The notes beneath the pieces were generated by a model. It was given only the letters and a program-made list of their open reading frames with translations. It ran no database searches and was not told where the DNA came from. The translations under genes were made by a program, and so were the position numbers. Source: Prochlorococcus sp. AG-355-I04 (GTDB lineage: Bacteria > Cyanobacteriota > Cyanobacteriia > PCC-6307 > Cyanobiaceae). Taken from it: a DNA stretch of 64,000 nt. The stretch is from the NCBI GenBank assembly GCA_003280915.1, contig QCDL01000002.1, forward strand, positions 1 to 64,000, read 5' to 3'. Positions 1 to 64,000 of this stretch are shown here, in pieces. Positions within the stretch are counted from its first letter, which is position 1; the number at the start of each line of letters is the position of its first letter.

Positions 1-71
1 CCGTGGTTGATAAATTAAGAATTGGTGCAATTTATGCCGTTATACTTGAAGCATTTAAATTAGGATCTTAA
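1..71 (+). CDS. C-terminal end of an unidentified protein (partial)
   Basis: An open frame enters from the left edge and ends at TAA 69-71, giving a 22-residue tail that finishes LEAFKLGS. The rest of the gene lies outside the window, so I cannot name it. It converges on rpmF with only three bases between the two stop codons. Its reality rests on the absence of stops, codon use like the neighbours, and the tight convergent packing. Confidence 0.55.
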   Translation, partial: VVDKLRIGAIYAVILEAFKLGS

Positions 72-74
72 AAG

Positions 75-248
75 CTACTCTTCTTCTTCTTCTTCTTCAA
101 TAGGATAAACAAATCCTTGAGCTTTCCCAGTTAAAACTGATTTACCTAAAGATATAGCTTTTTGAGCTGCTATTGCTGCTTTTCCTTTCCAAACAGCATG
201 CCTTTGGTTCCTTTTGCTTTTTGATTTTTTCTTCTTTGGTACAGCCAT
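75..248 (-). CDS. rpmF: 50S ribosomal protein L32
   Basis: A 57-residue protein starting [20 protein letters not shown], the standard N-terminus of bacterial and plastid L32, a large-subunit protein. The basic N-terminal half fits rRNA binding. The zinc-type cysteines found in some bacterial L32 are absent. The protein ends in an acidic run of seven glutamates encoded by a GAA repeat. The ATG is clear. It converges with the partial upstream gene and diverges from the FtsH-like gene. Confidence 0.95.
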
Positions 249-379
249 TCTGTTTCTTTATTTCCATATAATAATATAACCTCTAACTGGTTATCTCCAA
301 AACTTTTGAGTATATTTTGTTTATATACGTCAATTTTTTAAATAAGCATATATGCTTTATTAATCACTTATAAAGATTA

Positions 380-2134
380 GTGTTTAGATCAAAATTCTCA
401 TATTCAGATTCTAAATCAAGTTATTCGGATCTTCTAGAAGATATAGAGACGGGAAAAATAGAATCAATATTTTTCTATCCGAGGCAGAGAGAAATTGATG
501 TTCTGTATAAAAATGGCGATAAATTTAAAATACCTATCCTTTACAACGATCAATTAATTCTTGAAAAGGCTACTGAAAATAAGGTAGATCTAACTATTAA
601 CAATAGTAGAAAAGAAGCCTCAGCTGCTAATTCATTTGCTTCAATAAGTCTTTTCCTTATATTCATATTAGCTATAGTCTTAATCTTGAGGAGTACCTCA
701 AAATTGGCTTCCAGAGCTTTTGGGTTTACCAAAAATCAAGCTAAATTTGTAACTATTGATGATGTTGAGACGAGATTCGATGATGTAGCTGGCGTCCCTG
801 AGGCCGCTGAGGAATTAAAAGAGGTAATAACATTTTTGAAAGAACCAAAGAAATTTGAAAATCTTGGAGCAAAAGTTCCCAAGGGAGTTCTTCTAATAGG
901 CCCACCAGGAACAGGTAAAACATTATTAGCTAAGGCAATTGCTGGTGAATCAGGTGTGCCTTTTCTCTCAATATCGGCATCAGAGTTTGTAGAACTTTTT
1001 GTTGGTGTTGGAGCAAGCCGAGTTCGTGATCTGTTCTCTAAGGCTAAGGAAAAATCTCCTTGTATAATTTTCATTGATGAAATTGATTCCATTGGTAGGC
1101 AAAGAGGTTCTGGGATCGGAGGTGGAAATGATGAAAGAGAACAAACCCTTAATCAGCTTCTAACTGAATTAGATGGTTTTGCTGATAATTCTGGGATTAT
1201 TGTTTTAGCAGCAACAAATAGACCAGATATTTTGGATGCAGCATTATTAAGACCAGGTAGATTTGATAGGAAAATTGAAGTAATGCTTCCAGATTTAGAT
1301 GGAAGAAAAAAAATTCTTTCAGTTCACTCACTTTCAAAACCACTTTCAAACGAAGTTGACTTAGGATATTGGGCTTCTAGAACAGTTGGATTTTCGGGCG
1401 CAGATCTTGCAAACTTGATGAACGAGAGTGCTATTCACTGTGCAAGAGACGAATCTAAATTAATCAGTGATCTTCATATAGAAAATGCTCTTGATAAAAT
1501 TACCATTGGCCTGAGAAGCTCATTAATAACTTCTCCCAATATGAAAAAAATTATTGCTTATAACGAAGTAGGTAGAGCAATTGTATCTGCTGTGAGAAAT
1601 GGAATTGAATCAGTTGATAAAATTACGATTTTACCTAGATCTGGATCTATAGGAGGATATACAAAAATATGCCCTGATGAAGATGTAATTTCTAGTGGAT
1701 TGATCTCAAAAAAATTATTATTTTCAAAAATTGAAATTGCTTTAGCTGGAAGAGCTGCAGAAACGATAGTTTTTGGTGAAGGTGAAATTACACAATGCTC
1801 CATAAATGATATCTCTTATGCCACTAATGTAGTAAGGGAAATGGTTACAAAATATGGATTTTCAATTATTGGTCCAATTTCAATGGGTTCTGATAATAAT
1901 GAAATGTATTTAGGAGATGGATTATTTAGAAGAAAGCCTCTCATAGCAGAAAATACTAGTTCTAGAATAGATAAGGAAATCATAAATATTTCTAAAATTT
2001 CATTAAATAATTCAATAAAAATATTGAAAAAAAATAGAGTCTTACTCGATAAATTAGTTGATATACTTTTAATTCAAGAAACTATAGATAAAAAAGTTTT
2101 TAAATTAACAACTTCTAAATTGTTGAAAGTTTGA
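380..2134 (+). CDS. ftsH: FtsH-family AAA+ membrane protein without the HExxH zinc site (FtsHi-like)
   Basis: This 584-residue protein has an intact AAA+ module: Walker A GPPGTGKT from residue 174, Walker B FIDEID around 231-236, pore-loop FVG at 207-209, and the second region of homology with RPGRFDR at 291-297. The C-terminal half aligns with the M41 peptidase domain, but HEXXH reads NEVGR (residues 395-399). Both zinc histidines are lost while the catalytic Glu and the downstream Asp in SIND are kept. Only one membrane helix is visible, about residues 86-104; the usual first helix is absent and a stop at 371-373 blocks extension of the frame. The start is GTG. I infer an ATP-driven unfoldase or partner subunit of active FtsH hexamers, as for plant FtsHi proteins, rather than a protease. 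Confidence 0.9.
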
Positions 2135-2166
2135 TTTAATTGCTTTAAATTAAAAAAAATATTTAT

Positions 2167-2919
2167 TTGATAATTAAAAACAATAAAACGAAGTTATTAG
2201 TTACACTTTCATTTTTACTTATTCTTCCATTTGTACAAAAACAATGGTTTAATTTGTATTCACTCAATATTAATGATATTTCCTTTTATTCAATCCTTTA
2301 CTATTTGAGCGGTGCAATATGTCCAACTTTGGTGTATTTAAACTCTTTAAAAAACTATACATATTATAATTTTGCTAAAGATAAAATTCATAATATAAAG
2401 ATAATTAAAGGAAAAAGATTATTATTCTTAGTAGCAATAAATTTAATATTTCTCTCTTATTTAATAGCTGATTATATATATATAAATATTGATCTTATAT
2501 TTAAATTATTTGTTGAAGGAATTAATGTACCAAAACCGGATATTCCACAGTTAAGTTTTTTAATATTTTTAATTTCTATCCTATTAATTTTTAAGAAATC
2601 AAGGTTCCTGTTAAAAAAAATAATATTGGTAAATTTTATTTTGATTTCTCTCTATCTTTGGCATCTTCAAATTAATAATATTAGTGTTGATGATCAGTTT
2701 CATATTTATAGATATTTTGGTTTAAATGACTTAAATTTAATTAATGTTTTTATCCTAGTCGCCATAGAAATTTCCTTTTATACGTGGTCCTTCTTATCAT
2801 ATAAAACTAATTTGAGCGATTGGATCGTTCCCAAACCTCAAAAAGGGGATGTTATCCCCTTTTTGAATATTTTTATTTTTTATTTTTTTATAATTATTTA
2901 CTACTCAATACTTACTTAA
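2167..2919 (+). CDS. Hydrophobic multi-pass membrane protein, function unknown
   Basis: A 250-residue protein with about six hydrophobic segments, including LLVTLSFLLILPFV near the N-terminus and a last one near the C-terminus. The start is TTG at 2167, 32 bases after the FtsH-like stop, so the two may be co-transcribed and it could work at the same membrane. I see no catalytic motif and do not recognise the family. Its last 80 bases contain a perfect inverted repeat followed by T's (2840-2864), which probably ends transcription from both directions. Confidence 0.75.
   Translation: MIIKNNKTKLLVTLSFLLILPFVQKQWFNLYSLNINDISFYSILYYLSGAICPTLVYLNSLKNYTYYNFAKDKIHNIKIIKGKRLLFLVAINLIFLSYLIADYIYINIDLIFKLFVEGINVPKPDIPQLSFLIFLISILLIFKKSRFLLKKIILVNFILISLYLWHLQINNISVDDQFHIYRYFGLNDLNLINVFILVAIEISFYTWSFLSYKTNLSDWIVPKPQKGDVIPFLNIFIFYFFIIIYYSILT
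2840..2864. terminator. Bidirectional intrinsic terminator inside the 3' end of the membrane-protein gene
   Basis: An 11-bp perfect inverted repeat, AAAAAGGGGAT, then GTT, then ATCCCCTTTTT. It gives a GC-rich stem with a T run on either strand. It lies between the convergent membrane-protein and peroxiredoxin genes but sits within the coding end of the former. Confidence 0.75.
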
Positions 2920-2934
2920 ATGTTTCTAATTCTT

Positions 2935-3519
2935 CTATAGTGCAGAAAAATATTCCTTACTACCTTTGGGGTCCTCTAACATTGTTTTCTCCCCGGGTGT
3001 CCAGTTTGCTGGACATACTTCATCGGGGTTTGCCGCAACGTATTGATAACCTTGAAGAATCCTTAGCGTTTCATCAACATTTCTACCTACAGGAGCCTTG
3101 TTAACAGTCGTATGCATAACTACTCCTTCTGGATTGATAAGAAATAAACCTCTATCAGCCTCTCCATCATCATTAAGAACATTGTAAGCCTGGCAAATCT
3201 CTCTTTTCAAGTCAGAAACTAACGGATAGTTAATATCACCTATACCACCTTCATTTCTTGGGGTTTGTATCCAAGCCAAATGACAGTGTTTGCTATCAAC
3301 TGATACCCCAAGTATCTCCGTATTAAGTTCCGAGAAATCTTGGTATCTATCACTAAATGCAGTAATTTCAGTTGGACATACAAATGTAAAATCTAGTGGG
3401 TAAAAGAATAGAACAACCCATTTACCTCTTAGACCTGAAAGTGTAATCTCCTTAAACTCTTGATCATATACTGCTGTAGCACTAAAGTCTGGTGCTTCTT
3501 GGCCAACTCTTAAGCTCAT
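2935..3519 (-). CDS. 2-Cys peroxiredoxin (AhpC/TSA family)
   Basis: A 194-residue thiol peroxidase that reduces H2O2 and alkyl peroxides, in cyanobacteria normally with electrons from thioredoxin. The peroxidatic Cys48 lies in FTFVCPTE and the resolving Cys169 in EVCPANW, so this is a typical 2-Cys enzyme of full length. ATG start. A TATAAT-like box on the minus strand at 3578-3573 and a GGTC-N5-GACC palindrome just after it suggest a short regulated leader. It ends 15 bases from the convergent membrane-protein gene and probably shares its terminator. Confidence 0.96.
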
Positions 3520-3550
3520 GAAAAAATTTGTCCTTATTTAAATTATGTAT

Positions 3551-3578
3551 GGTCTGAATGACCGTAATTAGTATTATA
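3551..3578 (-). promoter_or_regulatory. Probable peroxiredoxin promoter with an adjacent palindrome
   Basis: Read on the minus strand, TATAAT (3578-3573) is followed about nine bases later by GGTCATTCAGACC (3563-3551), a perfect 4+5+4 palindrome. That places the palindrome near the expected transcription start, about 30 bases before the coding region, a usual place for a repressor site. The -35 region is not obvious. Confidence 0.45.
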
Positions 3579-3618
3579 ATTTTATTAATAATGAATTAGC
3601 AAGTTTTTTTTTAATTCA

Positions 3619-3744
3619 ATGAAATGGCACTATTCCTTTACTAGGAAATTTACAATTTTGAATCACAATAAACTTTTAAAAAATCTCAAAAAGGAGTTAA
3701 TTAAATATCCCATTAACAGGCTTGACAATAAAAATTCGAATTAA
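3619..3744 (+). CDS. Possible 41-residue basic microprotein
   Basis: ATG 3619 to TAA 3742-3744 encodes a peptide starting MKWHYSFTRKF and rich in Lys, Asn and Leu. It has no membrane helix and no motif I recognise. No Shine-Dalgarno is visible; a T run precedes the start. It fills most of the gap between the peroxiredoxin promoter and the next small gene. The residue mix (W, H, Y, P, few low-complexity stretches) looks coded, but at this length the support is modest. Confidence 0.5.
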   Translation: MKWHYSFTRKFTILNHNKLLKNLKKELIKYPINRLDNKNSN

Positions 3745-3821
3745 AAGAAATTTTATTTTATTTAAGATTCCTCAATATTTAACTCTCTATAATTAGAAAT
3801 ATTTTTTTAATATTTTTAATT

Positions 3822-3980
3822 ATGGCTAAATATATTGAAAGACTAAAGGAAAAAGTTAAAATAAAAAAAATTGATTCTAATCAGCCAATTGGAGCTTGGA
3901 TTTTCGTTGTAATTTTGAATATAGTTGGATTTGCGGGATATTTTTACTTAAAGGTAAATCATATACAACTAGGTAATTAA
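3822..3980 (+). CDS. 52-residue single-pass membrane microprotein
   Basis: Starts MAKYIERLKEKVK, with a lysine-rich head, then one hydrophobic helix (about residues 24-44) and a short polar tail. The positive head suggests the N-terminus faces the cytoplasm. It ends five bases before the stop of the convergent 73-residue gene. The family is not recognised; it is one of several tiny membrane proteins in this stretch. Confidence 0.65.
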   Translation: MAKYIERLKEKVKIKKIDSNQPIGAWIFVVILNIVGFAGYFYLKVNHIQLGN

Positions 3981-3984
3981 AAAC

Positions 3985-4206
3985 TTATCTTATTTCCTTC
4001 TTAATTGAGCGACAAAAATTTTTTAGTCTTTCATTTCTCGTTAAGTCAGGTAAAGTCCAAATTGATTCTGTCTCAGGTAATGGATCTTTGCTCCATTCTT
4101 TGAATTCTTCCATTATCGAAGCATTATTTAGTTTTGATGCATACTTTTTTCGTTTTTTTAAATATTTTCTTATTACTGTAAGATTTGCTTCAATATATTC
4201 CCTCAT
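3985..4206 (-). CDS. 73-residue small hypothetical protein
   Basis: Begins MREYIEANLTVIRKYLKKRK, highly basic at first, then an acidic and tryptophan-containing middle (EWSKDPLPETESIW), and a basic end. It has no membrane helix and no known motif. ATG start. It converges with the 52-residue membrane protein. Confidence 0.6.
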   Translation of the reverse strand: MREYIEANLTVIRKYLKKRKKYASKLNNASIMEEFKEWSKDPLPETESIWTLPDLTRNERLKNFCRSIKKEIR

Positions 4207-4269
4207 AATGAATACTTAGTCTTATATTAATTTATCATCTAGCAAGTTCTACTTTATAAAAAAGTTTAA

Positions 4270-4440
4270 TTAGACATTTTGAACTGCTTGAAAAAGTCCA
4301 AAAGAATAACCTCCTATTAGAATCCAGCCAAGTACGCTTGATATTATTGTAGATCTTCTATTATGTCTCCTTAAAGCTGATTCAATCATTTCATTAACTT
4401 CATCTCTATTAAGGTATTCTTTATTAGAGTTTTTTTTCAT
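4270..4440 (-). CDS. 56-residue single-pass membrane microprotein
   Basis: Starts MKKNSNKEYLNRDEVNEMIE. A charged amphipathic first half leads to an Arg-rich stretch (LRRHNRRS) and one membrane helix (about residues 33-50). The shape superficially resembles Hlip proteins, but the chlorophyll-binding ExxNGR motif is missing, so I do not call it one. It could be co-transcribed with the 73-residue gene, which lies 63 bases downstream on the same strand. Confidence 0.6.
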   Translation of the reverse strand: MKKNSNKEYLNRDEVNEMIESALRRHNRRSTIISSVLGWILIGGYSFGLFQAVQNV

Positions 4441-4636
4441 TTTTTTCTTTATACAATAAACGAATTTATAGGAAAGTGAGCTTAAGATATTTTCTTATAA
4501 GTAAAAGTTTTATTTTTGATGATTTTATAACTATTTTTTATATCTACCATAAAATATAAAATGAAATATTAAAATAAATTTTAAAATTATAAAATAATAT
4601 ACATAAAATGAATAATGATAGTTTTTTTCACAAACA

Positions 4637-4813
4637 ATGAATATTAATGATAGATCTGTTTTAGAAATGCTTAATAAACTTATTGTTATTAATAGGCTAA
4701 ATAAAAGTCAAATTCTTCAAATGGTGAATTTAGTTTCAATATCAAATGATATCAATGATTTAAAGGATAACTTGAAATGGGAAAGTTCTAAATCATTTCA
4801 TCAAAATATTTAA
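4637..4813 (+). CDS. 58-residue helical microprotein
   Basis: Starts MNINDRSVLEMLNKLIVINR. The heptad-like spacing of Leu/Ile/Val predicts an alpha-helical or coiled-coil peptide, with a charged tail (LKDNLKWESSKS). It has no membrane helix and no known domain. Preceded by A/T-rich DNA, with only a weak ribosome site. Confidence 0.55.
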   Translation: MNINDRSVLEMLNKLIVINRLNKSQILQMVNLVSISNDINDLKDNLKWESSKSFHQNI

Positions 4814-4923
4814 AATACATAAACTCATTGTTTGATAATTATTAATTATTGAAATTTACATAAGAAATACTTAATAGTTAATTGAATTAATAAAGAGTTT
4901 TATAAATAATTTATACAATCTAT

Positions 4924-5094
4924 TCAAATAAATTTTTGATAGCAATTTTTCTCATAAGAAACTTGCTCGTGATTACTATAATTAAGTGTTGTTTTCTTAT
5001 CCTTGCTAAATGATTTAATTAATATTGTAGAAGTGATTATTATTAGTATTATTAGTAAATCTCCAACAGTAATCCCTCTCTCCCTTAAATTCAT
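4924..5094 (-). CDS. 56-residue single-pass membrane microprotein
   Basis: Starts MNLRERGITVGDLLIILIII. A short charged head is followed directly by one strong helix (about residues 12-28), then a Lys- and Asn-rich tail with a single Cys. It looks like a signal anchor with a soluble tail. No homologous function known to me. Confidence 0.65.
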   Translation of the reverse strand: MNLRERGITVGDLLIILIIITSTILIKSFSKDKKTTLNYSNHEQVSYEKNCYQKFI

Positions 5095-5255
5095 GATAAA
5101 ACATATATTTTGTTTAAATATAGCCTTTATTATTTAATAAACTAATATTTTTTACAAACGTGCTAAAACACATATGAAGGAAATATAAAAAGAATATAAA
5201 AATATTGAGATTATAACCTTTTAAGTCATATAAAAAAAATAGATGAATTCATTAT

Positions 5256-5435
5256 ATGGAAGTCAAAAAAAAATTTAGTAGTTCTAAAACTCCTTATTTT
5301 TTCTCTAATGAGATGATTATCACAAAAAAATCACTTAACGAAAATCAACTCAAATTTACTTATCAAAAACAGTTAATCTCAGATCTAGATAATAAGCACA
5401 AGGAATGGTCAAAATCGATTGACAGTAAATTTTAA
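5256..5435 (+). CDS. 59-residue small hypothetical protein
   Basis: Starts MEVKKKFSSSKTPYFFSNEM; polar, basic and without a membrane helix. Its stop codon overlaps by four bases the stop of the convergent 50-residue gene. An alternative ATG at 5243 in another frame closes after 11 codons, so 5256 is preferred. No family recognised. Confidence 0.55.
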   Translation: MEVKKKFSSSKTPYFFSNEMIITKKSLNENQLKFTYQKQLISDLDNKHKEWSKSIDSKF

Positions 5436-5584
5436 AAGCTTTCGTTGATTATATTTAAAAGTTTATTTCTTTTAATTGTATTTTTTTCTTCCCAATTAAG
5501 TGTTACTTCATCATTAATGATAGGTTTTGCTTCATAAGCTAGATACCAAAGAATAAATCCGACAGGAAATAATAAAATATGCAT
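5432..5584 (-). CDS. 50-residue membrane-anchored microprotein
   Basis: Starts MHILLFPVGFILWYLAYEAK, a hydrophobic N-terminal anchor, followed by an acidic then basic polar tail. Its 5' end lies close to the promoter region of the divergent ribbon-helix-helix gene, so both could be controlled from the same 80-bp interval. Function unknown. Confidence 0.55.
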   Translation of the reverse strand: MHILLFPVGFILWYLAYEAKPIINDEVTLNWEEKNTIKRNKLLNIINESF

Positions 5585-5613
5585 AGCAAAATTAGTTGAC
5601 TTAAATCAAATAT

Positions 5614-5646
5614 AGTGCAACACTTATAATGTGCAAGTGTGACACT
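5614..5646. promoter_or_regulatory. Promoter and paired palindromic operators of the ribbon-helix-helix gene
   Basis: Two 11-bp palindromes, AGTGCAACACT (5614-5624) and AGTGTGACACT (5636-5646), share the form AGTG-N3-CACT. Their centres are 22 bp apart, about two helical turns. They bracket a perfect -10 box TATAAT (5625-5630). A TTGACT at 5596-5601 is 23 bp upstream of the -10 box, too far for a normal -35. The layout is that of a repressor occluding the promoter. Confidence 0.7.
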
Positions 5647-5648
5647 AA

Positions 5649-5662
5649 TTTTTTTTTTTTTT
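5649..5662 (+). repeat. T14 homopolymer between operator and start codon
   Basis: Fourteen consecutive T's fill the leader of the ribbon-helix-helix gene, five bases before the ATG, and leave no room for a normal ribosome-binding site. A tract of this length can change by slippage. Confidence 0.9.
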
Positions 5663-5667
5663 AAATT

Positions 5668-6033
5668 ATGCCCTCTCCGAGGAAAAGAATTGGTTTTTTG
5701 CCAAGTGAAGAAGTGCATGAAATTATTGAAAAATTGTGCACAGCTAATGAGTTTAGTCAGTCAAAAGTCACAGGTTTATTGGTTGAGGAAGCGTTGAGGT
5801 CTCGAGGAGTGTTAAATCAATCTTATGGTCAAAATCAAAATGAAAAAAGGGATTTTATAAACTTTTCTTTTGATCACGAAAAATTCTCTGAAAAAAACAA
5901 ATCTCCACTTAATTTGGACGAATATGCAGTTAATAAAAAAGTACTATCTGATGATATCAAAATGATGCATGAATATATTGAGTTTAAGTATTTTAAGAAA
6001 GTTATGAAGCGAAATAACAACATTATTGAATAA
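5668..6033 (+). CDS. Ribbon-helix-helix-type transcriptional regulator, probably autoregulated
   Basis: A 121-residue protein. The first 46 residues have the pattern of a CopG/Arc fold: a basic strand (RKRIGFLP), helix A (residues 13-26) and helix B (31-46) with hydrophobic spacing and a turn between them. The remaining 75 residues are polar and unassigned, possibly for effector or partner binding. Matching palindromes occur twice in the promoter and once directly after the stop codon, which I read as its own operators. ATG start, no visible Shine-Dalgarno. The domain call is by pattern only. Confidence 0.7.
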   Translation: MPSPRKRIGFLPSEEVHEIIEKLCTANEFSQSKVTGLLVEEALRSRGVLNQSYGQNQNEKRDFINFSFDHEKFSEKNKSPLNLDEYAVNKKVLSDDIKMMHEYIEFKYFKKVMKRNNNIIE

Positions 6034-6035
6034 AT

Positions 6036-6046
6036 AGTGTCACACT
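6036..6046. promoter_or_regulatory. Third AGTG-N3-CACT palindrome, three bases after the regulator stop
   Basis: AGTGTCACACT is the same palindrome class as the two promoter sites (5614-5624, 5636-5646). It lies within the first bases after TAA. It could be a remote operator allowing looping over the gene, or control a transcript starting downstream. Confidence 0.6.
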
Positions 6047-6170
6047 ATTAATGTTTATATGAGAATCCTTTTCAATGGAATTTAGAAATTAAGCTGAGAT
6101 AAATATTTTTGAATATTTCTAATCAACTTCTTAAAGAAGGATCCAAAATAAATTGAATCTTTAAAAATTC

Positions 6171-6211
6171 AGCGGACTAAATCCTCGTGGAGATATGAAC
6201 CTTAGTCCGCT
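6171..6211. ncRNA. Stable hairpin: possible small RNA or terminator
   Basis: AGCGGACTAA (6171-6180) and TTAGTCCGCT (6202-6211) form a perfect 10-bp stem around a 21-base loop that itself has a small CTC/GAG pairing. It stands out as GC-rich in an AT-rich gap. On the minus strand it is followed by a short U-rich stretch, so it could end a minus-strand transcript; on the plus strand it is followed by A's. The 6047-6301 gap otherwise shows no gene. Confidence 0.45.
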
Positions 6212-6301
6212 TTAAAAAAATAGCAATAAAAAAATATAAATTCAACAAGTATGTAAATTTACTTTTGATTTAAAATTGGAATATAAAAGCTCTAAATATA
6301 A

Positions 6302-6454
6302 ATGGCAATAACTGAATTAAATGAAGATACACAGGATCAAATATGTGATCTTCTTGAAAATCTTCAGCAAATAGAGAAACTTAAAAATAAAGATATACGA
6401 ATTTTGCTTGATAAGATAGTTAGAAAATATGGAGGAAAAGTAGTAAATAAATGA
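6302..6454 (+). CDS. 50-residue soluble microprotein coupled to the CPNC protein
   Basis: Starts MAITELNEDTQDQICDLLEN; helical, acidic first and basic later, with one Cys. Its TGA overlaps the ATG of the next gene (ATGA), a classic sign of translational coupling, so it is probably in the same transcript as the thioredoxin-like protein. No known family. Confidence 0.6.
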   Translation: MAITELNEDTQDQICDLLENLQQIEKLKNKDIRILLDKIVRKYGGKVVNK

Positions 6455-6840
6455 AACGCCAATTAATCTCACTATTAATTTTGCTTACTTTACCAAGTGT
6501 TGTACATAGTTCCCACTTAAAAAATCAGAGAGAACTTATAGTCACATCAGAAAGCACAAGGGAATCAATCGAGTTAGCGAAATACCTTAAAGATAATGGT
6601 GTAGTTAAATATTCAGCATATTGGTGTCCTAATTGCCTTAATCAAAGTGAATTATTTGGTAAGCAAGCTTATAGAGAACTTAATGTAATTGAATGTGCAA
6701 GAGATGGCATAAATAGTCAAACTCAATTATGCATTGATAAAAAAATTAAAGGGTTTCCCACATGGGAAATAAATGGAAAACTAATTTTAGGTGTACTTTC
6801 ACTAAAAGAGTTATCAAAGTTGACTGGATTTAAGAAATAG
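6451..6840 (+). CDS. Exported thioredoxin-fold protein with CPNC motif (VKOR-associated type)
   Basis: A 129-residue protein with an N-terminal signal peptide (about residues 1-20) followed by a thioredoxin-like domain. The active site is YWCPNC (Cys59, Cys62), the cis-Pro loop is GFPTW (Pro103), and there are two further cysteines, 82 and 94. The layout matches the thioredoxin domain usually fused behind VKOR in cyanobacterial and plastid LTO1 proteins, here without the membrane part. I infer a lumenal or periplasmic disulfide oxidoreductase; the partner oxidase is not in this window. Coupled to the upstream 50-residue ORF. Confidence 0.85.
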   Translation: MKRQLISLLILLTLPSVVHSSHLKNQRELIVTSESTRESIELAKYLKDNGVVKYSAYWCPNCLNQSELFGKQAYRELNVIECARDGINSQTQLCIDKKIKGFPTWEINGKLILGVLSLKELSKLTGFKK

Positions 6841-7017
6841 GAAATGATAGATGATTAATCGGTAAATATTAAAGGTTATTTCTTGAGTACCTTTCATACA
6901 TCCTCCAGCTGGATAATTAATTACTTTTTTTGATATTAATCCAATACTTATAGCAACTATTCCAATACCAAATAACCTCTTGATCTTTTGCTTGAGATGA
7001 GATACTTCATTGGGCAT
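6814..7017 (-). CDS. 67-residue putative membrane microprotein
   Basis: Starts MPNEVSHLKQKIKRLFGIGI: a basic head, then one hydrophobic helix (about residues 16-33), a Cys-containing segment and a second weakly hydrophobic stretch. Its last 27 bases overlap the end of the CPNC gene on the other strand. The first 40 residues look coded; the tail may be fortuitous read-through of antisense sequence. Confidence 0.5.
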   Translation of the reverse strand: MPNEVSHLKQKIKRLFGIGIVAISIGLISKKVINYPAGGCMKGTQEITFNIYRLIIYHFLFLKSSQL

Positions 7018-7233
7018 TTAAAAATATTAAATAGTAGTGATTATTAAATTATAAAGTGGATTTTTTTGTTTAAAAAATAATAAGTAACCATAAATCTATA
7101 ATTTTTTAAAAAAAGTTTTAGATATTAGATATCTTGAACATCCTTAATCAATAAATCCTTTTATATCTTTTTTTAGTATTTTTAGTTTGTATTTGACAGC
7201 CTTTTTATAATTAAAGTGAGACTTTTATTTTTT

Positions 7234-7365
7234 ATGAAAAATAAAGAATTTAATGTGACTCAAGGAATGGCTTTGTTACTTTTGAAGCCATTAAATTTAC
7301 CTGCTAACTACGTCCTAAATCTCATAATTTACATAACTAATCCTAGTAACAATATTGGATACTAA
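7234..7365 (+). CDS. Possible 43-residue microprotein
   Basis: Starts MKNKEFNVTQGMALLLLKPL and carries two short hydrophobic stretches. A TATAAT box at 7206-7211 lies 22 bases before the ATG, which would give a nearly leaderless message. The stop overlaps the stop of the convergent DUF1651 gene by four bases. No family known. Confidence 0.45.
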   Translation: MKNKEFNVTQGMALLLLKPLNLPANYVLNLIIYITNPSNNIGY

Positions 7366-7613
7366 TAGTCTTCCCAAACTGGTTTGGTTCTCCTCCAACC
7401 TTGAGAGATTAACTTTCTCCATTCATCTCTAGCTTCATCAACTTTAAGTTCTTCTCTGGTTGTCATAAGAGGTGGTTCTTTTCCTAAAACACCAATAATT
7501 CTTCCAGAGTCAATAAACATATATTCAAAAAATTTATCTTTATTTTGATTATTCTTTGAAAACCTTTTAACCCTTGAACGATTCGAATTTATAAGCCAAA
7601 AATTTTCTGTCAA
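7362..7613 (-). CDS. DUF1651-type small protein
   Basis: An 83-residue soluble protein with the pattern of the DUF1651 family of marine cyanobacteria: an N-terminal WLIN block, a basic region, and a C-terminal Arg/Trp-rich end (RDEWRKLISQGWRRTKPVW). Function unknown. ATG start. It lies 11 bases downstream of clpS on the same strand, so co-transcription is likely. The family call is from memory of the motif pattern. Confidence 0.7.
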   Translation of the reverse strand: MTENFWLINSNRSRVKRFSKNNQNKDKFFEYMFIDSGRIIGVLGKEPPLMTTREELKVDEARDEWRKLISQGWRRTKPVWEDY

Positions 7614-7624
7614 TATTACTTTTT

Positions 7625-7912
7625 TTATGTTTTCTCAATTGGAGCCATTGTTAAGCCTTTGCTGAATAGTTGCTCATGATATAGTTCTGCCTGTTCAAGA
7701 TTACCTCTCCATACCTCTGCTGAACCTGTCTTGTCAACATTGATGGTTAAATCCCATGCCATTTGTTCACTCATGCCTGGTATTATTGTTAGGAGACAAT
7801 TTGCGACATGCTGAAAAGTATTAAAATTGTCATCAAGAACTATAACTCTTGCTTCTGGATATTTTGCTTTAGATTTTTTTGGATCTAAGACTTTGCCGAG
7901 TGAATTAAACAT
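7625..7912 (-). CDS. clpS: ClpS-type adaptor for the Clp protease
   Basis: I take ATG 7912 (MFNSLGKVLDPKKSKAK) as the start, giving 95 residues; the frame also opens at 7963 with 17 extra residues of less family-like sequence. ClpS hands substrates with destabilising N-terminal residues to ClpC/ClpA. The fold-defining block VIVLDDNFNTFQHV and the C-terminal GLTMAPIE match cyanobacterial ClpS. The residues that in Caulobacter ClpS bind the substrate amino group (Asn47, Asp49, His79) appear as Asp, Asn and Asp here. Next gene upstream is tRNA-Met. Confidence 0.9.
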   Translation of the reverse strand: MFNSLGKVLDPKKSKAKYPEARVIVLDDNFNTFQHVANCLLTIIPGMSEQMAWDLTINVDKTGSAEVWRGNLEQAELYHEQLFSKGLTMAPIEKT

Positions 7913-7980
7913 TATTGTCGATAATATTTTAATAAAATTAAAATTTTCACCTATTTTCTTCAATTGAAAAGTATTGATAA

Positions 7981-8054
<74 letters not shown>

Positions 8055-8083
8055 ATGGGAATATTGTAAGGCATTGGTTGTAC

Positions 8084-8566
8084 TTAATTACCATTTTGAA
8101 AATTTATTTGTTTGTGGGCCTCATATATAGCAATTCCGCATGCTACAGAAAGGTTTAGACTTCTAACGCCTTTTCGATCATTGTTTCCAGTCTGTATATT
8201 CGGCATAAATATTGATATTAAAAAATCGCTTTTATCAATAATGGAATCGGGTAATCCTGAATCTTCTCTCCCAAATAGCAAAATATCATCTCGCTTAAAT
8301 TTAAAATCCTTCAAATATAATCCATTTTTTTTACTAAAAGAAATTATTCTTTTTGTTGATTTTGTCGCTAAAAATTTTTCAAAATTCTTATACTTATTAA
8401 CAGTAACTAGAGGCCAATAGTCTAATCCTGCTCTTTTTAAATATTTATCTTCTAGCTTAAAACCCAAGGGCTCTATAAGATTTAAAGGGATATTAAATGC
8501 AGCACATGATCTGGCAATATTACCAGTATTTTGTGGGATTCTAGGTTCAAAAAGGGCGACTTCCAA
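8084..8566 (-). CDS. trmL: tRNA (cytidine/uridine-34 2'-O)-methyltransferase TrmL
   Basis: A 160-residue SPOUT enzyme that 2'-O-methylates the wobble base of tRNA-Leu isoacceptors. Family blocks are present: IPQNTGNIARSCAAF near the N-terminus (about 10-24), LLFGREDSGLP (about 96-106) and RSLNLSVACGIAIYE near the C-terminus, which form the trefoil-knot S-adenosylmethionine site. Length is typical. It follows cobU on the same strand with two bases between them. Confidence 0.93.
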   Translation of the reverse strand: MEVALFEPRIPQNTGNIARSCAAFNIPLNLIEPLGFKLEDKYLKRAGLDYWPLVTVNKYKNFEKFLATKSTKRIISFSKKNGLYLKDFKFKRDDILLFGREDSGLPDSIIDKSDFLISIFMPNIQTGNNDRKGVRSLNLSVACGIAIYEAHKQINFQNGN

Positions 8567-8568
8567 TT

Positions 8569-9129
8569 TTAAGTGGGTATTTCAATACTTATTTCATCTA
8601 TTTTGATTGCTCTGCCGTTTATAGCCAGCCAATTATCTTTTGATATTTTGGTTATTCTCTTTTGAAGTTCGCCAATTCTTTCAATATAAATATTACCAAT
8701 TTTATATTCAGAGACCAAACTCCAACCTACTTGTTCTCCAACAATAATTGTTATGCTTTTTCTTTTCATTAAGAGACTTATAAGTGAATTCATTTCTGTT
8801 GACCATTCATTTTGTTCCTTGCCAATACTTTTCATAACGAATCCGCCAATAGAATCTATTAATAATGGACCCTCTTCTTTCCTTAATGTATTTAATAGAT
8901 CTGTCGTTTCTATTAATTTCCAATCTTTTGGCCTTCTTTTTCGATGTAAATAAATTTTATCTTGCCATTCTTTATCATCCAAATTGTTTTCAGATAAGGC
9001 AACATATGATAACTTTTTTACCTCCTTTCCAAGGTGCTCTGCGAATTCACTTTTGCCACTCTTTGTACCCCCTGTAATAAAAACTATAAAAGATGAATAT
9101 TCACTAATACTTAAATCCTTGGAATTCAT
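8569..9129 (-). CDS. cobU: Adenosylcobinamide kinase/adenosylcobinamide-phosphate guanylyltransferase
   Basis: A 186-residue bifunctional enzyme of late cobalamin assembly. It phosphorylates and then guanylylates adenosylcobinamide. The P-loop GGTKSGKS is at residues 20-27, and the block HRKRRPKDWKLIET (about 62-75) contains the His region used for the GMP intermediate. The later VGEQVGWSLVSE replaces the more usual VSNEVGWG form. Same strand as trmL, two bases apart. Fits with cobN and metH in this window. Confidence 0.92.
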   Translation of the reverse strand: MNSKDLSISEYSSFIVFITGGTKSGKSEFAEHLGKEVKKLSYVALSENNLDDKEWQDKIYLHRKRRPKDWKLIETTDLLNTLRKEEGPLLIDSIGGFVMKSIGKEQNEWSTEMNSLISLLMKRKSITIIVGEQVGWSLVSEYKIGNIYIERIGELQKRITKISKDNWLAINGRAIKIDEISIEIPT

Positions 9130-9139
9130 AAATTCTCTA

Positions 9140-9451
9140 TTATTTAGAGAAATACCACCATGTCGCTAAAGGAATAATTGTAGCAGCAATTAACAAGCCT
9201 ATAACTATGTAGGTAGCAGTTGAACTCTCAGTATCTTTTGATCTCATAGTGTTAAAATTTGGATCCACTACAGGGTTGTCGATTGATGAGGGCTGACTTT
9301 TTTCGTAATTTATAACAGTCTTCTGTTGAGCAATACCAAAATATTTATTTATACTGTTAATTTCATTTGCGTATGTAGTCGAAGGGATAAGAATAAGAAT
9401 AAAGCCAGTAAAGATAAGGGAAATTATATATTTATTGATGTTTAGGTTCAT
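9140..9451 (-). CDS. Exported or membrane-anchored 103-residue hypothetical protein
   Basis: An N-terminal hydrophobic segment ends in a signal-peptidase-like TYA-NE site (about residue 28). A polar, Ser/Asn-rich middle follows, then one C-terminal membrane helix (about 80-98) ending WWYFSK. This suggests a lumenal or periplasmic loop tethered by the C-terminus. It lies 10 bases upstream of cobU on the same strand. No family recognised. Confidence 0.65.
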   Translation of the reverse strand: MNLNINKYIISLIFTGFILILIPSTTYANEINSINKYFGIAQQKTVINYEKSQPSSIDNPVVDPNFNTMRSKDTESSTATYIVIGLLIAATIIPLATWWYFSK

Positions 9452-9561
9452 TTTGAGAGTTTTGATTAATTATATATTAAAAAGAATATGTTTGAGTAAT
9501 TTTAAATGTACTAAAGAATATAATGTTTGCATAATTTAATTAGAAATAACATATTTAAAAT

Positions 9562-10188
9562 ATGGGATTCAATGGGAAATCATTAATATCAGTCGGTGTA
9601 ATACTCTTTATTTTTCAGATAGCAAATTTCATTTCTATAGAAACAATCACTCCTGAGCTTGAAAGAGCACAAGTGTTAGCTGCAATAGCTTCGTTAATTA
9701 TTATTTTGATAGGTTTTTTATTTAAACAATTCAAACCCATATCTGGCAAGAAAGCTGTTTTAAAAGGAGAAAATAGGTTTCTCTACGATAGAAACATGCC
9801 TGATGAAGTTATTGATGAACTTGCATGGGGTTCAGAAGCGATATTAACTTCTACAGCAGCAGCAGCAATTTTAATCCATAATGATGGCGTTAATTTATTG
9901 AGGAGGGGTATCACTTCAAGTAATGATTTTAAACCTGGGGAAACTTGTCTGAGATCTATTAAAGATATGAAATTAATATCATTGGCAAACACTAAATTTT
10001 ATCCTGGAAAAGATGAATTTTATAATTTTTGTGCTGAAATTCCATCTATTTTAGTTGTACCTATAAACAATAAGGCATTTATATTGATTGGAGGCTGGAG
10101 TGCTAAGTGTTTTACGAAGTCTGATGAAAAATGGATTAACAACTGGTCCAAAAAAATTAATAATATTTTCTCAAAAAATAATATTTAA
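9562..10188 (+). CDS. CCB2/CCB4-like cytochrome b6f cofactor-assembly protein
   Basis: A 208-residue protein with two N-terminal membrane helices (about 8-25 and 38-56) and a soluble C-terminal domain with a GAF-like pattern (the GSEAILTSTAAAAILIH block and VVPINNKAFILIGGWS). This is the layout of the CCB2/CCB4 family needed to attach haem ci to cytochrome b6 in plastids and cyanobacteria. ATG start. It converges with the LptC-like gene, overlapping by four bases. Role inferred from family. Confidence 0.8.
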   Translation: MGFNGKSLISVGVILFIFQIANFISIETITPELERAQVLAAIASLIIILIGFLFKQFKPISGKKAVLKGENRFLYDRNMPDEVIDELAWGSEAILTSTAAAAILIHNDGVNLLRRGITSSNDFKPGETCLRSIKDMKLISLANTKFYPGKDEFYNFCAEIPSILVVPINNKAFILIGGWSAKCFTKSDEKWINNWSKKINNIFSKNNI

Positions 10189-10808
10189 AAATATATTATT
10201 GATTTAACTCTTTTATCTTTTGCTTTAAAGCTTACTGATTCAGTATTTAAATTGTAGAAAGCATTTTCTGAGTTTATTTCATATTTATTTTCGTTATTTT
10301 CATCTTTAATTATATATTTTACTGGATTGAAAAATTCAATTATGTTATCTGAACCTAATATGGCTTTTCCTGAATTTAAGATGATATTTTGATTTTCAAA
10401 TCTTATATTCCCCTTTAATAGATAGTTAGTATTTTCTATATTCCAAATAAAATTATCAGCATTTAAAATATCCTCATTCTTTTTTAAAGTTTTTAATTTA
10501 ACATTCCCTTTCATTTTCAAGAGTTTATTGTTGTCTGATAATGTAGATTCTTCTGAACTAATAATATATTTAGTTTCTTTCCCATTAAGAATATTAATAA
10601 TAGGTTTTTTTAATTCGAATTTTAATTCAATATTGTTATAACTCGAATTTGGACTGGTAATAGAATATATTTTATCTCCACTTTTAGAGAAAATAGTCAT
10701 ATCTAAACTGTCTATTTTTTGTTCAACTTTATTTTCATCAATTAGATTTGGGGTACAACCAAACATAAATAATGGAAGAAAAATTATTAATCTACAATTT
10801 TTGCTCAT
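10185..10808 (-). CDS. LptC-like lipoprotein, putative LPS-export component
   Basis: About 207 residues. A short hydrophobic signal ends in the lipobox FMFGC, and the rest is beta-strand rich (repeats of the type LKMKGNVKL and YLLKGNIRF), as in LptC/OstA beta-jellyroll proteins that carry lipopolysaccharide across the periplasm. I choose ATG 10808; the frame opens at TTG 10814. The start lies inside the last 17 bases of metG, so the two are co-transcribed. Confidence 0.8.
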   Translation of the reverse strand: MSKNCRLIIFLPLFMFGCTPNLIDENKVEQKIDSLDMTIFSKSGDKIYSITSPNSSYNNIELKFELKKPIINILNGKETKYIISSEESTLSDNNKLLKMKGNVKLKTLKKNEDILNADNFIWNIENTNYLLKGNIRFENQNIILNSGKAILGSDNIIEFFNPVKYIIKDENNENKYEINSENAFYNLNTESVSFKAKDKRVKSIIYF

Positions 10809-12336
10809 ACTCAAGTTTATTTATGATTGGAGTGGGTTTAGGAAGACTTGAGTTGCTTACTAATAATCCCCAAATTAATTGTTTTTTCCAAGGAATTTCC
10901 TCTCTGTATATAGAGCCAAGTTGTTCATTAATTTTTGTAGATAATTCGGGCAATAAAGGTAGTAATAGTGATCCTATTATTCGGGTACTTTCTAAAACGT
11001 TATAAATAATTTCTTTAACTAGAGGTAGATTATCTTTCTCTTTGATTAGCACCCATGGCTGATTATCATTCAAGTACAAATTTGTATTAATTGCTAGGCT
11101 AAGTACTTCATTAGCTGCTAAATCTAATTTGTAGTTATCAAAGTTATAAATATAATTTTCAACTGCAATTTTGGCAAAATTCTCTAATTTATTTTCACTT
11201 AAAATTTTTTCATTATTTGGCACTTTATTATCAAACCATTTTCTAGACATAGATGATGTTCTATTTAATAAATTACCAATTGTATTAGCTAAGTCATTAT
11301 TGATGATGTCAACAAATCTTTTATCTTGAAAATCCCCATCATTTCCTAGTGATATGTCTTTAATGAGGTACCACCTCACAGGATCATTTCCATATTTTGT
11401 AAGCAATAAATCAGGGTCGAGTACATTTCCTAAGCTTTTACCCATTTTTTGCCCCTCTCTTGTAAGAAATCCGTGCCCAAAAACCTTTTTAGGAACTTTC
11501 ATTTTGGCAGAAATGAGCATTGCAGGCCAATATACAGCATGGAATCTCAGAATATCCTTACCAATTAAATGAACATCAGCTGGCCATCCTCCATTAATTG
11601 ATTTTCCTAATGAATGTTCTGTCGCATCAGAACTTATGGCACTTACATATCCAAGTAAAGCATCAAACCAAACATAAAACGTATGATTTTCGTTACCAGG
11701 GACTGGAATTCCCCATGTAACATTTGTTCTTGAAATTGAAAAATCCTTTAAACCTCTAGAAACAAAATTTATAATTTCATTCTTTCTCTCTATTGGCTCT
11801 ATAAAGGAAGGTTCGTTGACTATTGTCTCGATTTCTTTTTGATATTTTGAAAGCCTAAAGAAGAGATTCTCTTCATTTTTCCATTCTAAATTTTTTTGAT
11901 GTATTGGACACTTGTATGTTGATGAATTTTCTGGATTATCTTTAAATTCTTCACAACCGACACAATACCAACCTTTTTGAACTCCCATATAGATATCATC
12001 TGATGCTTTTACTCTTTCATAAAATTCATTCACAACAAATTCGTGATTTTTTGAGCTTGTTCTTATAAATTTGTCAAAGGATATATTCCAATCTTTCCAA
12101 CTATTATTAAAGACTTCTGAGATTTCATCACAATGTGATTTTGGTTCAATACCCTTTTCATTGGCTGTTCTTTGTATTTTCAAACCATGTTCATCAACAC
12201 CAGTGATGAAAATAACATCTTCACCTGAAAGTCTTTTATACCTAGCTATAGAGTCACAAATAATTGTTGTATATACACTTCCTAAATGAGGTTTATCATT
12301 AACATAGTATAAAGGTGTAGTAATGACAAAAGTCAT
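10792..12336 (-). CDS. metG: Methionyl-tRNA synthetase
   Basis: A 514-residue class I synthetase charging tRNA-Met. HIGH-type motif HLGS at residues 17-20, KMSKS-type KMGKS at 297-301, and a zinc-type cluster Cys125, Cys128, Cys143 and His146 in the connective peptide. The C-terminal EMAP-like tRNA-binding extension seen in E. coli is absent, giving the short bacterial form. ATG start. The tRNA-Met(CAT) in this window is a substrate. Confidence 0.97.
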   Translation of the reverse strand: MTFVITTPLYYVNDKPHLGSVYTTIICDSIARYKRLSGEDVIFITGVDEHGLKIQRTANEKGIEPKSHCDEISEVFNNSWKDWNISFDKFIRTSSKNHEFVVNEFYERVKASDDIYMGVQKGWYCVGCEEFKDNPENSSTYKCPIHQKNLEWKNEENLFFRLSKYQKEIETIVNEPSFIEPIERKNEIINFVSRGLKDFSISRTNVTWGIPVPGNENHTFYVWFDALLGYVSAISSDATEHSLGKSINGGWPADVHLIGKDILRFHAVYWPAMLISAKMKVPKKVFGHGFLTREGQKMGKSLGNVLDPDLLLTKYGNDPVRWYLIKDISLGNDGDFQDKRFVDIINNDLANTIGNLLNRTSSMSRKWFDNKVPNNEKILSENKLENFAKIAVENYIYNFDNYKLDLAANEVLSLAINTNLYLNDNQPWVLIKEKDNLPLVKEIIYNVLESTRIIGSLLLPLLPELSTKINEQLGSIYREEIPWKKQLIWGLLVSNSSLPKPTPIINKLEYEQKL

Positions 12337-12404
12337 AAAGCTTTTTTATTAATACTAACAGATATTTTTTAAACTAATAAAAACACATTATATTTATTAT
12401 CTTA

Positions 12405-13589
12405 TTAATAAATAAATTCTAAAAGATTACTATCATTTATTATATATTTAACTTTATATACTTTATTACTATATATTTCTATTGATACAAAAAGAGAAAT
12501 AAGTATTTCTAGTGAATAATCAGGAAAATAAACCAAAGCAATATTTTTTTTATGATTAATCCACTTAACGAATATTATTTTATAAAAAGATTTTTTTTCA
12601 TTCTTAAAAAATAATTTTAAATACTTAAATTTATCATTTCTAAATATATTATTATTCTCTGTTTGTCTATTTTTTGAATAATCAATAATCTTTGAGAGTG
12701 AATCTTTACTTAGAACATCGTAATTATTTATTTTGTTATAGACTTGCCTTTGTATAATTAAATCAAGATATCTTCTCAATGGTGATGTGCATTGTACATA
12801 CATTTTAAGGCCCAATGATTCATGGATTCCGGGCTTAGTAGTTATGTAACTTCTTCCCATATATTGTTTTAATATTATATATTTAATATCACTATCATTA
12901 TATCTATTGAGTATTTCAGATGGATTGCAATTTATTTTTTGAATCCTAAATGCAGCTGCTAAATCATATTTATCTATAAATAAACTTGTTACATAACCCA
13001 TTAATATCATTGATTCTGCAACTATAATTTGTGATATTGTTTTCTCTAATTTAATTAGCATAATCTTATCCTCATATATTTTTATTTTATTATTAGGACT
13101 TTCAAAAATAATTGCTCCTTGTTTCTTTCTGAATGTAATACTTTTTTCTAATAAATTTTTAATCTCAATTAATTCTATTTCTTCTTTGGGTTCTATTTCT
13201 AATATTTCATTTGCATCTTCGTATGTTAATTGATATTTTGGTTTTATTATTGCTTCAGTTATTTCATATTTATTTATTGATCCATCGTCATTGAATTCTA
13301 TTGCTGCACTAATAGTTTCTGAAACTTTATTTTGAGCTAAATTTGCCTTCTCAAGAATATCCTTAGGAAGCATTGGGACATATTGATCAATTAAATATAA
13401 ACTGCTATTTCTCTTTCTTGCATTTAAATCAACACTAGAGTCATGCAAAAATAGCTTGCATGGATTACTAATATGTATCCATAAATTTTTTTTATTTCCT
13501 TCTTTTATTTCTAATGAAATAGCATCATCAACCTCATGTGGATCTTCAGAGTCAATAATATATGTTTTTAAATCAGTTAAATCTTTCAA
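12405..13589 (-). CDS. RNase II/R-family exoribonuclease, RNB domain only
   Basis: A 394-residue protein that is nearly all RNB catalytic domain. The metal-binding motif IDSEDPHEVDDAIS is at residues 12-25, and the SPLRRYLDLIIQRQV block comes later. It lacks the N-terminal cold-shock/OB domains of E. coli RNase II and RNase R, and any C-terminal S1 domain is weak. It degrades RNA 3' to 5'. It lies 45 bases downstream of rpsR on the same strand. Very AT-rich, Ile/Lys/Asn-heavy. Confidence 0.88.
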   Translation of the reverse strand: MKDLTDLKTYIIDSEDPHEVDDAISLEIKEGNKKNLWIHISNPCKLFLHDSSVDLNARKRNSSLYLIDQYVPMLPKDILEKANLAQNKVSETISAAIEFNDDGSINKYEITEAIIKPKYQLTYEDANEILEIEPKEEIELIEIKNLLEKSITFRKKQGAIIFESPNNKIKIYEDKIMLIKLEKTISQIIVAESMILMGYVTSLFIDKYDLAAAFRIQKINCNPSEILNRYNDSDIKYIILKQYMGRSYITTKPGIHESLGLKMYVQCTSPLRRYLDLIIQRQVYNKINNYDVLSKDSLSKIIDYSKNRQTENNNIFRNDKFKYLKLFFKNEKKSFYKIIFVKWINHKKNIALVYFPDYSLEILISLFVSIEIYSNKVYKVKYIINDSNLLEFIY

Positions 13590-13634
13590 ATATTTGAAAT
13601 ATTAATTATAGTGCCAACTAGATGCAATATGAAA

Positions 13635-13856
13635 TTATCCTTCAGGATTTACGAAGGGTAAAAGAGCTACAATTCTGGCTCTCTTAACAGCTAATGTTAG
13701 ATCTCTTTGTTGCTTGGAGGTTAAACCTGTCATTCTTCTTGGCAAGATTTTTCCCCTCTCAGTTATGAATTTTTTTAGTAACTCTACATCCTTATAGTCA
13801 ATAGGATCTCCTGGCTTTATTGGTGATAATTGTTTTTTAAAAATTGAATTAGGCAT
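13635..13856 (-). CDS. rpsR: 30S ribosomal protein S18
   Basis: A 73-residue protein with the S18 core: [19 protein letters not shown], then [22 protein letters not shown], which binds 16S rRNA in the platform beside S6. Standard length for cyanobacterial and plastid S18. ATG start. It follows rpmG by 17 bases, the same gene pair seen in plastid genomes. Confidence 0.97.
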
Positions 13857-13873
13857 GATTTAATTTGATTTGA

Positions 13874-14068
13874 TTACTTAATTTCTTTGTGAATTGTCAT
13901 TCTGTTTAAATGAGGATTAAACTTTTTTAGCTCTAATCTTTCTGTTGTATTTCTACGATTCTTTTCAGTAGTATATCTTGAGACACCATTTGATCTCTTA
14001 GGGTCTGTGCTTGTCCTAGCTTCTGTACATTCCAGGGTCACTACAACTCTTGTCCCTTTTTTAGCCAT
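13874..14068 (-). CDS. rpmG: 50S ribosomal protein L33
   Basis: The true start is ATG 14068 ([18 protein letters not shown]), giving 64 residues; the open frame extends 16 codons further upstream with non-conserved sequence. [19 protein letters not shown] is the conserved core. The zinc-ribbon cysteines are not kept apart from one Cys. Probably co-transcribed with rpsR and the RNB gene. Divergent from pheT. Confidence 0.96.
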
Positions 14069-14169
14069 TTTAATTAATACTTTATTGTATAATTTTCTAT
14101 TGTACATCTTCAACAAACTTTTTTGAAGATATACTCATTTCTTTTATCATCATTGATTAAAAAATATAT

Positions 14170-16614
14170 ATGAAAGTTTCTCAAAATTGGTTGAAAAATT
14201 TAGTAGAAATAAATTCTACTCCTGTAGATCTCTCTGAGAAATTGTCTATTGGTGGATTTGAGGTTGAATCATTAGAAGATTGTTCAAAAAATGTAAATGG
14301 TGTTGTTTTAGGTAAGGTATTATCTGTTTTAAAACACGAAGGTTCTGACAAACTTTCAATTTGCCAAGTCGATATTGGTAATTCAAAGAATTTACAAATT
14401 ATCTGTGGTGCTCCAAATATTAAACCAAATATTTATGTTTATGTTGCTACTGTCGGCGCGAAATTAGATGCAGTTGATTTAACTATTAAAAGAAGTGAAA
14501 TTAGAGGTGTAATGAGTGAAGGAATGATATGTTCACTGCAGGAACTTGGTTTAGAGGAATCTAGCGAAGGGATAGAGATCATTGATGAAGATTTGGCCCT
14601 AAAACATGAATTGGGCACTCCAGGGTCTGACTTGCTTCAATTAAATGATTTTATATATGATTTAGCCATTACAGCTAATAGACCTGATGGAATGTCTGTT
14701 ATAGGTATAGCCCGTGAAATTTCTGCTCTTTTAGAATCCACCTTAAATTTTCCAGAATTAAACCATAAATACAATATTCATTTAATTAAAGGAATTAAAC
14801 TTTGTCCAGAGGCTATAGAATCTAATTGTATTTATACAATAAGCTGCATTGATGGAGTAAATGGAGAGAAATTATCGCCAAGTTGGCTTAAAGACCGTAT
14901 AGAAAAATCAGGTGTAAAATCTATTAATCTTCTAGTTGATTTGACAAATTATATTCTTTTAGAACAAGGTCAACCTTTGCATGCGTTTGATAAAGATAAG
15001 CTGTCCAACTTAATTGGTAAGGAAGTTTCTCCAGAAGATTTCTCTGTAAGAAAAGGCAAGGATAACGAAAGTCTTATTTGCTTAGATGGTAAAGAATATG
15101 ACTTAAACGACAATATTACAGTTATTACTTGTTGTGATAAACCGGTAGCTATTGCAGGGGTTATAGGCGGTTTAGAGACTTCTGTAAGTAATACTACCTC
15201 ATCTATTTACCTTGAAGGCGCTGTTTTTAATCCAGTTACTATAAGAAAATCTTCTAAGGCGGTTGGCATAAGAACTGAATCTAGCAGCAGATACGAAAAA
15301 GGGATTTCATCAAAAAATACAATAAGTGCAGTAACAAGAGCTATTAATCTTTTAGAAGAATATTTTTCTATTAATTCACCAATCATCAATACTTCAAATT
15401 TAATAAGTAATGAGGATATACTTATTAAACTACGGAGAAATCGGATACATAAAATTCTTGGTCCATTAATAATTAACGATCAATTTGAAAAAAGAAATTT
15501 ATCTGATAATGAAATAGTTGATAAATTAACCCTAATAGGTTGTACTTTAAAGAATAAAGAATATGGCTGGGATGTAGCAGTAATTCCTAATAGATCACAT
15601 GATTTAACAAGAGAAATAGATTTAATTGAAGAAATAGCTAGGTTAATAGGGTATGACAGATTCGACTTAAAACTTCCTAATCCAATTAAGCCTGGAAAAT
15701 TGTCATCAGAACAGTTGGCATTGAGAAAAGTAAAAAATGGTTTTATAGAAAATGGTTTTAACGAGGTTCTAAGCTACTCACTTGTTCCAGAAGATGATGA
15801 AAAACTTATAAAGATTTCTAATCCTTTGTTATTAGAAACAAGCTGTCTTAGAGATAATATCTGGAAAGAACATTTGGAGATAGTGAACCGTAATATAAAA
15901 GCCGGACAAGCAAGTTGTTTTATATTTGAAATTGGAAATGTTTTTCAACAGAAAACTGAATTCATTCAAGATGAAGTTCTGAATGGTGCGATTTATGGAA
16001 ATAGAAAATTTGGTAAATGGATAAATTCAGGTAAGGATAACGATCTTAATTATTTCCAGGCCAGAGGAAAGTTAAAGGAGGCTTTATCATCTTTGAACAT
16101 AAAAATTGATGATAAACCTACTGATTCAATAGATTTTCTTCATCCAGGAAGAACAGCGAAATTAGTTATTGAAGGGAAAGATGCAGGTTATTTTGGTGAA
16201 ATACATCCCAAACTAATATTAGAAAAGAAGTCATTAAAAAAAGTTTATTTATTTAACATAAATGTTTCTAACCTCTTGGGAGCTAGTACAAGAAAAAATA
16301 AATGGATTCCAATATATAGGCAATACCCAATTGTTCCTAAAATTGAAAGAGATATAAATTTTGTTTTCAGTAAGAAATTTTTAATTAGCGAAATAACATC
16401 ACAAATAAGAAAAACAGGAAAAAATCTTCTAGAGGATGTAAATTTACTTGATGTTTTTGAAGATACTAAATTTGGAGATGATCATATAAGTTATACATTT
16501 AGATTATCTTATAGAGATAAAGATAAAACATTACTGGAATCGGACATTTCATTAATACATTCAAATATCATTTCTAATGTTGAAAAATGTTTTAATACTA
16601 AATTGAGGAATTAA
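14170..16614 (+). CDS. pheT: Phenylalanyl-tRNA synthetase beta subunit
   Basis: An 814-residue subunit of the heterotetrameric enzyme. Domain order: an OB-fold tRNA-binding domain (about 39-150, VVLGKVLSV...LQELGL), B3/B4 editing domain (about 215-390), B5 domain (about 415-500), the catalytic-like core, and a C-terminal FDX-ACB anticodon-binding domain (about 720-814, YRQYPIVPKIERDINFVF). Full length. ATG start. The pheS partner is not in the window. The downstream spacer begins the AGACTA repeat cluster. Confidence 0.97.
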   Translation: MKVSQNWLKNLVEINSTPVDLSEKLSIGGFEVESLEDCSKNVNGVVLGKVLSVLKHEGSDKLSICQVDIGNSKNLQIICGAPNIKPNIYVYVATVGAKLDAVDLTIKRSEIRGVMSEGMICSLQELGLEESSEGIEIIDEDLALKHELGTPGSDLLQLNDFIYDLAITANRPDGMSVIGIAREISALLESTLNFPELNHKYNIHLIKGIKLCPEAIESNCIYTISCIDGVNGEKLSPSWLKDRIEKSGVKSINLLVDLTNYILLEQGQPLHAFDKDKLSNLIGKEVSPEDFSVRKGKDNESLICLDGKEYDLNDNITVITCCDKPVAIAGVIGGLETSVSNTTSSIYLEGAVFNPVTIRKSSKAVGIRTESSSRYEKGISSKNTISAVTRAINLLEEYFSINSPIINTSNLISNEDILIKLRRNRIHKILGPLIINDQFEKRNLSDNEIVDKLTLIGCTLKNKEYGWDVAVIPNRSHDLTREIDLIEEIARLIGYDRFDLKLPNPIKPGKLSSEQLALRKVKNGFIENGFNEVLSYSLVPEDDEKLIKISNPLLLETSCLRDNIWKEHLEIVNRNIKAGQASCFIFEIGNVFQQKTEFIQDEVLNGAIYGNRKFGKWINSGKDNDLNYFQARGKLKEALSSLNIKIDDKPTDSIDFLHPGRTAKLVIEGKDAGYFGEIHPKLILEKKSLKKVYLFNINVSNLLGASTRKNKWIPIYRQYPIVPKIERDINFVFSKKFLISEITSQIRKTGKNLLEDVNLLDVFEDTKFGDDHISYTFRLSYRDKDKTLLESDISLIHSNIISNVEKCFNTKLRN

Positions 16615-16707
16615 TTGTATTGCTAATCTTATATAAGACTATAAAATAGTCTAGAAATAATTCTTAAATAAGACAGATAATAATCCTATAAAAGTAGTTA
16701 ATGTTGT

Positions 16708-16968
16708 ATGATAAAACACATGATCAATTTGTTATCTTTATTTCTATCTTCAGTGCTGTGGGTACAAGTTCCTCAGTGGTCAGATGATTGGTCAAAATGT
16801 GCTGTTGACATACCAGATGCATCATGTCACTGGTATATAGCTGCACCAGATAATACTTTTGGCGAAGGATTTGATTGGGCTAGTGCCCCTTGGTTTGATG
16901 CTAATGGATTAAGTGATGTCCCTAGTATCGATAAACAAACTGCAATTGAAAAGCTTCAATCTAGGTAG
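16708..16968 (+). CDS. 86-residue small secreted-like hypothetical protein
   Basis: Begins with a hydrophobic segment (MIKHMINLLSLFLSSVLWVQ), possibly a signal peptide, then a Trp-, Asp- and Cys-rich polar part (WSDDWSKCAV, DASCHWYIA, GFDWASAPWF). Two cysteines could form a disulfide. The start could be ATG 16708 or ATG 16720. It is flanked on both sides by the AGACTA cluster and its stop codon abuts a strong hairpin. Function unknown. Confidence 0.65.
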   Translation: MIKHMINLLSLFLSSVLWVQVPQWSDDWSKCAVDIPDASCHWYIAAPDNTFGEGFDWASAPWFDANGLSDVPSIDKQTAIEKLQSR

Positions 16969-16989
16969 TACTGTCTTTAAGACAGTACT
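16967..16989. terminator. Hairpin at the stop codon of the 86-residue gene
   Basis: AGTACTGTC, loop TTTAA, GACAGTACT: a perfect 9-bp stem that begins inside the TAG stop. No T run follows on the plus strand, so it is either a weak terminator or an mRNA 3'-end stabiliser. Confidence 0.55.
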
Positions 16990-17388
16990 GAGGCACATAA
17001 AAAGCTTTTATAGCAATGCTTTCTAACCCTTATTAATTTATTGGACACTTAAAGGACATAATTTATTGATTTTTTATTCAATTTTTAATTTTTCCCAGGC
17101 ATTAAGCAGTTTGGGCATGATTCATTCAAATAGATTAATTTATTTATCTTACTTATCTATTTTGAGACTATACAATAGACTAGTCATAAGTCTTATTTAA
17201 GAATTGCTATACAAAGAAATTTTTATTTTATAAAAGAAATTTTATCTTAATTTCATTAATACATATTTTTTGCTTACATAAATTTGAATAAAAATAATTG
17301 ATTAAAATTAGAAATTTAAGGCTTAACAGCTATCTTATATGAGACTATTAATTAGACTTATAATTAGTCTTATATGGGAAATACTATA

Positions 17389-18399
17389 CTAGTCTCTATA
17401 TAGATTTTTTAGCAATTGATACGCTTCATTTAATTTTCTCATTTGATCTGTTGATCCTCCAGAATCTGGATGTGTCTCTAAGGCTATTGATTTATAGGCC
17501 TCCCTAATTTTACGGAATGTATGAGCGGATCCTGCTGATGTTGATAAATTCAATAATTTAAGTGCTCCATGTACTGTCATTGTTGAGTCCAAAGTTTCAA
17601 ATGAATTTGATCTATTATTTCGCTTAAATCTACTCACAAACCTTCTCATAAGTGTTGGTATTCTATTTATCAGATCTGATGTTGCAAAAGGGTCTTCTAA
17701 AACGCCAATCATTAATAAAACAATTTCAAGTGATGGATTTTTCTTTATCCAAAATGGGCATAATTCTGACATTAATTTATTGGCTGCACTCCAAGTAAAG
17801 GGTAGATTTTCAGTCCCATCAAGATTTGGCCATATATCCCTTTCAAACCAATCCATTGAAGCTTCTACTACATGGTCATTAGGAACTGATCCATATAGTG
17901 TTTTCCAATGACTAATTAACTCAATTCGACATTTTATTAATTCAGTTTCTTTGATTGTATTAATTTGAATATCATTAATATTCTCCTTTAATTTTTCACT
18001 ATTAATACTTCTTCTTAGATTCTTTACTTTTTTTTCAACGAAATTGGGAAGGCTTATATTTGAGTTGGCTGTTTCTTTATATTGATTGTTATTTGTAGAT
18101 CTTTTATTTAAAGATATCTCATTAACTTCTTTTTTTACGTCTGATTTAATTAATACCAATGCAGTATCTTCATCAATATTTAAATTTTCATTAGTATTCT
18201 TATCGTTAAAGTCTATTTCTTGCTGTTGGTTTTTAGGTAGTAAATCATCTTCTTGAAGAAGTTCTTTAAGTATCTTTTCTATTACAGGTCCTCTTGCTCT
18301 AAATCCCCACTCTTTTCGTAATTGATCAAACCTGGAAATTAGTTCCTCAGGTAAATCAATTGAAATTCTTTTTGTATTTGAATTTTCAGGACTATTCAA
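17389..18399 (-). CDS. Ribbon-helix-helix plus C-terminal J-domain fusion protein
   Basis: A 336-residue protein. Residues 10-49 (KRISIDLPEEL, then two helices) look like a CopG-type DNA-binding domain. A Lys/Asn-rich linker follows to about 160, then a Trp-containing helical domain (about 160-275). The last 58 residues form a J-domain with the diagnostic HPD at 310-312 (LETHPDSGG), which would stimulate an Hsp70 ATPase. This is the reverse of the usual N-terminal J layout. The role is unknown; I infer a regulator or DNA-associated co-chaperone. Its stop codon lies within the AGACTA cluster. Confidence 0.8.
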   Translation of the reverse strand: MNSPENSNTKRISIDLPEELISRFDQLRKEWGFRARGPVIEKILKELLQEDDLLPKNQQQEIDFNDKNTNENLNIDEDTALVLIKSDVKKEVNEISLNKRSTNNNQYKETANSNISLPNFVEKKVKNLRRSINSEKLKENINDIQINTIKETELIKCRIELISHWKTLYGSVPNDHVVEASMDWFERDIWPNLDGTENLPFTWSAANKLMSELCPFWIKKNPSLEIVLLMIGVLEDPFATSDLINRIPTLMRRFVSRFKRNNRSNSFETLDSTMTVHGALKLLNLSTSAGSAHTFRKIREAYKSIALETHPDSGGSTDQMRKLNEAYQLLKNLYRD

Positions 18400-18543
18400 T
18401 AATATTTTCTTGAAGAGTATGGAATTTATTTAATTTTATTCAAAAAATATTGAAAGTCCATAAGGAATATTGTTTTTAAATTAAAACCAATTTATTTTTT
18501 CTGTCACAAGTCAATTAAGTATCTTTTTATAATAAAAATAAAA

Positions 18544-18723
18544 ATGTTTAATTGTTATTTCAAGTCATCTAAAGAAAAAAAGAGTTTTTATCAACACAAG
18601 AAATTAGAAATGCTCAACTATATTAAGGATTCACTTGAACGTAAAATTGCATCAGTAACAGCATCTATAGAAGTTCTAGAAAGCCAAATAAGCAGGGATA
18701 AGGAAGTTGAGGTAACTAATTAG
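18544..18723 (+). CDS. 59-residue coiled-coil microprotein
   Basis: Starts MFNCYFKSSKEKKSFYQHKK; basic first half, then a regular heptad-like helix (LNYIKDSLERKIASVTASIEVLESQ). No membrane helix. It stops three bases before the stop of the convergent HIT-fold gene. No known family. Confidence 0.6.
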   Translation: MFNCYFKSSKEKKSFYQHKKLEMLNYIKDSLERKIASVTASIEVLESQISRDKEVEVTN

Positions 18724-18726
18724 CAT

Positions 18727-19557
18727 TTAAACAAAACTTTCTAGAAGTTTTTCAGGGCCAAATTTCTTTAAATAATTAATATTTGAATTTTCAGTTACTA
18801 GTAGATATCCTGCAAATCCTAAACCGTTAATACTGAAACCATGAATATGATCATTTTTTCTTTTTATAATAGCGATCCATTTATTAGTTATTAAAATATT
18901 GTAGGGACATATCGGTTTCTTATCACTAATAGGATCCCCAAGTCCCAATTTCTTGCATAAATCTAAGTAAAACTCAAAAAGACATGATGGATTTTCCAAA
19001 AAATCAAATTTGGATACAATAATATTTTTTTTAAGCTTACTATCTAGATCTTGATATGAGTTCATCTCTAAAAACCACTTTTCTCTAGGGCATGATATCT
19101 CATCTTTAGATCTACGCAGAAGTTGAAAATGCCTGTGAGGTTGACTTGCTCCCGCAATTGGAGAACTATTGAAAAACCATAATCCACTAGTATCATTATT
19201 AACTTGTTGGATCGCTCTCCAATCTTTAATATCTAACCATCCATTTTGAGGTTTCCATTTATTTGTAATAAGTAAAATATGACCTTTTTGTACAGGGTAC
19301 TTATTTAATATTAGTTGATGATTATCACCAATTTTATCAATTTCTAGTATCTTTTCCCAAGGACAAAACGGATTTTGCTTAGGACCATAAATTTTTTTTT
19401 TAATAAATTTTGAAGTATCGAGTTTCCTAATTATGAAGTCGTCTTTTTCATATAAATCTCTTGTAATAATATCAGTTTTGAGAGGAAATAAAGATTCATC
19501 ATCAATTGATAATCGAGTTTGTTCTAATGCTTTTTTCCAATATATTTCTAAACTCAT
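18727..19557 (-). CDS. ATP adenylyltransferase (Ap4A phosphorylase) family protein
   Basis: A 276-residue HIT-superfamily enzyme that splits diadenosine tetraphosphate with phosphate, giving ATP and ADP. The active-site block is SQPHRHFQLL (about residues 138-147), followed by a C-terminal domain containing KPICPYNILIT. An N-terminal CPWE block is also typical. ATG start. Same strand as the DUF2237 gene 48 bases upstream. Confidence 0.88.
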   Translation of the reverse strand: MSLEIYWKKALEQTRLSIDDESLFPLKTDIITRDLYEKDDFIIRKLDTSKFIKKKIYGPKQNPFCPWEKILEIDKIGDNHQLILNKYPVQKGHILLITNKWKPQNGWLDIKDWRAIQQVNNDTSGLWFFNSSPIAGASQPHRHFQLLRRSKDEISCPREKWFLEMNSYQDLDSKLKKNIIVSKFDFLENPSCLFEFYLDLCKKLGLGDPISDKKPICPYNILITNKWIAIIKRKNDHIHGFSINGLGFAGYLLVTENSNINYLKKFGPEKLLESFV

Positions 19558-19605
19558 TAAAAAAAATTTATCATAACCATTTTAAAAAAAAAAATAAACT
19601 TGTAA

Positions 19606-19989
19606 TTACTTTTTATTAAATTGATATTCTTTCAATTTTTCAAGAGGTACTGATTCTAAGACTACAATATTAGTTGATTCTAATATGACTTTTGGTGCAA
19701 GACCGTCTAATAATGCTTGCTTCCACCTATCAAGACAAATACACCAATGATCACCATCCTTTAGTCCTGGGAAGGAATAAATAGGCATAGGAGTAATTAA
19801 ATCATTACCTTGTGATTTACTATATTTCAGGAAATTATCATCCATCACACAACATATGGAATGATTCCCTCCATCATTCTTGTCATAGTTGCAAAATCCA
19901 TCCCTGAACCACCCTGTCATAGGTGCGCAACTACAAATCTCAATTTTTTCTCCAAGGACATTTAACTGATTTTGATTATTTATGTTCAT
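19606..19989 (-). CDS. DUF2237 family protein
   Basis: A 127-residue soluble protein with the DUF2237 pattern: NVLGEKIEICSCAPMTGWFRDGFC near the start, then DGGNHSICCVMDD, and GLKDGDHWCICLDRWKQA. The seven conserved Cys in short blocks suggest metal binding or redox chemistry, but the function is not established. ATG start, full length. Divergent from the 72-residue acidic gene. Confidence 0.85.
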   Translation of the reverse strand: MNINNQNQLNVLGEKIEICSCAPMTGWFRDGFCNYDKNDGGNHSICCVMDDNFLKYSKSQGNDLITPMPIYSFPGLKDGDHWCICLDRWKQALLDGLAPKVILESTNIVVLESVPLEKLKEYQFNKK

Positions 19990-20088
19990 AGATTTTTTTA
20001 ATAATAATAAAACACCAACATTTCTTTAAAAAAGGTTGACGAGTATGGGGGGTAAGGAGGTAATAATTCTAATAAGGTTTTTTTCATT

Positions 20089-20307
20089 ATGGATTGGGAC
20101 TTTACTGAAAACATAGCATTTAAAGCTCTTTATGAAGCTTTTAAAGATAGTGATGAAACTTCCGCATTAGAATTTTTATCTAGTGAAGGCGCTTCATATT
20201 ATCTTGAGTTAACACAGGACGCGGCGGGTGAGGGACTTGATTTAGGTGATAATGAAACGATGGAAGAACTTCAAGAAGAAATTATTGAATATTTAGAAAA
20301 CAACTAA
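20089..20307 (+). CDS. 72-residue acidic hypothetical protein
   Basis: Starts MDWDFTENIAFKALYEAFKD. Strongly acidic (ending EELQEEIIEYLENN), predicted helical, and without a membrane segment. A T run lies just upstream of the ATG instead of a Shine-Dalgarno. It converges on metH with nine bases between stops. No recognised family. Confidence 0.7.
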   Translation: MDWDFTENIAFKALYEAFKDSDETSALEFLSSEGASYYLELTQDAAGEGLDLGDNETMEELQEEIIEYLENN

Positions 20308-20316
20308 GGATTTAGA

Positions 20317-23300
20317 TTAAGCGCTGAAATATTTAGCTTTTGAGTGCAGTGAAATGATAGCTGTAGTACTTTGTTCTGGATGAAGTTGTTCAGATTCATC
20401 CATGGTCAAGCTTATTCTTTTTGCATCCAACAATGATAATTGTATGTTTGAATCAGATACTTTTGGACATGCAGGATAACCAAATGAATATCTAGCTCCT
20501 CTATATTTTTGAGCTAGTATTTCTCTATTTTTGTCTGGTTCTTCAGTCCTAAAACCACATTCAATACGAATTAATGCATGGACATACTCAGCTAGAGCTT
20601 CTGCTAATTGCACTGTAAGTCCATGGAATAATAAATAATCACTATATTTATCTTCTTTAAATAATTTTTGAGAATATTCACTGGCAATATCGCCCATCGT
20701 TACTGCCTGCATAGGAAATATATCTATCGGTTTATCCTTTTTCAAATCACAATAAAAATCAGCTATGCATAAATTATTCCCAGATTTTTGTCTTGGGAAA
20801 TTAAATTCGGAAATTTTATTTAATGATTTATCATCAAATAAGAAAATACTATTATCTTTTCTACCGCATCTGAAATATCCATAAACTGCTTTGGGTGAAA
20901 TAAGTTTTTTTTCTACAATTGTCTCTAACCATCTATCTAGCAATGGTTTAGCATATGAATCCAAATAGTTATTGTATTCATCTACGCTTTGGTTTTTCCC
21001 TTTTTTTATTTGCCATTGTCCGCTAAATAGAGCTTTTGTATCTAAATAAAAAATTAACTTATTTAAATCTATATCAATCTCGTTCAAGACTTTCGTTCCC
21101 AAGAAAGGAGCTTGAATTGGTTCTTCTTCATTTATAAATTTAGATCTTATAAAATTTTCTTTTAAATTTAATTTAGAAGTCTCTATATCTATAGATATTG
21201 ATTTTTTAACAGCTTGAGAGTTGGACTTTGATGAGGCTAAATTAATATCTATTCCCTCATTGTTGATGAATCCCTCTGTATTTGACCAATTACCCTTTTT
21301 TTTATTGTCCATATATTCATTCATGAATTTAAGATCAGTGAACGCATCTTTTCCGTATAAAATTTTCCCTTTATATATTTTGCTGCAGTCCTCATTTACA
21401 AATTTTGGGGTTAAGGCTGCACCTCCTAATATTACTGGTACACTAATATCTTCATTGTTAAAAGCTTCTAAATTATCTTTCATAAAAGCAGTTGATTTAA
21501 CAAGTAATCCGCTCATAGCGATGCAATCTGCATTGTGCTTTTTTTGTGCATCTATAATTGCTGAAACATCTTGCTTTATTCCAAGATTTATTACCTCATA
21601 ACCATTATTTGTAAGTATTATGTCAACCAAATTTTTTCCTATATCATGAACATCGCCTTTGACTGTTGCAATTAAGAGTTTTCCATTTGATATGTTTTCT
21701 TCCACAGTTTCCATATGTGGTTCTAAAATTGAAACGGCAAATTTCATTGTTTCGGCGGATTGGAGTACAAATGGCAATTGCATTTGACCTGAGCCAAATA
21801 AATCACCTACAACTTTCATCCCATCTAGTAGAAAGGTATTAATTATTTCTAGAGGTTTATATTTTTTTAAAGCTTTATTTAGTTGATCCTCTAAACCTAT
21901 TTTTTCTCCATCAATAATATGATTTTTTAGGCTTTCTTCCAGAGTTAGGTTTTTATTTTCTGAAGATGCTTTTTTGAAATCTTGAATAGATAAATCTTGA
22001 AAAGCTTTTGTTAATTCTACTAATGGATCATAAATACAAATATCATCTTCAAATTTTCTTTTGTCATATATCAAATCTAAGCAAAGCTTTTTGGTTTCTT
22101 CAGAAATTTTTGATAATGGCAAAATTTTATTTGGTGCGATGATAGCAGAATCCAATCCTGCTTTAATGCATTCATCTAAAAATATTGAATTTAGATTAAT
22201 TCTGGATAATGGTGAAAGACCAAAACTAATGTTTGATATCCCAAGTATGATGTGAATCTCAGGAAAATTTTCACGAATTTTTGATATAGCAGTAATTGTT
22301 TCTTTAGCATTTAATCTATCTTCTTCTATCCCAGTAGATATTGGAAGAGCTAATGGATCAAAAAAGAGCTCATAATCAGACAAACCGCATTCCCTGGTTC
22401 TATTAATTGCTCGTTTAGCAATGTCATATTTTTTATCTGCATTCCTTGCCATTCCATCTTCATCAATAGTTCCTACAACAAGACCTGAACCATACCCCAA
22501 GGCTAAATTTAGAACTTGATCAAACCTTTCATTACCGTCTTCGTAATTGGTTGAATTTATAATACATTTACCACCAGCTGACTTTAATCCACTTTCCATT
22601 TTGTCAGCATCTGTAGAGTCAATCATTAATGGCAAATTTATATTGGTAACAAGTCTTGATGTTATTTCTTTCATATCTTTCACTCCGTCTCTCCCTACAT
22701 AATCAACATTCACATCAAGAACGTGTGCATTTTCTTTTTGTTGTTGCTTGGCAATTGATACAAGTCCATCCCAATCATCGTTATTTAACAACTCCCTTAC
22801 CTTTTTAGATCCACTTGCATTTAATCTTTCGCCTACAATCAAAATAGAATTGTCTTGTTTGTACGGTACAGAATTATATATTGATGATGCAGAAGGAATA
22901 TAGCCACTTAAATTGTTCTTACCATTTTTATTTGGCATTTTGTTATCAATAATTTCATTGATTATTGAAGAAAGATATTTAATATGTTCGGGTGTTGTCC
23001 CACAACATCCACCTATTAATTGAACATTAAAGTCATATATAAAATTCATTAACTGCATCTTTAATTCTATTGGCTTTAATCTGTAGTGAGCAACACCGCC
23101 AATATTTTCAGGAAGTCCTGCGTTGGGAATACAGCTTATAGCGAAGGGAGAATTTTCAGACAAATATTTAATATGTTCTTTCATTTGTTCTGGACCAGTA
23201 GCACAATTTAGTCCAAGGATATCTATATTAAACGGCTCTAATATTGTTAATGCAGAGGCAATGTCAGATCCAACAAGCATAGTACCTGTTGTTTCCATTG

Positions 23301-23883
23301 TTATAGATACCATTATAGGTATATCTATATTTTTACTATCAAGTACTTCTTTAGAAGCTAATAAGGCAGATTTTATTTGCAATACATCTTGACAAGTTTC
23401 AATTAAAAGTAGATCAACTCCTCCATCCGTAAGACCATATATCTGTTCTTTATATGATTCCTTTAATTCATCAAAATTTATATGTCCTAATGTGGGTAAT
23501 TTAGTGGTTGGTCCAATTGAACCAGCAACAAACCTTGGCTTATCAACTGATGCATATTTTGCAGCAGCTTTTTTTGCTATTAGTGCAGCATTTTTATTTA
23601 TCTCATATGCCTTATTCTTAATATCATATTCATCAAGAACTATTGATGAGGCACCAAAAGTATTAGTTTCTATAACATGACAACCTGCTTCTAAGAATGA
23701 ATTATGGACATTTTCAACTATCTTTGGTGAGGATAAAACAAGGTTTTCATTACAACCCTCTAATTCTTTTCCTCCAAAGTCGTCTGCTGTAAGATTTAAG
23801 TTCTGAAATGATGTTCCAGTACCTCCGTCAAAAATTATTAATGGCTTTTCATCTCTATTTAGATAGGTTCTGAAAGATTCCAT
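20317..23883 (-). CDS. metH: Cobalamin-dependent methionine synthase
   Basis: A 1188-residue four-module enzyme transferring methyl from methyltetrahydrofolate to homocysteine. The homocysteine/zinc domain has Cys227, Cys293 and Cys294 (GLNCATG, GGCCGTTPEH). The pterin-binding domain spans about 345-620. The B12 domain carries the cobalt-ligand motif DVHDIG (His746). The C-terminal reactivation domain has RYSFGYPACP. ATG start. The cobU and cobN genes in this window supply its cofactor pathway. Only 13 bases separate it from ilvE upstream, so no riboswitch fits there. Confidence 0.97.
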   Translation of the reverse strand: MESFRTYLNRDEKPLIIFDGGTGTSFQNLNLTADDFGGKELEGCNENLVLSSPKIVENVHNSFLEAGCHVIETNTFGASSIVLDEYDIKNKAYEINKNAALIAKKAAAKYASVDKPRFVAGSIGPTTKLPTLGHINFDELKESYKEQIYGLTDGGVDLLLIETCQDVLQIKSALLASKEVLDSKNIDIPIMVSITMETTGTMLVGSDIASALTILEPFNIDILGLNCATGPEQMKEHIKYLSENSPFAISCIPNAGLPENIGGVAHYRLKPIELKMQLMNFIYDFNVQLIGGCCGTTPEHIKYLSSIINEIIDNKMPNKNGKNNLSGYIPSASSIYNSVPYKQDNSILIVGERLNASGSKKVRELLNNDDWDGLVSIAKQQQKENAHVLDVNVDYVGRDGVKDMKEITSRLVTNINLPLMIDSTDADKMESGLKSAGGKCIINSTNYEDGNERFDQVLNLALGYGSGLVVGTIDEDGMARNADKKYDIAKRAINRTRECGLSDYELFFDPLALPISTGIEEDRLNAKETITAISKIRENFPEIHIILGISNISFGLSPLSRINLNSIFLDECIKAGLDSAIIAPNKILPLSKISEETKKLCLDLIYDKRKFEDDICIYDPLVELTKAFQDLSIQDFKKASSENKNLTLEESLKNHIIDGEKIGLEDQLNKALKKYKPLEIINTFLLDGMKVVGDLFGSGQMQLPFVLQSAETMKFAVSILEPHMETVEENISNGKLLIATVKGDVHDIGKNLVDIILTNNGYEVINLGIKQDVSAIIDAQKKHNADCIAMSGLLVKSTAFMKDNLEAFNNEDISVPVILGGAALTPKFVNEDCSKIYKGKILYGKDAFTDLKFMNEYMDNKKKGNWSNTEGFINNEGIDINLASSKSNSQAVKKSISIDIETSKLNLKENFIRSKFINEEEPIQAPFLGTKVLNEIDIDLNKLIFYLDTKALFSGQWQIKKGKNQSVDEYNNYLDSYAKPLLDRWLETIVEKKLISPKAVYGYFRCGRKDNSIFLFDDKSLNKISEFNFPRQKSGNNLCIADFYCDLKKDKPIDIFPMQAVTMGDIASEYSQKLFKEDKYSDYLLFHGLTVQLAEALAEYVHALIRIECGFRTEEPDKNREILAQKYRGARYSFGYPACPKVSDSNIQLSLLDAKRISLTMDESEQLHPEQSTTAIISLHSKAKYFSA

Positions 23884-23896
23884 TTTTAGGTGAAAA

Positions 23897-24817
23897 TTAT
23901 TTTAGAGAAATTCTTGTTACCCAATTATCATAGTCTTGAGAACGACCTTCTGTTATTTCTATAAGCTTACTTTTTAATTTATTCATTATTGGTCTGTCAC
24001 CATTTAATTCACTTGATTCAATTTTTTTAACTGGTGTAATTTTTGCTGCTGTACCAGTTAGAAAAACTTCATCTGCTATTAATAATTCTGTTTTATCAAC
24101 AGGCCTTTCAATTACATTTATTCCAAATGATTTTGCTAATTCAATTACACTAGCTCTAGTAATACCCTCAAGGATATCTTGATCAACACCAGGAGTGATT
24201 AAGTCTCCATTCCTTACAATAAATAAATTCATACCACTAGCTTCGCTTACCTTACCACTTGAATTTAATAGCAGGGCTTCATCAAAACCCGATAAACTAG
24301 CTTCTGTTTTAGCTAATGAACTAGTAATATAAGCTCCACTTATTTTTCCTCTCAATGGGAGAGATCTATCTTCTTGTCTAGTCCAACTACTCATTCTACA
24401 TGAAACCCCATCTGGGGATAGATAATCTCCTAGTTCAATACAATACATAAAGAAATCTGTTTCAATATTGTGTAACCTTGGAGCTATACCTAAATCGCTT
24501 GTATATACGAATGGTCTAATATAAATAGGTTTTTGTGGCTTATTTCTTTTTATAACTTCCTCTAAGGCTTTAAAAATATATTCTTCAGATATATCAGTTA
24601 AGAGTAATTTTGCACTTTGAGATAATCTTTTTATGTGTTTATCAGTTCTAAATAAAAGGAATTCTTCTTTATTTGTAGGGTTAGGTATCGCTCGCATTCC
24701 TCCAAATGCAGCAGTACCATAATGTAGTGCATGAGTAGCTATTGATATTTTTGCTTCTTTAAATGGAATACATTTACCTTCGAACCAGGCGTATGGAAGA
24801 AATTCATGCATATTCAA
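23897..24817 (-). CDS. ilvE: Branched-chain amino acid aminotransferase
   Basis: A 306-residue class IV PLP enzyme for the last step of valine, leucine and isoleucine synthesis. N-terminal MHEFLPYAWFEGKCIPFKEAKISI and SHALHYGT-like THALHYGTAAF fit the family. The PLP lysine lies in LRGKISGAYITSSLAKTEA, and SEASGMNLFIVRNG and VFLTGTAAKITPV are conserved. Start ATG 24817, or 24811 if the second Met is used. Probably co-transcribed with metH. Confidence 0.95.
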   Translation of the reverse strand: MNMHEFLPYAWFEGKCIPFKEAKISIATHALHYGTAAFGGMRAIPNPTNKEEFLLFRTDKHIKRLSQSAKLLLTDISEEYIFKALEEVIKRNKPQKPIYIRPFVYTSDLGIAPRLHNIETDFFMYCIELGDYLSPDGVSCRMSSWTRQEDRSLPLRGKISGAYITSSLAKTEASLSGFDEALLLNSSGKVSEASGMNLFIVRNGDLITPGVDQDILEGITRASVIELAKSFGINVIERPVDKTELLIADEVFLTGTAAKITPVKKIESSELNGDRPIMNKLKSKLIEITEGRSQDYDNWVTRISLK

Positions 24818-24883
24818 TTTATTTAATTAAGGTAAACTTGTTTTATCCTACTTAAGTATTCTAAACCTTATTTATATATAAAA

Positions 24884-27800
24884 ATGCACAGGATATTAAA
24901 TGTAGCAGGAAATGAAAAGAATAATGATGATTTAATTGAGCAACCAGCGGCAGATTTTATTTTTATAACAAGTGTAAAAGCTGATTTAAATCTCATATCA
25001 AACTTATTGTTAGAAAAAGAATTTGCCTCATTAAAAAATAATATAAGAGCTTTAGAAATTTCTAATTTAAATTCCTCATCTCAAATAGATAATTATTTAT
25101 TAAAAACAATTAATTATGCAAAAGTTGTCATACTAAGAATTTTTGGCGATAAAGGTACATGGAACTATGGAATTGAACAACTTTTAAATTGGCAAGCAGT
25201 CAATAAAAAAAGGAAGTTAGTAATCCTATCAGGTACCGTTGATCAGGAAGTTTCCTTAAGTGAAATAAGTAGTATAGATAAAAATATTGCATTAAATATT
25301 TCTAGATTACTAAGATCGGGAGGAATGGAGAATTATAGAAAATTTCTTAATTGTTTAAATTATCTAAAGGTAAATGAAACATTAATTCCTGATGAGTTTT
25401 TGAATATTAGTTTTTATCCAGATCCTTATTTATATGATTGGAAAATTGAAAAAGGAGAAAAGATTGGAATAATATCCTATAAATCACTTTTTTTGGCTAA
25501 TGAAATTGAAGTAAACGAAAAACTTAACTTGCAGTTACGAAGATGCGGACTATCGCCTAAAACGTTATTTATTTCAACACTAAAAGATCATATTATTCAA
25601 AAGAAATTAATAGAAATTTTTAAAAAGGAAGATATTAAATTAATAATTACCACAACTTCATTTTCTTCATCTCAAATCAAAAATAACGAATTAATTGAAA
25701 ATTCTACAAATATTTTTACTTCTCTTAAAATTCCAATTTTACAGCTTCTCTCTTCAAATAGATCAAGAAAAAATTGGTTAAATTCATCCATTGGAATGAA
25801 TTCATCTGATTTATTGATGCAAATAATTATTCCTGAATTTGATGGAAGGATTACTACCTGTCCTTCAGCATTTAAAGAAATAATTTCTAAAAAAAATACA
25901 CTCTACAGTGAAATAACCAGTTACAAAGCTGATCAAGTAGGTATTAAATGGATTTCAAAATTCGCAACAAATTATGTGAAACTTCAACAACTTAATAATT
26001 TTGATAAAAAAATTTGTTTAATAATAAGTAATTATCCAGTAAAGAATGGAAGAATCGGTAATGGTGTTGGTCTTAATACACCATCTTCGATAATAAATAT
26101 TCTTAACTGGTTAAAAGAAGAAGGTTATGATCTTGGATCTTGTAATTATCCTCAAGATTCTTCGGAATTAATGTCAATACTTATAAAAACTAGAACTAAT
26201 GATATTGAATCTCAAAATAATAAACCATTAGATTACTTACCACTTAGTGAATATTTAAAATATTGGAATTATTTAGAACTTGAACCAAAAAATATTATTG
26301 TTAACCGTTGGGGCAAACCATCTGATGCGATCGATCTTGATAATGAAGGCTTCTCAATAAATGGTATTAGAATTGGAAAAATAACATTATTGATTCAACC
26401 TCAACGAGGTTATGACGCTTTCACTGATAGAGATATTCATTCTCCCGATCTTCCACCTCCCCATAGATATTTAGCACAATATTTTTGGATTGAAAAAGTT
26501 TTTAACGCAAATGCTATTTGCCATATTGGTAAACATGGGACTGTTGAATGGTTACCTGGCAAATCTATAGGTCTCAGTAATAAATGTTTTCCAAATATTA
26601 TTTGTCCAGCAATACCAAACATATATCCTTTTATCGTAAATGATCCTGGGGAAGGATCCCAAGCTAAAAGAAGAACTGCTGCAACAATTATTGATCATTT
26701 AACCCCTCCTTTGGATAGGTCAGAATTATATGGAAAATATTCAATATTAGAAAATTATTTAGACGAATATTTTGAAGCAAAATTATTAAATTCTAATCGT
26801 ATTGAAATTATAGAAAAATCCATTTTTGAATTAATTAAAAAAGATTTTAACGAAATCACTTTAAATAATAAAAATAATCAAATTGAAGAGATTGATTCTT
26901 TTCTTTGCAAAATTAAAGAATCTCAAATTAGGACAGGTTTGCATATTTTTGGTAATAGGCAGAATGACATTAATGAAATAAATTTATTCTTGTGTGTCGC
27001 TAGAGTGCCAAATGCCAATAGAATTGGGATTGTTCAATATATAGCAAAACATTTAAAACTAGATTTGGATCCTTGGACAAATATATATGATCAAAAGTTA
27101 AGTGAAAAGGATAAAAAAATATTATTGACTTTTTCCAACAAAAACATTTTAAACTTTAGAATGGCTATTGATTTTTTGGAACAACAAGCAAAGTATTTAA
27201 TATATTTGTTTTTTTACAAAAAGAATACCAATATAAAAAATCTAGAAAAATATAAAAATCAGAAAATAATAGACTTTTTCTTTAATGAAAAAAAACATAA
27301 TAAGTATTTTTTATTATTAAAAAAAGAGATTCTATATCCAATCATTAATTCTTCATATAATGAGAAATTATCATTTATTAATTCGTTAAATGGACAATAT
27401 GTAAAAAGTGGTCCATCTGGAGCCCCTACGAGAGGTAAAACTGAAGCTTTACCCACTGGTAAAAATTTCTTTTCAGTTGATTCGAGAGGACTGCCAACTG
27501 AATCAGCATGGAGTGTTGGTTGTCAATCCGCCTCACAAATACTTCATTTATACAAACAAGATAATGGAGAAGATTTAAAAAATATAGCAATATCTGTATG
27601 GGCAACATCCACAATGAGAAATGGTGGTGAAGACATTTGTCAAATACTATATTTATTAGGAGTACAGCCTATTTGGGATGGGCCCTCAAGAAGAGTAGTA
27701 GATCTAGAAATCATTCCTTTATCTGTTCTCGAAAGACCAAGGGTTGATGTTACTTTAAGGATTTCAGGAATGTTTAGAGATGCATTTCCACAGTTAGTTA

Positions 27801-28621
27801 AATTAGCTTCTAAAGCAATAAATCTTGTTTCTAATCTTAATGAGGATGATAAATTTAACCCTCTTGCTGGGGCATCAAGGGATGGTGATTCAATTAATCG
27901 TATATTTGGGTCAGCGCCAGGTTCATATGGAGCTGGACTACAAGAACTAATTTCTAATTCTAATTGGGAAAATATTGATGATTTTGGAGAATCTTTTCTT
28001 AATTGGAGTAAGTGGATTTACAGTGATAATCTTGAACCTATAGAGGATAAAAAATCATTAGAAAATGCTCTTAAAAATGTTCAGTTAGTTGTTCATAACC
28101 AAGATAATAAGGAACATGATATTTTAGATTCTGATGATTATTATCAGTTTCAGGGTGGCTTATCTTCAGCAGTAAAAAAATTAAGCGGTAAATTTCCTGA
28201 AATGTATCATGGTGATTTATCAAAATTTGGATTATCTAAAATTTCAAAATTACAAGATGAAATTAATAAAGTTGTTATATCAAGAATACTTAACCCTAAA
28301 TGGATAAATGGAATGAAGGATAATGGTTATAAAGGAGCGTTTGAATTTTCAGCTACACTAGATTACTTATATGCTTTTGATGCTTCTACTGAAGTCGTCT
28401 CAGATTGGTGTTATGAGGAAGTTTATAAATCATGGTTATGTGATCTGGATCTTAGGAATTTCTTTCTAGAGAATAATCCATGGGCTTTAAGAGATATTGC
28501 ACAAAGATTTCTTGAAATTGTAAATAGAAAAATGTGGAATAATTGTTCATCAGATGTCATTGAAAATTTAAAGAATATAATTATTAATACTGATTCAATA
28601 ATTGAAAAAAATGAATTCTAA
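24884..28621 (+). CDS. cobN: Cobaltochelatase large subunit
   Basis: A 1245-residue CobN/magnesium-chelatase ChlH superfamily protein, judged CobN by the overall layout and gene context. It inserts cobalt into the corrin ring with help from ATPase subunits, which in cyanobacteria may be shared ChlI/ChlD. Conserved blocks: CHIGKHGTVEWLPGKSIGLS (about residues 546-565), NDPGEGSQAKRRTAATIIDH, the SGPSGAPTRGKTEALPTGKNF region (about 842-862), and FGSAPGSYGAGLQELI. ATG start. It converges with the PHP gene after a single base. Confidence 0.93.
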   Translation: MHRILNVAGNEKNNDDLIEQPAADFIFITSVKADLNLISNLLLEKEFASLKNNIRALEISNLNSSSQIDNYLLKTINYAKVVILRIFGDKGTWNYGIEQLLNWQAVNKKRKLVILSGTVDQEVSLSEISSIDKNIALNISRLLRSGGMENYRKFLNCLNYLKVNETLIPDEFLNISFYPDPYLYDWKIEKGEKIGIISYKSLFLANEIEVNEKLNLQLRRCGLSPKTLFISTLKDHIIQKKLIEIFKKEDIKLIITTTSFSSSQIKNNELIENSTNIFTSLKIPILQLLSSNRSRKNWLNSSIGMNSSDLLMQIIIPEFDGRITTCPSAFKEIISKKNTLYSEITSYKADQVGIKWISKFATNYVKLQQLNNFDKKICLIISNYPVKNGRIGNGVGLNTPSSIINILNWLKEEGYDLGSCNYPQDSSELMSILIKTRTNDIESQNNKPLDYLPLSEYLKYWNYLELEPKNIIVNRWGKPSDAIDLDNEGFSINGIRIGKITLLIQPQRGYDAFTDRDIHSPDLPPPHRYLAQYFWIEKVFNANAICHIGKHGTVEWLPGKSIGLSNKCFPNIICPAIPNIYPFIVNDPGEGSQAKRRTAATIIDHLTPPLDRSELYGKYSILENYLDEYFEAKLLNSNRIEIIEKSIFELIKKDFNEITLNNKNNQIEEIDSFLCKIKESQIRTGLHIFGNRQNDINEINLFLCVARVPNANRIGIVQYIAKHLKLDLDPWTNIYDQKLSEKDKKILLTFSNKNILNFRMAIDFLEQQAKYLIYLFFYKKNTNIKNLEKYKNQKIIDFFFNEKKHNKYFLLLKKEILYPIINSSYNEKLSFINSLNGQYVKSGPSGAPTRGKTEALPTGKNFFSVDSRGLPTESAWSVGCQSASQILHLYKQDNGEDLKNIAISVWATSTMRNGGEDICQILYLLGVQPIWDGPSRRVVDLEIIPLSVLERPRVDVTLRISGMFRDAFPQLVKLASKAINLVSNLNEDDKFNPLAGASRDGDSINRIFGSAPGSYGAGLQELISNSNWENIDDFGESFLNWSKWIYSDNLEPIEDKKSLENALKNVQLVVHNQDNKEHDILDSDDYYQFQGGLSSAVKKLSGKFPEMYHGDLSKFGLSKISKLQDEINKVVISRILNPKWINGMKDNGYKGAFEFSATLDYLYAFDASTEVVSDWCYEEVYKSWLCDLDLRNFFLENNPWALRDIAQRFLEIVNRKMWNNCSSDVIENLKNIIINTDSIIEKNEF

Positions 28622-28622
28622 A

Positions 28623-29270
28623 TTATCTACCTAATAGCGAAAGTCCATGACTATCTGTTCCGCATGTTTTTAGCATTGAATATTTATCTACTAATTTATC
28701 TATTTCTGAACATACAAATAAACTAGGATTCCATACTTCATTAAGTTCATAATCGTACCAAACCTCTATTCCATCAATACCTTGTATTTTGGCCTCTGGA
28801 ATTAATTTATAAAAGGGAATCCTGTATCTCGCTGGATGTGCAAGAAATGATAAACCACCAGCTAAATTTATTGCTTTTATAACTGATTTAATATTTAAAT
28901 CATTACCTATTGGAGACTCTCCAAGGATGTAGGGATTTAGGTATTTACTTTTTATATCTATTCCCAATCCAATTACATGTACTAAACATCCTAAAATCAA
29001 ACAATTAATTTCTATTCCAGAAATTAATGTAAAGGAATCTTTAGGATAATTTTTGAGTATATTATTTTTTTTTATATATTCATGAGCTTTAATTGTATGA
29101 TGATCGGTTATTGATAAAAATTTCAAGTTATTTTTATAAGCTTGATCTAAAAGTTCATATGGTTCTAAACTTCCATCACTAAATTTTGTATGACAGTGAA
29201 AATTAATATTATTAGGACAACTATTTTTATTAATATTGGAAGTTAATTTTACTAAGTCTTCCCTATTCAT
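28623..29270 (-). CDS. PHP-domain metal-dependent phosphoesterase
   Basis: A 215-residue protein of the PHP (TrpH-type) family. Metal ligands appear in NFHCHTKFSDGS (about 23-34), ITDHHTI (about 56-62), SLISGIEINC-type SGIEIN, FLAHPARYR, and a final CGTDSHG. The substrate is probably a small phosphate ester or nucleotide, but not determinable here. Its start overlaps the end of hemJ by eight bases, so the two are translationally coupled. Confidence 0.88.
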   Translation of the reverse strand: MNREDLVKLTSNINKNSCPNNINFHCHTKFSDGSLEPYELLDQAYKNNLKFLSITDHHTIKAHEYIKKNNILKNYPKDSFTLISGIEINCLILGCLVHVIGLGIDIKSKYLNPYILGESPIGNDLNIKSVIKAINLAGGLSFLAHPARYRIPFYKLIPEAKIQGIDGIEVWYDYELNEVWNPSLFVCSEIDKLVDKYSMLKTCGTDSHGLSLLGR

Positions 29271-29829
29271 TACTTAATGAATTCTCATTTTTCTTTCTAA
29301 TCTTTGCATATAATTGAATTGAAGCCAACATGAAAATAATTAGTCCAACTACGCTCCATGTAGCAATACTAGTTGGAAAATTATTTTTAAAAATAACTAA
29401 AAGTACAATTATAAATAATAATAAAGTAGGCAATTCATTTAATAATCTAAGGTTTTTTGCTGAAATGGTTGAAGTACCATTTTGTAATGAATACATTATT
29501 TTATAACAATAAGAATGATAAATTACTAATCCCAAAACAAAAGAAATTTTAATTTGCAACCACTTCTCACTTAACCAACTTGGTTGAATAATAACCATGC
29601 AAATAGCCATACTTAAAGCTAATATCATCCCAGGTGTTGTGATTATATTCGCCAGCCTTTTTTCCATCAAGGTGTATTGTTTATTAAAGGCAATTTTTAA
29701 TTCATTGTCCATATTTTTAGATTCTTCATGATATATAAAAAGTCTTACTAAATAAAAAAGTCCCGCAAACCAAACGATTACACCAATAATGTGAAGTGAT
29801 TTAAACCAGAGATATGCTTCAGCTGCCAA
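29263..29829 (-). CDS. hemJ: Protoporphyrinogen IX oxidase HemJ
   Basis: A 188-residue membrane protein with about five helices, of the HemJ/CopD-like family. This is the cyanobacterial enzyme oxidising protoporphyrinogen IX to protoporphyrin IX for haem and chlorophyll. LWFKSLHIIGVIVWFAGLFY carries the conserved His at the start of helix 1, and RLFIYHEE follows. Length is slightly below other cyanobacterial HemJ. ATG start. The end overlaps the PHP gene. Confidence 0.92.
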   Translation of the reverse strand: MAAEAYLWFKSLHIIGVIVWFAGLFYLVRLFIYHEESKNMDNELKIAFNKQYTLMEKRLANIITTPGMILALSMAICMVIIQPSWLSEKWLQIKISFVLGLVIYHSYCYKIMYSLQNGTSTISAKNLRLLNELPTLLLFIIVLLVIFKNNFPTSIATWSVVGLIIFMLASIQLYAKIRKKNENSLSNE

Positions 29830-29917
29830 ATTACTAGATTAATTTAAAAATATATGTTTTTAATATAGTTATATTTAACAATATCAAGAAATCTATTTTT
29901 CAAAATTTAATTAATAT

Positions 29918-31876
29918 TTATAACTCGTTAAAATATTCATATATATCATTAACTGAATTTTTTCCAAGTCCTTTAACTTTTGATAAATCCTCCTTACTAG
30001 CTATTCTTATCGCGTCTATTGATTTGAAATGCTCAAGCAATTCTCTTATTCTTGATGGTCCTAATCCACTGATTTGGGACAATTGAGATCTATTCATTCT
30101 TTTAGATCTTTTGTCTCTATGAAAAGATAATGCAAATCTATGTGCTTCATCTCTTACCCTTCTTAATAGAAGAACTCCTTTTTGATTTTCATCAGTATCA
30201 AGAGACTTAGTAAATCCTGGAATAAATATTTCTTCATTTTTTTTTGCCAATGAACATATAGTTACTTCTTCCTCAAGATTTAATTCTTTTAATGCTTTAA
30301 TAGCAGCATTTAACTGTCCTTTTCCTCCATCAATCATTATTAAATCAGGCCAATCTGATAGAAGTTCATTGTCTAATTTACTGTTCGTTTTATCATTTAA
30401 TATTGAAAAATCCCCTCCGCTTTCTTTAAATCTTGACCATTTTTTAAACCTTCTTTGTATTACTTCATATATCGAAGCAAAATCATCACTATGTCCTATA
30501 AAAACGTTTGGATCTTTAATTTTATATTTCCTATAATGCTGTTTAGAAGGAACCCCATCAATAAAAACGACTTGTGATGCTACAGGGTCACTACCTTGAA
30601 TATGGCTTATATCATAGCCTTCAATTCTTTTAGGTTGTTCGCTTAATTCAAGTATTTGGGCAAGATCCTCAATTGATGATTCATTATCTTGTATCCCATT
30701 TAATATTCTATCTAATTCCAATTTCGCATTTTTTAAAACCATTTCTACAGTTTCATGTTTTTTATTTCTTTTTGGGATTAGGATTTTTACTTTCTTTTTT
30801 CTTAGCTCCGTTAACCAATCCTCTATGGTTGCTTGTTTTGGAAGGTTATATTGAATAAGAATTTCTGATGGTATTTCTACAGGTTCAACATTCATATAAT
30901 GCTCTTCTAATATCTTTTGTAAAATAAGATTTTCATCTTCATTATTTAATTTTTGACTATAGCCAATTCTCCCAATGAGCTTACCTGATCTCATTTGGAA
31001 AATTTGTATACTAGCTACATTTTTTTCTGAAACTATTCCAAAGATATCTCTATTAATTGAAGAATCTGGTATTGAGATTTTTTGTGATTCAGTTAATAAT
31101 TTTAAACCTGAAATTTGGTCTCTTATTTTTGCTGCATTCTCATAATCTAAATCATTTGAAAATTGCATCATTTTTTTTTGTAAAAATATTTCTAAGTCAT
31201 CATTTCTTCCCTGAAATATCATAGATACTTGTTTCATTATTTTTTTATAATCTTCAGATGATATAACTTCTTGGCAAACACCTGGACATCTTCCTATTGA
31301 ATAATTCAAACAAGTTCTATCTTTATAGACTGGCCTTGGTCTTTGTCTAAGTGGAAATATTTTTTTTATCGTAAATAATGTTTTCCTTAATAAGCCGACA
31401 TCAACATAAGGTCCATAATATCTATCTAAATTATTTCTATTTCTTCTTCTTCTTGTAATAAATATTCGAGGATATTTTTCACTCCAAGTTATACAAAGAT
31501 ATGGATATTTCTTATCATCCTTTAATAGAATATTAAAGTATGGTTTGTTTGTTTTAATTAAATTTGACTCTAAATTTAATGCTTCATATTCGCTATCTGT
31601 TAGTATTATTTCTATTTCAGTTATTTGACGAACCATCAAGCTTAATCGCGGAGTTAAATCTGAATAATTATTGAAATAACTACTTACTCTATTGCGTAGT
31701 TTTTTAGATTTACCAATATAAAGTAAGTTATTATCAATATCTTTAAAAAGATAACAACCAGAAGACTTTGGAATTTCGGATAATCTTGATTTTAATAACT
31801 CCTTATTATTAATTAATTTATATTCAATTTTAAAATTATATTTGTTATCTATTTCTTCGATAGAGGAATTACTCAT
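29918..31876 (-). CDS. uvrC: Excinuclease ABC subunit C
   Basis: A 652-residue nuclease subunit of nucleotide-excision repair. The N-terminal GIY-YIG-type domain (about 36-115, GCYLFKDIDNNLLYIGKSKK) makes the 3' cut. A UVR motif (FSNDLDYENAAKIRDQI, about 243-258) contacts UvrB. The RNase H-like domain with EGYDISHIQGSD makes the 5' cut, and tandem helix-hairpin-helix motifs lie at the end (SGLGPSRIRELLEHF, VKGLGKNSVNDIYEY). ATG start. The flavin reductase gene is nine bases upstream. Confidence 0.97.
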   Translation of the reverse strand: MSNSSIEEIDNKYNFKIEYKLINNKELLKSRLSEIPKSSGCYLFKDIDNNLLYIGKSKKLRNRVSSYFNNYSDLTPRLSLMVRQITEIEIILTDSEYEALNLESNLIKTNKPYFNILLKDDKKYPYLCITWSEKYPRIFITRRRRNRNNLDRYYGPYVDVGLLRKTLFTIKKIFPLRQRPRPVYKDRTCLNYSIGRCPGVCQEVISSEDYKKIMKQVSMIFQGRNDDLEIFLQKKMMQFSNDLDYENAAKIRDQISGLKLLTESQKISIPDSSINRDIFGIVSEKNVASIQIFQMRSGKLIGRIGYSQKLNNEDENLILQKILEEHYMNVEPVEIPSEILIQYNLPKQATIEDWLTELRKKKVKILIPKRNKKHETVEMVLKNAKLELDRILNGIQDNESSIEDLAQILELSEQPKRIEGYDISHIQGSDPVASQVVFIDGVPSKQHYRKYKIKDPNVFIGHSDDFASIYEVIQRRFKKWSRFKESGGDFSILNDKTNSKLDNELLSDWPDLIMIDGGKGQLNAAIKALKELNLEEEVTICSLAKKNEEIFIPGFTKSLDTDENQKGVLLLRRVRDEAHRFALSFHRDKRSKRMNRSQLSQISGLGPSRIRELLEHFKSIDAIRIASKEDLSKVKGLGKNSVNDIYEYFNEL

Positions 31877-31885
31877 TTATGATGA

Positions 31886-32374
31886 TTAACCTCCATAATT
31901 CCAGCCAGTTGAAGATAAATTCAGTGAGTCGACATCATTATTCAGATAAGCAGATTGAACCTCTCCTACAAAAACGGTATGGTCTCCATGAATAACACTT
32001 CCTACAACATTACATTCAACTCCACCAACACTATCAACTAAAATAGGCAATCCAAGCTCACCTAAATTAAATTCAACAGATTCAAATCTACCTCCTAAGG
32101 CTTTTTGAGGTTTAAAGAAAACAGCTGCTAGATCCTTTTGATCACTTTTGAGCACATTTAATGAGAACTTATTGGTGGACTTTATTATTTCATGACTAGA
32201 ACCCTCTGCTCTAACAGCCATTACAACTAACGGTGGGGTGAAGGAGCCTTGAGTCACCCAACTTGCAGTAAAACCATTCACTTCATTTTTATCCTCGTCT
32301 CTAACGCCACAAATAAATAATCCATGAGGTATTTTTCTTAATAAGATTTTTTTTGCTTCTAGATTTAATGTCAT
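31886..32374 (-). CDS. Flavin reductase-like FMN-binding protein
   Basis: A 162-residue protein with the flavin reductase domain fold: IPHGLFICGVRDE, NGFTASWVTQGSFTPPLVVMAV, the FSLNVLKSDQ block, and a terminal DHTVFVGEVQSA. This resembles the C-terminal reductase module of cyanobacterial diflavin flavoproteins, here as a stand-alone protein. It probably binds FMN and passes electrons from NAD(P)H. ATG start. Divergent from coaD with 59 bases between. Confidence 0.88.
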   Translation of the reverse strand: MTLNLEAKKILLRKIPHGLFICGVRDEDKNEVNGFTASWVTQGSFTPPLVVMAVRAEGSSHEIIKSTNKFSLNVLKSDQKDLAAVFFKPQKALGGRFESVEFNLGELGLPILVDSVGGVECNVVGSVIHGDHTVFVGEVQSAYLNNDVDSLNLSSTGWNYGG

Positions 32375-32433
32375 AATTGATTTATCTAATAATCTTATTT
32401 TAACTAAATTTCTTATTCGATCATAATAAATTC

Positions 32434-32907
32434 ATGAAAATTCTTTATCCAGGTACATTTGATCCTTTAACAAACGGGCATCTTGATTTAATAGAAAGGG
32501 CTGAAAAAATATTTGGCAATTTAGTAGTTGCTGTTTTAGAAAATACCACTAAAACTCCAACATTTAAGCTTGAAAGAAGAATAATACAAATAAAAAATTC
32601 TCTTTCTCATTTACCTAATATTGAAGTTATTTCTTATTCTGGCCTCACTGTTGATTGTGCAACTGATTTAAAAGCTAATCTTATTCTTAGAGGCTTAAGA
32701 GCAATGAGTGATTTCGAGTATGAACTTCAGATTGCTCATACAAATAAATCTCTTAATAATGATATTGAAACTATATTTTTATCGACAAATACAAATTATA
32801 GTTTTCTTAGTAGTTCTTTAGTAAAAGAAGTTGCAAAATTTGGTGGTGAAATTAATCACATGGTCCCCCCCTCTGTTGAAAGGGATTTAAAAGAATATTT
32901 TAAATAA
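32434..32907 (+). CDS. coaD: Phosphopantetheine adenylyltransferase
   Basis: A 157-residue enzyme joining ATP and 4'-phosphopantetheine to dephospho-CoA in coenzyme A synthesis. [16 protein letters not shown] holds the nucleotidyl-transferase TxGH-type motif (residues 13-18). [16 protein letters not shown] (about 88-103) and [13 protein letters not shown] (about 128-140) are also family-specific. ATG start. Full length. Confidence 0.97.
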
Positions 32908-32915
32908 TATTTTTA

Positions 32916-34139
32916 TTAACATGATTTTAAGTAATAAAGATCACGTAATAATTTAAAAGCTTTTTCTTTATCAATTTTATTAGAATTTTGGATAATACTT
33001 ATAATTATTGGCTTTTCATTTTTATATAAAAAGCCAGATAATGCAAAGACATTTGAAAGAGTGCCAGTTTTGCCAAAAAACTTTCCAGATAATTCACTAT
33101 TTACAAATCTTTTAGCTAATGTTCCTCTTACTCCAGTAATTGAAAGTGTAGATTGATAAGCATTAAAATCATTAAAATATCTCATTTTATCTAAAAACAA
33201 TACAACTAACTTTGTTGTAATTTTATTTTTTCGAGACAATCCACTAGCATCTGCAAAGTATGCATTAGTTATTGGGAGGCCTTTATTTTCAAGCCATCTT
33301 TTCAACTTTGTATAGTCATTATCGTTCCATGTATTTGAGGCATTTTTAAAGAGAGATTCAGCTGTAAAATTATGGCTTTCAGAATTTGTTAGGGTTAGTA
33401 ATGAAAGAATTGGAACTGAATATATTTTATTTATCTCTTTAATATTTTTTAAATAAAAAGTTTTTTCTGAATCAAAAAAATCTATATATATTTTTGAATT
33501 TGGAAATTTATTTTTTAAATAATTTTTAATAAAATTTTTTAATTCATAAATATCATCATATCTATTGTGATTACTTTCTATTGCAAGAGATGTAATTGGA
33601 GATCCATATTCGTAAAGTTTATCAGTATTTGTCCAACCATTAGGCCAATATAATTTTGAATCAATTTCAACAATATTAAAGTTAATAATTTTATTTTCTT
33701 TAACATTTGAAATTAGTTCGATTATATTTTCATAATTAAGATCTGGATCACCTTGACCGTGTAAATAATAATCGTTTTTATTTTTAAATAAGGAAGTTTT
33801 TAAATTATTATTTAATTTATATTTACTTAAAACATAAGCTGATGAGAATAATTTTTGATTCGATGCTGGCAACCTTGGAACATCCTCATTGTAGGAACTT
33901 ATTATTTCGCCTTTATTATTAATAATTGATACACTAAAAGAATCATCAAGCGTTTGATTCAATAAAGCATCATAAGAAGGACATATTTTTTTTTTAGTAA
34001 TTATTCCTGGGAAATTAAAATAAATACTATTTAAAATAGTTATTTTCTGATTTGCTAGTAAATATCTTATTAAGAAAGGAGATGTTACTAATACAAGACC
34101 AATTAAGAAAAATAAATAAATTTTTTTTATCACATTCAA
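32916..34139 (-). CDS. dacB: D-alanyl-D-alanine carboxypeptidase/endopeptidase, PBP4 family
   Basis: A 407-residue S13-family enzyme trimming or cutting peptidoglycan cross-links. An N-terminal membrane or signal segment covers residues 5-28. The catalytic Ser93 and Lys96 sit in PASNQKLFSS, the SxN motif in IESNHNRYD and the KTG triad in GKTGTLSNV near residue 374. The central domain is shorter than in E. coli PBP4. ATG start. It is one base from the upstream DUF1995 gene, and two bases from dapF-side operon genes further up. Confidence 0.9.
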   Translation of the reverse strand: MNVIKKIYLFFLIGLVLVTSPFLIRYLLANQKITILNSIYFNFPGIITKKKICPSYDALLNQTLDDSFSVSIINNKGEIISSYNEDVPRLPASNQKLFSSAYVLSKYKLNNNLKTSLFKNKNDYYLHGQGDPDLNYENIIELISNVKENKIINFNIVEIDSKLYWPNGWTNTDKLYEYGSPITSLAIESNHNRYDDIYELKNFIKNYLKNKFPNSKIYIDFFDSEKTFYLKNIKEINKIYSVPILSLLTLTNSESHNFTAESLFKNASNTWNDNDYTKLKRWLENKGLPITNAYFADASGLSRKNKITTKLVVLFLDKMRYFNDFNAYQSTLSITGVRGTLAKRFVNSELSGKFFGKTGTLSNVFALSGFLYKNEKPIIISIIQNSNKIDKEKAFKLLRDLYYLKSC

Positions 34140-34140
34140 T

Positions 34141-34767
34141 CTATAAATTTACAAAAATAGATTCATTGTCGGGTTTGATTTCAAATTCTTTTTTAAAAAA
34201 ATACCTTTTATTTTCTTCTTTGAAAAGCAACCAGTTATTTGGATAAATATGCATAAGAGCAGCTTTATTTAAGGGCTGAAGAAAATAAATATTTTTCCAT
34301 GTTTTGACAAAATTTTTACGTCGTTCTCTAATAACACTTCCTATACCGATATTGGCATCTTCAAATTTTGGATTTAATGAATAATGTGTACCTTGATAAT
34401 TATCAGTCATTGGTTCAAATGAATCGAAATCATATGGCTGAGGTAATATCGATATCATTGCACTATCAATATTATTTATATTATTTGATTCATTAAAGGA
34501 TTTAAAAGTAAAGATTTTATCTTTGATATCTGGATAATCTCTTTGAGCTAAAGCCACAGCACCTTGATCAGCAAATGTTATGAATACATTATTATTTTTA
34601 GACAATATCTTGTAGATAGTTATTCCAATTCTGTTAAACTTCAATCCTTCAAAATTAAATTCTATAGTAAATCTTTTATTTGAATCTAATAAACTTGGAA
34701 TAATTGCATCCTCCATATTCTTAAGAGATTCATTTAAATCTTTAGGTAGTCTGTAATTGGTTTCCAT
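34141..34767 (-). CDS. DUF1995 family protein
   Basis: A 208-residue soluble protein of the DUF1995 family shared by cyanobacteria and plastids; the plant relative LPA3 is linked to photosystem II assembly. Family features: YRLPKDLNESLKNMEDAI at the start, FITFADQGAVALAQRDYPDI, SILPQPYDFDSFEPM, and a late WKNIYFLQPLNKAALMHIYP block. Its ATG overlaps the cysteine desulfurase stop by one base. The exact role in this organism is unknown. Confidence 0.85.
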   Translation of the reverse strand: METNYRLPKDLNESLKNMEDAIIPSLLDSNKRFTIEFNFEGLKFNRIGITIYKILSKNNNVFITFADQGAVALAQRDYPDIKDKIFTFKSFNESNNINNIDSAMISILPQPYDFDSFEPMTDNYQGTHYSLNPKFEDANIGIGSVIRERRKNFVKTWKNIYFLQPLNKAALMHIYPNNWLLFKEENKRYFFKKEFEIKPDNESIFVNL

Positions 34768-35939
34768 TAAAATTTGTCAATACATATTTGAATAAGTTCT
34801 AAAAATTTATCTATTTCTGACTTATTATTTATTGAACCTAAAGTAACACGAATATTTGAATATAGTTCATCATCTTTTAAACCAATATTTTTAAGTGTCG
34901 AGCTAGCTTTACCAGATGAGCTTGAACAAGCACTTCCACTGCTTATTGCTATTTTATTTTCTGACATGAAATTAACAATCTTATAGGCCCTTATAGGCTC
35001 AAAAAATTTATTTAATAGTAGAAACGAAATATGATTGGGAAGTCTATGGTTAATACTACCCGTAATCTTTATATGATTATTATCCTTAATTTTTTTTAAA
35101 AAATAATTTTTAAGTTGACTAATATTATTAGAAGGAAACTCAGTTATATAATCATATAATTTTATTTTTCCTTTAATATTCTTTAATGATTCATACATTC
35201 CAGCGATTAATGGCAAAGCTTGTGTACCTTGTCTAATTGAAAATTCCTGAGTAAGTGATATGTCTTTATTTTTTAATATTTGTCTCGACTTTTCTTTTGT
35301 TAAAAGAATACCGATCCCTTTTGGACCTCCAAATTTATGTGCAGATAAACTTAAAAAATCACATTTAAGATCTTTCCAACTGAATATTCCATTACTTAAT
35401 ATTTGAGTTCCATCTAAATGAAGCATTATATTTAATTCTTCACATTTGGAACCAATAAATTGGACAGGTTGTATTGTCCCAATTTCACTTTGTCCCCAAA
35501 TAATTGATACAAGCTTAGTATCATTTTTTAAAATTTTTTCGATATTATAAGTATTTAAAATTCCATCATTATTTACCGTCCATTCGCAAATATCCCAATT
35601 TTGTCTTCTTAATTTATTAGCACAAATAGTTGTTGCTTGATGTTCAACATTTGAAATAACAACCCTACCATTTTTAAAATTCTCATAAATATTATTAAAT
35701 ATAATATTTGTCGATTCCGAAGAACCAGATGTAAAAATTATATCCTCTGATTCTGCTTCAAATATATAAGCAATTTTAGATCTAATTTTTTCAAGATATG
35801 TAGAGCATTTTATCCCTAGCTCATATGTAGATGAAGGGTTATGCCAATAATTCCTGTAAGTTGAATTAATTATATTTAAAACGTTCTCAGATAATGGAGT
35901 TGTGGATGCATTATCTAAATAGATAAAATTATTTTCCAT
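34767..35939 (-). CDS. Cysteine desulfurase (NifS/IscS type)
   Basis: A 390-residue PLP enzyme releasing sulfur from cysteine for iron-sulfur clusters and thiolated cofactors. IYLDNASTTPLSE is the N-terminal hallmark. LSAHKFGGPKGIG contains the PLP lysine, and GSACSSSSGK holds the sulfur-carrying Cys on the mobile loop. The loop length fits the class I (NifS/IscS) group rather than SufS. The ATG overlaps dapF by one base; four genes from dapF to dacB run together. Confidence 0.95.
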   Translation of the reverse strand: MENNFIYLDNASTTPLSENVLNIINSTYRNYWHNPSSTYELGIKCSTYLEKIRSKIAYIFEAESEDIIFTSGSSESTNIIFNNIYENFKNGRVVISNVEHQATTICANKLRRQNWDICEWTVNNDGILNTYNIEKILKNDTKLVSIIWGQSEIGTIQPVQFIGSKCEELNIMLHLDGTQILSNGIFSWKDLKCDFLSLSAHKFGGPKGIGILLTKEKSRQILKNKDISLTQEFSIRQGTQALPLIAGMYESLKNIKGKIKLYDYITEFPSNNISQLKNYFLKKIKDNNHIKITGSINHRLPNHISFLLLNKFFEPIRAYKIVNFMSENKIAISSGSACSSSSGKASSTLKNIGLKDDELYSNIRVTLGSINNKSEIDKFLELIQICIDKF

Positions 35940-36799
35940 TAATTTAATAATATTGATCCTGAGAAAACCTTTTTAGCATTACCGGTCATCATGACTTCAC
36001 AATCGTCTTTTGACCAATCAATTGTAAGGTTACCTCCAGGTAAAGTTACTGTGGTTTGTGAATTACAAAGGCCTAATTTATAAGCTGCTACATGAATAGC
36101 ACAGGCACCTGTTCCACAAGCTAAGGTTGGTCCTGCACCCCTTTCCCATACTTTTACTTTGATATTATCTCTATTTAAAATTTGACAGAAATGTACATTA
36201 GTTTTTTCAGGAAATAATTCATTTTTTTCAAATATAGGACCTAGTGAAGAAAGAACAATTGACTCTATGTCTTCTACAAAGAATATTAAATGAGGATTTC
36301 CCATTCCTACGGCATAACCCATATTTTTAAAATCTTTCTCAATAAATTCATGTGAAGGTATTGAATTTATTTTTGTTTCAATTTTTGTTGGAATATTTTG
36401 ACATTCTAAAATTGGAACTCCCATTTTTACTGTAATTTCATCATTTATATATTTTGCAATTTTTAAACCAGCTTTAGTCTCAATTTTATATTCTATATTT
36501 TTATTATTCATTGAATCATTTACATGTAGATACTCAACTAAACACCTAATTCCGTTTCCACACATTTGTGCTTCAGAACCATCAGAATTAAAAATTATCA
36601 TTTTTGCATAATTATTTTCATTAGGTTCTTCTATAAAAATCACACCATCTGCTCCAATACCAAATTGCCTGTTGCAAATTTGTTTTATATCAAATATTTT
36701 ATTTGTCTTGTAATTTTTATATAAATCCTTTCCTCTGGAATCAATTACTAAGAAATCATTCCCGTTACCTTGATATTTTTCAAAAGTTATATTTTTCAT
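35939..36799 (-). CDS. dapF: Diaminopimelate epimerase
   Basis: A 286-residue cofactor-free racemase converting LL- to meso-diaminopimelate for lysine and peptidoglycan. Both catalytic cysteines are visible: MCGNGIRC (first) and ACGTGACA (second). The start FEKYQGNGNDFLVID is typical. Slightly long for the family. First gene of a tight block leading to cysteine desulfurase, DUF1995 and dacB; it shares a cell-wall theme with dacB. Confidence 0.97.
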   Translation of the reverse strand: MKNITFEKYQGNGNDFLVIDSRGKDLYKNYKTNKIFDIKQICNRQFGIGADGVIFIEEPNENNYAKMIIFNSDGSEAQMCGNGIRCLVEYLHVNDSMNNKNIEYKIETKAGLKIAKYINDEITVKMGVPILECQNIPTKIETKINSIPSHEFIEKDFKNMGYAVGMGNPHLIFFVEDIESIVLSSLGPIFEKNELFPEKTNVHFCQILNRDNIKVKVWERGAGPTLACGTGACAIHVAAYKLGLCNSQTTVTLPGGNLTIDWSKDDCEVMMTGNAKKVFSGSILLN

Positions 36800-36906
36800 T
36801 TGTAGATAATATATTTTAAATTTTAATTATAAATTATTCCTTTTAACAATCTATTTCTATTTTATACAATGGATATTAAAATAATAATTTAACAAATAAA
36901 AATTAA

Positions 36907-39477
36907 GTGATTTCTCCCGATCAACAATATGAGACTGATACCAATTTATATAATCCATCTGAATTAGAAAAAAAATGGCAGTCAATATGGACAGAAAATA
37001 ATTTATATAAAACCGATGATTTAACTGAGAATAGCGACAAATTTTATGCCTTATCAATGTTTCCCTACCCTTCAGGTAATCTTCATATGGGACATGTAAG
37101 GAATTATGTTATTACAGACTTAATAGCACGATTCCAAAGGTTTAAGGGCAAATCTGTATTACATCCAATGGGTTGGGACGCTTTTGGTTTGCCTGCTGAG
37201 AATGCAGCGATTGAAAGAGGAATTAGTCCAAGTGTCTGGACTAAAAAAAATATTTCTCATATGAAGTCACAATTAAAGCTTTTGGGACTGTCAGTTGATT
37301 GGGAGAGGGAATTTGCAACTTGTGATGAAAATTATTATATTTGGACACAATATCTATTTTTAGAGTTATACAAGTCAGGTCTTGTATATCAAAAGGAATC
37401 AGAAGTTAATTGGGACCCTATAGATAATACAGTCTTAGCGAATGAACAAGTTGACTCAGAAGGTAAATCTTGGAGATCTGGTGCAGTAGTTGAAAAAAAA
37501 TTATTAAAGCAATGGTTTTTAAGGATTACTAATTATGCAGATGAGTTATTGAAGGATTTAGAAAAATTAGATAACTGGCCAGAAAGAGTAAAAATAATGC
37601 AAGATAATTGGATAGGAAAATCAATTGGTACAAATATTAATTTCAATATTAATACCAAACCAGAAAAGAAAATAACTGTATTCACAACAAGACCAGATAC
37701 TCTATTTGGAGTTACTTATTTAGCAATTTCAGTTAATCATTCATTAATTAAAAATATTACTGATCAAGAAACAATACAAGATATAGATAAACTTAAACAA
37801 TATTTGAAAAAAAATAAAAACAATGAACTTGAAAAAATTGGAATAAAAACCAGCTTAGTAGCAATAAATCCAGTTAATTCTGAACCTATACCTATTTGGG
37901 TGGCTAGTTATGTTCTTGATGAATACGGTACAGGCGCCGTTATGGGTGTACCTGCTCATGATTTAAGGGATTTTGAGTTTGCTAAGAAAAACAATATAGA
38001 TATTAAACAGGTAATAGTAAAGGATAAAAGTGAACAAATTAATGAGCTTCATAATGCTTATGTAGAAAATGGATATCTAATTAATTCAAATCAATATAAT
38101 GGCATAGCAAATACTATTGCTAAATTAAAAATTTCAGAGGAGGGAGTGAATAATGGATGGGCAGAAAATAAGATTCAATATCGTTTAAGAGATTGGTTAA
38201 TATCTAGACAAAGATATTGGGGATGTCCGATACCCATCGTTAATTGCAAAAAATGTGGATCTGTTCCTTTAAACCAATCGGATTTACCTGTTTCATTACC
38301 AAAAGATATAAAAATCTCAGCTAACAAGATTAATGCTTTAGGTGATAATAATAATTGGATAAATACAACATGTCCAAAATGTGGAATAGCAGCAAGAAAA
38401 GAAACTGATACTATGGACACTTTCATGTGTTCATCTTGGTATTTTTTAAGATACCCATCTTCAAAATGTTCAACTAAGCCATTTGAAAAGAATGAAATTA
38501 ATAAGTGGTTGCCTGTAGATCAATATGTTGGAGGAGTAGAGCATGCAATATTGCATTTGTTATATGCAAGATTTTTCACTAAAGCTTTGCGAGATAATGA
38601 ACTATTTGATATTGATGAACCTTTCAAAAAACTATTAACGCAAGGAATGGTTCAGGCCGCAGCCTATAAAAACAATAAAACTGGTAAATATGTTTCTCCT
38701 TCAGATATTACTGACTTATCAAATCCTACAGATCCAATTGACAATTCTAAACTCGAAGTTCTCTTCGAGAAGATGTCTAAGTCTAAATACAATGGAATAG
38801 ACCCAGAATCAGTAATTAAAAAATATGGAGCAGATACTGCAAGAATGTTTATATTATTTAAAGCACCACCAGAAAAAGATTTGGAATGGGGAGATACTGA
38901 TGTTGAAGGACAATTTAGATTTTTAAGCAGGATTTGGAAGCTTTATATAAATTGTGCAAAAGATATTAATAGTAATTCTAATTCCTATCCAGATAAAGAA
39001 AAAAGTTTAATAAAGTCAATGAATATTGCTATAAAAGAAATTTCAAATGACATATTAAATAACCAATTTAATACTGCGATTTCAGAACTAATGAAGTTTT
39101 ATAATTCATTATCAAATTCCATTAATGATGTAAACAATAATTTAAAAATTGATGCTTTAAAAACATTTTGTATTTTGTTGGCTCCATTTGCACCTCATAT
39201 AGCGGAAGAAGTATGGCATCTTATAGGATTTAAAAAATCTGTGCATTTAGAACACTGGCCTTCATTCAATGCCGAAGCACTAAAAGAAGATTCATATGAA
39301 CTAGTAATACAAGTGAATGGAAAAGTTAGAGACAAAGTAAATATTAATAATGATATGAGTGATGATCAAATTAAAGAATTGACTCTTAAAAGAACAAATA
39401 TATTAAAATGGACTCAAGATAAGGAAATAAGAAAAATAATTATTGTTAAAGGAAAAATTATGAATATTGTTGTTTAA
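36907..39477 (+). CDS. leuS: Leucyl-tRNA synthetase
   Basis: An 856-residue class I synthetase. HIGH-type HMGH lies at residues 60-63 and KMSKS at 622-626. The CP1 editing domain contains the [14 protein letters not shown] block (about 261-274) and [12 protein letters not shown]. Zinc-type Cys pairs (CKKC, CPKC) lie around 450-500. Start codon GTG at 36907; no in-frame ATG lies nearby upstream, and the N-terminus length fits the family. The last four bases overlap the stop of convergent pgi. Confidence 0.96.
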
Positions 39478-41057
39478 GAATTTATTTTTTGAATAACTAA
39501 TGAATTTGGATTTGACCAATCGCCCTTAACTAAATAATTATCATTACCAAAACACATTTCACGGAGTATGAAAAATATAGGTTCACTCACTGAATTATCA
39601 AATAATGATGTTATGTCATTTATAGAATATTCGCCACCTTCGTCTAATAAATTGCTTACTTTTTGTTGATACTCAATAATATTTGCTGCTGCTTTCTTTC
39701 CAGCTTCAACTCCAGGTTGATCATATGCATTTATATTTACCAACTCAGCGTAGAAGGAAACAGCTCTCTCAAATAAAGCGATTAAGGCACCTAGGGAAAA
39801 ACAATTTAACTTTTCTAACGTGATAGTGATACTTTGTCTGTTTTCACTAGAGAGTGCTGATCTGGTTCCTTGTAAAAAACCAGAAAGATATTCTTTAGGA
39901 TTCTCTTTTTCATCAAAAATATTAGTAGATGGAGAATCTAATAATTCAATAAAAATACAAAAGAAATTATCAATACCATCTCTCAATTGCTGAACATAAG
40001 CATGTTGATCTGTAGATCCTTTATTACCAAAAACGGAAATACCTTGATTAACTACTTCACCATTCCTATTAAATTTCTTACCTAATGATTCCATTACTAA
40101 TTGCTGGAGATATTTACTAAATACCTGTAGCCTATCTCTATAAGGTAATACAACCATATCTCTCTTTCCAACACCATCTCCAGTTAAATACCATGCGGAT
40201 GATAATAGTGCTGCTGGATTATTTTTAAAATCACTTATACGTGTGGCTTCATCCATTAATGATGCACCTCTAATAAATTCAGATATATTTTCATTAATAA
40301 GAGCTAATGGAAGTAGTCCCACAGAGCTTGTAATACTAGTTCTTCCTCCAACCCAATCTTGCAAATTAAATATTTTTAACCAATTTTCAGAAGTGGCTTT
40401 TTTAAATAACATACTATCTTTCATAGTTATAGCTATAGCATTAGAATTCCATTCAAGATGATTGTTTTCGCAGTGACTTTTAATAATTTCCATAGCAATT
40501 CTAGGTTCAGGCGTACCACCTGATTTGCTAACTACCACAAATAATGTTGTTGATAATTTTTCAGATAACTCTTCTAACTTTTCGCTAATTAAAAAAGGAT
40601 CAACATTATCGATATAAGAAAAATTTAAGCCTCTAGAACACTTCTGCAGTGACTCTGTAATAAGTAATGGTCCTAACCCACTTCCCCCAATTCCTATCCA
40701 TAGAACATCAGTATACTGCTGATTATTATTATTCTTAATATCCCCATTTAAAATTTGTTTTCCAAATTCAGAGATTAAATTAATTTCTGCGCTAATTTCC
40801 TCTCCTATTTTTGAAGAGGGTGAAATTGATGGATTTCTAAGCCAATAATGTCCAACTTGTCTATTTTCATCAATATTTGAGATTGCGCCATTTTCTAATT
40901 CTTTTATTGATGAAAAAACATCTATAAATTTATCTTCTAAATTTTTTATCTCTTTACTTGTGAAATTAATTTTGCTTATGTCTAACCAAATATTTAATTT
41001 TTTATCAAACCAAAGATAATTACAAAATTTATCCCAAGATTTTAAATCTCCATTCAT
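39474..41057 (-). CDS. pgi: Glucose-6-phosphate isomerase
   Basis: A 527-residue enzyme interconverting glucose-6-P and fructose-6-P. Conserved blocks: [13 protein letters not shown] (about 120-132), [30 protein letters not shown], and [33 protein letters not shown] split by the catalytic Glu/His region. Length fits the cyanobacterial group. ATG start. A 180-bp AT-rich spacer separates it from purN. Confidence 0.96.
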
Positions 41058-41239
41058 TTTATATATTTGTTTCTTTTATTTATTATCCAATTATATCTAT
41101 ACGAATAGTACATAGATTTGAATCATTTAAATTTGTTTAAATTATTATCTTCAAATAAATATGTTTTTGAATATAAACAATTAAAATTGGGGGTTTTTTT
41201 TATTTCATATGAATTTATTATTAAATAAATTAAAAAACT

Positions 41240-41896
41240 TTGGATAGATCATTTAATTACATAATTTCACCTGAGATATCTGAATTTAGAAGATTTTCAC
41301 CAAAATTAAAAATTGGTGTACTTGCTTCTGGGAAAGGAACAAACTTTCAGGAATTAATTAATCTCTCAGAAAAAGGAGAATTAGATATAGATATAAAAGT
41401 TCTAATTACTAACAAAGATGATGCAGGTTGTATAAATAGAGCTGAAAGTAAAAAAATCCCTCACAAAATTATAAAAGGCAAAGACTTTTTGCAAAAAGAG
41501 GGATTTGAATTAGAAATTGTCAATACTTTAATTCATTATGATGTTGAACTGGTGGTTATGGCAGGCTGGATGAAAATTGTCACTCCATTTTTTATTAATA
41601 AATTTAAGAATAAGATAATAAATATTCACCCTTCATTACTTCCAGCATATAAAGGTGGTTCTGCTATAAAGGAGTCTATATTAAATGGTTCAAAAATAAC
41701 TGGTTGTTCCGTACATTTTGTTGAAGAGGAGGTAGATAGTGGATCATTGATAATGCAAGCTGCATTGTCAATTAGAGATGATGATGATATTGAATCACTT
41801 TCAAAAAGAATACAAATGCTTGAGCATAAAATTTTACCTCACTCAATCTCTCAAGCTGGTTTTTTGATAAGAAGTAATTTTATGGAAAATTATTAG
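41240..41896 (+). CDS. purN: Phosphoribosylglycinamide formyltransferase
   Basis: A 218-residue enzyme adding a formyl group in purine synthesis. VLASGKGTNFQEL, INIHPSLLPAYKGG with the catalytic Asn-His, and SVHFVEEEVDSGSLI with the catalytic Asp are all present. TTG at 41240 (LDRSFNYIISPE) is the only usable start upstream of the core; an ATG at 41209 is in frame but meets a TAG after 12 codons. The end overlaps convergent argC by 17 bases. Confidence 0.95.
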   Translation: MDRSFNYIISPEISEFRRFSPKLKIGVLASGKGTNFQELINLSEKGELDIDIKVLITNKDDAGCINRAESKKIPHKIIKGKDFLQKEGFELEIVNTLIHYDVELVVMAGWMKIVTPFFINKFKNKIINIHPSLLPAYKGGSAIKESILNGSKITGCSVHFVEEEVDSGSLIMQAALSIRDDDDIESLSKRIQMLEHKILPHSISQAGFLIRSNFMENY

Positions 41897-42935
41897 TTAA
41901 ATCAAGACCTTCATCCATTGAAAATCCACTCATAATATTTAAATTTTGAATTGCTTGCCCAGTCTGACCTTTTAACAAATTATCAATTACAGATAATATA
42001 ATTATTCTTCCATTTCGATTATCAACTTTAACAGAAAGTAAAATTTGGTTTGTATTTTTAACCCATTTTGTTGATGGGAATGTATCTACAGGTAAAACTT
42101 TAATATTTTTAAAATTTCTATAATAATTTTCCAGAAGAATTCTGCAGTCATCAGAAGTTAATCCTGGATCTCTTAATCTCCCATATATAGTCGAATGCAT
42201 ACCCCTTGAGATTGGGACTAAATGAGGTGTAAAAAGCAGTTCAATTTTGTTTCCAGAAATTAAAGATGCCACTTGCTCGATCTCTGAGGTATGTCTATGA
42301 TTGATCAACCCATATGCTGATAGACCTTCTCCGCATTCTGATAAGAGTAGCTTTTGGTTAGGTTCTCGACCCCCTCCAGAGGTTCCGCTTTTAGAGTCAA
42401 TAACTATACCTTCATTTTCAATAATTCCTTGAGAAAGATAAGGAGCTAATGGAATAAGAGCGGATGTTGGATAACATCCTGGACAGGCAATTAATCTTCC
42501 TACTGAAATGGCTTTTTTATTTATCTCCGGAAGACCGTAAACTGACTCTTTACATAAATCATCATCATTCCTTTTATAAATAGAGGCTTCTTTGGAATAT
42601 ACTTTTTTCCATTCATCTAAAGACTTATATCTATAATCAGCAGATAAATCAATAACTTTAAGTCCTCTATCCAATAATTTCCTTGTCAATGTTGAAGATA
42701 AGCCATTGGGTAAGCAAAGCAAAGCAACATCTGCATTTTTTGAAATATTGTCAACTGAAATTTCTTCTATATAGGGATCATTATCTAGATAAATAAAAGG
42801 GAAATTATCATTCCACTTTGATCCAGATGTTTTATTACCTCCTAAAAATGAAATTTTGTGTTTTTTATTTTTCTTTAAAAGATTTACCGCTTGAATACCG
42901 CCGTAACCAGTAGCACCTACTATTGCAACATTCAT
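41880..42935 (-). CDS. argC: N-acetyl-gamma-glutamyl-phosphate reductase
   Basis: A 351-residue NADP-dependent reductase of arginine synthesis. The N-terminal VAIVGATGYGG binds the nucleotide. The catalytic Cys sits in IACPGCYPTSA (about 144-154), with SGTSGGGREP, HRHTSEIEQ and HLVPISRGMHST after it. Full length, ATG start. Convergent and overlapping with purN; divergent from ribBA with 88 bases between. Confidence 0.97.
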   Translation of the reverse strand: MNVAIVGATGYGGIQAVNLLKKNKKHKISFLGGNKTSGSKWNDNFPFIYLDNDPYIEEISVDNISKNADVALLCLPNGLSSTLTRKLLDRGLKVIDLSADYRYKSLDEWKKVYSKEASIYKRNDDDLCKESVYGLPEINKKAISVGRLIACPGCYPTSALIPLAPYLSQGIIENEGIVIDSKSGTSGGGREPNQKLLLSECGEGLSAYGLINHRHTSEIEQVASLISGNKIELLFTPHLVPISRGMHSTIYGRLRDPGLTSDDCRILLENYYRNFKNIKVLPVDTFPSTKWVKNTNQILLSVKVDNRNGRIIILSVIDNLLKGQTGQAIQNLNIMSGFSMDEGLDLTNNFP

Positions 42936-43023
42936 TTCTTTGAATTGGCAGACTTTGAGATAGGATTATAAAGTGTTGAATTTGAAGTAACTAAAACACT
43001 ATTTTTCTATATTGATAGGAATA

Positions 43024-44748
43024 ATGAAAGAAACAAGTCCCAAATCAAATAATGGAACAATTTTGGATATAAATGAATCTTTTCAAATTGAATTTGATCC
43101 TATTAGCGATGCGTTGGCAGCTATAAGAAATGGTGAATGCATAATTGTTGTAGATGATGAGAGAAGAGAAAATGAGGGAGATTTAATATGTGCTGCTCAG
43201 TTTGCGACTCCACAGCAAATTAATTTTATGGCTACTGAGGGACGTGGTCTTATATGCTTAGCCATGCAAGGTGAAAAACTTGACTCTTTAGATTTACCAT
43301 TAATGGTAGATAGAAATACAGATGAAAATCAAACTGCCTTTACGATTTCCATTGATGCTGGACCTGAAAATAATGTTACTACCGGAATTTCTGCTGAAGA
43401 CAGGGCAAAGACAATTCAAGTTGCTATAAACCCAAATACAAAACCCGATGATTTGAGAAGGCCAGGACATATTTTTCCATTAAGAGCTAAGAAAGGTGGA
43501 GTATTAAAAAGAGCAGGTCATACTGAAGCGGCAGTAGATATTGCGGCAATGTCAGGTCTTTATCCCGCTGGAGTTATTTGCGAAATACAAAATCCTGATG
43601 GTTCCATGTCAAGACTTCCGCAACTTAAAGAGTATGCAAAACAGTGGGGAATGAAATTAATATCCATAGCTGATTTAATTAGTTATCGTTTTCAAACTGA
43701 GAGATTTGTATTTAGAAAATCTGATGCTGTACTTCCAAGTATTTTTGGTAATTTCAAAGCTTACGGATATGTTAATGAACTTGATGGTTCAGAGCACGTT
43801 GCATTAGTTAAACAAAAATCATCCAAATTAAGCGAACCTGTACTAGTAAGAATGCATTCAGAGTGCTTAACTGGCGATGCTTTTGGATCTTTACGTTGTG
43901 ATTGTAGACCCCAGTTAGAGGCTGCGTTATCAAGAATAGAAAAGGAGGAAGAAGGAGTTGTTGTTTACTTGAGACAAGAAGGTAGAGGTATTGGTCTTAT
44001 AAATAAATTAAAGGCTTATAGTTTACAGGATGGTGGATTAGACACTGTAGAAGCTAATGAAAAATTAGGTTTTCCTGCTGATCTTAGAAATTATGGAGTT
44101 GGAGCACAGATATTAACCGATCTAGGGATAAAAAAACTAAAATTACTTACAAACAATCCTAGAAAGATTGCTGGATTAGGCGGTTATGGAATAGAAGTTA
44201 TTGAGAGAGTTCCATTGGTTATTTGTCCAAACGATAATAATGCAGAATATTTGAGTGTAAAAAAAACCAAGTTAGGTCATATGATTGATGAAGATAATTC
44301 TAATTCTAGGAATATCGATCCATTTATATCAATTTTTCTTGACGGAAAATATAAATCTATTGATCTTGTTCCAATAAAAAATGACGTTATAAAATTCTGT
44401 AGTTTTAAGAACATTAATATCAAACTAGAGAGTACTCCAAGATTATTGGCTTTTTGGAATCGACCAAAATTAGTTTGGAGAATTTTGCATGATCAGAATA
44501 GAACTAATTCCAACATTACTGATGAAGAAATTAAAAATATAGAATTATTTATACAGTTTTTATCTAATTATGAAAATAGTACAAAGATTGGAATTATTGT
44601 TTCTAGAAACATTGAACAGGCATTACACCCAAAAAGTAGCATCAAATTGATTAATACTAAATTTACTATTAATAATGAAATCTTATATTCATCTACAAGA
44701 AAATTTAATCTAGATAAAGAAACATTTAGTATTGTTTTTGAAGGCTAG
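43024..44748 (+). CDS. ribBA: Bifunctional DHBP synthase/GTP cyclohydrolase II
   Basis: I prefer ATG 43024 ([10 protein letters not shown]), giving 574 residues; the frame opens at TTG 43012. The N-terminal RibB domain has [18 protein letters not shown] and the [12 protein letters not shown] block. The RibA domain holds the zinc cysteines in [19 protein letters not shown], followed by RQEGRGIGL. Together they make both riboflavin precursors. The last 140 or so residues are a cyanobacterial-type extension of unknown role. Confidence 0.96.
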
Positions 44749-44752
44749 GTTA

Positions 44753-45190
44753 CTATTTTAAAGTAGCTTTTAGGATTTTTGAACCATTAGTAAGCTTTAA
44801 AACTACATCCATATCATTAGTCTTACCAAAAACGGTATGAACTCCATCGAGATGAGGCTGAGGTTCATAAACTATGAAAAACTGACTACCACCTGTATCC
44901 TTTCCTGCATGAGCCATAGAAAGTGAACCTTTTAAATGTTTATTGGAATTTATTTCACATTTAATATTATATCCAGGACCTCCAGTTCCAGGCATACCAG
45001 ATGCTCCGTCACGAGTATTAGGACATCCACCCTGAGCCATAAATCCAGGAATAACCCTGTGAAAAGCTAGACCATCATAAAAACCATCACTAATCAAATT
45101 CGTAAAGTTTTTAACTGTATTAGGTGCTTCATCAGAGAAAAATTCAATATTAATGTTGCCTACTTCTGTTTCAAATAATGCAGTTGTCAT
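44753..45190 (-). CDS. Cyclophilin-type peptidyl-prolyl isomerase
   Basis: A 145-residue cytoplasmic cyclophilin; no signal peptide. It covers [15 protein letters not shown] (catalytic Arg and Phe/Met pocket), [16 protein letters not shown] and [11 protein letters not shown]. Catalyses cis-trans isomerisation of prolyl bonds. Typical short bacterial form. ATG start. First of three same-strand genes with DUF3110 and the J-protein upstream of it. Confidence 0.96.
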
Positions 45191-45228
45191 GTTTTATTTG
45201 TTTAATAAATATTCTGATATTTTAATAG

Positions 45229-45612
45229 CTAAAGTAACTTTTCAAGGTTTTCCTTAATGGTATTTATATCAATGTTATCTTTTTTACTATTTTTGTCTTC
45301 CTCCCAATTTTCAGGTTCTAAGTTTTTCTGTGGTGGTGAAATTAACAATCTATCTTCAGCTGTTTTAGGTACAAAATTTTTTTCTACTAATTTACATTCA
45401 TAATCTAATTTAATGCAAAAATCTTTTATTTCCTCAATGTTGATCATTTCAACTGTTGGCAAAGGAAAATCTTGAGCTTCTAATAGACCACAATATCTTG
45501 TTGCATCATCCCTATCTTCAAACATAAGTACAATAGTCCTGCCTTTTAGTTCGATTGAATGAATTCCTTCTTTATCTGTTCCTGAATTATATAAAAGAAC
45601 AAATATGTTCAT
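45229..45612 (-). CDS. DUF3110 family protein
   Basis: A 127-residue soluble protein. The N-terminal half matches DUF3110 of cyanobacteria and plants: MNIFVLLYNSGTDKEGIHSI, then VLMFEDRDDATRYCGLLEAQDFP. The rest is polar and acidic. Function unknown. It sits between the cyclophilin and the J-protein/DnaK pair on the same strand, suggesting a link with protein folding. Confidence 0.85.
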   Translation of the reverse strand: MNIFVLLYNSGTDKEGIHSIELKGRTIVLMFEDRDDATRYCGLLEAQDFPLPTVEMINIEEIKDFCIKLDYECKLVEKNFVPKTAEDRLLISPPQKNLEPENWEEDKNSKKDNIDINTIKENLEKLL

Positions 45613-45645
45613 AAGTGTAGATTTTTCTATTTATATAATATTTGA

Positions 45646-46569
45646 TTAAGAATCAGAAAGTGATAATTCTTGTAATCTTGTATATAAAGCAATTTCTTCA
45701 TCATTAATATCAGCAGGTATCACTACCAAGATTTCAACATATTGATCACCTACATTATCTTCGAAAGTTAAACCTCTACCTTTCAAACGTAACATTCTTC
45801 CCGTTGATGATTTTGGTGGCACTTGAAGTGTGACATTTCCATCAAGGGTGGGGACTTCTACTGCACAACCAAGTAGAGCATCATGAGGAAATAACTCTAG
45901 TTTATAGAGAACTCTTAAACCATCTATTCTTAGACCACTTTCGGTTTGAACTTTTAACTGAAGATAATGATCCTTACCTCCTCTTGCAATATTTTCAAGT
46001 CTTAATCTCCAACCATCTCCAGCAAAAGGAGGTGTATCAACTTCTACAACTGTTTCATCTTCTAATTCTATTAGAATTGAGGCTCCATTTAAGGCCTCAT
46101 CAGGAGTTAACTCGATAATAGTTTCAATATCTTGGTGGACTTTAACTGGAGGTGGTTCTTCTGGAGATGTTGTAGGGTATTCATAAGTATTAAATTCATC
46201 ATTATCTGTATTTATGTATTCATCCTCTAATTGTTCATCATTATTTTCATCGTAATTTTTTGGGGAGTATTCATAACCGAACAATGAATCAAGATAATCT
46301 TGAAAATCAGGAAAACCAGTCTTGAAGTTATTATTTTCGTACTCGTCTTGGATATTTTCAACTGAACTATTTTTGCTATTATTCGGATCGCGCAGATATT
46401 CGTATGCTTCGTTAATTAATTTAAATCTTTCTTCTGCATTTAGATCATTTTTATTTAAATCTGGATGCCATTTTCTTGCTTCTCTTCGAAAGGCCTTTTT
46501 CAGTTCTTTATCGTCGAAATCTTGGGACAAACCCAAAATCGACAAATAGTCTTTTTTAGAGGAAATAGT
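45646..46569 (-). CDS. J-domain co-chaperone (DnaJ/CbpA class without zinc fingers)
   Basis: ATG 46569 (MTISSKKDYLSILGL) gives 307 residues; the open frame extends 12 codons further into dnaK. The N-terminal J-domain (about 6-70) has HPD in KWHPDLNKND. An acidic linker follows, then the two C-terminal substrate-binding domains (VDTPPFAGDGWRLRLENIA, TGRMLRLKGRGL). There is no Cys-rich zinc domain, so this is a type II J-protein. It starts 14 bases inside the dnaK end: partner genes translated together. Confidence 0.93.
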   Translation of the reverse strand, partial: TISSKKDYLSILGLSQDFDDKELKKAFRREARKWHPDLNKNDLNAEERFKLINEAYEYLRDPNNSKNSSVENIQDEYENNNFKTGFPDFQDYLDSLFGYEYSPKNYDENNDEQLEDEYINTDNDEFNTYEYPTTSPEEPPPVKVHQDIETIIELTPDEALNGASILIELEDETVVEVDTPPFAGDGWRLRLENIARGGKDHYLQLKVQTESGLRIDGLRVLYKLELFPHDALLGCAVEVPTLDGNVTLQVPPKSSTGRMLRLKGRGLTFEDNVGDQYVEILVVIPADINDEEIALYTRLQELSLSDS

Positions 46570-48553
46570 CATTGTCCCAAGGGTCATCGTCCCTAGAATT
46601 ACCATACCTCGAATTTCTATAATTTCTATTCATTTGATCATCCCAAGGGTCATCATCCCAATAATCATCGGAAAACAGTTCATCTTTTAATGATCCAAAT
46701 GTATTTTTAATGCTCTGCAATGGATTATTATCAGTTTTCCTTTCTGCTGCAAATTTTCTGTTTAAACCAAATAATGCTTCTTGAAGTGCACTCACTGAAA
46801 TTTCTAATTCTTGAGGATCTTCATCATCTATGTAATCTTCAACATCTTGAATTGCTAATTCAACAGCTCTTTGTTGTCTTTCAGCTCCATAAGGCCCAAA
46901 TTCTAAAGAAGCATCCCTAAGTCTTCTCTCAGCTTGTGCAATAAGAGTTAAAGCACTATTTTTTCTATCAATAACAGATCTCTTCTTTCTATCTTCATTA
47001 GCTTTTGATTTAGCTTCTTCAATTATAGAATTAATTTCTTGTTCATTTAAATTAGAGCCTCCAGAAATTGTAACTGTTTGCTTTCTACCAGTTGTTCTAT
47101 CAGTTGCGCTAACTTCTAAAAGTCCATTAGCATCTATGTCAAATGCTACTTGTACTTGAGGTATTCCTCTTGGAGCTGGAGGTATTCCTGATAATCTAAA
47201 CTTACCTAATGATTTATTTTCAGATGCTAAAGGCCTCTCTCCTTGCCTTACTTGAACAACAACTGAAGATTGATTAGATTCTGATGTACTAAAAACATCA
47301 GATTGTCTTACTGGTATTGGTGTATTACGAGGAATAAGCACTTTCATTAGTCCACCAATAGTTTCTAAACCTAAAGATAAGGGAGTAACGTCATTTAGGA
47401 GTAAATCTTGTAAATCACCGTTAATTATTCCAGATTGTATTGCTGCACCAATTGCAACAACTTCATCTGGATTAACTGATTGACAAGGATCATTAGGAAC
47501 AAGAGTCTTTACTAATTGTTGAACCATTGGAATTCTGGTGCTGCCACCGACAAGAACTACCTCATCTATATCTTCTGCGTTCCATCCGGAGTCATCTAAT
47601 GCTATTTGCACAGGCTCTAATAATCTATCCAAAAGATCTTGCGATAATGATTCAAATATTTTTCTATCTAAGGTCTCCTCAATATGTAATGGACCCTCTT
47701 TACTTGTGGTGATAAAAGGTAAGGATATTTTCGTTTTTTGTAATCCGGATAATTCACATTTAGCTTTTTCAGATGCTTCAGTTAATCTCTGTAAAGCTTG
47801 TCTATCCCTTCTTAGATCAATTTCATGTTTAGCAAGAAATTTTTCAGCAAGCCAATCTACTATTTTTGAGTCAAAATTGTTTCCACCTAATTGGGTATCT
47901 CCACATGTTGCTTTAACATCAAAAACACCATTAGAAATTTTTAATAATGAGACGTCAAATGTTCCTCCACCTAAATCAAAAACCAAAACATTATTAGAAG
48001 AACTTTTTTCAAAACCATAAGCTAAAGCTGCTGCTGTAGGTTCATTTAGGATTCTATCTACTTTTATCCCAGCCAATATTGCAGAATCCTTTGTAGCTTG
48101 TCTTTGAGATTCATTAAAATAGGCAGGGACTGTAATAACAGCAGAGTCCACAGTATCTCCAAGATATGTTTCAGCATCATTAATTAATTTTCTAATTAAT
48201 GAGCTAACTAATTCTTCTGGTGCATATTCTCTTTCTGTATTTGGACTAAGAACTCTAACGCTTCCAGTATTATTAGCCTTTACATTGTAGGGAACAGAAA
48301 TACTATTCTCATCTAATTCATCCCAGTCACTGCCAATAAATCTTTTTAAGTTATAAAAGGTATTCTTAGGATTTAGAACAAGTTGTCTTCTTGCTTGATC
48401 TCCTATTACTATTTCTTTATCTTTTGTAAATCCAACTATTGAAGGTGTAGTTCTAGAACCTTCAGAATTAGCAATAACAATTGGACGACCAGCTTCTATA
48501 ACTCCGACAACAGAGTTAGTAGTACCTAAATCAATTCCAACTATTTGCCCCAT
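46556..48553 (-). CDS. dnaK: Hsp70 chaperone DnaK
   Basis: A 665-residue Hsp70. The ATPase domain (1-385) starts VGIDLGTTNSVVGV, with DLGGGTFDVS and LVGGSTRIPMVQ. The substrate domain has DVTPLSLGLETIGG and RNTPIPV. The C-terminal tail differs from canonical DnaK: it is Asp/Trp/Tyr-rich with DDDPWDD and DDDPWDN repeats and ends DYFL, suggesting one of the divergent cyanobacterial DnaK paralogues. ATG start; overlaps its J-partner gene. Confidence 0.96.
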   Translation of the reverse strand: MGQIVGIDLGTTNSVVGVIEAGRPIVIANSEGSRTTPSIVGFTKDKEIVIGDQARRQLVLNPKNTFYNLKRFIGSDWDELDENSISVPYNVKANNTGSVRVLSPNTEREYAPEELVSSLIRKLINDAETYLGDTVDSAVITVPAYFNESQRQATKDSAILAGIKVDRILNEPTAAALAYGFEKSSSNNVLVFDLGGGTFDVSLLKISNGVFDVKATCGDTQLGGNNFDSKIVDWLAEKFLAKHEIDLRRDRQALQRLTEASEKAKCELSGLQKTKISLPFITTSKEGPLHIEETLDRKIFESLSQDLLDRLLEPVQIALDDSGWNAEDIDEVVLVGGSTRIPMVQQLVKTLVPNDPCQSVNPDEVVAIGAAIQSGIINGDLQDLLLNDVTPLSLGLETIGGLMKVLIPRNTPIPVRQSDVFSTSESNQSSVVVQVRQGERPLASENKSLGKFRLSGIPPAPRGIPQVQVAFDIDANGLLEVSATDRTTGRKQTVTISGGSNLNEQEINSIIEEAKSKANEDRKKRSVIDRKNSALTLIAQAERRLRDASLEFGPYGAERQQRAVELAIQDVEDYIDDEDPQELEISVSALQEALFGLNRKFAAERKTDNNPLQSIKNTFGSLKDELFSDDYWDDDPWDDQMNRNYRNSRYGNSRDDDPWDNDYFL

Positions 48554-48768
48554 GATTTTAGATCGCTAATTTAAAGCAAAATTTACTAATAATTTAATTA
48601 ATTTTTATCTTAGATATTTACATATAATAGTAAAAATCAAATATTTTCAACTTAATTTAAATAAAAAAAAATTATTTATAACTTGTCAAAAAGATTACGG
48701 TCTATTTTAAAAAAATTATATAGAGACCAAGGTGTTGATGTAGTTAACCAAAATAAACTAATATAAAA

Positions 48769-48855
48769 CGGAGAGAGAGGGATTCGAACCCTCGATAAAG
48801 TTGCCCCTATACAGCATTTCCAGTGCTGCGCCTTCAACCACTCGGCCACCTCTCC
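48769..48855 (-). tRNA. tRNA-Ser (GGA)
   Basis: An 87-base class II tRNA. Acceptor arm from GGAGAGG, D-arm GCCGAG region, anticodon stem-loop CAGCA-CTGGAAA-TGCTG with anticodon GGA, a long variable arm (TATAGGGGCAACTTTATC), T-loop TTCGAAT and discriminator G as expected for serine. CCA is not encoded. Confidence 0.96.
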
Positions 48856-48904
48856 CAAGATCACCATTTTAACCCCTTACCATCCCATTTTTGAGGAAAG
48901 TTAT

Positions 48905-49279
48905 TTGAAAAAGACTTTCACAGTTACGATTAAAAATAAAGAAACCGGAAAGGTTTACCAAGAACAGGTTCATAGTGACGAATATATACTTAAGGAATTT
49001 GAAAAGAAAGGTTTCATACTTTCATTTTCATGTAGAAATGGTTGCTGTACAAGTTGTGCAGTTAAAATAATATCTGGTAATTTGCAGCAACCTGAAGCTA
49101 TGGGTGTATCTCAAGCATTAAAAGACAAAGGTTATGCACTTCTTTGTGTTGCCAAAGCAACTTCAGATCTTGAAGTTGAAACTACATATGAAGACGAAGT
49201 ATATGATTTACAATTTGGACAATATTTTGGGAGGGGAAATACAAGAGTTGCGCCACCTTGGGAATTTGAGGAAGATTAA
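48905..49279 (+). CDS. petF: Plant-type [2Fe-2S] ferredoxin
   Basis: A 124-residue electron carrier. Cluster cysteines 43, 48, 51 and 81 follow the C-x4-C-x2-C-xn-C rule (SCRNGCCTSC, LLCVAK). It has about 25 residues more than photosynthetic ferredoxin, with a C-terminal tail (FGQYFGRGNTRVAPPWEFEED), so it may be a specialised form rather than the main photosystem I acceptor. Start codon TTG at 48905. Five bases upstream of the suhB-like gene. Confidence 0.93.
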   Translation: MKKTFTVTIKNKETGKVYQEQVHSDEYILKEFEKKGFILSFSCRNGCCTSCAVKIISGNLQQPEAMGVSQALKDKGYALLCVAKATSDLEVETTYEDEVYDLQFGQYFGRGNTRVAPPWEFEED

Positions 49280-49284
49280 TAATC

Positions 49285-50133
49285 ATGTTTGAATTAAGTG
49301 AAATAGAAGAACTTGCAAATCAAGTAAACTTTTCAAGCTTGTATGAAAAAGCAAAGATAGCAGCACAAATTGGAAATGAAATTTTAAAAGTTAATTACAA
49401 TAAAATTCAGAAAATATCATCAAAGGGTAGGAAGGGTGATCTAGTTACAAATGTAGATTTGGAAGTTGAAAATAAAATAAAAAAATATTTATTAGAAGAA
49501 ACACCAAACATATCTATTAATGCTGAGGAATCAGGTAAATTAACAAAATCATCAAATTTAACTTGGTGTATAGACCCTTTAGATGGCACAACAAATTATT
49601 CCCATGGATATCCTTTCTTTGGTACTTCAATTGGTCTTGTATATAAGAATAAACCAATAATAGGAGCTATATCAGTACCTTATTTAAATGAATTATATTC
49701 AGCCTGTATAGGTTTAGGATCATTCTGCAATGATAGTGAACTTAAAGTATCGAATCCCTCTAATCTATCTAATAGTCTACTTGTAACTGGTTTCTCTTAT
49801 GACAGATTTGAGACAGAGGATAATAACTATGCTGAATTTTGTTATCTAACGCATAAAACAAGAGGAGTTAGAAGAGGAGGAGCAGCAGCTGTTGATCTGG
49901 CATTTGTTGCTGCAGGTAAGGTTGATGGATACTGGGAAAGAGGATTAGAAGTATGGGACCTAGCAGCTGGTGCTATTATTGTTAAAGAGGCTGGTGGTAT
50001 TATTTCCGATTATCCATCAGGCGAATTTAATTTAAGTTCAGGACGAATTTTAGCTTGTTCTCCAAGCCTTGAGAATGAATTAAAGAATGAACTAGATAAA
50101 GTCTCTCCATTTAAAAAAAATCTCTACACCTAA
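49285..50133 (+). CDS. suhB: Inositol monophosphatase family phosphatase
   Basis: A 282-residue Mg-dependent phosphatase. Metal-binding blocks: INAEESG, WCIDPLDGTTNYSHG (about 95-109) and YWERGLEVWDLAAGAIIVKEAGG near the C-terminus. The physiological substrate (inositol phosphate, or another sugar phosphate) cannot be told from sequence. ATG start. It follows the ferredoxin gene by five bases and precedes hisZ by 19. Confidence 0.9.
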   Translation: MFELSEIEELANQVNFSSLYEKAKIAAQIGNEILKVNYNKIQKISSKGRKGDLVTNVDLEVENKIKKYLLEETPNISINAEESGKLTKSSNLTWCIDPLDGTTNYSHGYPFFGTSIGLVYKNKPIIGAISVPYLNELYSACIGLGSFCNDSELKVSNPSNLSNSLLVTGFSYDRFETEDNNYAEFCYLTHKTRGVRRGGAAAVDLAFVAAGKVDGYWERGLEVWDLAAGAIIVKEAGGIISDYPSGEFNLSSGRILACSPSLENELKNELDKVSPFKKNLYT

Positions 50134-50152
50134 AAATTCGTTTGATAATAAA

Positions 50153-51301
50153 ATGACAGATATTAAAGAAATTAAATTAGTCGATGTAAAAAATAACTCA
50201 AACATCATAAATAACTTAAATAATATTTATAAACTATGGGGCTATGAAGAGGTTTCACCCTCATTTATAAATACTTTAGAGACGATAAAAGGACGGGGAG
50301 TTATTGACGAAAATCAGGTTGTGGGGATAGTAAGTAACAATTCATTATGTCTAAGGCCAGAAATGACAACATCTATTGTTAAATTGTCATCTACTAGATT
50401 AATAAATAAGAAAAGACCAATAAGATTATTCACTAATGGAACGGTCTTTGATAAAAAACAGAATAAAAATTCTATTAAGTTACAAGAGAAACTTCAAAGT
50501 GGAATTGAATTAATCGGATACAACACAAAGTGCCCAGAAATTGAAGTTATTAATATATTGTTTGATGCAATCGATAATATTAATTTGAAGGATGGTTGTA
50601 ATTTATATCTACTAGTCAGTACCACAAAAATAATGGATTTGATACTGAACAAATATCAGAATAATAATTTTGAAGAAATTAAGAAAAGTCTTGTTAATTT
50701 TGATCAAGATAATTTATCTAAATTAGAAATAGATGAAGATGATAAAAATATTCTTAAAGATCTTTTATTCACACGAGGAGAACCAATTGCAATACTAAAA
50801 AAATTAAAAAATATATATGGCATTAGTAAAACCTTAGATGACTTAAATTTTTTATTTGAAACATTATCAAATATATCAAAGCGATATGGTGTTAAATTAC
50901 AACTAGATCCGACTTTTCAACCTCACTTAAATTTATATGAAGGAATAGTATTTCAACTAATAGGGGATAATGGTAAAAATAAAAGCGTTATCGCAAAAGG
51001 TGGAAGATATGATGAGTTAGTAAGATTCTTTAGTCCCAATGAGAAAATCTTTAATGGGATTGGATTTACAATTTCTGTAGACATTTTAAGAGATTTAATT
51101 AAAGAAGAAAAGAAAAATAAAAAAAAGATATTATTAATGTTTAAAGATTCTTATTTGTTAGAAAAAGGTATGAATGAACAAAAATTACAACAGAAAAGAG
51201 GGAATATTGCTGTCTTACATTTAAATCCATGTAATGACATGTCTAAAGCCAATCAAATAATGAAAGAAAATAATTGTAGTGAGATTTTGTGGGTTAAATA
51301 A
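50153..51301 (+). CDS. hisZ: ATP phosphoribosyltransferase regulatory subunit
   Basis: A 382-residue HisRS paralogue. It keeps class II-like blocks (LCLRPEMTTSIVKLSSTR, YEGIVFQLIG, AKGGRYDELVRFF) but lacks a full C-terminal anticodon domain and the complete HisRS signature, which points to HisZ, the activator of short-form HisG in histidine synthesis. Highly divergent and AT-rich. ATG start. Confidence 0.88.
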   Translation: MTDIKEIKLVDVKNNSNIINNLNNIYKLWGYEEVSPSFINTLETIKGRGVIDENQVVGIVSNNSLCLRPEMTTSIVKLSSTRLINKKRPIRLFTNGTVFDKKQNKNSIKLQEKLQSGIELIGYNTKCPEIEVINILFDAIDNINLKDGCNLYLLVSTTKIMDLILNKYQNNNFEEIKKSLVNFDQDNLSKLEIDEDDKNILKDLLFTRGEPIAILKKLKNIYGISKTLDDLNFLFETLSNISKRYGVKLQLDPTFQPHLNLYEGIVFQLIGDNGKNKSVIAKGGRYDELVRFFSPNEKIFNGIGFTISVDILRDLIKEEKKNKKKILLMFKDSYLLEKGMNEQKLQQKRGNIAVLHLNPCNDMSKANQIMKENNCSEILWVK

Positions 51302-51417
51302 AACCTTTTTAAATTTTTTTAACTTTTAAATTAACATATTGTTCGGACAATACTCCTAATTAAACTTGATTAACTAGTTTTTACGAAATAGGATTTGTAT
51401 GTTTGATTTTTTTTTAA

Positions 51418-53322
51418 ATGGAAAAAGGCGAAATTCGTATTAATACCGAAAATATTTTCCCAATTATCAAAAAGGCAGTTTATTCTGACCATGAAATCTT
51501 TTTAAGAGAACTTGTTAGTAATAGTGTTGACGCAATTAGTAAAAGACGAATGGCCTCTATGGCAGGTGATTGCGAAAATGCTGAGGAAGCTCAAGTAAAA
51601 ATAACAATTAACCGTGAAAAAAATACATTAACAATTTCCGATAATGGTATTGGAATGAATGATGAAGAAATTAAGAAATACATAAACCAAGTTGCGTTTT
51701 CTAGTGCAGAAGAATTCCTAACAAAATATAAAAAAGATAATGATGAATTCATAGGTCATTTTGGACTCGGTTTTTATTCATCTTTCATGGTGGCAGATAA
51801 AGTTGATATATTGACTAAGTCTGCAATTGGGGAATCAATAGCTTTCAAATGGACTTGTGATGGATCGCCAAATTTTACGTTAGAGGAATCAGAAAGAGAG
51901 ACAATTGGTACAGATGTTATTCTTCACCTACTTGAAGAAGAAAAAGAGTTTATCGAGCCTGAAAGGATTAAATCACTAATAAAAAAATATTGTGATTTTA
52001 TGCCAATAGATGTCTTATTAGAAGGAGAGACAATTAATAAAAAAAATCCTCCTTGGAGAAAACAACCTAGTGAATTAAAAGATGAAGATTATATTGAGTT
52101 ATATAAATACCTTTATCCTTTCCAGGGAGATCCACTGTTATGGATTCATCTAAATACTGATTATCCATATGACATACAAGGTATATTGTATTTTCCAAAG
52201 TTGTCCGGTAGAGCTGATTGGGAAAAGGGAGAAATAAAACTATTTTGCAATCAAGTATTCGTAAGCGATTCAATTAAAGAGATAGTACCAAAATACCTTT
52301 TACCTCTTAGAGGAGTTATTGACTCTACAGATATACCTCTAAATGTTAGTAGAAGTGCATTACAAACAGATAGAAAAGTAAGGTCCATATCATCATTTAT
52401 CTCAAAAAAAATTGCTAATAAACTGAAGGATTTGATAAAGAATTCTCCAGAATTTTATGCAGAAATTTGGGATTCTATCTCTGCTTTTATTAAAATTGGT
52501 GCTATCGAAGATGAAAAATTTGCTGATTTAGTCAATAACAGTATAATTTTCGAAACAATAATAAATTCAGAGAATGACGTAACTAAAGATATTGAAAATA
52601 AATCCCTCATCAAGGCGAATGATAAATATTTCACAACTCTCGCAAATTACAAAGAGCGAAATAAATTAACTGATTCTAAAAAAATAATTTACTGTTCAGA
52701 TTTGATTGCGCAGTCTAGTGCATTAAATATCTGTTTATCTGATAATAAAGAAGTTATTAAATCTGATCCCTTAATTGACGCACAATTTCTTCCATGGTTG
52801 GAAAGTAAAAATGAAGATTTTCAATTCCAAAGAGTAGATTCAGAAATAAATGAACTAGAAGATAAAGAATCAAAAGAAATTGTAGATAAGGATGGCAAAT
52901 CAAATTCAGATAATCTTAGAGATACGATAGTTAAGGCCCTTAACAATGAGAAAGTAACAGTTAAAGTGCAGTCACTTTCAAGTAAAGATGCTCCACCAGC
53001 GATGATCTTACTTCCAGAACAAATGAGAAGAATTAATGATATGGGAGCTTATATGGAACAAAAGATGCCTGGCTTACCTGAATATCACGTGCTCTTAATT
53101 AACAAAGAACATCCACTTATTGTTGGTCTTAATAAAATTACAGGCAACAAAATAATTATTGATGAAAATGATCCAATTGAAAATCCACTGGCATCTAAAA
53201 TTGCGAATCATGTTTACGATATGGCTAAGCTTTCCGTTGGTGGATTAGATCAAGAACAGATTATTAATTTACAAAATAATAATGCCGAATTAATTTCAGA
53301 ATTACTTAGTTCAACAAATTGA
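51418..53322 (+). CDS. htpG: Hsp90 chaperone HtpG
   Basis: A 634-residue Hsp90. The GHKL ATPase motifs are [14 protein letters not shown] (Asn near 34), SDNGIGM (Asp near 79) and [15 protein letters not shown]. The middle domain has the catalytic-Arg loop in [16 protein letters not shown]. No EEVD tail, as normal for bacteria. A client-folding chaperone, induced by heat and light in cyanobacteria. ATG start. The 116-base leader is AT-rich with several T runs. Confidence 0.97.
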
Positions 53323-53362
53323 GCCATGTGTTAGAATTTTTAAAAGATATAACTCAATAAAT

Positions 53363-53599
53363 ATGTCAAGAGTTTGCGAACTGACCGGTGCAAAAGCTAA
53401 TAACGGAATGGCAGTGAGTCACTCTCATATACGCACAAAAAAATTGCAACAAGTTAATCTCCAAAAAAGGAGACTATGGTGGGAAGAGGGTAAAAAATGG
53501 GTAAATATAAAAATAAGTACCAAAGCCCTAAAGTCTATACAAAAAGTAGGTTTAGATAAATTTGCTAAATCAAATGGAGTTGATTTAAAAAAATTCTAA
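53363..53599 (+). CDS. rpmB: 50S ribosomal protein L28
   Basis: A 78-residue protein starting [20 protein letters not shown], followed by [20 protein letters not shown], the conserved L28 core. Cyanobacterial length. ATG start. It lies between htpG and the peroxiredoxin bcp on the same strand, with short spacers. Confidence 0.97.
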
Positions 53600-53604
53600 A
53601 TTTG

Positions 53605-54138
53605 ATGAGAAATTTAGTTGTAAGTATATTAATACCATTTATTCTTTTTTTTAATTGTAATTCAGCCTTACCTTTTGATTTTGCTCCTGAAGTTGGTGAT
53701 TATGCTCCTAACTTTCAGTTAGAAGGTTTTAATAAAAACATAAAAACAAAAAAAACATGGGGTTTAAGTGATTTTGAAGGTCAGTGGTTAGTTATGTATT
53801 TTTATCCAAAAGACTTTACAGCAGGTTGCACACTTGAAGCTAAAGGTTTTTCGGAATTAAAAAAAGATTTTTCAAAATATAATGCCGAAATTGTTGGTAT
53901 TAGCGCTGATAATCAAGATTCTCATAAAAGTTTCTGCAGCGAGAAATCCATAAACTACACTTTATTATCCGATCCTGATGGAATTATTAGTGATAAATAT
54001 GGTTCATGGATTCCTCCATTCTCAGATAGAAATACTTTTTTGATTTCTCCAGATGGGAAAATTTCTTATAGATGGATAAGTGTTTTACCTATAAATCATG
54101 CTAAAGAAGTTCTCAACGTTTTAAAGAAAAAAATATAA
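53605..54138 (+). CDS. bcp: BCP/PrxQ-type peroxiredoxin with signal peptide
   Basis: A 177-residue peroxidase from ATG 53605. The first 22 residues form a signal peptide or membrane anchor, followed by the AhpC/TSA fold. The peroxidatic Cys is in FTAGCTLEAKGF and a second Cys (SFCSEKS) lies further on than the usual CxxxxC spacing. Probably acts in the thylakoid lumen or periplasm. Four bases after rpmB's stop. Confidence 0.92.
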   Translation: MRNLVVSILIPFILFFNCNSALPFDFAPEVGDYAPNFQLEGFNKNIKTKKTWGLSDFEGQWLVMYFYPKDFTAGCTLEAKGFSELKKDFSKYNAEIVGISADNQDSHKSFCSEKSINYTLLSDPDGIISDKYGSWIPPFSDRNTFLISPDGKISYRWISVLPINHAKEVLNVLKKKI

Positions 54139-54142
54139 TATT

Positions 54143-54445
54143 TTGCACGAATTATCATTTGGAACTTGGTTAATACATATCTCATCAGTAATAGAATGGA
54201 TTTTTGCCATATTAGTCATAAACAAAATATCTACATATAAAAAATATAATTTATTTTTTTGGTTAAGCCTGGCTATGATACCAAATTTAATAGGTGCTAT
54301 GTGTGCGATCACTTGGCATATCTATGACAACCAAGAAAATCTTTACGGTCTAGTATCACTTCAAGGAATATTTACATTTATCGGAAATTCAACATTAGCC
54401 TTAGCTGCAATAATAATTTTTAAAGGAAAAGAGACTTATGAATGA
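54143..54445 (+). CDS. DUF2499 (YCF49-like) membrane protein
   Basis: A 100-residue protein with about three hydrophobic helices, matching DUF2499 of cyanobacteria and plastids: LSFGTWLIHISSVIEWIFA, then MIPNLIGAMCAITWHIYDN, and FTFIGNSTLALAA. The start is TTG 54143, five bases after bcp. Its end overlaps the next gene by eight bases. The two are found together in cyanobacteria; the function is not established. Confidence 0.85.
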   Translation: MHELSFGTWLIHISSVIEWIFAILVINKISTYKKYNLFFWLSLAMIPNLIGAMCAITWHIYDNQENLYGLVSLQGIFTFIGNSTLALAAIIIFKGKETYE

Positions 54446-54773
54446 TTTTTTTTTTAAATTTATTGAAAAATTAGGTTCAATTGATAACACATTATTGTTC
54501 GCAGTATCAATAATTCCATATGCAATATTTTTGTTTTACTTATATAAAATCAAATCTGTTAATAATTTTGTAAAAACAGGATTTTCCTTAACTGTTTTAT
54601 TCGTATTCATAACTATATTGGTATCTATCTTCTCACTAAATTATTATGATAAAACCCTTGTTGAGGTTGACTTTCTGCATGGCTTTGCTGAATCCTTCCT
54701 AACTCTAAGTGATTTTGTTATCTTGTTAGGATTTATAAAGTTGTTAAATAGTTTAGAAGTAAACAACTCTTAA
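54438..54773 (+). CDS. DUF3593 membrane protein
   Basis: A 111-residue protein with three predicted helices, DUF3593-type, partner of the DUF2499 gene it overlaps by eight bases. Recognisable segments include LLFAVSIIPYAIFLFYLY and a closing HGFAESFLTLSDFVILLGFIK. Function unknown; joint membrane role inferred from the coupling. ATG start. Confidence 0.8.
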   Translation: MNDFFFKFIEKLGSIDNTLLFAVSIIPYAIFLFYLYKIKSVNNFVKTGFSLTVLFVFITILVSIFSLNYYDKTLVEVDFLHGFAESFLTLSDFVILLGFIKLLNSLEVNNS

Positions 54774-54839
54774 GACCTTTTACAATTTTGTGTTTTTTAG
54801 GTAAAAGTATTAGAGAATATATGAAAATAACAATTTTTT

Positions 54840-55100
54840 ATGTTTACTACATTATTTGCAGCTGCAGATCCAGCAACTTTTTCTTGGTCTCCAAAGTGTG
54901 CCGTCGTAATGATTGCATGTAATGTTTTTGCTTATGCAATTGCTAGAGCAACAATAAGAAAACCTAATGAAGGTTTCGAAATACCTAATTCAAAATTCTA
55001 TGGTGGTTTAAGTCATGCATCAGTTGTAGGAGCTAATTGCCTAGGTCATATTTTTGGAATTGGAGCAATCTTAGGGTTAGCCTCACGGGGTGTTTTATAA
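54840..55100 (+). CDS. psaK: Photosystem I subunit PsaK
   Basis: An 86-residue two-helix membrane protein of the photosystem I edge. A short leader (MFTTLFAAADPATFSWSPKC), helix 1 (VVMIACNVFAYAIARATI), a loop with KPNEGFEIPN, and helix 2 (SHASVVGANCLGHIFGIGAILGL) follow the PsaK layout. ATG start. It converges with dxs across a tandem-repeat spacer. Confidence 0.96.
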   Translation: MFTTLFAAADPATFSWSPKCAVVMIACNVFAYAIARATIRKPNEGFEIPNSKFYGGLSHASVVGANCLGHIFGIGAILGLASRGVL

Positions 55101-55102
55101 AT

Positions 55103-55147
55103 ATTTATTTATTAAATATTTATTCATTAAATTTTTATTTATTAAAT
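55103..55147. repeat. Three tandem 15-bp repeats between psaK and dxs
   Basis: Units ATTTATTTATTAAAT (55103-55117), ATTTATTCATTAAAT (55118-55132) and TTTTATTTATTAAAT (55133-55147), each differing by at most one base from the first. They fill the whole spacer between convergent stop codons. Unit number could vary between strains. Confidence 0.9.
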
Positions 55148-55149
55148 TG

Positions 55150-57039
55150 TTAATTAACTAACTTAAATTTCTTAACAATTTTATCTGCCATCTGATCAGG
55201 CATAAGTCCTAATTTTTCTTTACTCTGATCAGGTGAAGCATGATCAACTAAGACATCAGGTATACCTATTCTGTATACAGGGATGTTTAATTCATTATCG
55301 CTAAATAATTCAACTATTGCGGAACCAAATCCACCTATTAAGGTTCCTTCTTCCATGGTTACAACTTTTTTAATCCTACTTGCTAAAGGCATAATGAGTT
55401 TTTTATCGAGAGGTTTAACAAATCTTGCATTAACAATGCATGCATTAATTTTCATATTCTTTAAGATCTTTGCTGTTTCAATTGCTGATGCGACCATTGA
55501 ACCATAAGCAATAATTAAAATATCTTCTCCTTCTTCAAGTATTTCAGCTTCGCCTATATTCAAAGGTTCCCAACCCTCATCCATTACAGCCACTCCTAAT
55601 CCAGAGCCTCTCGGAATTCTTAAAGCTGTAGGACCATCATGGTTTATTGAAGTTATTAACATTCTTTGTAATTCAGATTCATCCTTAGGAGCCATCAATA
55701 CAAAATTAGGTATAGATCTCATATAACTAATATCGTACTGACCTTGGTGTGTAGGACCGTCGGCTCCGACTATCCCAGCTCTATCAAGTACGAATGATAC
55801 AGGTAAATTTTGTATCCCTACATCATGAATTAATTGATCGAAAGCACGTTGAAGAAAAGTACTATAAATAGCTACAACAGGTTTAAGACCATCGCAAGAC
55901 ATTCCTGCCGCAAGAGTAACTGCATGTTGTTCAGCTATTCCTACATCGATATATTGATCAGGGATATTTTTTTGTAATATATCTAAACCAGTACCTGTAG
56001 CCATTGCAGCTGTAATACCAACGACTTTGCTATCTTGCTCACATATTTTTAATAAGGTTTGACCAAATATTTTACTATAACTGACAGGTTTAGGTTTCTT
56101 TGATGGAATAGATTTCCCAGTTGTAAGATCAAATGCAGACTGTGCATGATATCCAACCTGATCGGCTTCTGCATATGGGTAACCCTTCCCTTTTGTTGTG
56201 ACAACATGAACAAGTACTGGTCTTTTAAGTTTATGGGCAGCGTTAAAGGTCTTAATTAAGTTACCTATATCATGACCATCAATTGGACCCATATATGTAA
56301 ATCCAAGTTCTTCAAAAACAGCTCCAACCTTAGGCACAGATAGTCGTCTAACGCTTCCTTTAATATTTTTGAGTTCTTCTGGGATATCCTTTCCAATTAA
56401 GGGAATATTTTTTACACTTTCTTGAACACTATCTGACAAAAATTGCAATGGTGGACTAACTCTTACCTTATTTAAATAGGATGAAAGGGCTCCAACCGGA
56501 GGTGAAATAGACATGTCATTATCGTTCAATATTACAACTAAAGGGGTATTTGGTAAGTGACCTGCATGATTTATGGCTTCTAATGCCATTCCTCCAGTTA
56601 ATGCTCCATCTCCAATAACAGCGACACATTTATAATTTTCACCTTTTCTATCTCTTGCTATTGCCATTCCTAAAGCAGCAGAAATAGAAGTGCTTGCATG
56701 TCCAGCACCAAAATGATCAAATTTACTTTCACTTCTTTTTAGATATCCAGCGACTCCATTTTGCTGCCTTAGAGAATCAAATTGACTGAAACGTCCTGTA
56801 ATTAATTTATGAGGGTAACCTTGATGTCCTACATCCCATACAACTTTATCGAAATCAAGATCAAGAGTTTGATATAAAGCCAATGTCAACTCAACTACTC
56901 CTAAACCAGGACCAAGATGTCCACCACTAGTAGATACTACCTGAAGATGTCTTTCTCTAATTTGACAAGCAATTTCCTCTAATTGTGAAACTGTTAAGCC
57001 ATGAAGTTGATTAGGATGACTTAACTCACTTAAAAGCAT
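55150..57039 (-). CDS. dxs: 1-deoxy-D-xylulose-5-phosphate synthase
   Basis: A 629-residue thiamine-diphosphate enzyme; first step of the MEP isoprenoid pathway, feeding carotenoids and chlorophyll phytyl chains. The thiamine motif is around [20 protein letters not shown] (about 143-162). [14 protein letters not shown] is N-terminal, and [19 protein letters not shown] covers the transketolase central region. ATG start, full length. It diverges from ilvA. Confidence 0.97.
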
Positions 57040-57155
57040 TTAACAAAAATTGGTATCTATATAATCTAAAACGCCGAGGTGCAAAATGAGTATTTTTTTT
57101 GAAATAGATCATGTAATGTTTTATTAGATTAATAATTAATGCTAAAAATATATAT

Positions 57156-58698
57156 ATGAATGATTATTTTGAAAAAATACTTCAAGCTAAAGTCTATGAA
57201 GTTGCAAAAAAAAACACCACTAGAGAAAGCTCATAATTTAAGTAGTACACTTAATAATGAAGTTTTTCTAAAAAGAGAAGATCTTCAGGATGTTTTTTCA
57301 TTCAAAATAAGAGGTGCATATAACAAAATGAGTAAGCTCACTAATTCACAGCTTGCTCAGGGAGTAATTACTTCAAGTGCTGGCAATCATGCTCAAGGCG
57401 TTGCACTTAGCGCCCTTAAGTTAAATTGCCAAGCAACCATATTAATGCCCATTACCACCCCTTTAGTAAAAGTTAATGCAGTAAAAAATTTAAAAGCTAA
57501 AGTTATATTATATGGCGATAACTATGATGAAACATACAAAGAGGCAATAAGGATTAGCAAAGAAAGAAATTTATGCTTTATTCACCCCTTTGATGATCTA
57601 GATGTAATAGCAGGACAAGGAACTATAGGTATTGAACTTGAACAGCAGCTTAAGGAAAAACCTTATGCAATTTATATTGCTGTAGGTGGTGGTGGATTGA
57701 TATCAGGAATATCCTTATACGTTAAGAAAATATGGCCTGAAGTAAAAATAATTGGTGTTGAACCAGAAGATGCTGATGCTATGACGAAATCGTTGGAAGA
57801 AGAAAAAATTGTGGAATTATCCTCTGTTGGTCAATTTGCAGATGGAGTGGCGGTTAAAAAAATTGGTAAAAATACCTTTGATATTGGAAGAAAATATATA
57901 GATAAGATGATTAGGGTTAATACCGATGAAATATGTGCTGCTATAAAAGATGTTTTTGAGGATACTAGATCAATACTAGAGCCTGCAGGAGCATTATCAA
58001 TTGCAGGAATGAAAAAAGATATTTTTAATTCGAATCATTCAAATAGAAAAATGGTTGCGATTGCATGTGGTGCCAATATGAATTTTGAGAGGCTTAGATT
58101 TGTAGCAGAAAGAGCAGAACTTGGAGAGTGTAAGGAAGTAATGATGGCTGTTGAAATTCCTGAACGTGCAGGTAGCTTAATTGATTTTTGTAAGTTACTT
58201 GATAATAGAAATTTAACTGAATTTAGCTATAGGATGTCGAATTCTAAGAATGCCCAGATCTTTGTAGGAGTACAAGTCTATGGATTAAATGATAAAAAAA
58301 CTCTTTTAAATATATTTAGAAATTCTGAGTACTCATTTATAGACATAAGTGATGATGAATTATCTAAAAATCATCTCAGACATATGGTAGGTGGTAGATT
58401 ACCAAAGAATTTTAAAGAAATGGATAATAATAACTTTGTTGAGGTTTTATACAGGTTTGAGTTTCCTGAAAGGCCTGGCGCATTAATAAACTTCCTAAAT
58501 AATATGAAATCAAATTGGTCTATAAGCGTATTTCACTACAGGAATTATGGTGCTGATGTAGGGAAAATTGTTATAGGAGTTTTAATAGATAGAAATGAAA
58601 TCTTAGAGTGGAATAAATTTGTAAGAATTCTAGGCTATAAATTCTGGGATGAAACTCAAAACGATACATATAAATTATTCCTTGGTGCATCACAATAA
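57156..58698 (+). CDS. ilvA: Threonine ammonia-lyase (biosynthetic), with apparent +1 frameshift near the N-terminus
   Basis: From ATG 57156 the frame encodes the family N-terminus (MNDYFEKILQAKVYEVAKK). At an A9 run (57206-57214) it slips out of frame and stops within nine codons. The rest of the enzyme continues in the next frame, which also opens at ATG 57160 as a 512-residue ORF with an atypical first 18 residues. The core is intact: PLP Lys49 in FSFKIRGAY, SSAGNHAQGV, the phosphate-binding VGGGGLISG and two ACT-like regulatory domains. It makes 2-oxobutanoate for isoleucine. One A fewer would restore the standard start. Confidence 0.94.
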
Positions 58699-58749
58699 TT
58701 TTAAGGTAAATTAGGAAAGATTTCGGTAATAAAAATCAACCAATCTGAC

Positions 58750-59265
58750 CTGAATACCACGCCAATATCTAATATAGATCTAGTTACTAAAGTTGAAGCT
58801 GTTCTATATTTGAAAGGAAGACCTGTAACAAAAAAGGATCTTTCAGAAATTACTAATTCTGATATCAATTCAATAAATGATGCAATTAAAGATCTAAAAA
58901 ATAAATACTCTAATCCCAATTCAGCTATTGAATTAAATGGAGTTAATAACAGTTTTTCTCTCGAACTAAAATCAAGTCTTAATGAATTTGTCGATGATTT
59001 ACTTCCCTCTGATTTGAAAACATCAGAATTAAGGACATTGGCAACTATTGCCATCAAAAAAAAGATCCTGCAATCGGATCTTATACTTCTTCGAGGTTCA
59101 GGAGCTTATGATCATATTAAAGAATTATTAGAAAAAAAATTTATTGTCAAACGGAAGCAAAAAGATGGTAGATCATATTGGTTATCATTATCAGAAAAGT
59201 TTTTTCAAACTTTTGCTGTAAGTAATGAATATCTTTCCAACATAGGAAGCAGCAATAATAAGTAA
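58750..59265 (+). CDS. scpB: Segregation and condensation protein B
   Basis: A winged-helix partner of SMC-ScpA in chromosome segregation. LVTKVEAVLYLKGRPVTKKD and SELRTLATIAIKKKILQSDL are the family blocks. The first conserved block begins before the first common start codon (TTG 58810), so translation must begin further up. CTG 58750 is the best canonical-like candidate and ATT 58720, behind AGGAAAG, another; the frame is open from 58705. The Ndeg is therefore uncertain, the rest secure. Ends with a polar tail (SSNNK). Confidence 0.85.
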   Translation: MNTTPISNIDLVTKVEAVLYLKGRPVTKKDLSEITNSDINSINDAIKDLKNKYSNPNSAIELNGVNNSFSLELKSSLNEFVDDLLPSDLKTSELRTLATIAIKKKILQSDLILLRGSGAYDHIKELLEKKFIVKRKQKDGRSYWLSLSEKFFQTFAVSNEYLSNIGSSNNK

Positions 59266-59296
59266 ATGTTAGTATATATTTAATAACTAAAAGATA

Positions 59297-59575
59297 ATGT
59301 TATCCGAGATTTTTGCTGTACTGGGGCAAACTTTGTCAATTTATTCTTTCATATTGATAATAAGAATATTACTTACATGGTTTCCAGGTATTGATTGGAG
59401 TAATGGCGTTTTATCCGCCTTAACTTCTATCACAGATCCTTATTTAAATATTTTTAGAGGTATTATCCCTCCAATAGGTGGATTTGATATTTCATCCTTA
59501 TTAGCCTTTTTACTTTTAAATGTTATTCAAAATCTAATTACAAATCTCCAGTATGCCAGCTTAGGTTATAGCTGA
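59297..59575 (+). CDS. YggT-family membrane protein
   Basis: A 92-residue protein with two hydrophobic helices (about 4-25 and 68-85). The motif IIRILLTWFPGIDW and TDPYLNIFRGIIPP are diagnostic of YggT/Ycf19, linked in cyanobacteria and plastids to nucleoid or thylakoid organisation. ATG start. It converges with the MazG-like gene after two bases. Confidence 0.9.
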   Translation: MLSEIFAVLGQTLSIYSFILIIRILLTWFPGIDWSNGVLSALTSITDPYLNIFRGIIPPIGGFDISSLLAFLLLNVIQNLITNLQYASLGYS

Positions 59576-59577
59576 AT

Positions 59578-59907
59578 TTATCTATCATCTCCAGAACCTC
59601 TTATATTCCCTTTATCGGCTCTCAATTTTAATTTTTCAAGGTTTTGTAATGCAACATCTTCTAAATTAAAATTTAATTCTGTACAAAGATTTGATATGTA
59701 CCACAATACATCTCCTAACTCTTTTTTAATACCTAATTTTGATTCGTTATCAAATATTCCATTTTTATCTCTTATAACCTTTTTTACTTTTTCTGCCACC
59801 TCACCAGCCTCTCCAACTAATCCAAGAGTTGGATAAATATTATTTGAGCCTAAATCTGGATATTGAGCTGTTTCTCTAGCTTTTTTCTGATAAGTTTTAA
59901 AATCCAT
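59578..59907 (-). CDS. MazG-like nucleotide pyrophosphohydrolase
   Basis: A 109-residue all-alpha NTP pyrophosphatase. The metal-binding pattern appears as GLVGEAGEVAEKVKK (ExxE) and KKELGDVLWYISNLC (ExxD). It probably removes non-canonical or modified nucleotides. Short single-domain form, unlike two-domain E. coli MazG. ATG start. Convergent with the YggT gene. Confidence 0.88.
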   Translation of the reverse strand: MDFKTYQKKARETAQYPDLGSNNIYPTLGLVGEAGEVAEKVKKVIRDKNGIFDNESKLGIKKELGDVLWYISNLCTELNFNLEDVALQNLEKLKLRADKGNIRGSGDDR

Positions 59908-59968
59908 GACTTAAATAACTAACTTTGGGTATGGTAAATTTATTTATATCTAGCAATATTATCTATAT

Positions 59969-61759
59969 ATGTCGAATATTGATTTAAAAAGAAGAACAAA
60001 AATAGTAGCAACTATTGGGCCTGCGACTCAATCTGAAGAGATAATTACAGATTTAATTAAAGCTGGAGTAACAACATTCAGATTAAATTTCTCACATGGA
60101 GATCATAAAGATCATGCTGAGAGAATAAGAACTATAAGGGAAGTATCAAAAAAATTAGATATAGATATTGGAATATTGCAAGATCTTCAAGGACCTAAAA
60201 TAAGATTAGGGCGCTTTAAAGATGGACCTGTAAAAGTTAAAAAAGGTGATAAATTCACACTGACTTCAAATGAAGTCGAATGTACAAATACTATTGCAAA
60301 TGTTACTTACGACAAACTTTCTAAAGAAGTTAGCGAAGGGAAAAGAATACTTTTAGATGATGGAAAAATAGAAATGATTGTAGAAAAAGTTGATATAAAA
60401 GCTAATAATTTGGAGTGCATGGTAACTGTTGGAGGGGTTCTTTCAAACAATAAAGGGGTTAATTTTCCAGATGTTCAATTATCAGTAAAAGCATTAACAG
60501 AAAAAGATAAAGAGGATTTAAAATTCGGTTTATCTGAAGGAGTTGATTGGATAGCACTAAGTTTTGTAAGAAATCCATCCGATATAAATGAAATAAAAGA
60601 TTTAATAAACAAAAATGGGCATTCAACTCCTGTAGTCGCAAAAATAGAAAAGTTTGAAGCAATTGATCAGATCGATACAGTATTACCCTTATGTGATGGG
60701 GTTATGGTTGCAAGAGGTGATTTGGGAGTAGAAATGCCTGCAGAAGAAGTTCCTCTTTTACAAAAAGAATTAATTAGAAAAGCTAATTCATTAGGTATCC
60801 CAATAATTACAGCGACCCAAATGCTTGATTCTATGGCTTCTAACCCCAGACCAACTAGAGCCGAAGTTAGTGATGTTGCAAATGCAATTCTGGATGGTAC
60901 AGATGCTGTAATGCTTTCAAACGAAACAGCAGTTGGCGATTATCCTGTTGAGGCAGTTGAAACGATGGCAACCATAGCAAGAAGAATTGAAAGGGATTAT
61001 CCACTTAAGGCTATTGAAAGCCACTTACCCAGTACGATCCCAAATGCTATTAGTGCAGCAGTAAGTAATATAGCTAGACAACTTGAAGCAGGAGCTATAA
61101 TCCCTTTAACAAAATCAGGTTCTACCGCTCGAAATGTAAGTAAGTTCAGACCACCAACACCTATCTTGGCAACTACTACAGAAAGAAGTGTAGCGAGAAG
61201 ATTGCAACTGGTTTGGGGAGTTACTCCAATAGTAGTTAAAAATGATGAAAGAACAGCAAAAACATTTAGTTTAGCTATGCAAATTGCTCAGGAGATGGGG
61301 ATCCTAAATCAAGGAGATTTAGTAGTACAAACCGCAGGTACCTTAACTGGAATTAGCGGTTCTACAGATTTGATAAAAGTCGGTTTAGTAAGAAAGATTG
61401 TATCAAGAGGAATTTCAATAGGGGAAATCGGTGTTACAGGTAAAGCAAGAATTATTAGAAATAATCTTGATATATCATTAATATGCCCAGGAGAAATATT
61501 ATTTGTTCCGAAGGAATTAATGAAAAATATTCCATTGAGTAAGAATATTGCTGGTATTGTTACGAACCAAGATGTAAATGATGTTTATGCTTTGTTTAAT
61601 AAAAATAATAAAAAGATTTCAACTATTTGTAATTTAGAAAATATGAATAATCATCAAATTAGTAATGGAGACCTCATTACACTGCAACTAAATGAAGGTG
61701 TTATATACATGGGACAAATTGAAGATGATGATGCAATAGATAAATATAAATATGTCTAG
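59969..61759 (+). CDS. pyk: Pyruvate kinase
   Basis: A 596-residue enzyme: phosphoenolpyruvate plus ADP to pyruvate plus ATP. RTKIVATIGPATQ at the start, then the catalytic-Lys region VVAKIEKFEAIDQID (about 218-232), MVARGDLGVEMP and ITATQMLDSMASNPRPTRAEVSDVANA. A C-terminal extension from about 480 resembles the PEP-utilising domain of Bacillus enzymes but lacks the expected His block. ATG start. It overlaps the following ABC permease gene by eight bases. Confidence 0.97.
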   Translation: MSNIDLKRRTKIVATIGPATQSEEIITDLIKAGVTTFRLNFSHGDHKDHAERIRTIREVSKKLDIDIGILQDLQGPKIRLGRFKDGPVKVKKGDKFTLTSNEVECTNTIANVTYDKLSKEVSEGKRILLDDGKIEMIVEKVDIKANNLECMVTVGGVLSNNKGVNFPDVQLSVKALTEKDKEDLKFGLSEGVDWIALSFVRNPSDINEIKDLINKNGHSTPVVAKIEKFEAIDQIDTVLPLCDGVMVARGDLGVEMPAEEVPLLQKELIRKANSLGIPIITATQMLDSMASNPRPTRAEVSDVANAILDGTDAVMLSNETAVGDYPVEAVETMATIARRIERDYPLKAIESHLPSTIPNAISAAVSNIARQLEAGAIIPLTKSGSTARNVSKFRPPTPILATTTERSVARRLQLVWGVTPIVVKNDERTAKTFSLAMQIAQEMGILNQGDLVVQTAGTLTGISGSTDLIKVGLVRKIVSRGISIGEIGVTGKARIIRNNLDISLICPGEILFVPKELMKNIPLSKNIAGIVTNQDVNDVYALFNKNNKKISTICNLENMNNHQISNGDLITLQLNEGVIYMGQIEDDDAIDKYKYV

Positions 61760-62984
61760 GAATATCTCAATAAAAGAAGCCTTAGGTATGGCAACAAAAA
61801 CTTTAGTTTCGAACAAATTGAGAAGTTCGTTAACAATGCTTGGGATCATTATAGGAAATGCTTCAGTTATTACACTTGTTGGACTTGGAAGAGGTGCCCA
61901 AACATTAGCAAAAAACCAATTAAGTAATTTAGGTGCCAATGTTTTATTCATTGTTCCTGGAAATAATGACACAAGAAGAAGAGGTATTTCATTTCCTAAA
62001 AATCTAGTTTTGGAAGATGCACTAGCAATAAGTAATCAAGTACCAACAGTTAAAAAGGTTGCTCCTCAAATCTCTGCTAACGAAATAGTCCAATCAAATT
62101 CTAAAAGTTTAAATATATCAATTGCTGGAGTTACTCCTGAATTTCTTGAAGTAAGAAGCTTTGAAGTAGATAAAGGAAGATTTTTATCAAAAAGTGATGT
62201 TAATAGTGCAAGAAGTTATGTTGTAATAGGTCCTGATCTTAAAGACGAATTTTTTAAAGATAAATCTTCATCACTAGGAAAAAAAATCAGAATCAAAGAC
62301 CATACTTATGAAATTATCGGAATATTAAAACCAAAAGGTGCCGTATTTGGAAGTAATCAAGACAAAAATGCCTATATCCCATTAACCACCATGGTCAATA
62401 GAATTACAGGGAAGGACCCGACATATGGAGTAAGTTTAAGCTTTATTAGTGTTGAAGCAATAAATAAAAATGCGACTAGTGCCGCTAAATTTCAGATTAC
62501 TAACTTATTAAGGCAAAGACATAAAATAATCAGAGATGATGACTTTGCTGTTAGATCTCAAGAAGATGCATTGAATATAGTAACCAACATAACAAGTGGA
62601 CTAACATTTTTATTGGCTGGTATTGGGGCAGTATCTTTGGTAGTTGGAGGCATAGGAATAATGAATATTATGCTCGTTTCTGTAAGCGAAAGGACTGAAG
62701 AGATTGGACTTAGAAAAGCAATAGGAGCTAAACAGTCAGATATATTAATTCAATTTTTGATTGAGGCATTGATTTTATCTACAATTGGAGGATTAATTGG
62801 AACAACAACTGGATTATCAGGAGTTTTTCTTTTATCTCTGATAACACCACTTCCTGCATCAGTAGGAATTACAACTACTTTTTCCACTATGATCATTTCA
62901 GGATCAATAGGTTTAATCTTTGGCGTTTTACCTGCAAAAAGAGCTTCTAAATTAGATCCAATTGTTGCATTGAGAAGTTTATAA
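61752..62984 (+). CDS. ABC transporter permease, MacB/FtsX type
   Basis: A 410-residue protein with an N-terminal helix (about 30-55, TMLGIIIGNASVITLVGLGRG), a large periplasmic domain (about 60-285), and three C-terminal helices of the FtsX type beginning VGGIGIMNIMLVSVSERTEE. The matching ATPase is not in the window. The substrate is unknown; MacB and DevC relatives export peptides, lipids or lipoproteins. Translation coupled to pyk by overlap. Confidence 0.9.
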   Translation: MSRNISIKEALGMATKTLVSNKLRSSLTMLGIIIGNASVITLVGLGRGAQTLAKNQLSNLGANVLFIVPGNNDTRRRGISFPKNLVLEDALAISNQVPTVKKVAPQISANEIVQSNSKSLNISIAGVTPEFLEVRSFEVDKGRFLSKSDVNSARSYVVIGPDLKDEFFKDKSSSLGKKIRIKDHTYEIIGILKPKGAVFGSNQDKNAYIPLTTMVNRITGKDPTYGVSLSFISVEAINKNATSAAKFQITNLLRQRHKIIRDDDFAVRSQEDALNIVTNITSGLTFLLAGIGAVSLVVGGIGIMNIMLVSVSERTEEIGLRKAIGAKQSDILIQFLIEALILSTIGGLIGTTTGLSGVFLLSLITPLPASVGITTTFSTMIISGSIGLIFGVLPAKRASKLDPIVALRSL

Positions 62985-62999
62985 ATAGAATTTATAATA

Positions 63000-63569
63000 A
63001 TGCTCAATTTTTATAAATTAATTGAGATACTGGTGAGTCTTCAATTAATAGTTATAACATCTATGTTACGTGTTTATATTCCACTACCTTTTATCTATAA
63101 ATCTAGTAATAACTTTGAGTTGCCTATCACATGGCAAATTCCGACCATAATTTTATTAACACTTATATTCCATAAAAAAGTTGTTTTCAGAGCATTTTCT
63201 ATATATATAATTTTGGGGTTATTTATACTTCCTGTCTTTCACCAAGGAGGTTCATTAGGTTATTTGCTCACTCCAAATTTTGGTTATTTATTAGGTTTAT
63301 ATCCATTAATCAAAATAATTGATAATTTAAATATTCGAAATAAAATAAACGTTGGGAACTTTTTAAAAAACGGATTTATAGCAATAGGAGCTATGCATTT
63401 AACTGGAATGTTTTACAACATTATTCAAATTATATTCTACAGTCAATACAATTTATTTTTATATAATTTAGGTAAATACTCATTAGGTAAAATTGGATTT
63501 CATTTTTTAATGCTATTTCCACTTTTATTACTTATTAAACCTATAGAACGTTTAAAACGTAGCAAATAA
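63000..63569 (+). CDS. bioY: BioY-family biotin transport protein
   Basis: A 189-residue, six-helix membrane protein with the BioY pattern: PLPFIYKSSNNFELPITWQI near the start, PVFHQGGSLGYLLTPNFGYLLG in the middle. This is the substrate-binding S-component of a biotin ECF transporter, able to act alone in some bacteria; no EcfA/T genes are seen here. ATG start. Its TAA shares one base with the lspA ATG. Confidence 0.85.
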   Translation: MLNFYKLIEILVSLQLIVITSMLRVYIPLPFIYKSSNNFELPITWQIPTIILLTLIFHKKVVFRAFSIYIILGLFILPVFHQGGSLGYLLTPNFGYLLGLYPLIKIIDNLNIRNKINVGNFLKNGFIAIGAMHLTGMFYNIIQIIFYSQYNLFLYNLGKYSLGKIGFHFLMLFPLLLLIKPIERLKRSK

Positions 63570-64000
63570 TGATTATTAATATAAAAACAAAATTATATTT
63601 TGTATCTTTAAGTATTTTTATTGTTCTAATAGATCAATTTATGAAATATTTAATTTTTTATAATACAAAATTATTTATTAACAAAGATTTTCTTTTATTT
63701 AAATTAGACTTTGTAAAAAATTACGGAGCAGCATTTAACATATTTAGTGGTAGTAGATTATTTTTATCTTTAATAAGTATTTTTTTTTCTATATTACTTA
63801 TTTATTTGATATTTAGAAAGAATACTTTAAACTCAATCGATTTATACTCTTATAGCTTTATTCTTGGAGGAACTTTTGGTAATGGTATAGATAGGATATA
63901 TAGAGGTTTTGTAGTTGATTTTATAAATTTAAATATTATAAATTTTCCAGTATTTAATATTGCTGATATATCTATTAATATTGGTTTCATTATTTTACTG
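63569..64000 (+). CDS. lspA: Lipoprotein signal peptidase (partial, runs off the right edge)
   Basis: Starts ATG 63569 in a TAATG overlap with bioY and continues past base 64000. It has the SPase II blocks: IVLIDQFMKYLI (first helix), VKNYGAAFNIFSG, the first catalytic Asp region GGTFGNGIDRIYRGFVVDFI, and FNIADISINIG with the second Asp. It removes signal peptides from lipoproteins such as the LptC-like protein. The last residues lie outside the window. Confidence 0.93.
   Translation, partial: MIINIKTKLYFVSLSIFIVLIDQFMKYLIFYNTKLFINKDFLLFKLDFVKNYGAAFNIFSGSRLFLSLISIFFSILLIYLIFRKNTLNSIDLYSYSFILGGTFGNGIDRIYRGFVVDFINLNIINFPVFNIADISINIGFIILL

Follow-up and report, generated by a model that had tools for sequence, protein, structure and literature searches.

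Does Prochlorococcus sp. AG-355-I04 carry a gene for threonine deaminase (ilvA) that is split by a single base, or does the split belong to the draft sequence and not to the cell? In the stretch of DNA analysed, the first 64,000 nucleotides of contig QCDL01000002.1 (the window; 26–32% GC), an ATG at 57156 opens a frame which, in the window sequence and in the translation of its ORF, reads MNDYFEKILQAKVYEVAKK, 19 residues ending at 57212. The run of A's that directly follows the GC of an alanine codon is exactly nine bases long, its place being fixed by a pattern match over 57198–57218. Past the run the native frame reads NTTRESS and then meets a TAA (57234–57236), and the body of IlvA is open in the +1 frame (Table 1). 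Because a TGA (57157–57159) immediately adjoins the second ATG in the same frame as the 512-residue ORF, that frame can have no earlier start. A preliminary description of the locus had stated that the frame fails after nine A's and that the catalytic body continues one frame over, and the sequence is exactly as claimed. Nothing pointing to programmed recoding was seen in the neighbourhood of the gene within the window.

Table 1. Features of the ilvA region and the neighbouring control genes within the window (the names dxs, scpB-like and pyk are those we presume)
Feature	Position	Strand
Native-frame 5' part of ilvA (19 native codons, then seven read out of frame, and TAA)	57156..57236	+
Second ATG, 4 nt past the first; sole start of the 512-residue +1 frame	57160..57162	+
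Run of nine A's	57206..57214	+
512-residue frame: body of IlvA (threonine ammonia-lyase), catalytic and regulatory	57160..58698	+
dxs, intact control gene	55150..57039	-
scpB-like, intact control gene	58810..59265	+
pyk, intact control gene	59969..61759	+

The identity of the protein is clear. The 512-residue form scores 708.9 bits against NCBIfam TIGR01124, over the cut-off of 411.3, and covers profile positions 10–499 only, the start of the profile not being reached; what is missing concerns the annotated frame, and not the family of the IlvA body. An in-frame relative of 513 residues (L037) scores 734.9 bits and covers positions 1–499. Moreover, L037 aligns with E. coli IlvA (1tdj) from residue 3, across the stretch that is out of frame in the window and with VYE and TPL in register, which bears out the earlier suggestion that the 19 residues match the usual start of a threonine deaminase. 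Like the known threonine ammonia-lyases (TIGR01124, NF006674; PDB 1tdj and 8y1j), the window's body is a full-length biosynthetic enzyme with a two-copy C-terminal regulatory region; unlike them, its first 19 codons sit in another frame. The mean pLDDT of the structures predicted for the 512- and 513-residue forms (34 and 35) is too low to judge the N-terminus.

The best relatives of the gene are found in Prochlorococcus genomes, mostly single-cell genomes as we take their names to mean. A search with the IlvA protein gave matches in 264 of the 266 genomes of the genus, a tally that includes weaker relatives of the enzyme. The +1 form was detected in two of the 266, the genome of the window (G000) and AG-426-L07 (G233), by a pattern that misses strongly diverged sites and in a collection in which many genomes are incomplete. 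For a closer comparison, 110 loci having the site, window included, were reduced to 85 distinct copies, those nearest the window (the 30 best places and the best 80 of 189 matches). Among these listed matches, 83 of the 85 copies read in one frame, 75 of them having eight A's and 8 an interrupted run, in line with the proposal that one A fewer would join the two parts, and only the window and the distant G233 have nine. The relatives, G233 excepted, carry the 513-residue form among the matches listed; the outcome that the preliminary description had named as fatal to its view, a 512-residue N-terminus in all of them, is not what the relatives have. At the DNA level the body is 95–96% identical to its nearest relatives among the listed matches, and the six nearest copies (95.2–96.3%) are all in frame. 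Between the two nine-A copies the identity of the body is 91.7%, and the closest in-frame relative listed is at 96.3% for the window and 94.65% for G233. Since each is nearer to in-frame relatives than to the other, the two insertions look independent.

Is ilvA the only gene so affected? Contigs C1–C4 of G000 (728 kb, about 47% of the genome) were compared with one reference, G012, a relative whose genome is complete. Among the 697 genes compared, 33 have an indel that is not a multiple of three and 14 a shifted stretch of more than 60 nt. Eleven of the 14 were dropped: in ten the shift falls on the probable start codon or ahead of it (among them genes that we take to be mreB, ispE and fabD), a matter of our own judgement, and one is a doubtful short ORF. 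By this judgement three of the 697 genes are truly broken, each by one additional A: ilvA (A8 to A9 relative to G012), gcvP and scpA. In gcvP, which codes for glycine dehydrogenase (C4:61975-64885, locus L228), A6 has become A7 next to a T-to-C change, at base 1218 of 2910; in scpA (C1:83771-84593, locus L120) A5 has become A6, at base 565 of 822. Both genes lie outside the window, and both breaks rest on G012 as the one complete relative. As they fall in mid-gene, no second start could restore full-length GcvP or ScpA. When G012 was examined in reverse (703 genes) no comparable break was found, its shifts being no more than 90 nt from a mechanical ORF start, at the end of a gene or in the pieces of gcvP and scpA. 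In the compared genes of G000, A/T runs of eight number 333 and those of nine 63; of the run-length differences seen apart from ilvA, one is of a whole codon and the rest are close to the start or the 3' end of a gene, some being shorter in G000. Differences at 3' ends, in either direction, were left out of the counts of breaks. The assembly of G000 is not grossly bad and is otherwise clean.

The sample of G233 (about 400 kb and the L041 locus, again with one reference) gave 11 genes with shifts of more than 60 nt, of which six, near the start or in poorly aligned ORFs of low identity, were dropped. The remaining five breaks in 310 genes are all +1 homopolymer insertions: in the gene for ribosomal protein S20, at a run of nine A's (L241:1004-1298), in a 2.1-kb gene (A6 to A7), in a DUF697 gene (G6 to G7), in an 86-codon ORF (A5 to A6) and in ilvA. 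As controls we used five neighbouring genes (396 copies, some partial, about 369 kb from 80 loci and the window), which had no uncompensated frameshift once the 3' end of scpB was set aside, where six loci have a 13-base difference; also set aside were paired shifts in dxs that compensate each other (three loci) and early stops in L060 and L106. In L060 (AG-424-P18) codon 504 of the 630 in dxs is an early in-frame stop, and the ilvA of the same locus stops two codons early. The two other breaks among 696 genes of G000 do not differ significantly from none in the 396 control copies (p 0.54); for G233 alone, with four more breaks in 309 other genes, p is 0.037, and for both genomes pooled 0.19. 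Each of the eight breaks counted, over both genomes, is an insertion (p 0.008, both ilvA cases included). The conserved genes among them would presumably be hard to lose.

We conclude that the observation is correct and that its cause is most likely an ordinary one. Probably the ninth A is an error of sequence or assembly, and the ilvA of the cell is an ordinary gene with eight A's and 513 residues. The length of the run may have been miscalled during sequencing, amplification or assembly, leaving a false ninth A in the draft genome; the real gene would then have eight A's and encode a normal 513-residue threonine deaminase starting at the first ATG, and the extra base would, we infer, be absent from the living cell. 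Of the three alternatives offered in the preliminary description, a sequencing or assembly error, a recent mutation rescued by the second ATG and slippage on the run, the first is thus the best supported, because single added A's also break two further conserved genes of the G000 assembly, gcvP and scpA, and because G233, the only other genome with the +1 form of ilvA, has a broken S20 gene. Like ordinary homopolymer errors in draft genomes, these are isolated +1 insertions in unrelated housekeeping genes; unlike such errors, the breaks in G000 occur at a low rate and long runs are not preferentially affected.

The strongest rival, which we hold to be unlikely but worth weighing, is a real and recent insertion in the cell or clone, with translation from the second ATG giving a full-length enzyme of 512 residues, its first 16 residues changed, that is tolerated, perhaps with reduced activity. 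In the window this is feasible: the second ATG is only 4 nt downstream, its frame is open across the entire body, and the TIGR01124 score drops only slightly, from 734.9 bits in the relative to 708.9. The 5' codons in the native frame resemble those of relatives, as expected of a recent event. The second ATG is present in 78 of the 85 copies listed, and codon 2, which is Asn in 81 of the 85 listed, is AAT in all 81, a weak point in favour as the copies are related. The ORFs of G000 use 12,025 AAT and 2,430 AAC for Asn; zero AAC at codon 2 slightly exceeds the expectation from codon usage, weakly so, again given the relatedness of the copies. On the other side, the tandem ATG seems, as read from the sequence, to be an incidental product of an Asn-Asp codon pair, for it is lost in the seven listed copies, those with AATAAT, AAAGAT or GATAAT there. 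From the second ATG the frame reaches the A run without a stop in 37 of the 85 listed copies; of the 78 listed that have this ATG, 41 have a stop ahead of the run, in most of them because a Val codon GTA, present in 43 of the 85 listed, reads TAG in the +1 frame. A conserved rescue by dual starts is ruled out by these 41 stops. In G233, the independent nine-A genome, the +1 frame is itself closed by a TAG upstream of the run, so that a real ninth A there could not be rescued from the second ATG. The rescue that the preliminary description proposed is therefore possible in the window, and is not conserved among the matches listed. Moreover, the stretch that would be replaced holds residues that are invariant in 17 aligned relatives and match E. 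coli IlvA, and the concurrent breaks in gcvP and scpA come without any such rescue.

IlvA catalyses the first step of isoleucine synthesis and supplies 2-oxobutyrate. G000 has one full-length copy, the other matches being partial and 23–25% identical. A second route to the isoleucine precursor was rejected, the sole LeuA/CimA-like gene of G000 scoring 229.3 bits where the cut-off for citramalate synthase is 450. With a single IlvA copy and no citramalate synthase over the cut-off, a true null would be expected to cost the cell its isoleucine synthesis; IlvA is apparently the sole supplier of the 2-oxobutyrate that isoleucine requires, which disfavours a null that is tolerated. Real changes in run length may be common in these cells, in that none of seven Prochlorococcus genomes (G000 and six relatives, G233 included) has a MutL over the family cut-off. 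In two reports, MED4 (PMC2921402) and several strains of P. marinus (PMC5101192) are likewise without mutL, and the genus seems to be without MutL. As the protein is below cut-off in all seven genomes, MutL does not set G000 and G233 apart. A mutator lineage through loss of MutS was ruled out: mutS1 is over cut-off and open in all seven, G000 and G233 again included.

In the remaining rival, the insertion is real and is partly corrected by slippage of the RNA polymerase or the ribosome, as in AT-rich endosymbionts of insects, so that in-frame and out-of-frame messages would occur side by side. We regard this as the least likely of the readings, and a very improbable one. Precedents do exist: frameshifted poly(A) genes of aphid and ant endosymbionts give 12–50% corrected transcripts (PMC5009743), Blochmannia vafer has eight genes with homopolymer frameshifts that are possibly corrected by slippage (PMC3017870), and bypass is more frequent on longer runs (PMC3812077). 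The low GC content of the window is also in favour. The gene resembles those of Blochmannia and Buchnera in having a single-base indel in an A run, in being otherwise intact and in belonging to an AT-rich genome (PMC3017870, PMC5009743). Among the endosymbiont frameshifts are some that different species share and some for which corrected transcripts have been measured (PMC3017870, PMC5009743); here, in contrast, the nine-A state is sporadic (2 of the 85 copies listed), unlike frameshifts kept for long in endosymbionts, it occurs together with breaks at short runs and with the G-run break of G233, and, both listed copies being nearer to in-frame relatives, there is no retention across related lineages without decay. 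The event required, the loss of one A or the gain of two, also speaks against slippage. In one study of E. coli RNA polymerase, the poly(A) runs tested gave no detectable slippage of the deletion type (PMC6260861), and in a study of Buchnera transcripts homopolymers held 151 of 157 insertions but 16 of 57 deletions, and no frame-restoring transcription error was detected (PMC5574713). Finally, scpA breaks at a run of six A's, too short for slippage going by the E. coli data.

What would the site mean for these organisms? The papers listed for Prochlorococcus with threonine deaminase or with ilvA frameshifts do not, apparently, deal with a frameshift in ilvA. It is scarcely credible that the run of eight A's is a real, recurrent switch in a MutL-less Prochlorococcus, in which cells or transcripts with eight and nine A's yield two forms of threonine deaminase that differ at the N-terminus and begin at overlapping start codons; if it were, isoleucine supply or its feedback control would be altered and the enzyme would not be lost. 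On the reading that we prefer, a miscalled run, the lesson is one of caution: the other homopolymers of a draft Prochlorococcus assembly should be checked before single frameshifts are called as the loss of a pathway or as recoding. If the insertion should prove real, ilvA would offer a small test case, in a free-living organism, of how mutations in run length are tolerated in AT-rich genomes that are without MutL.
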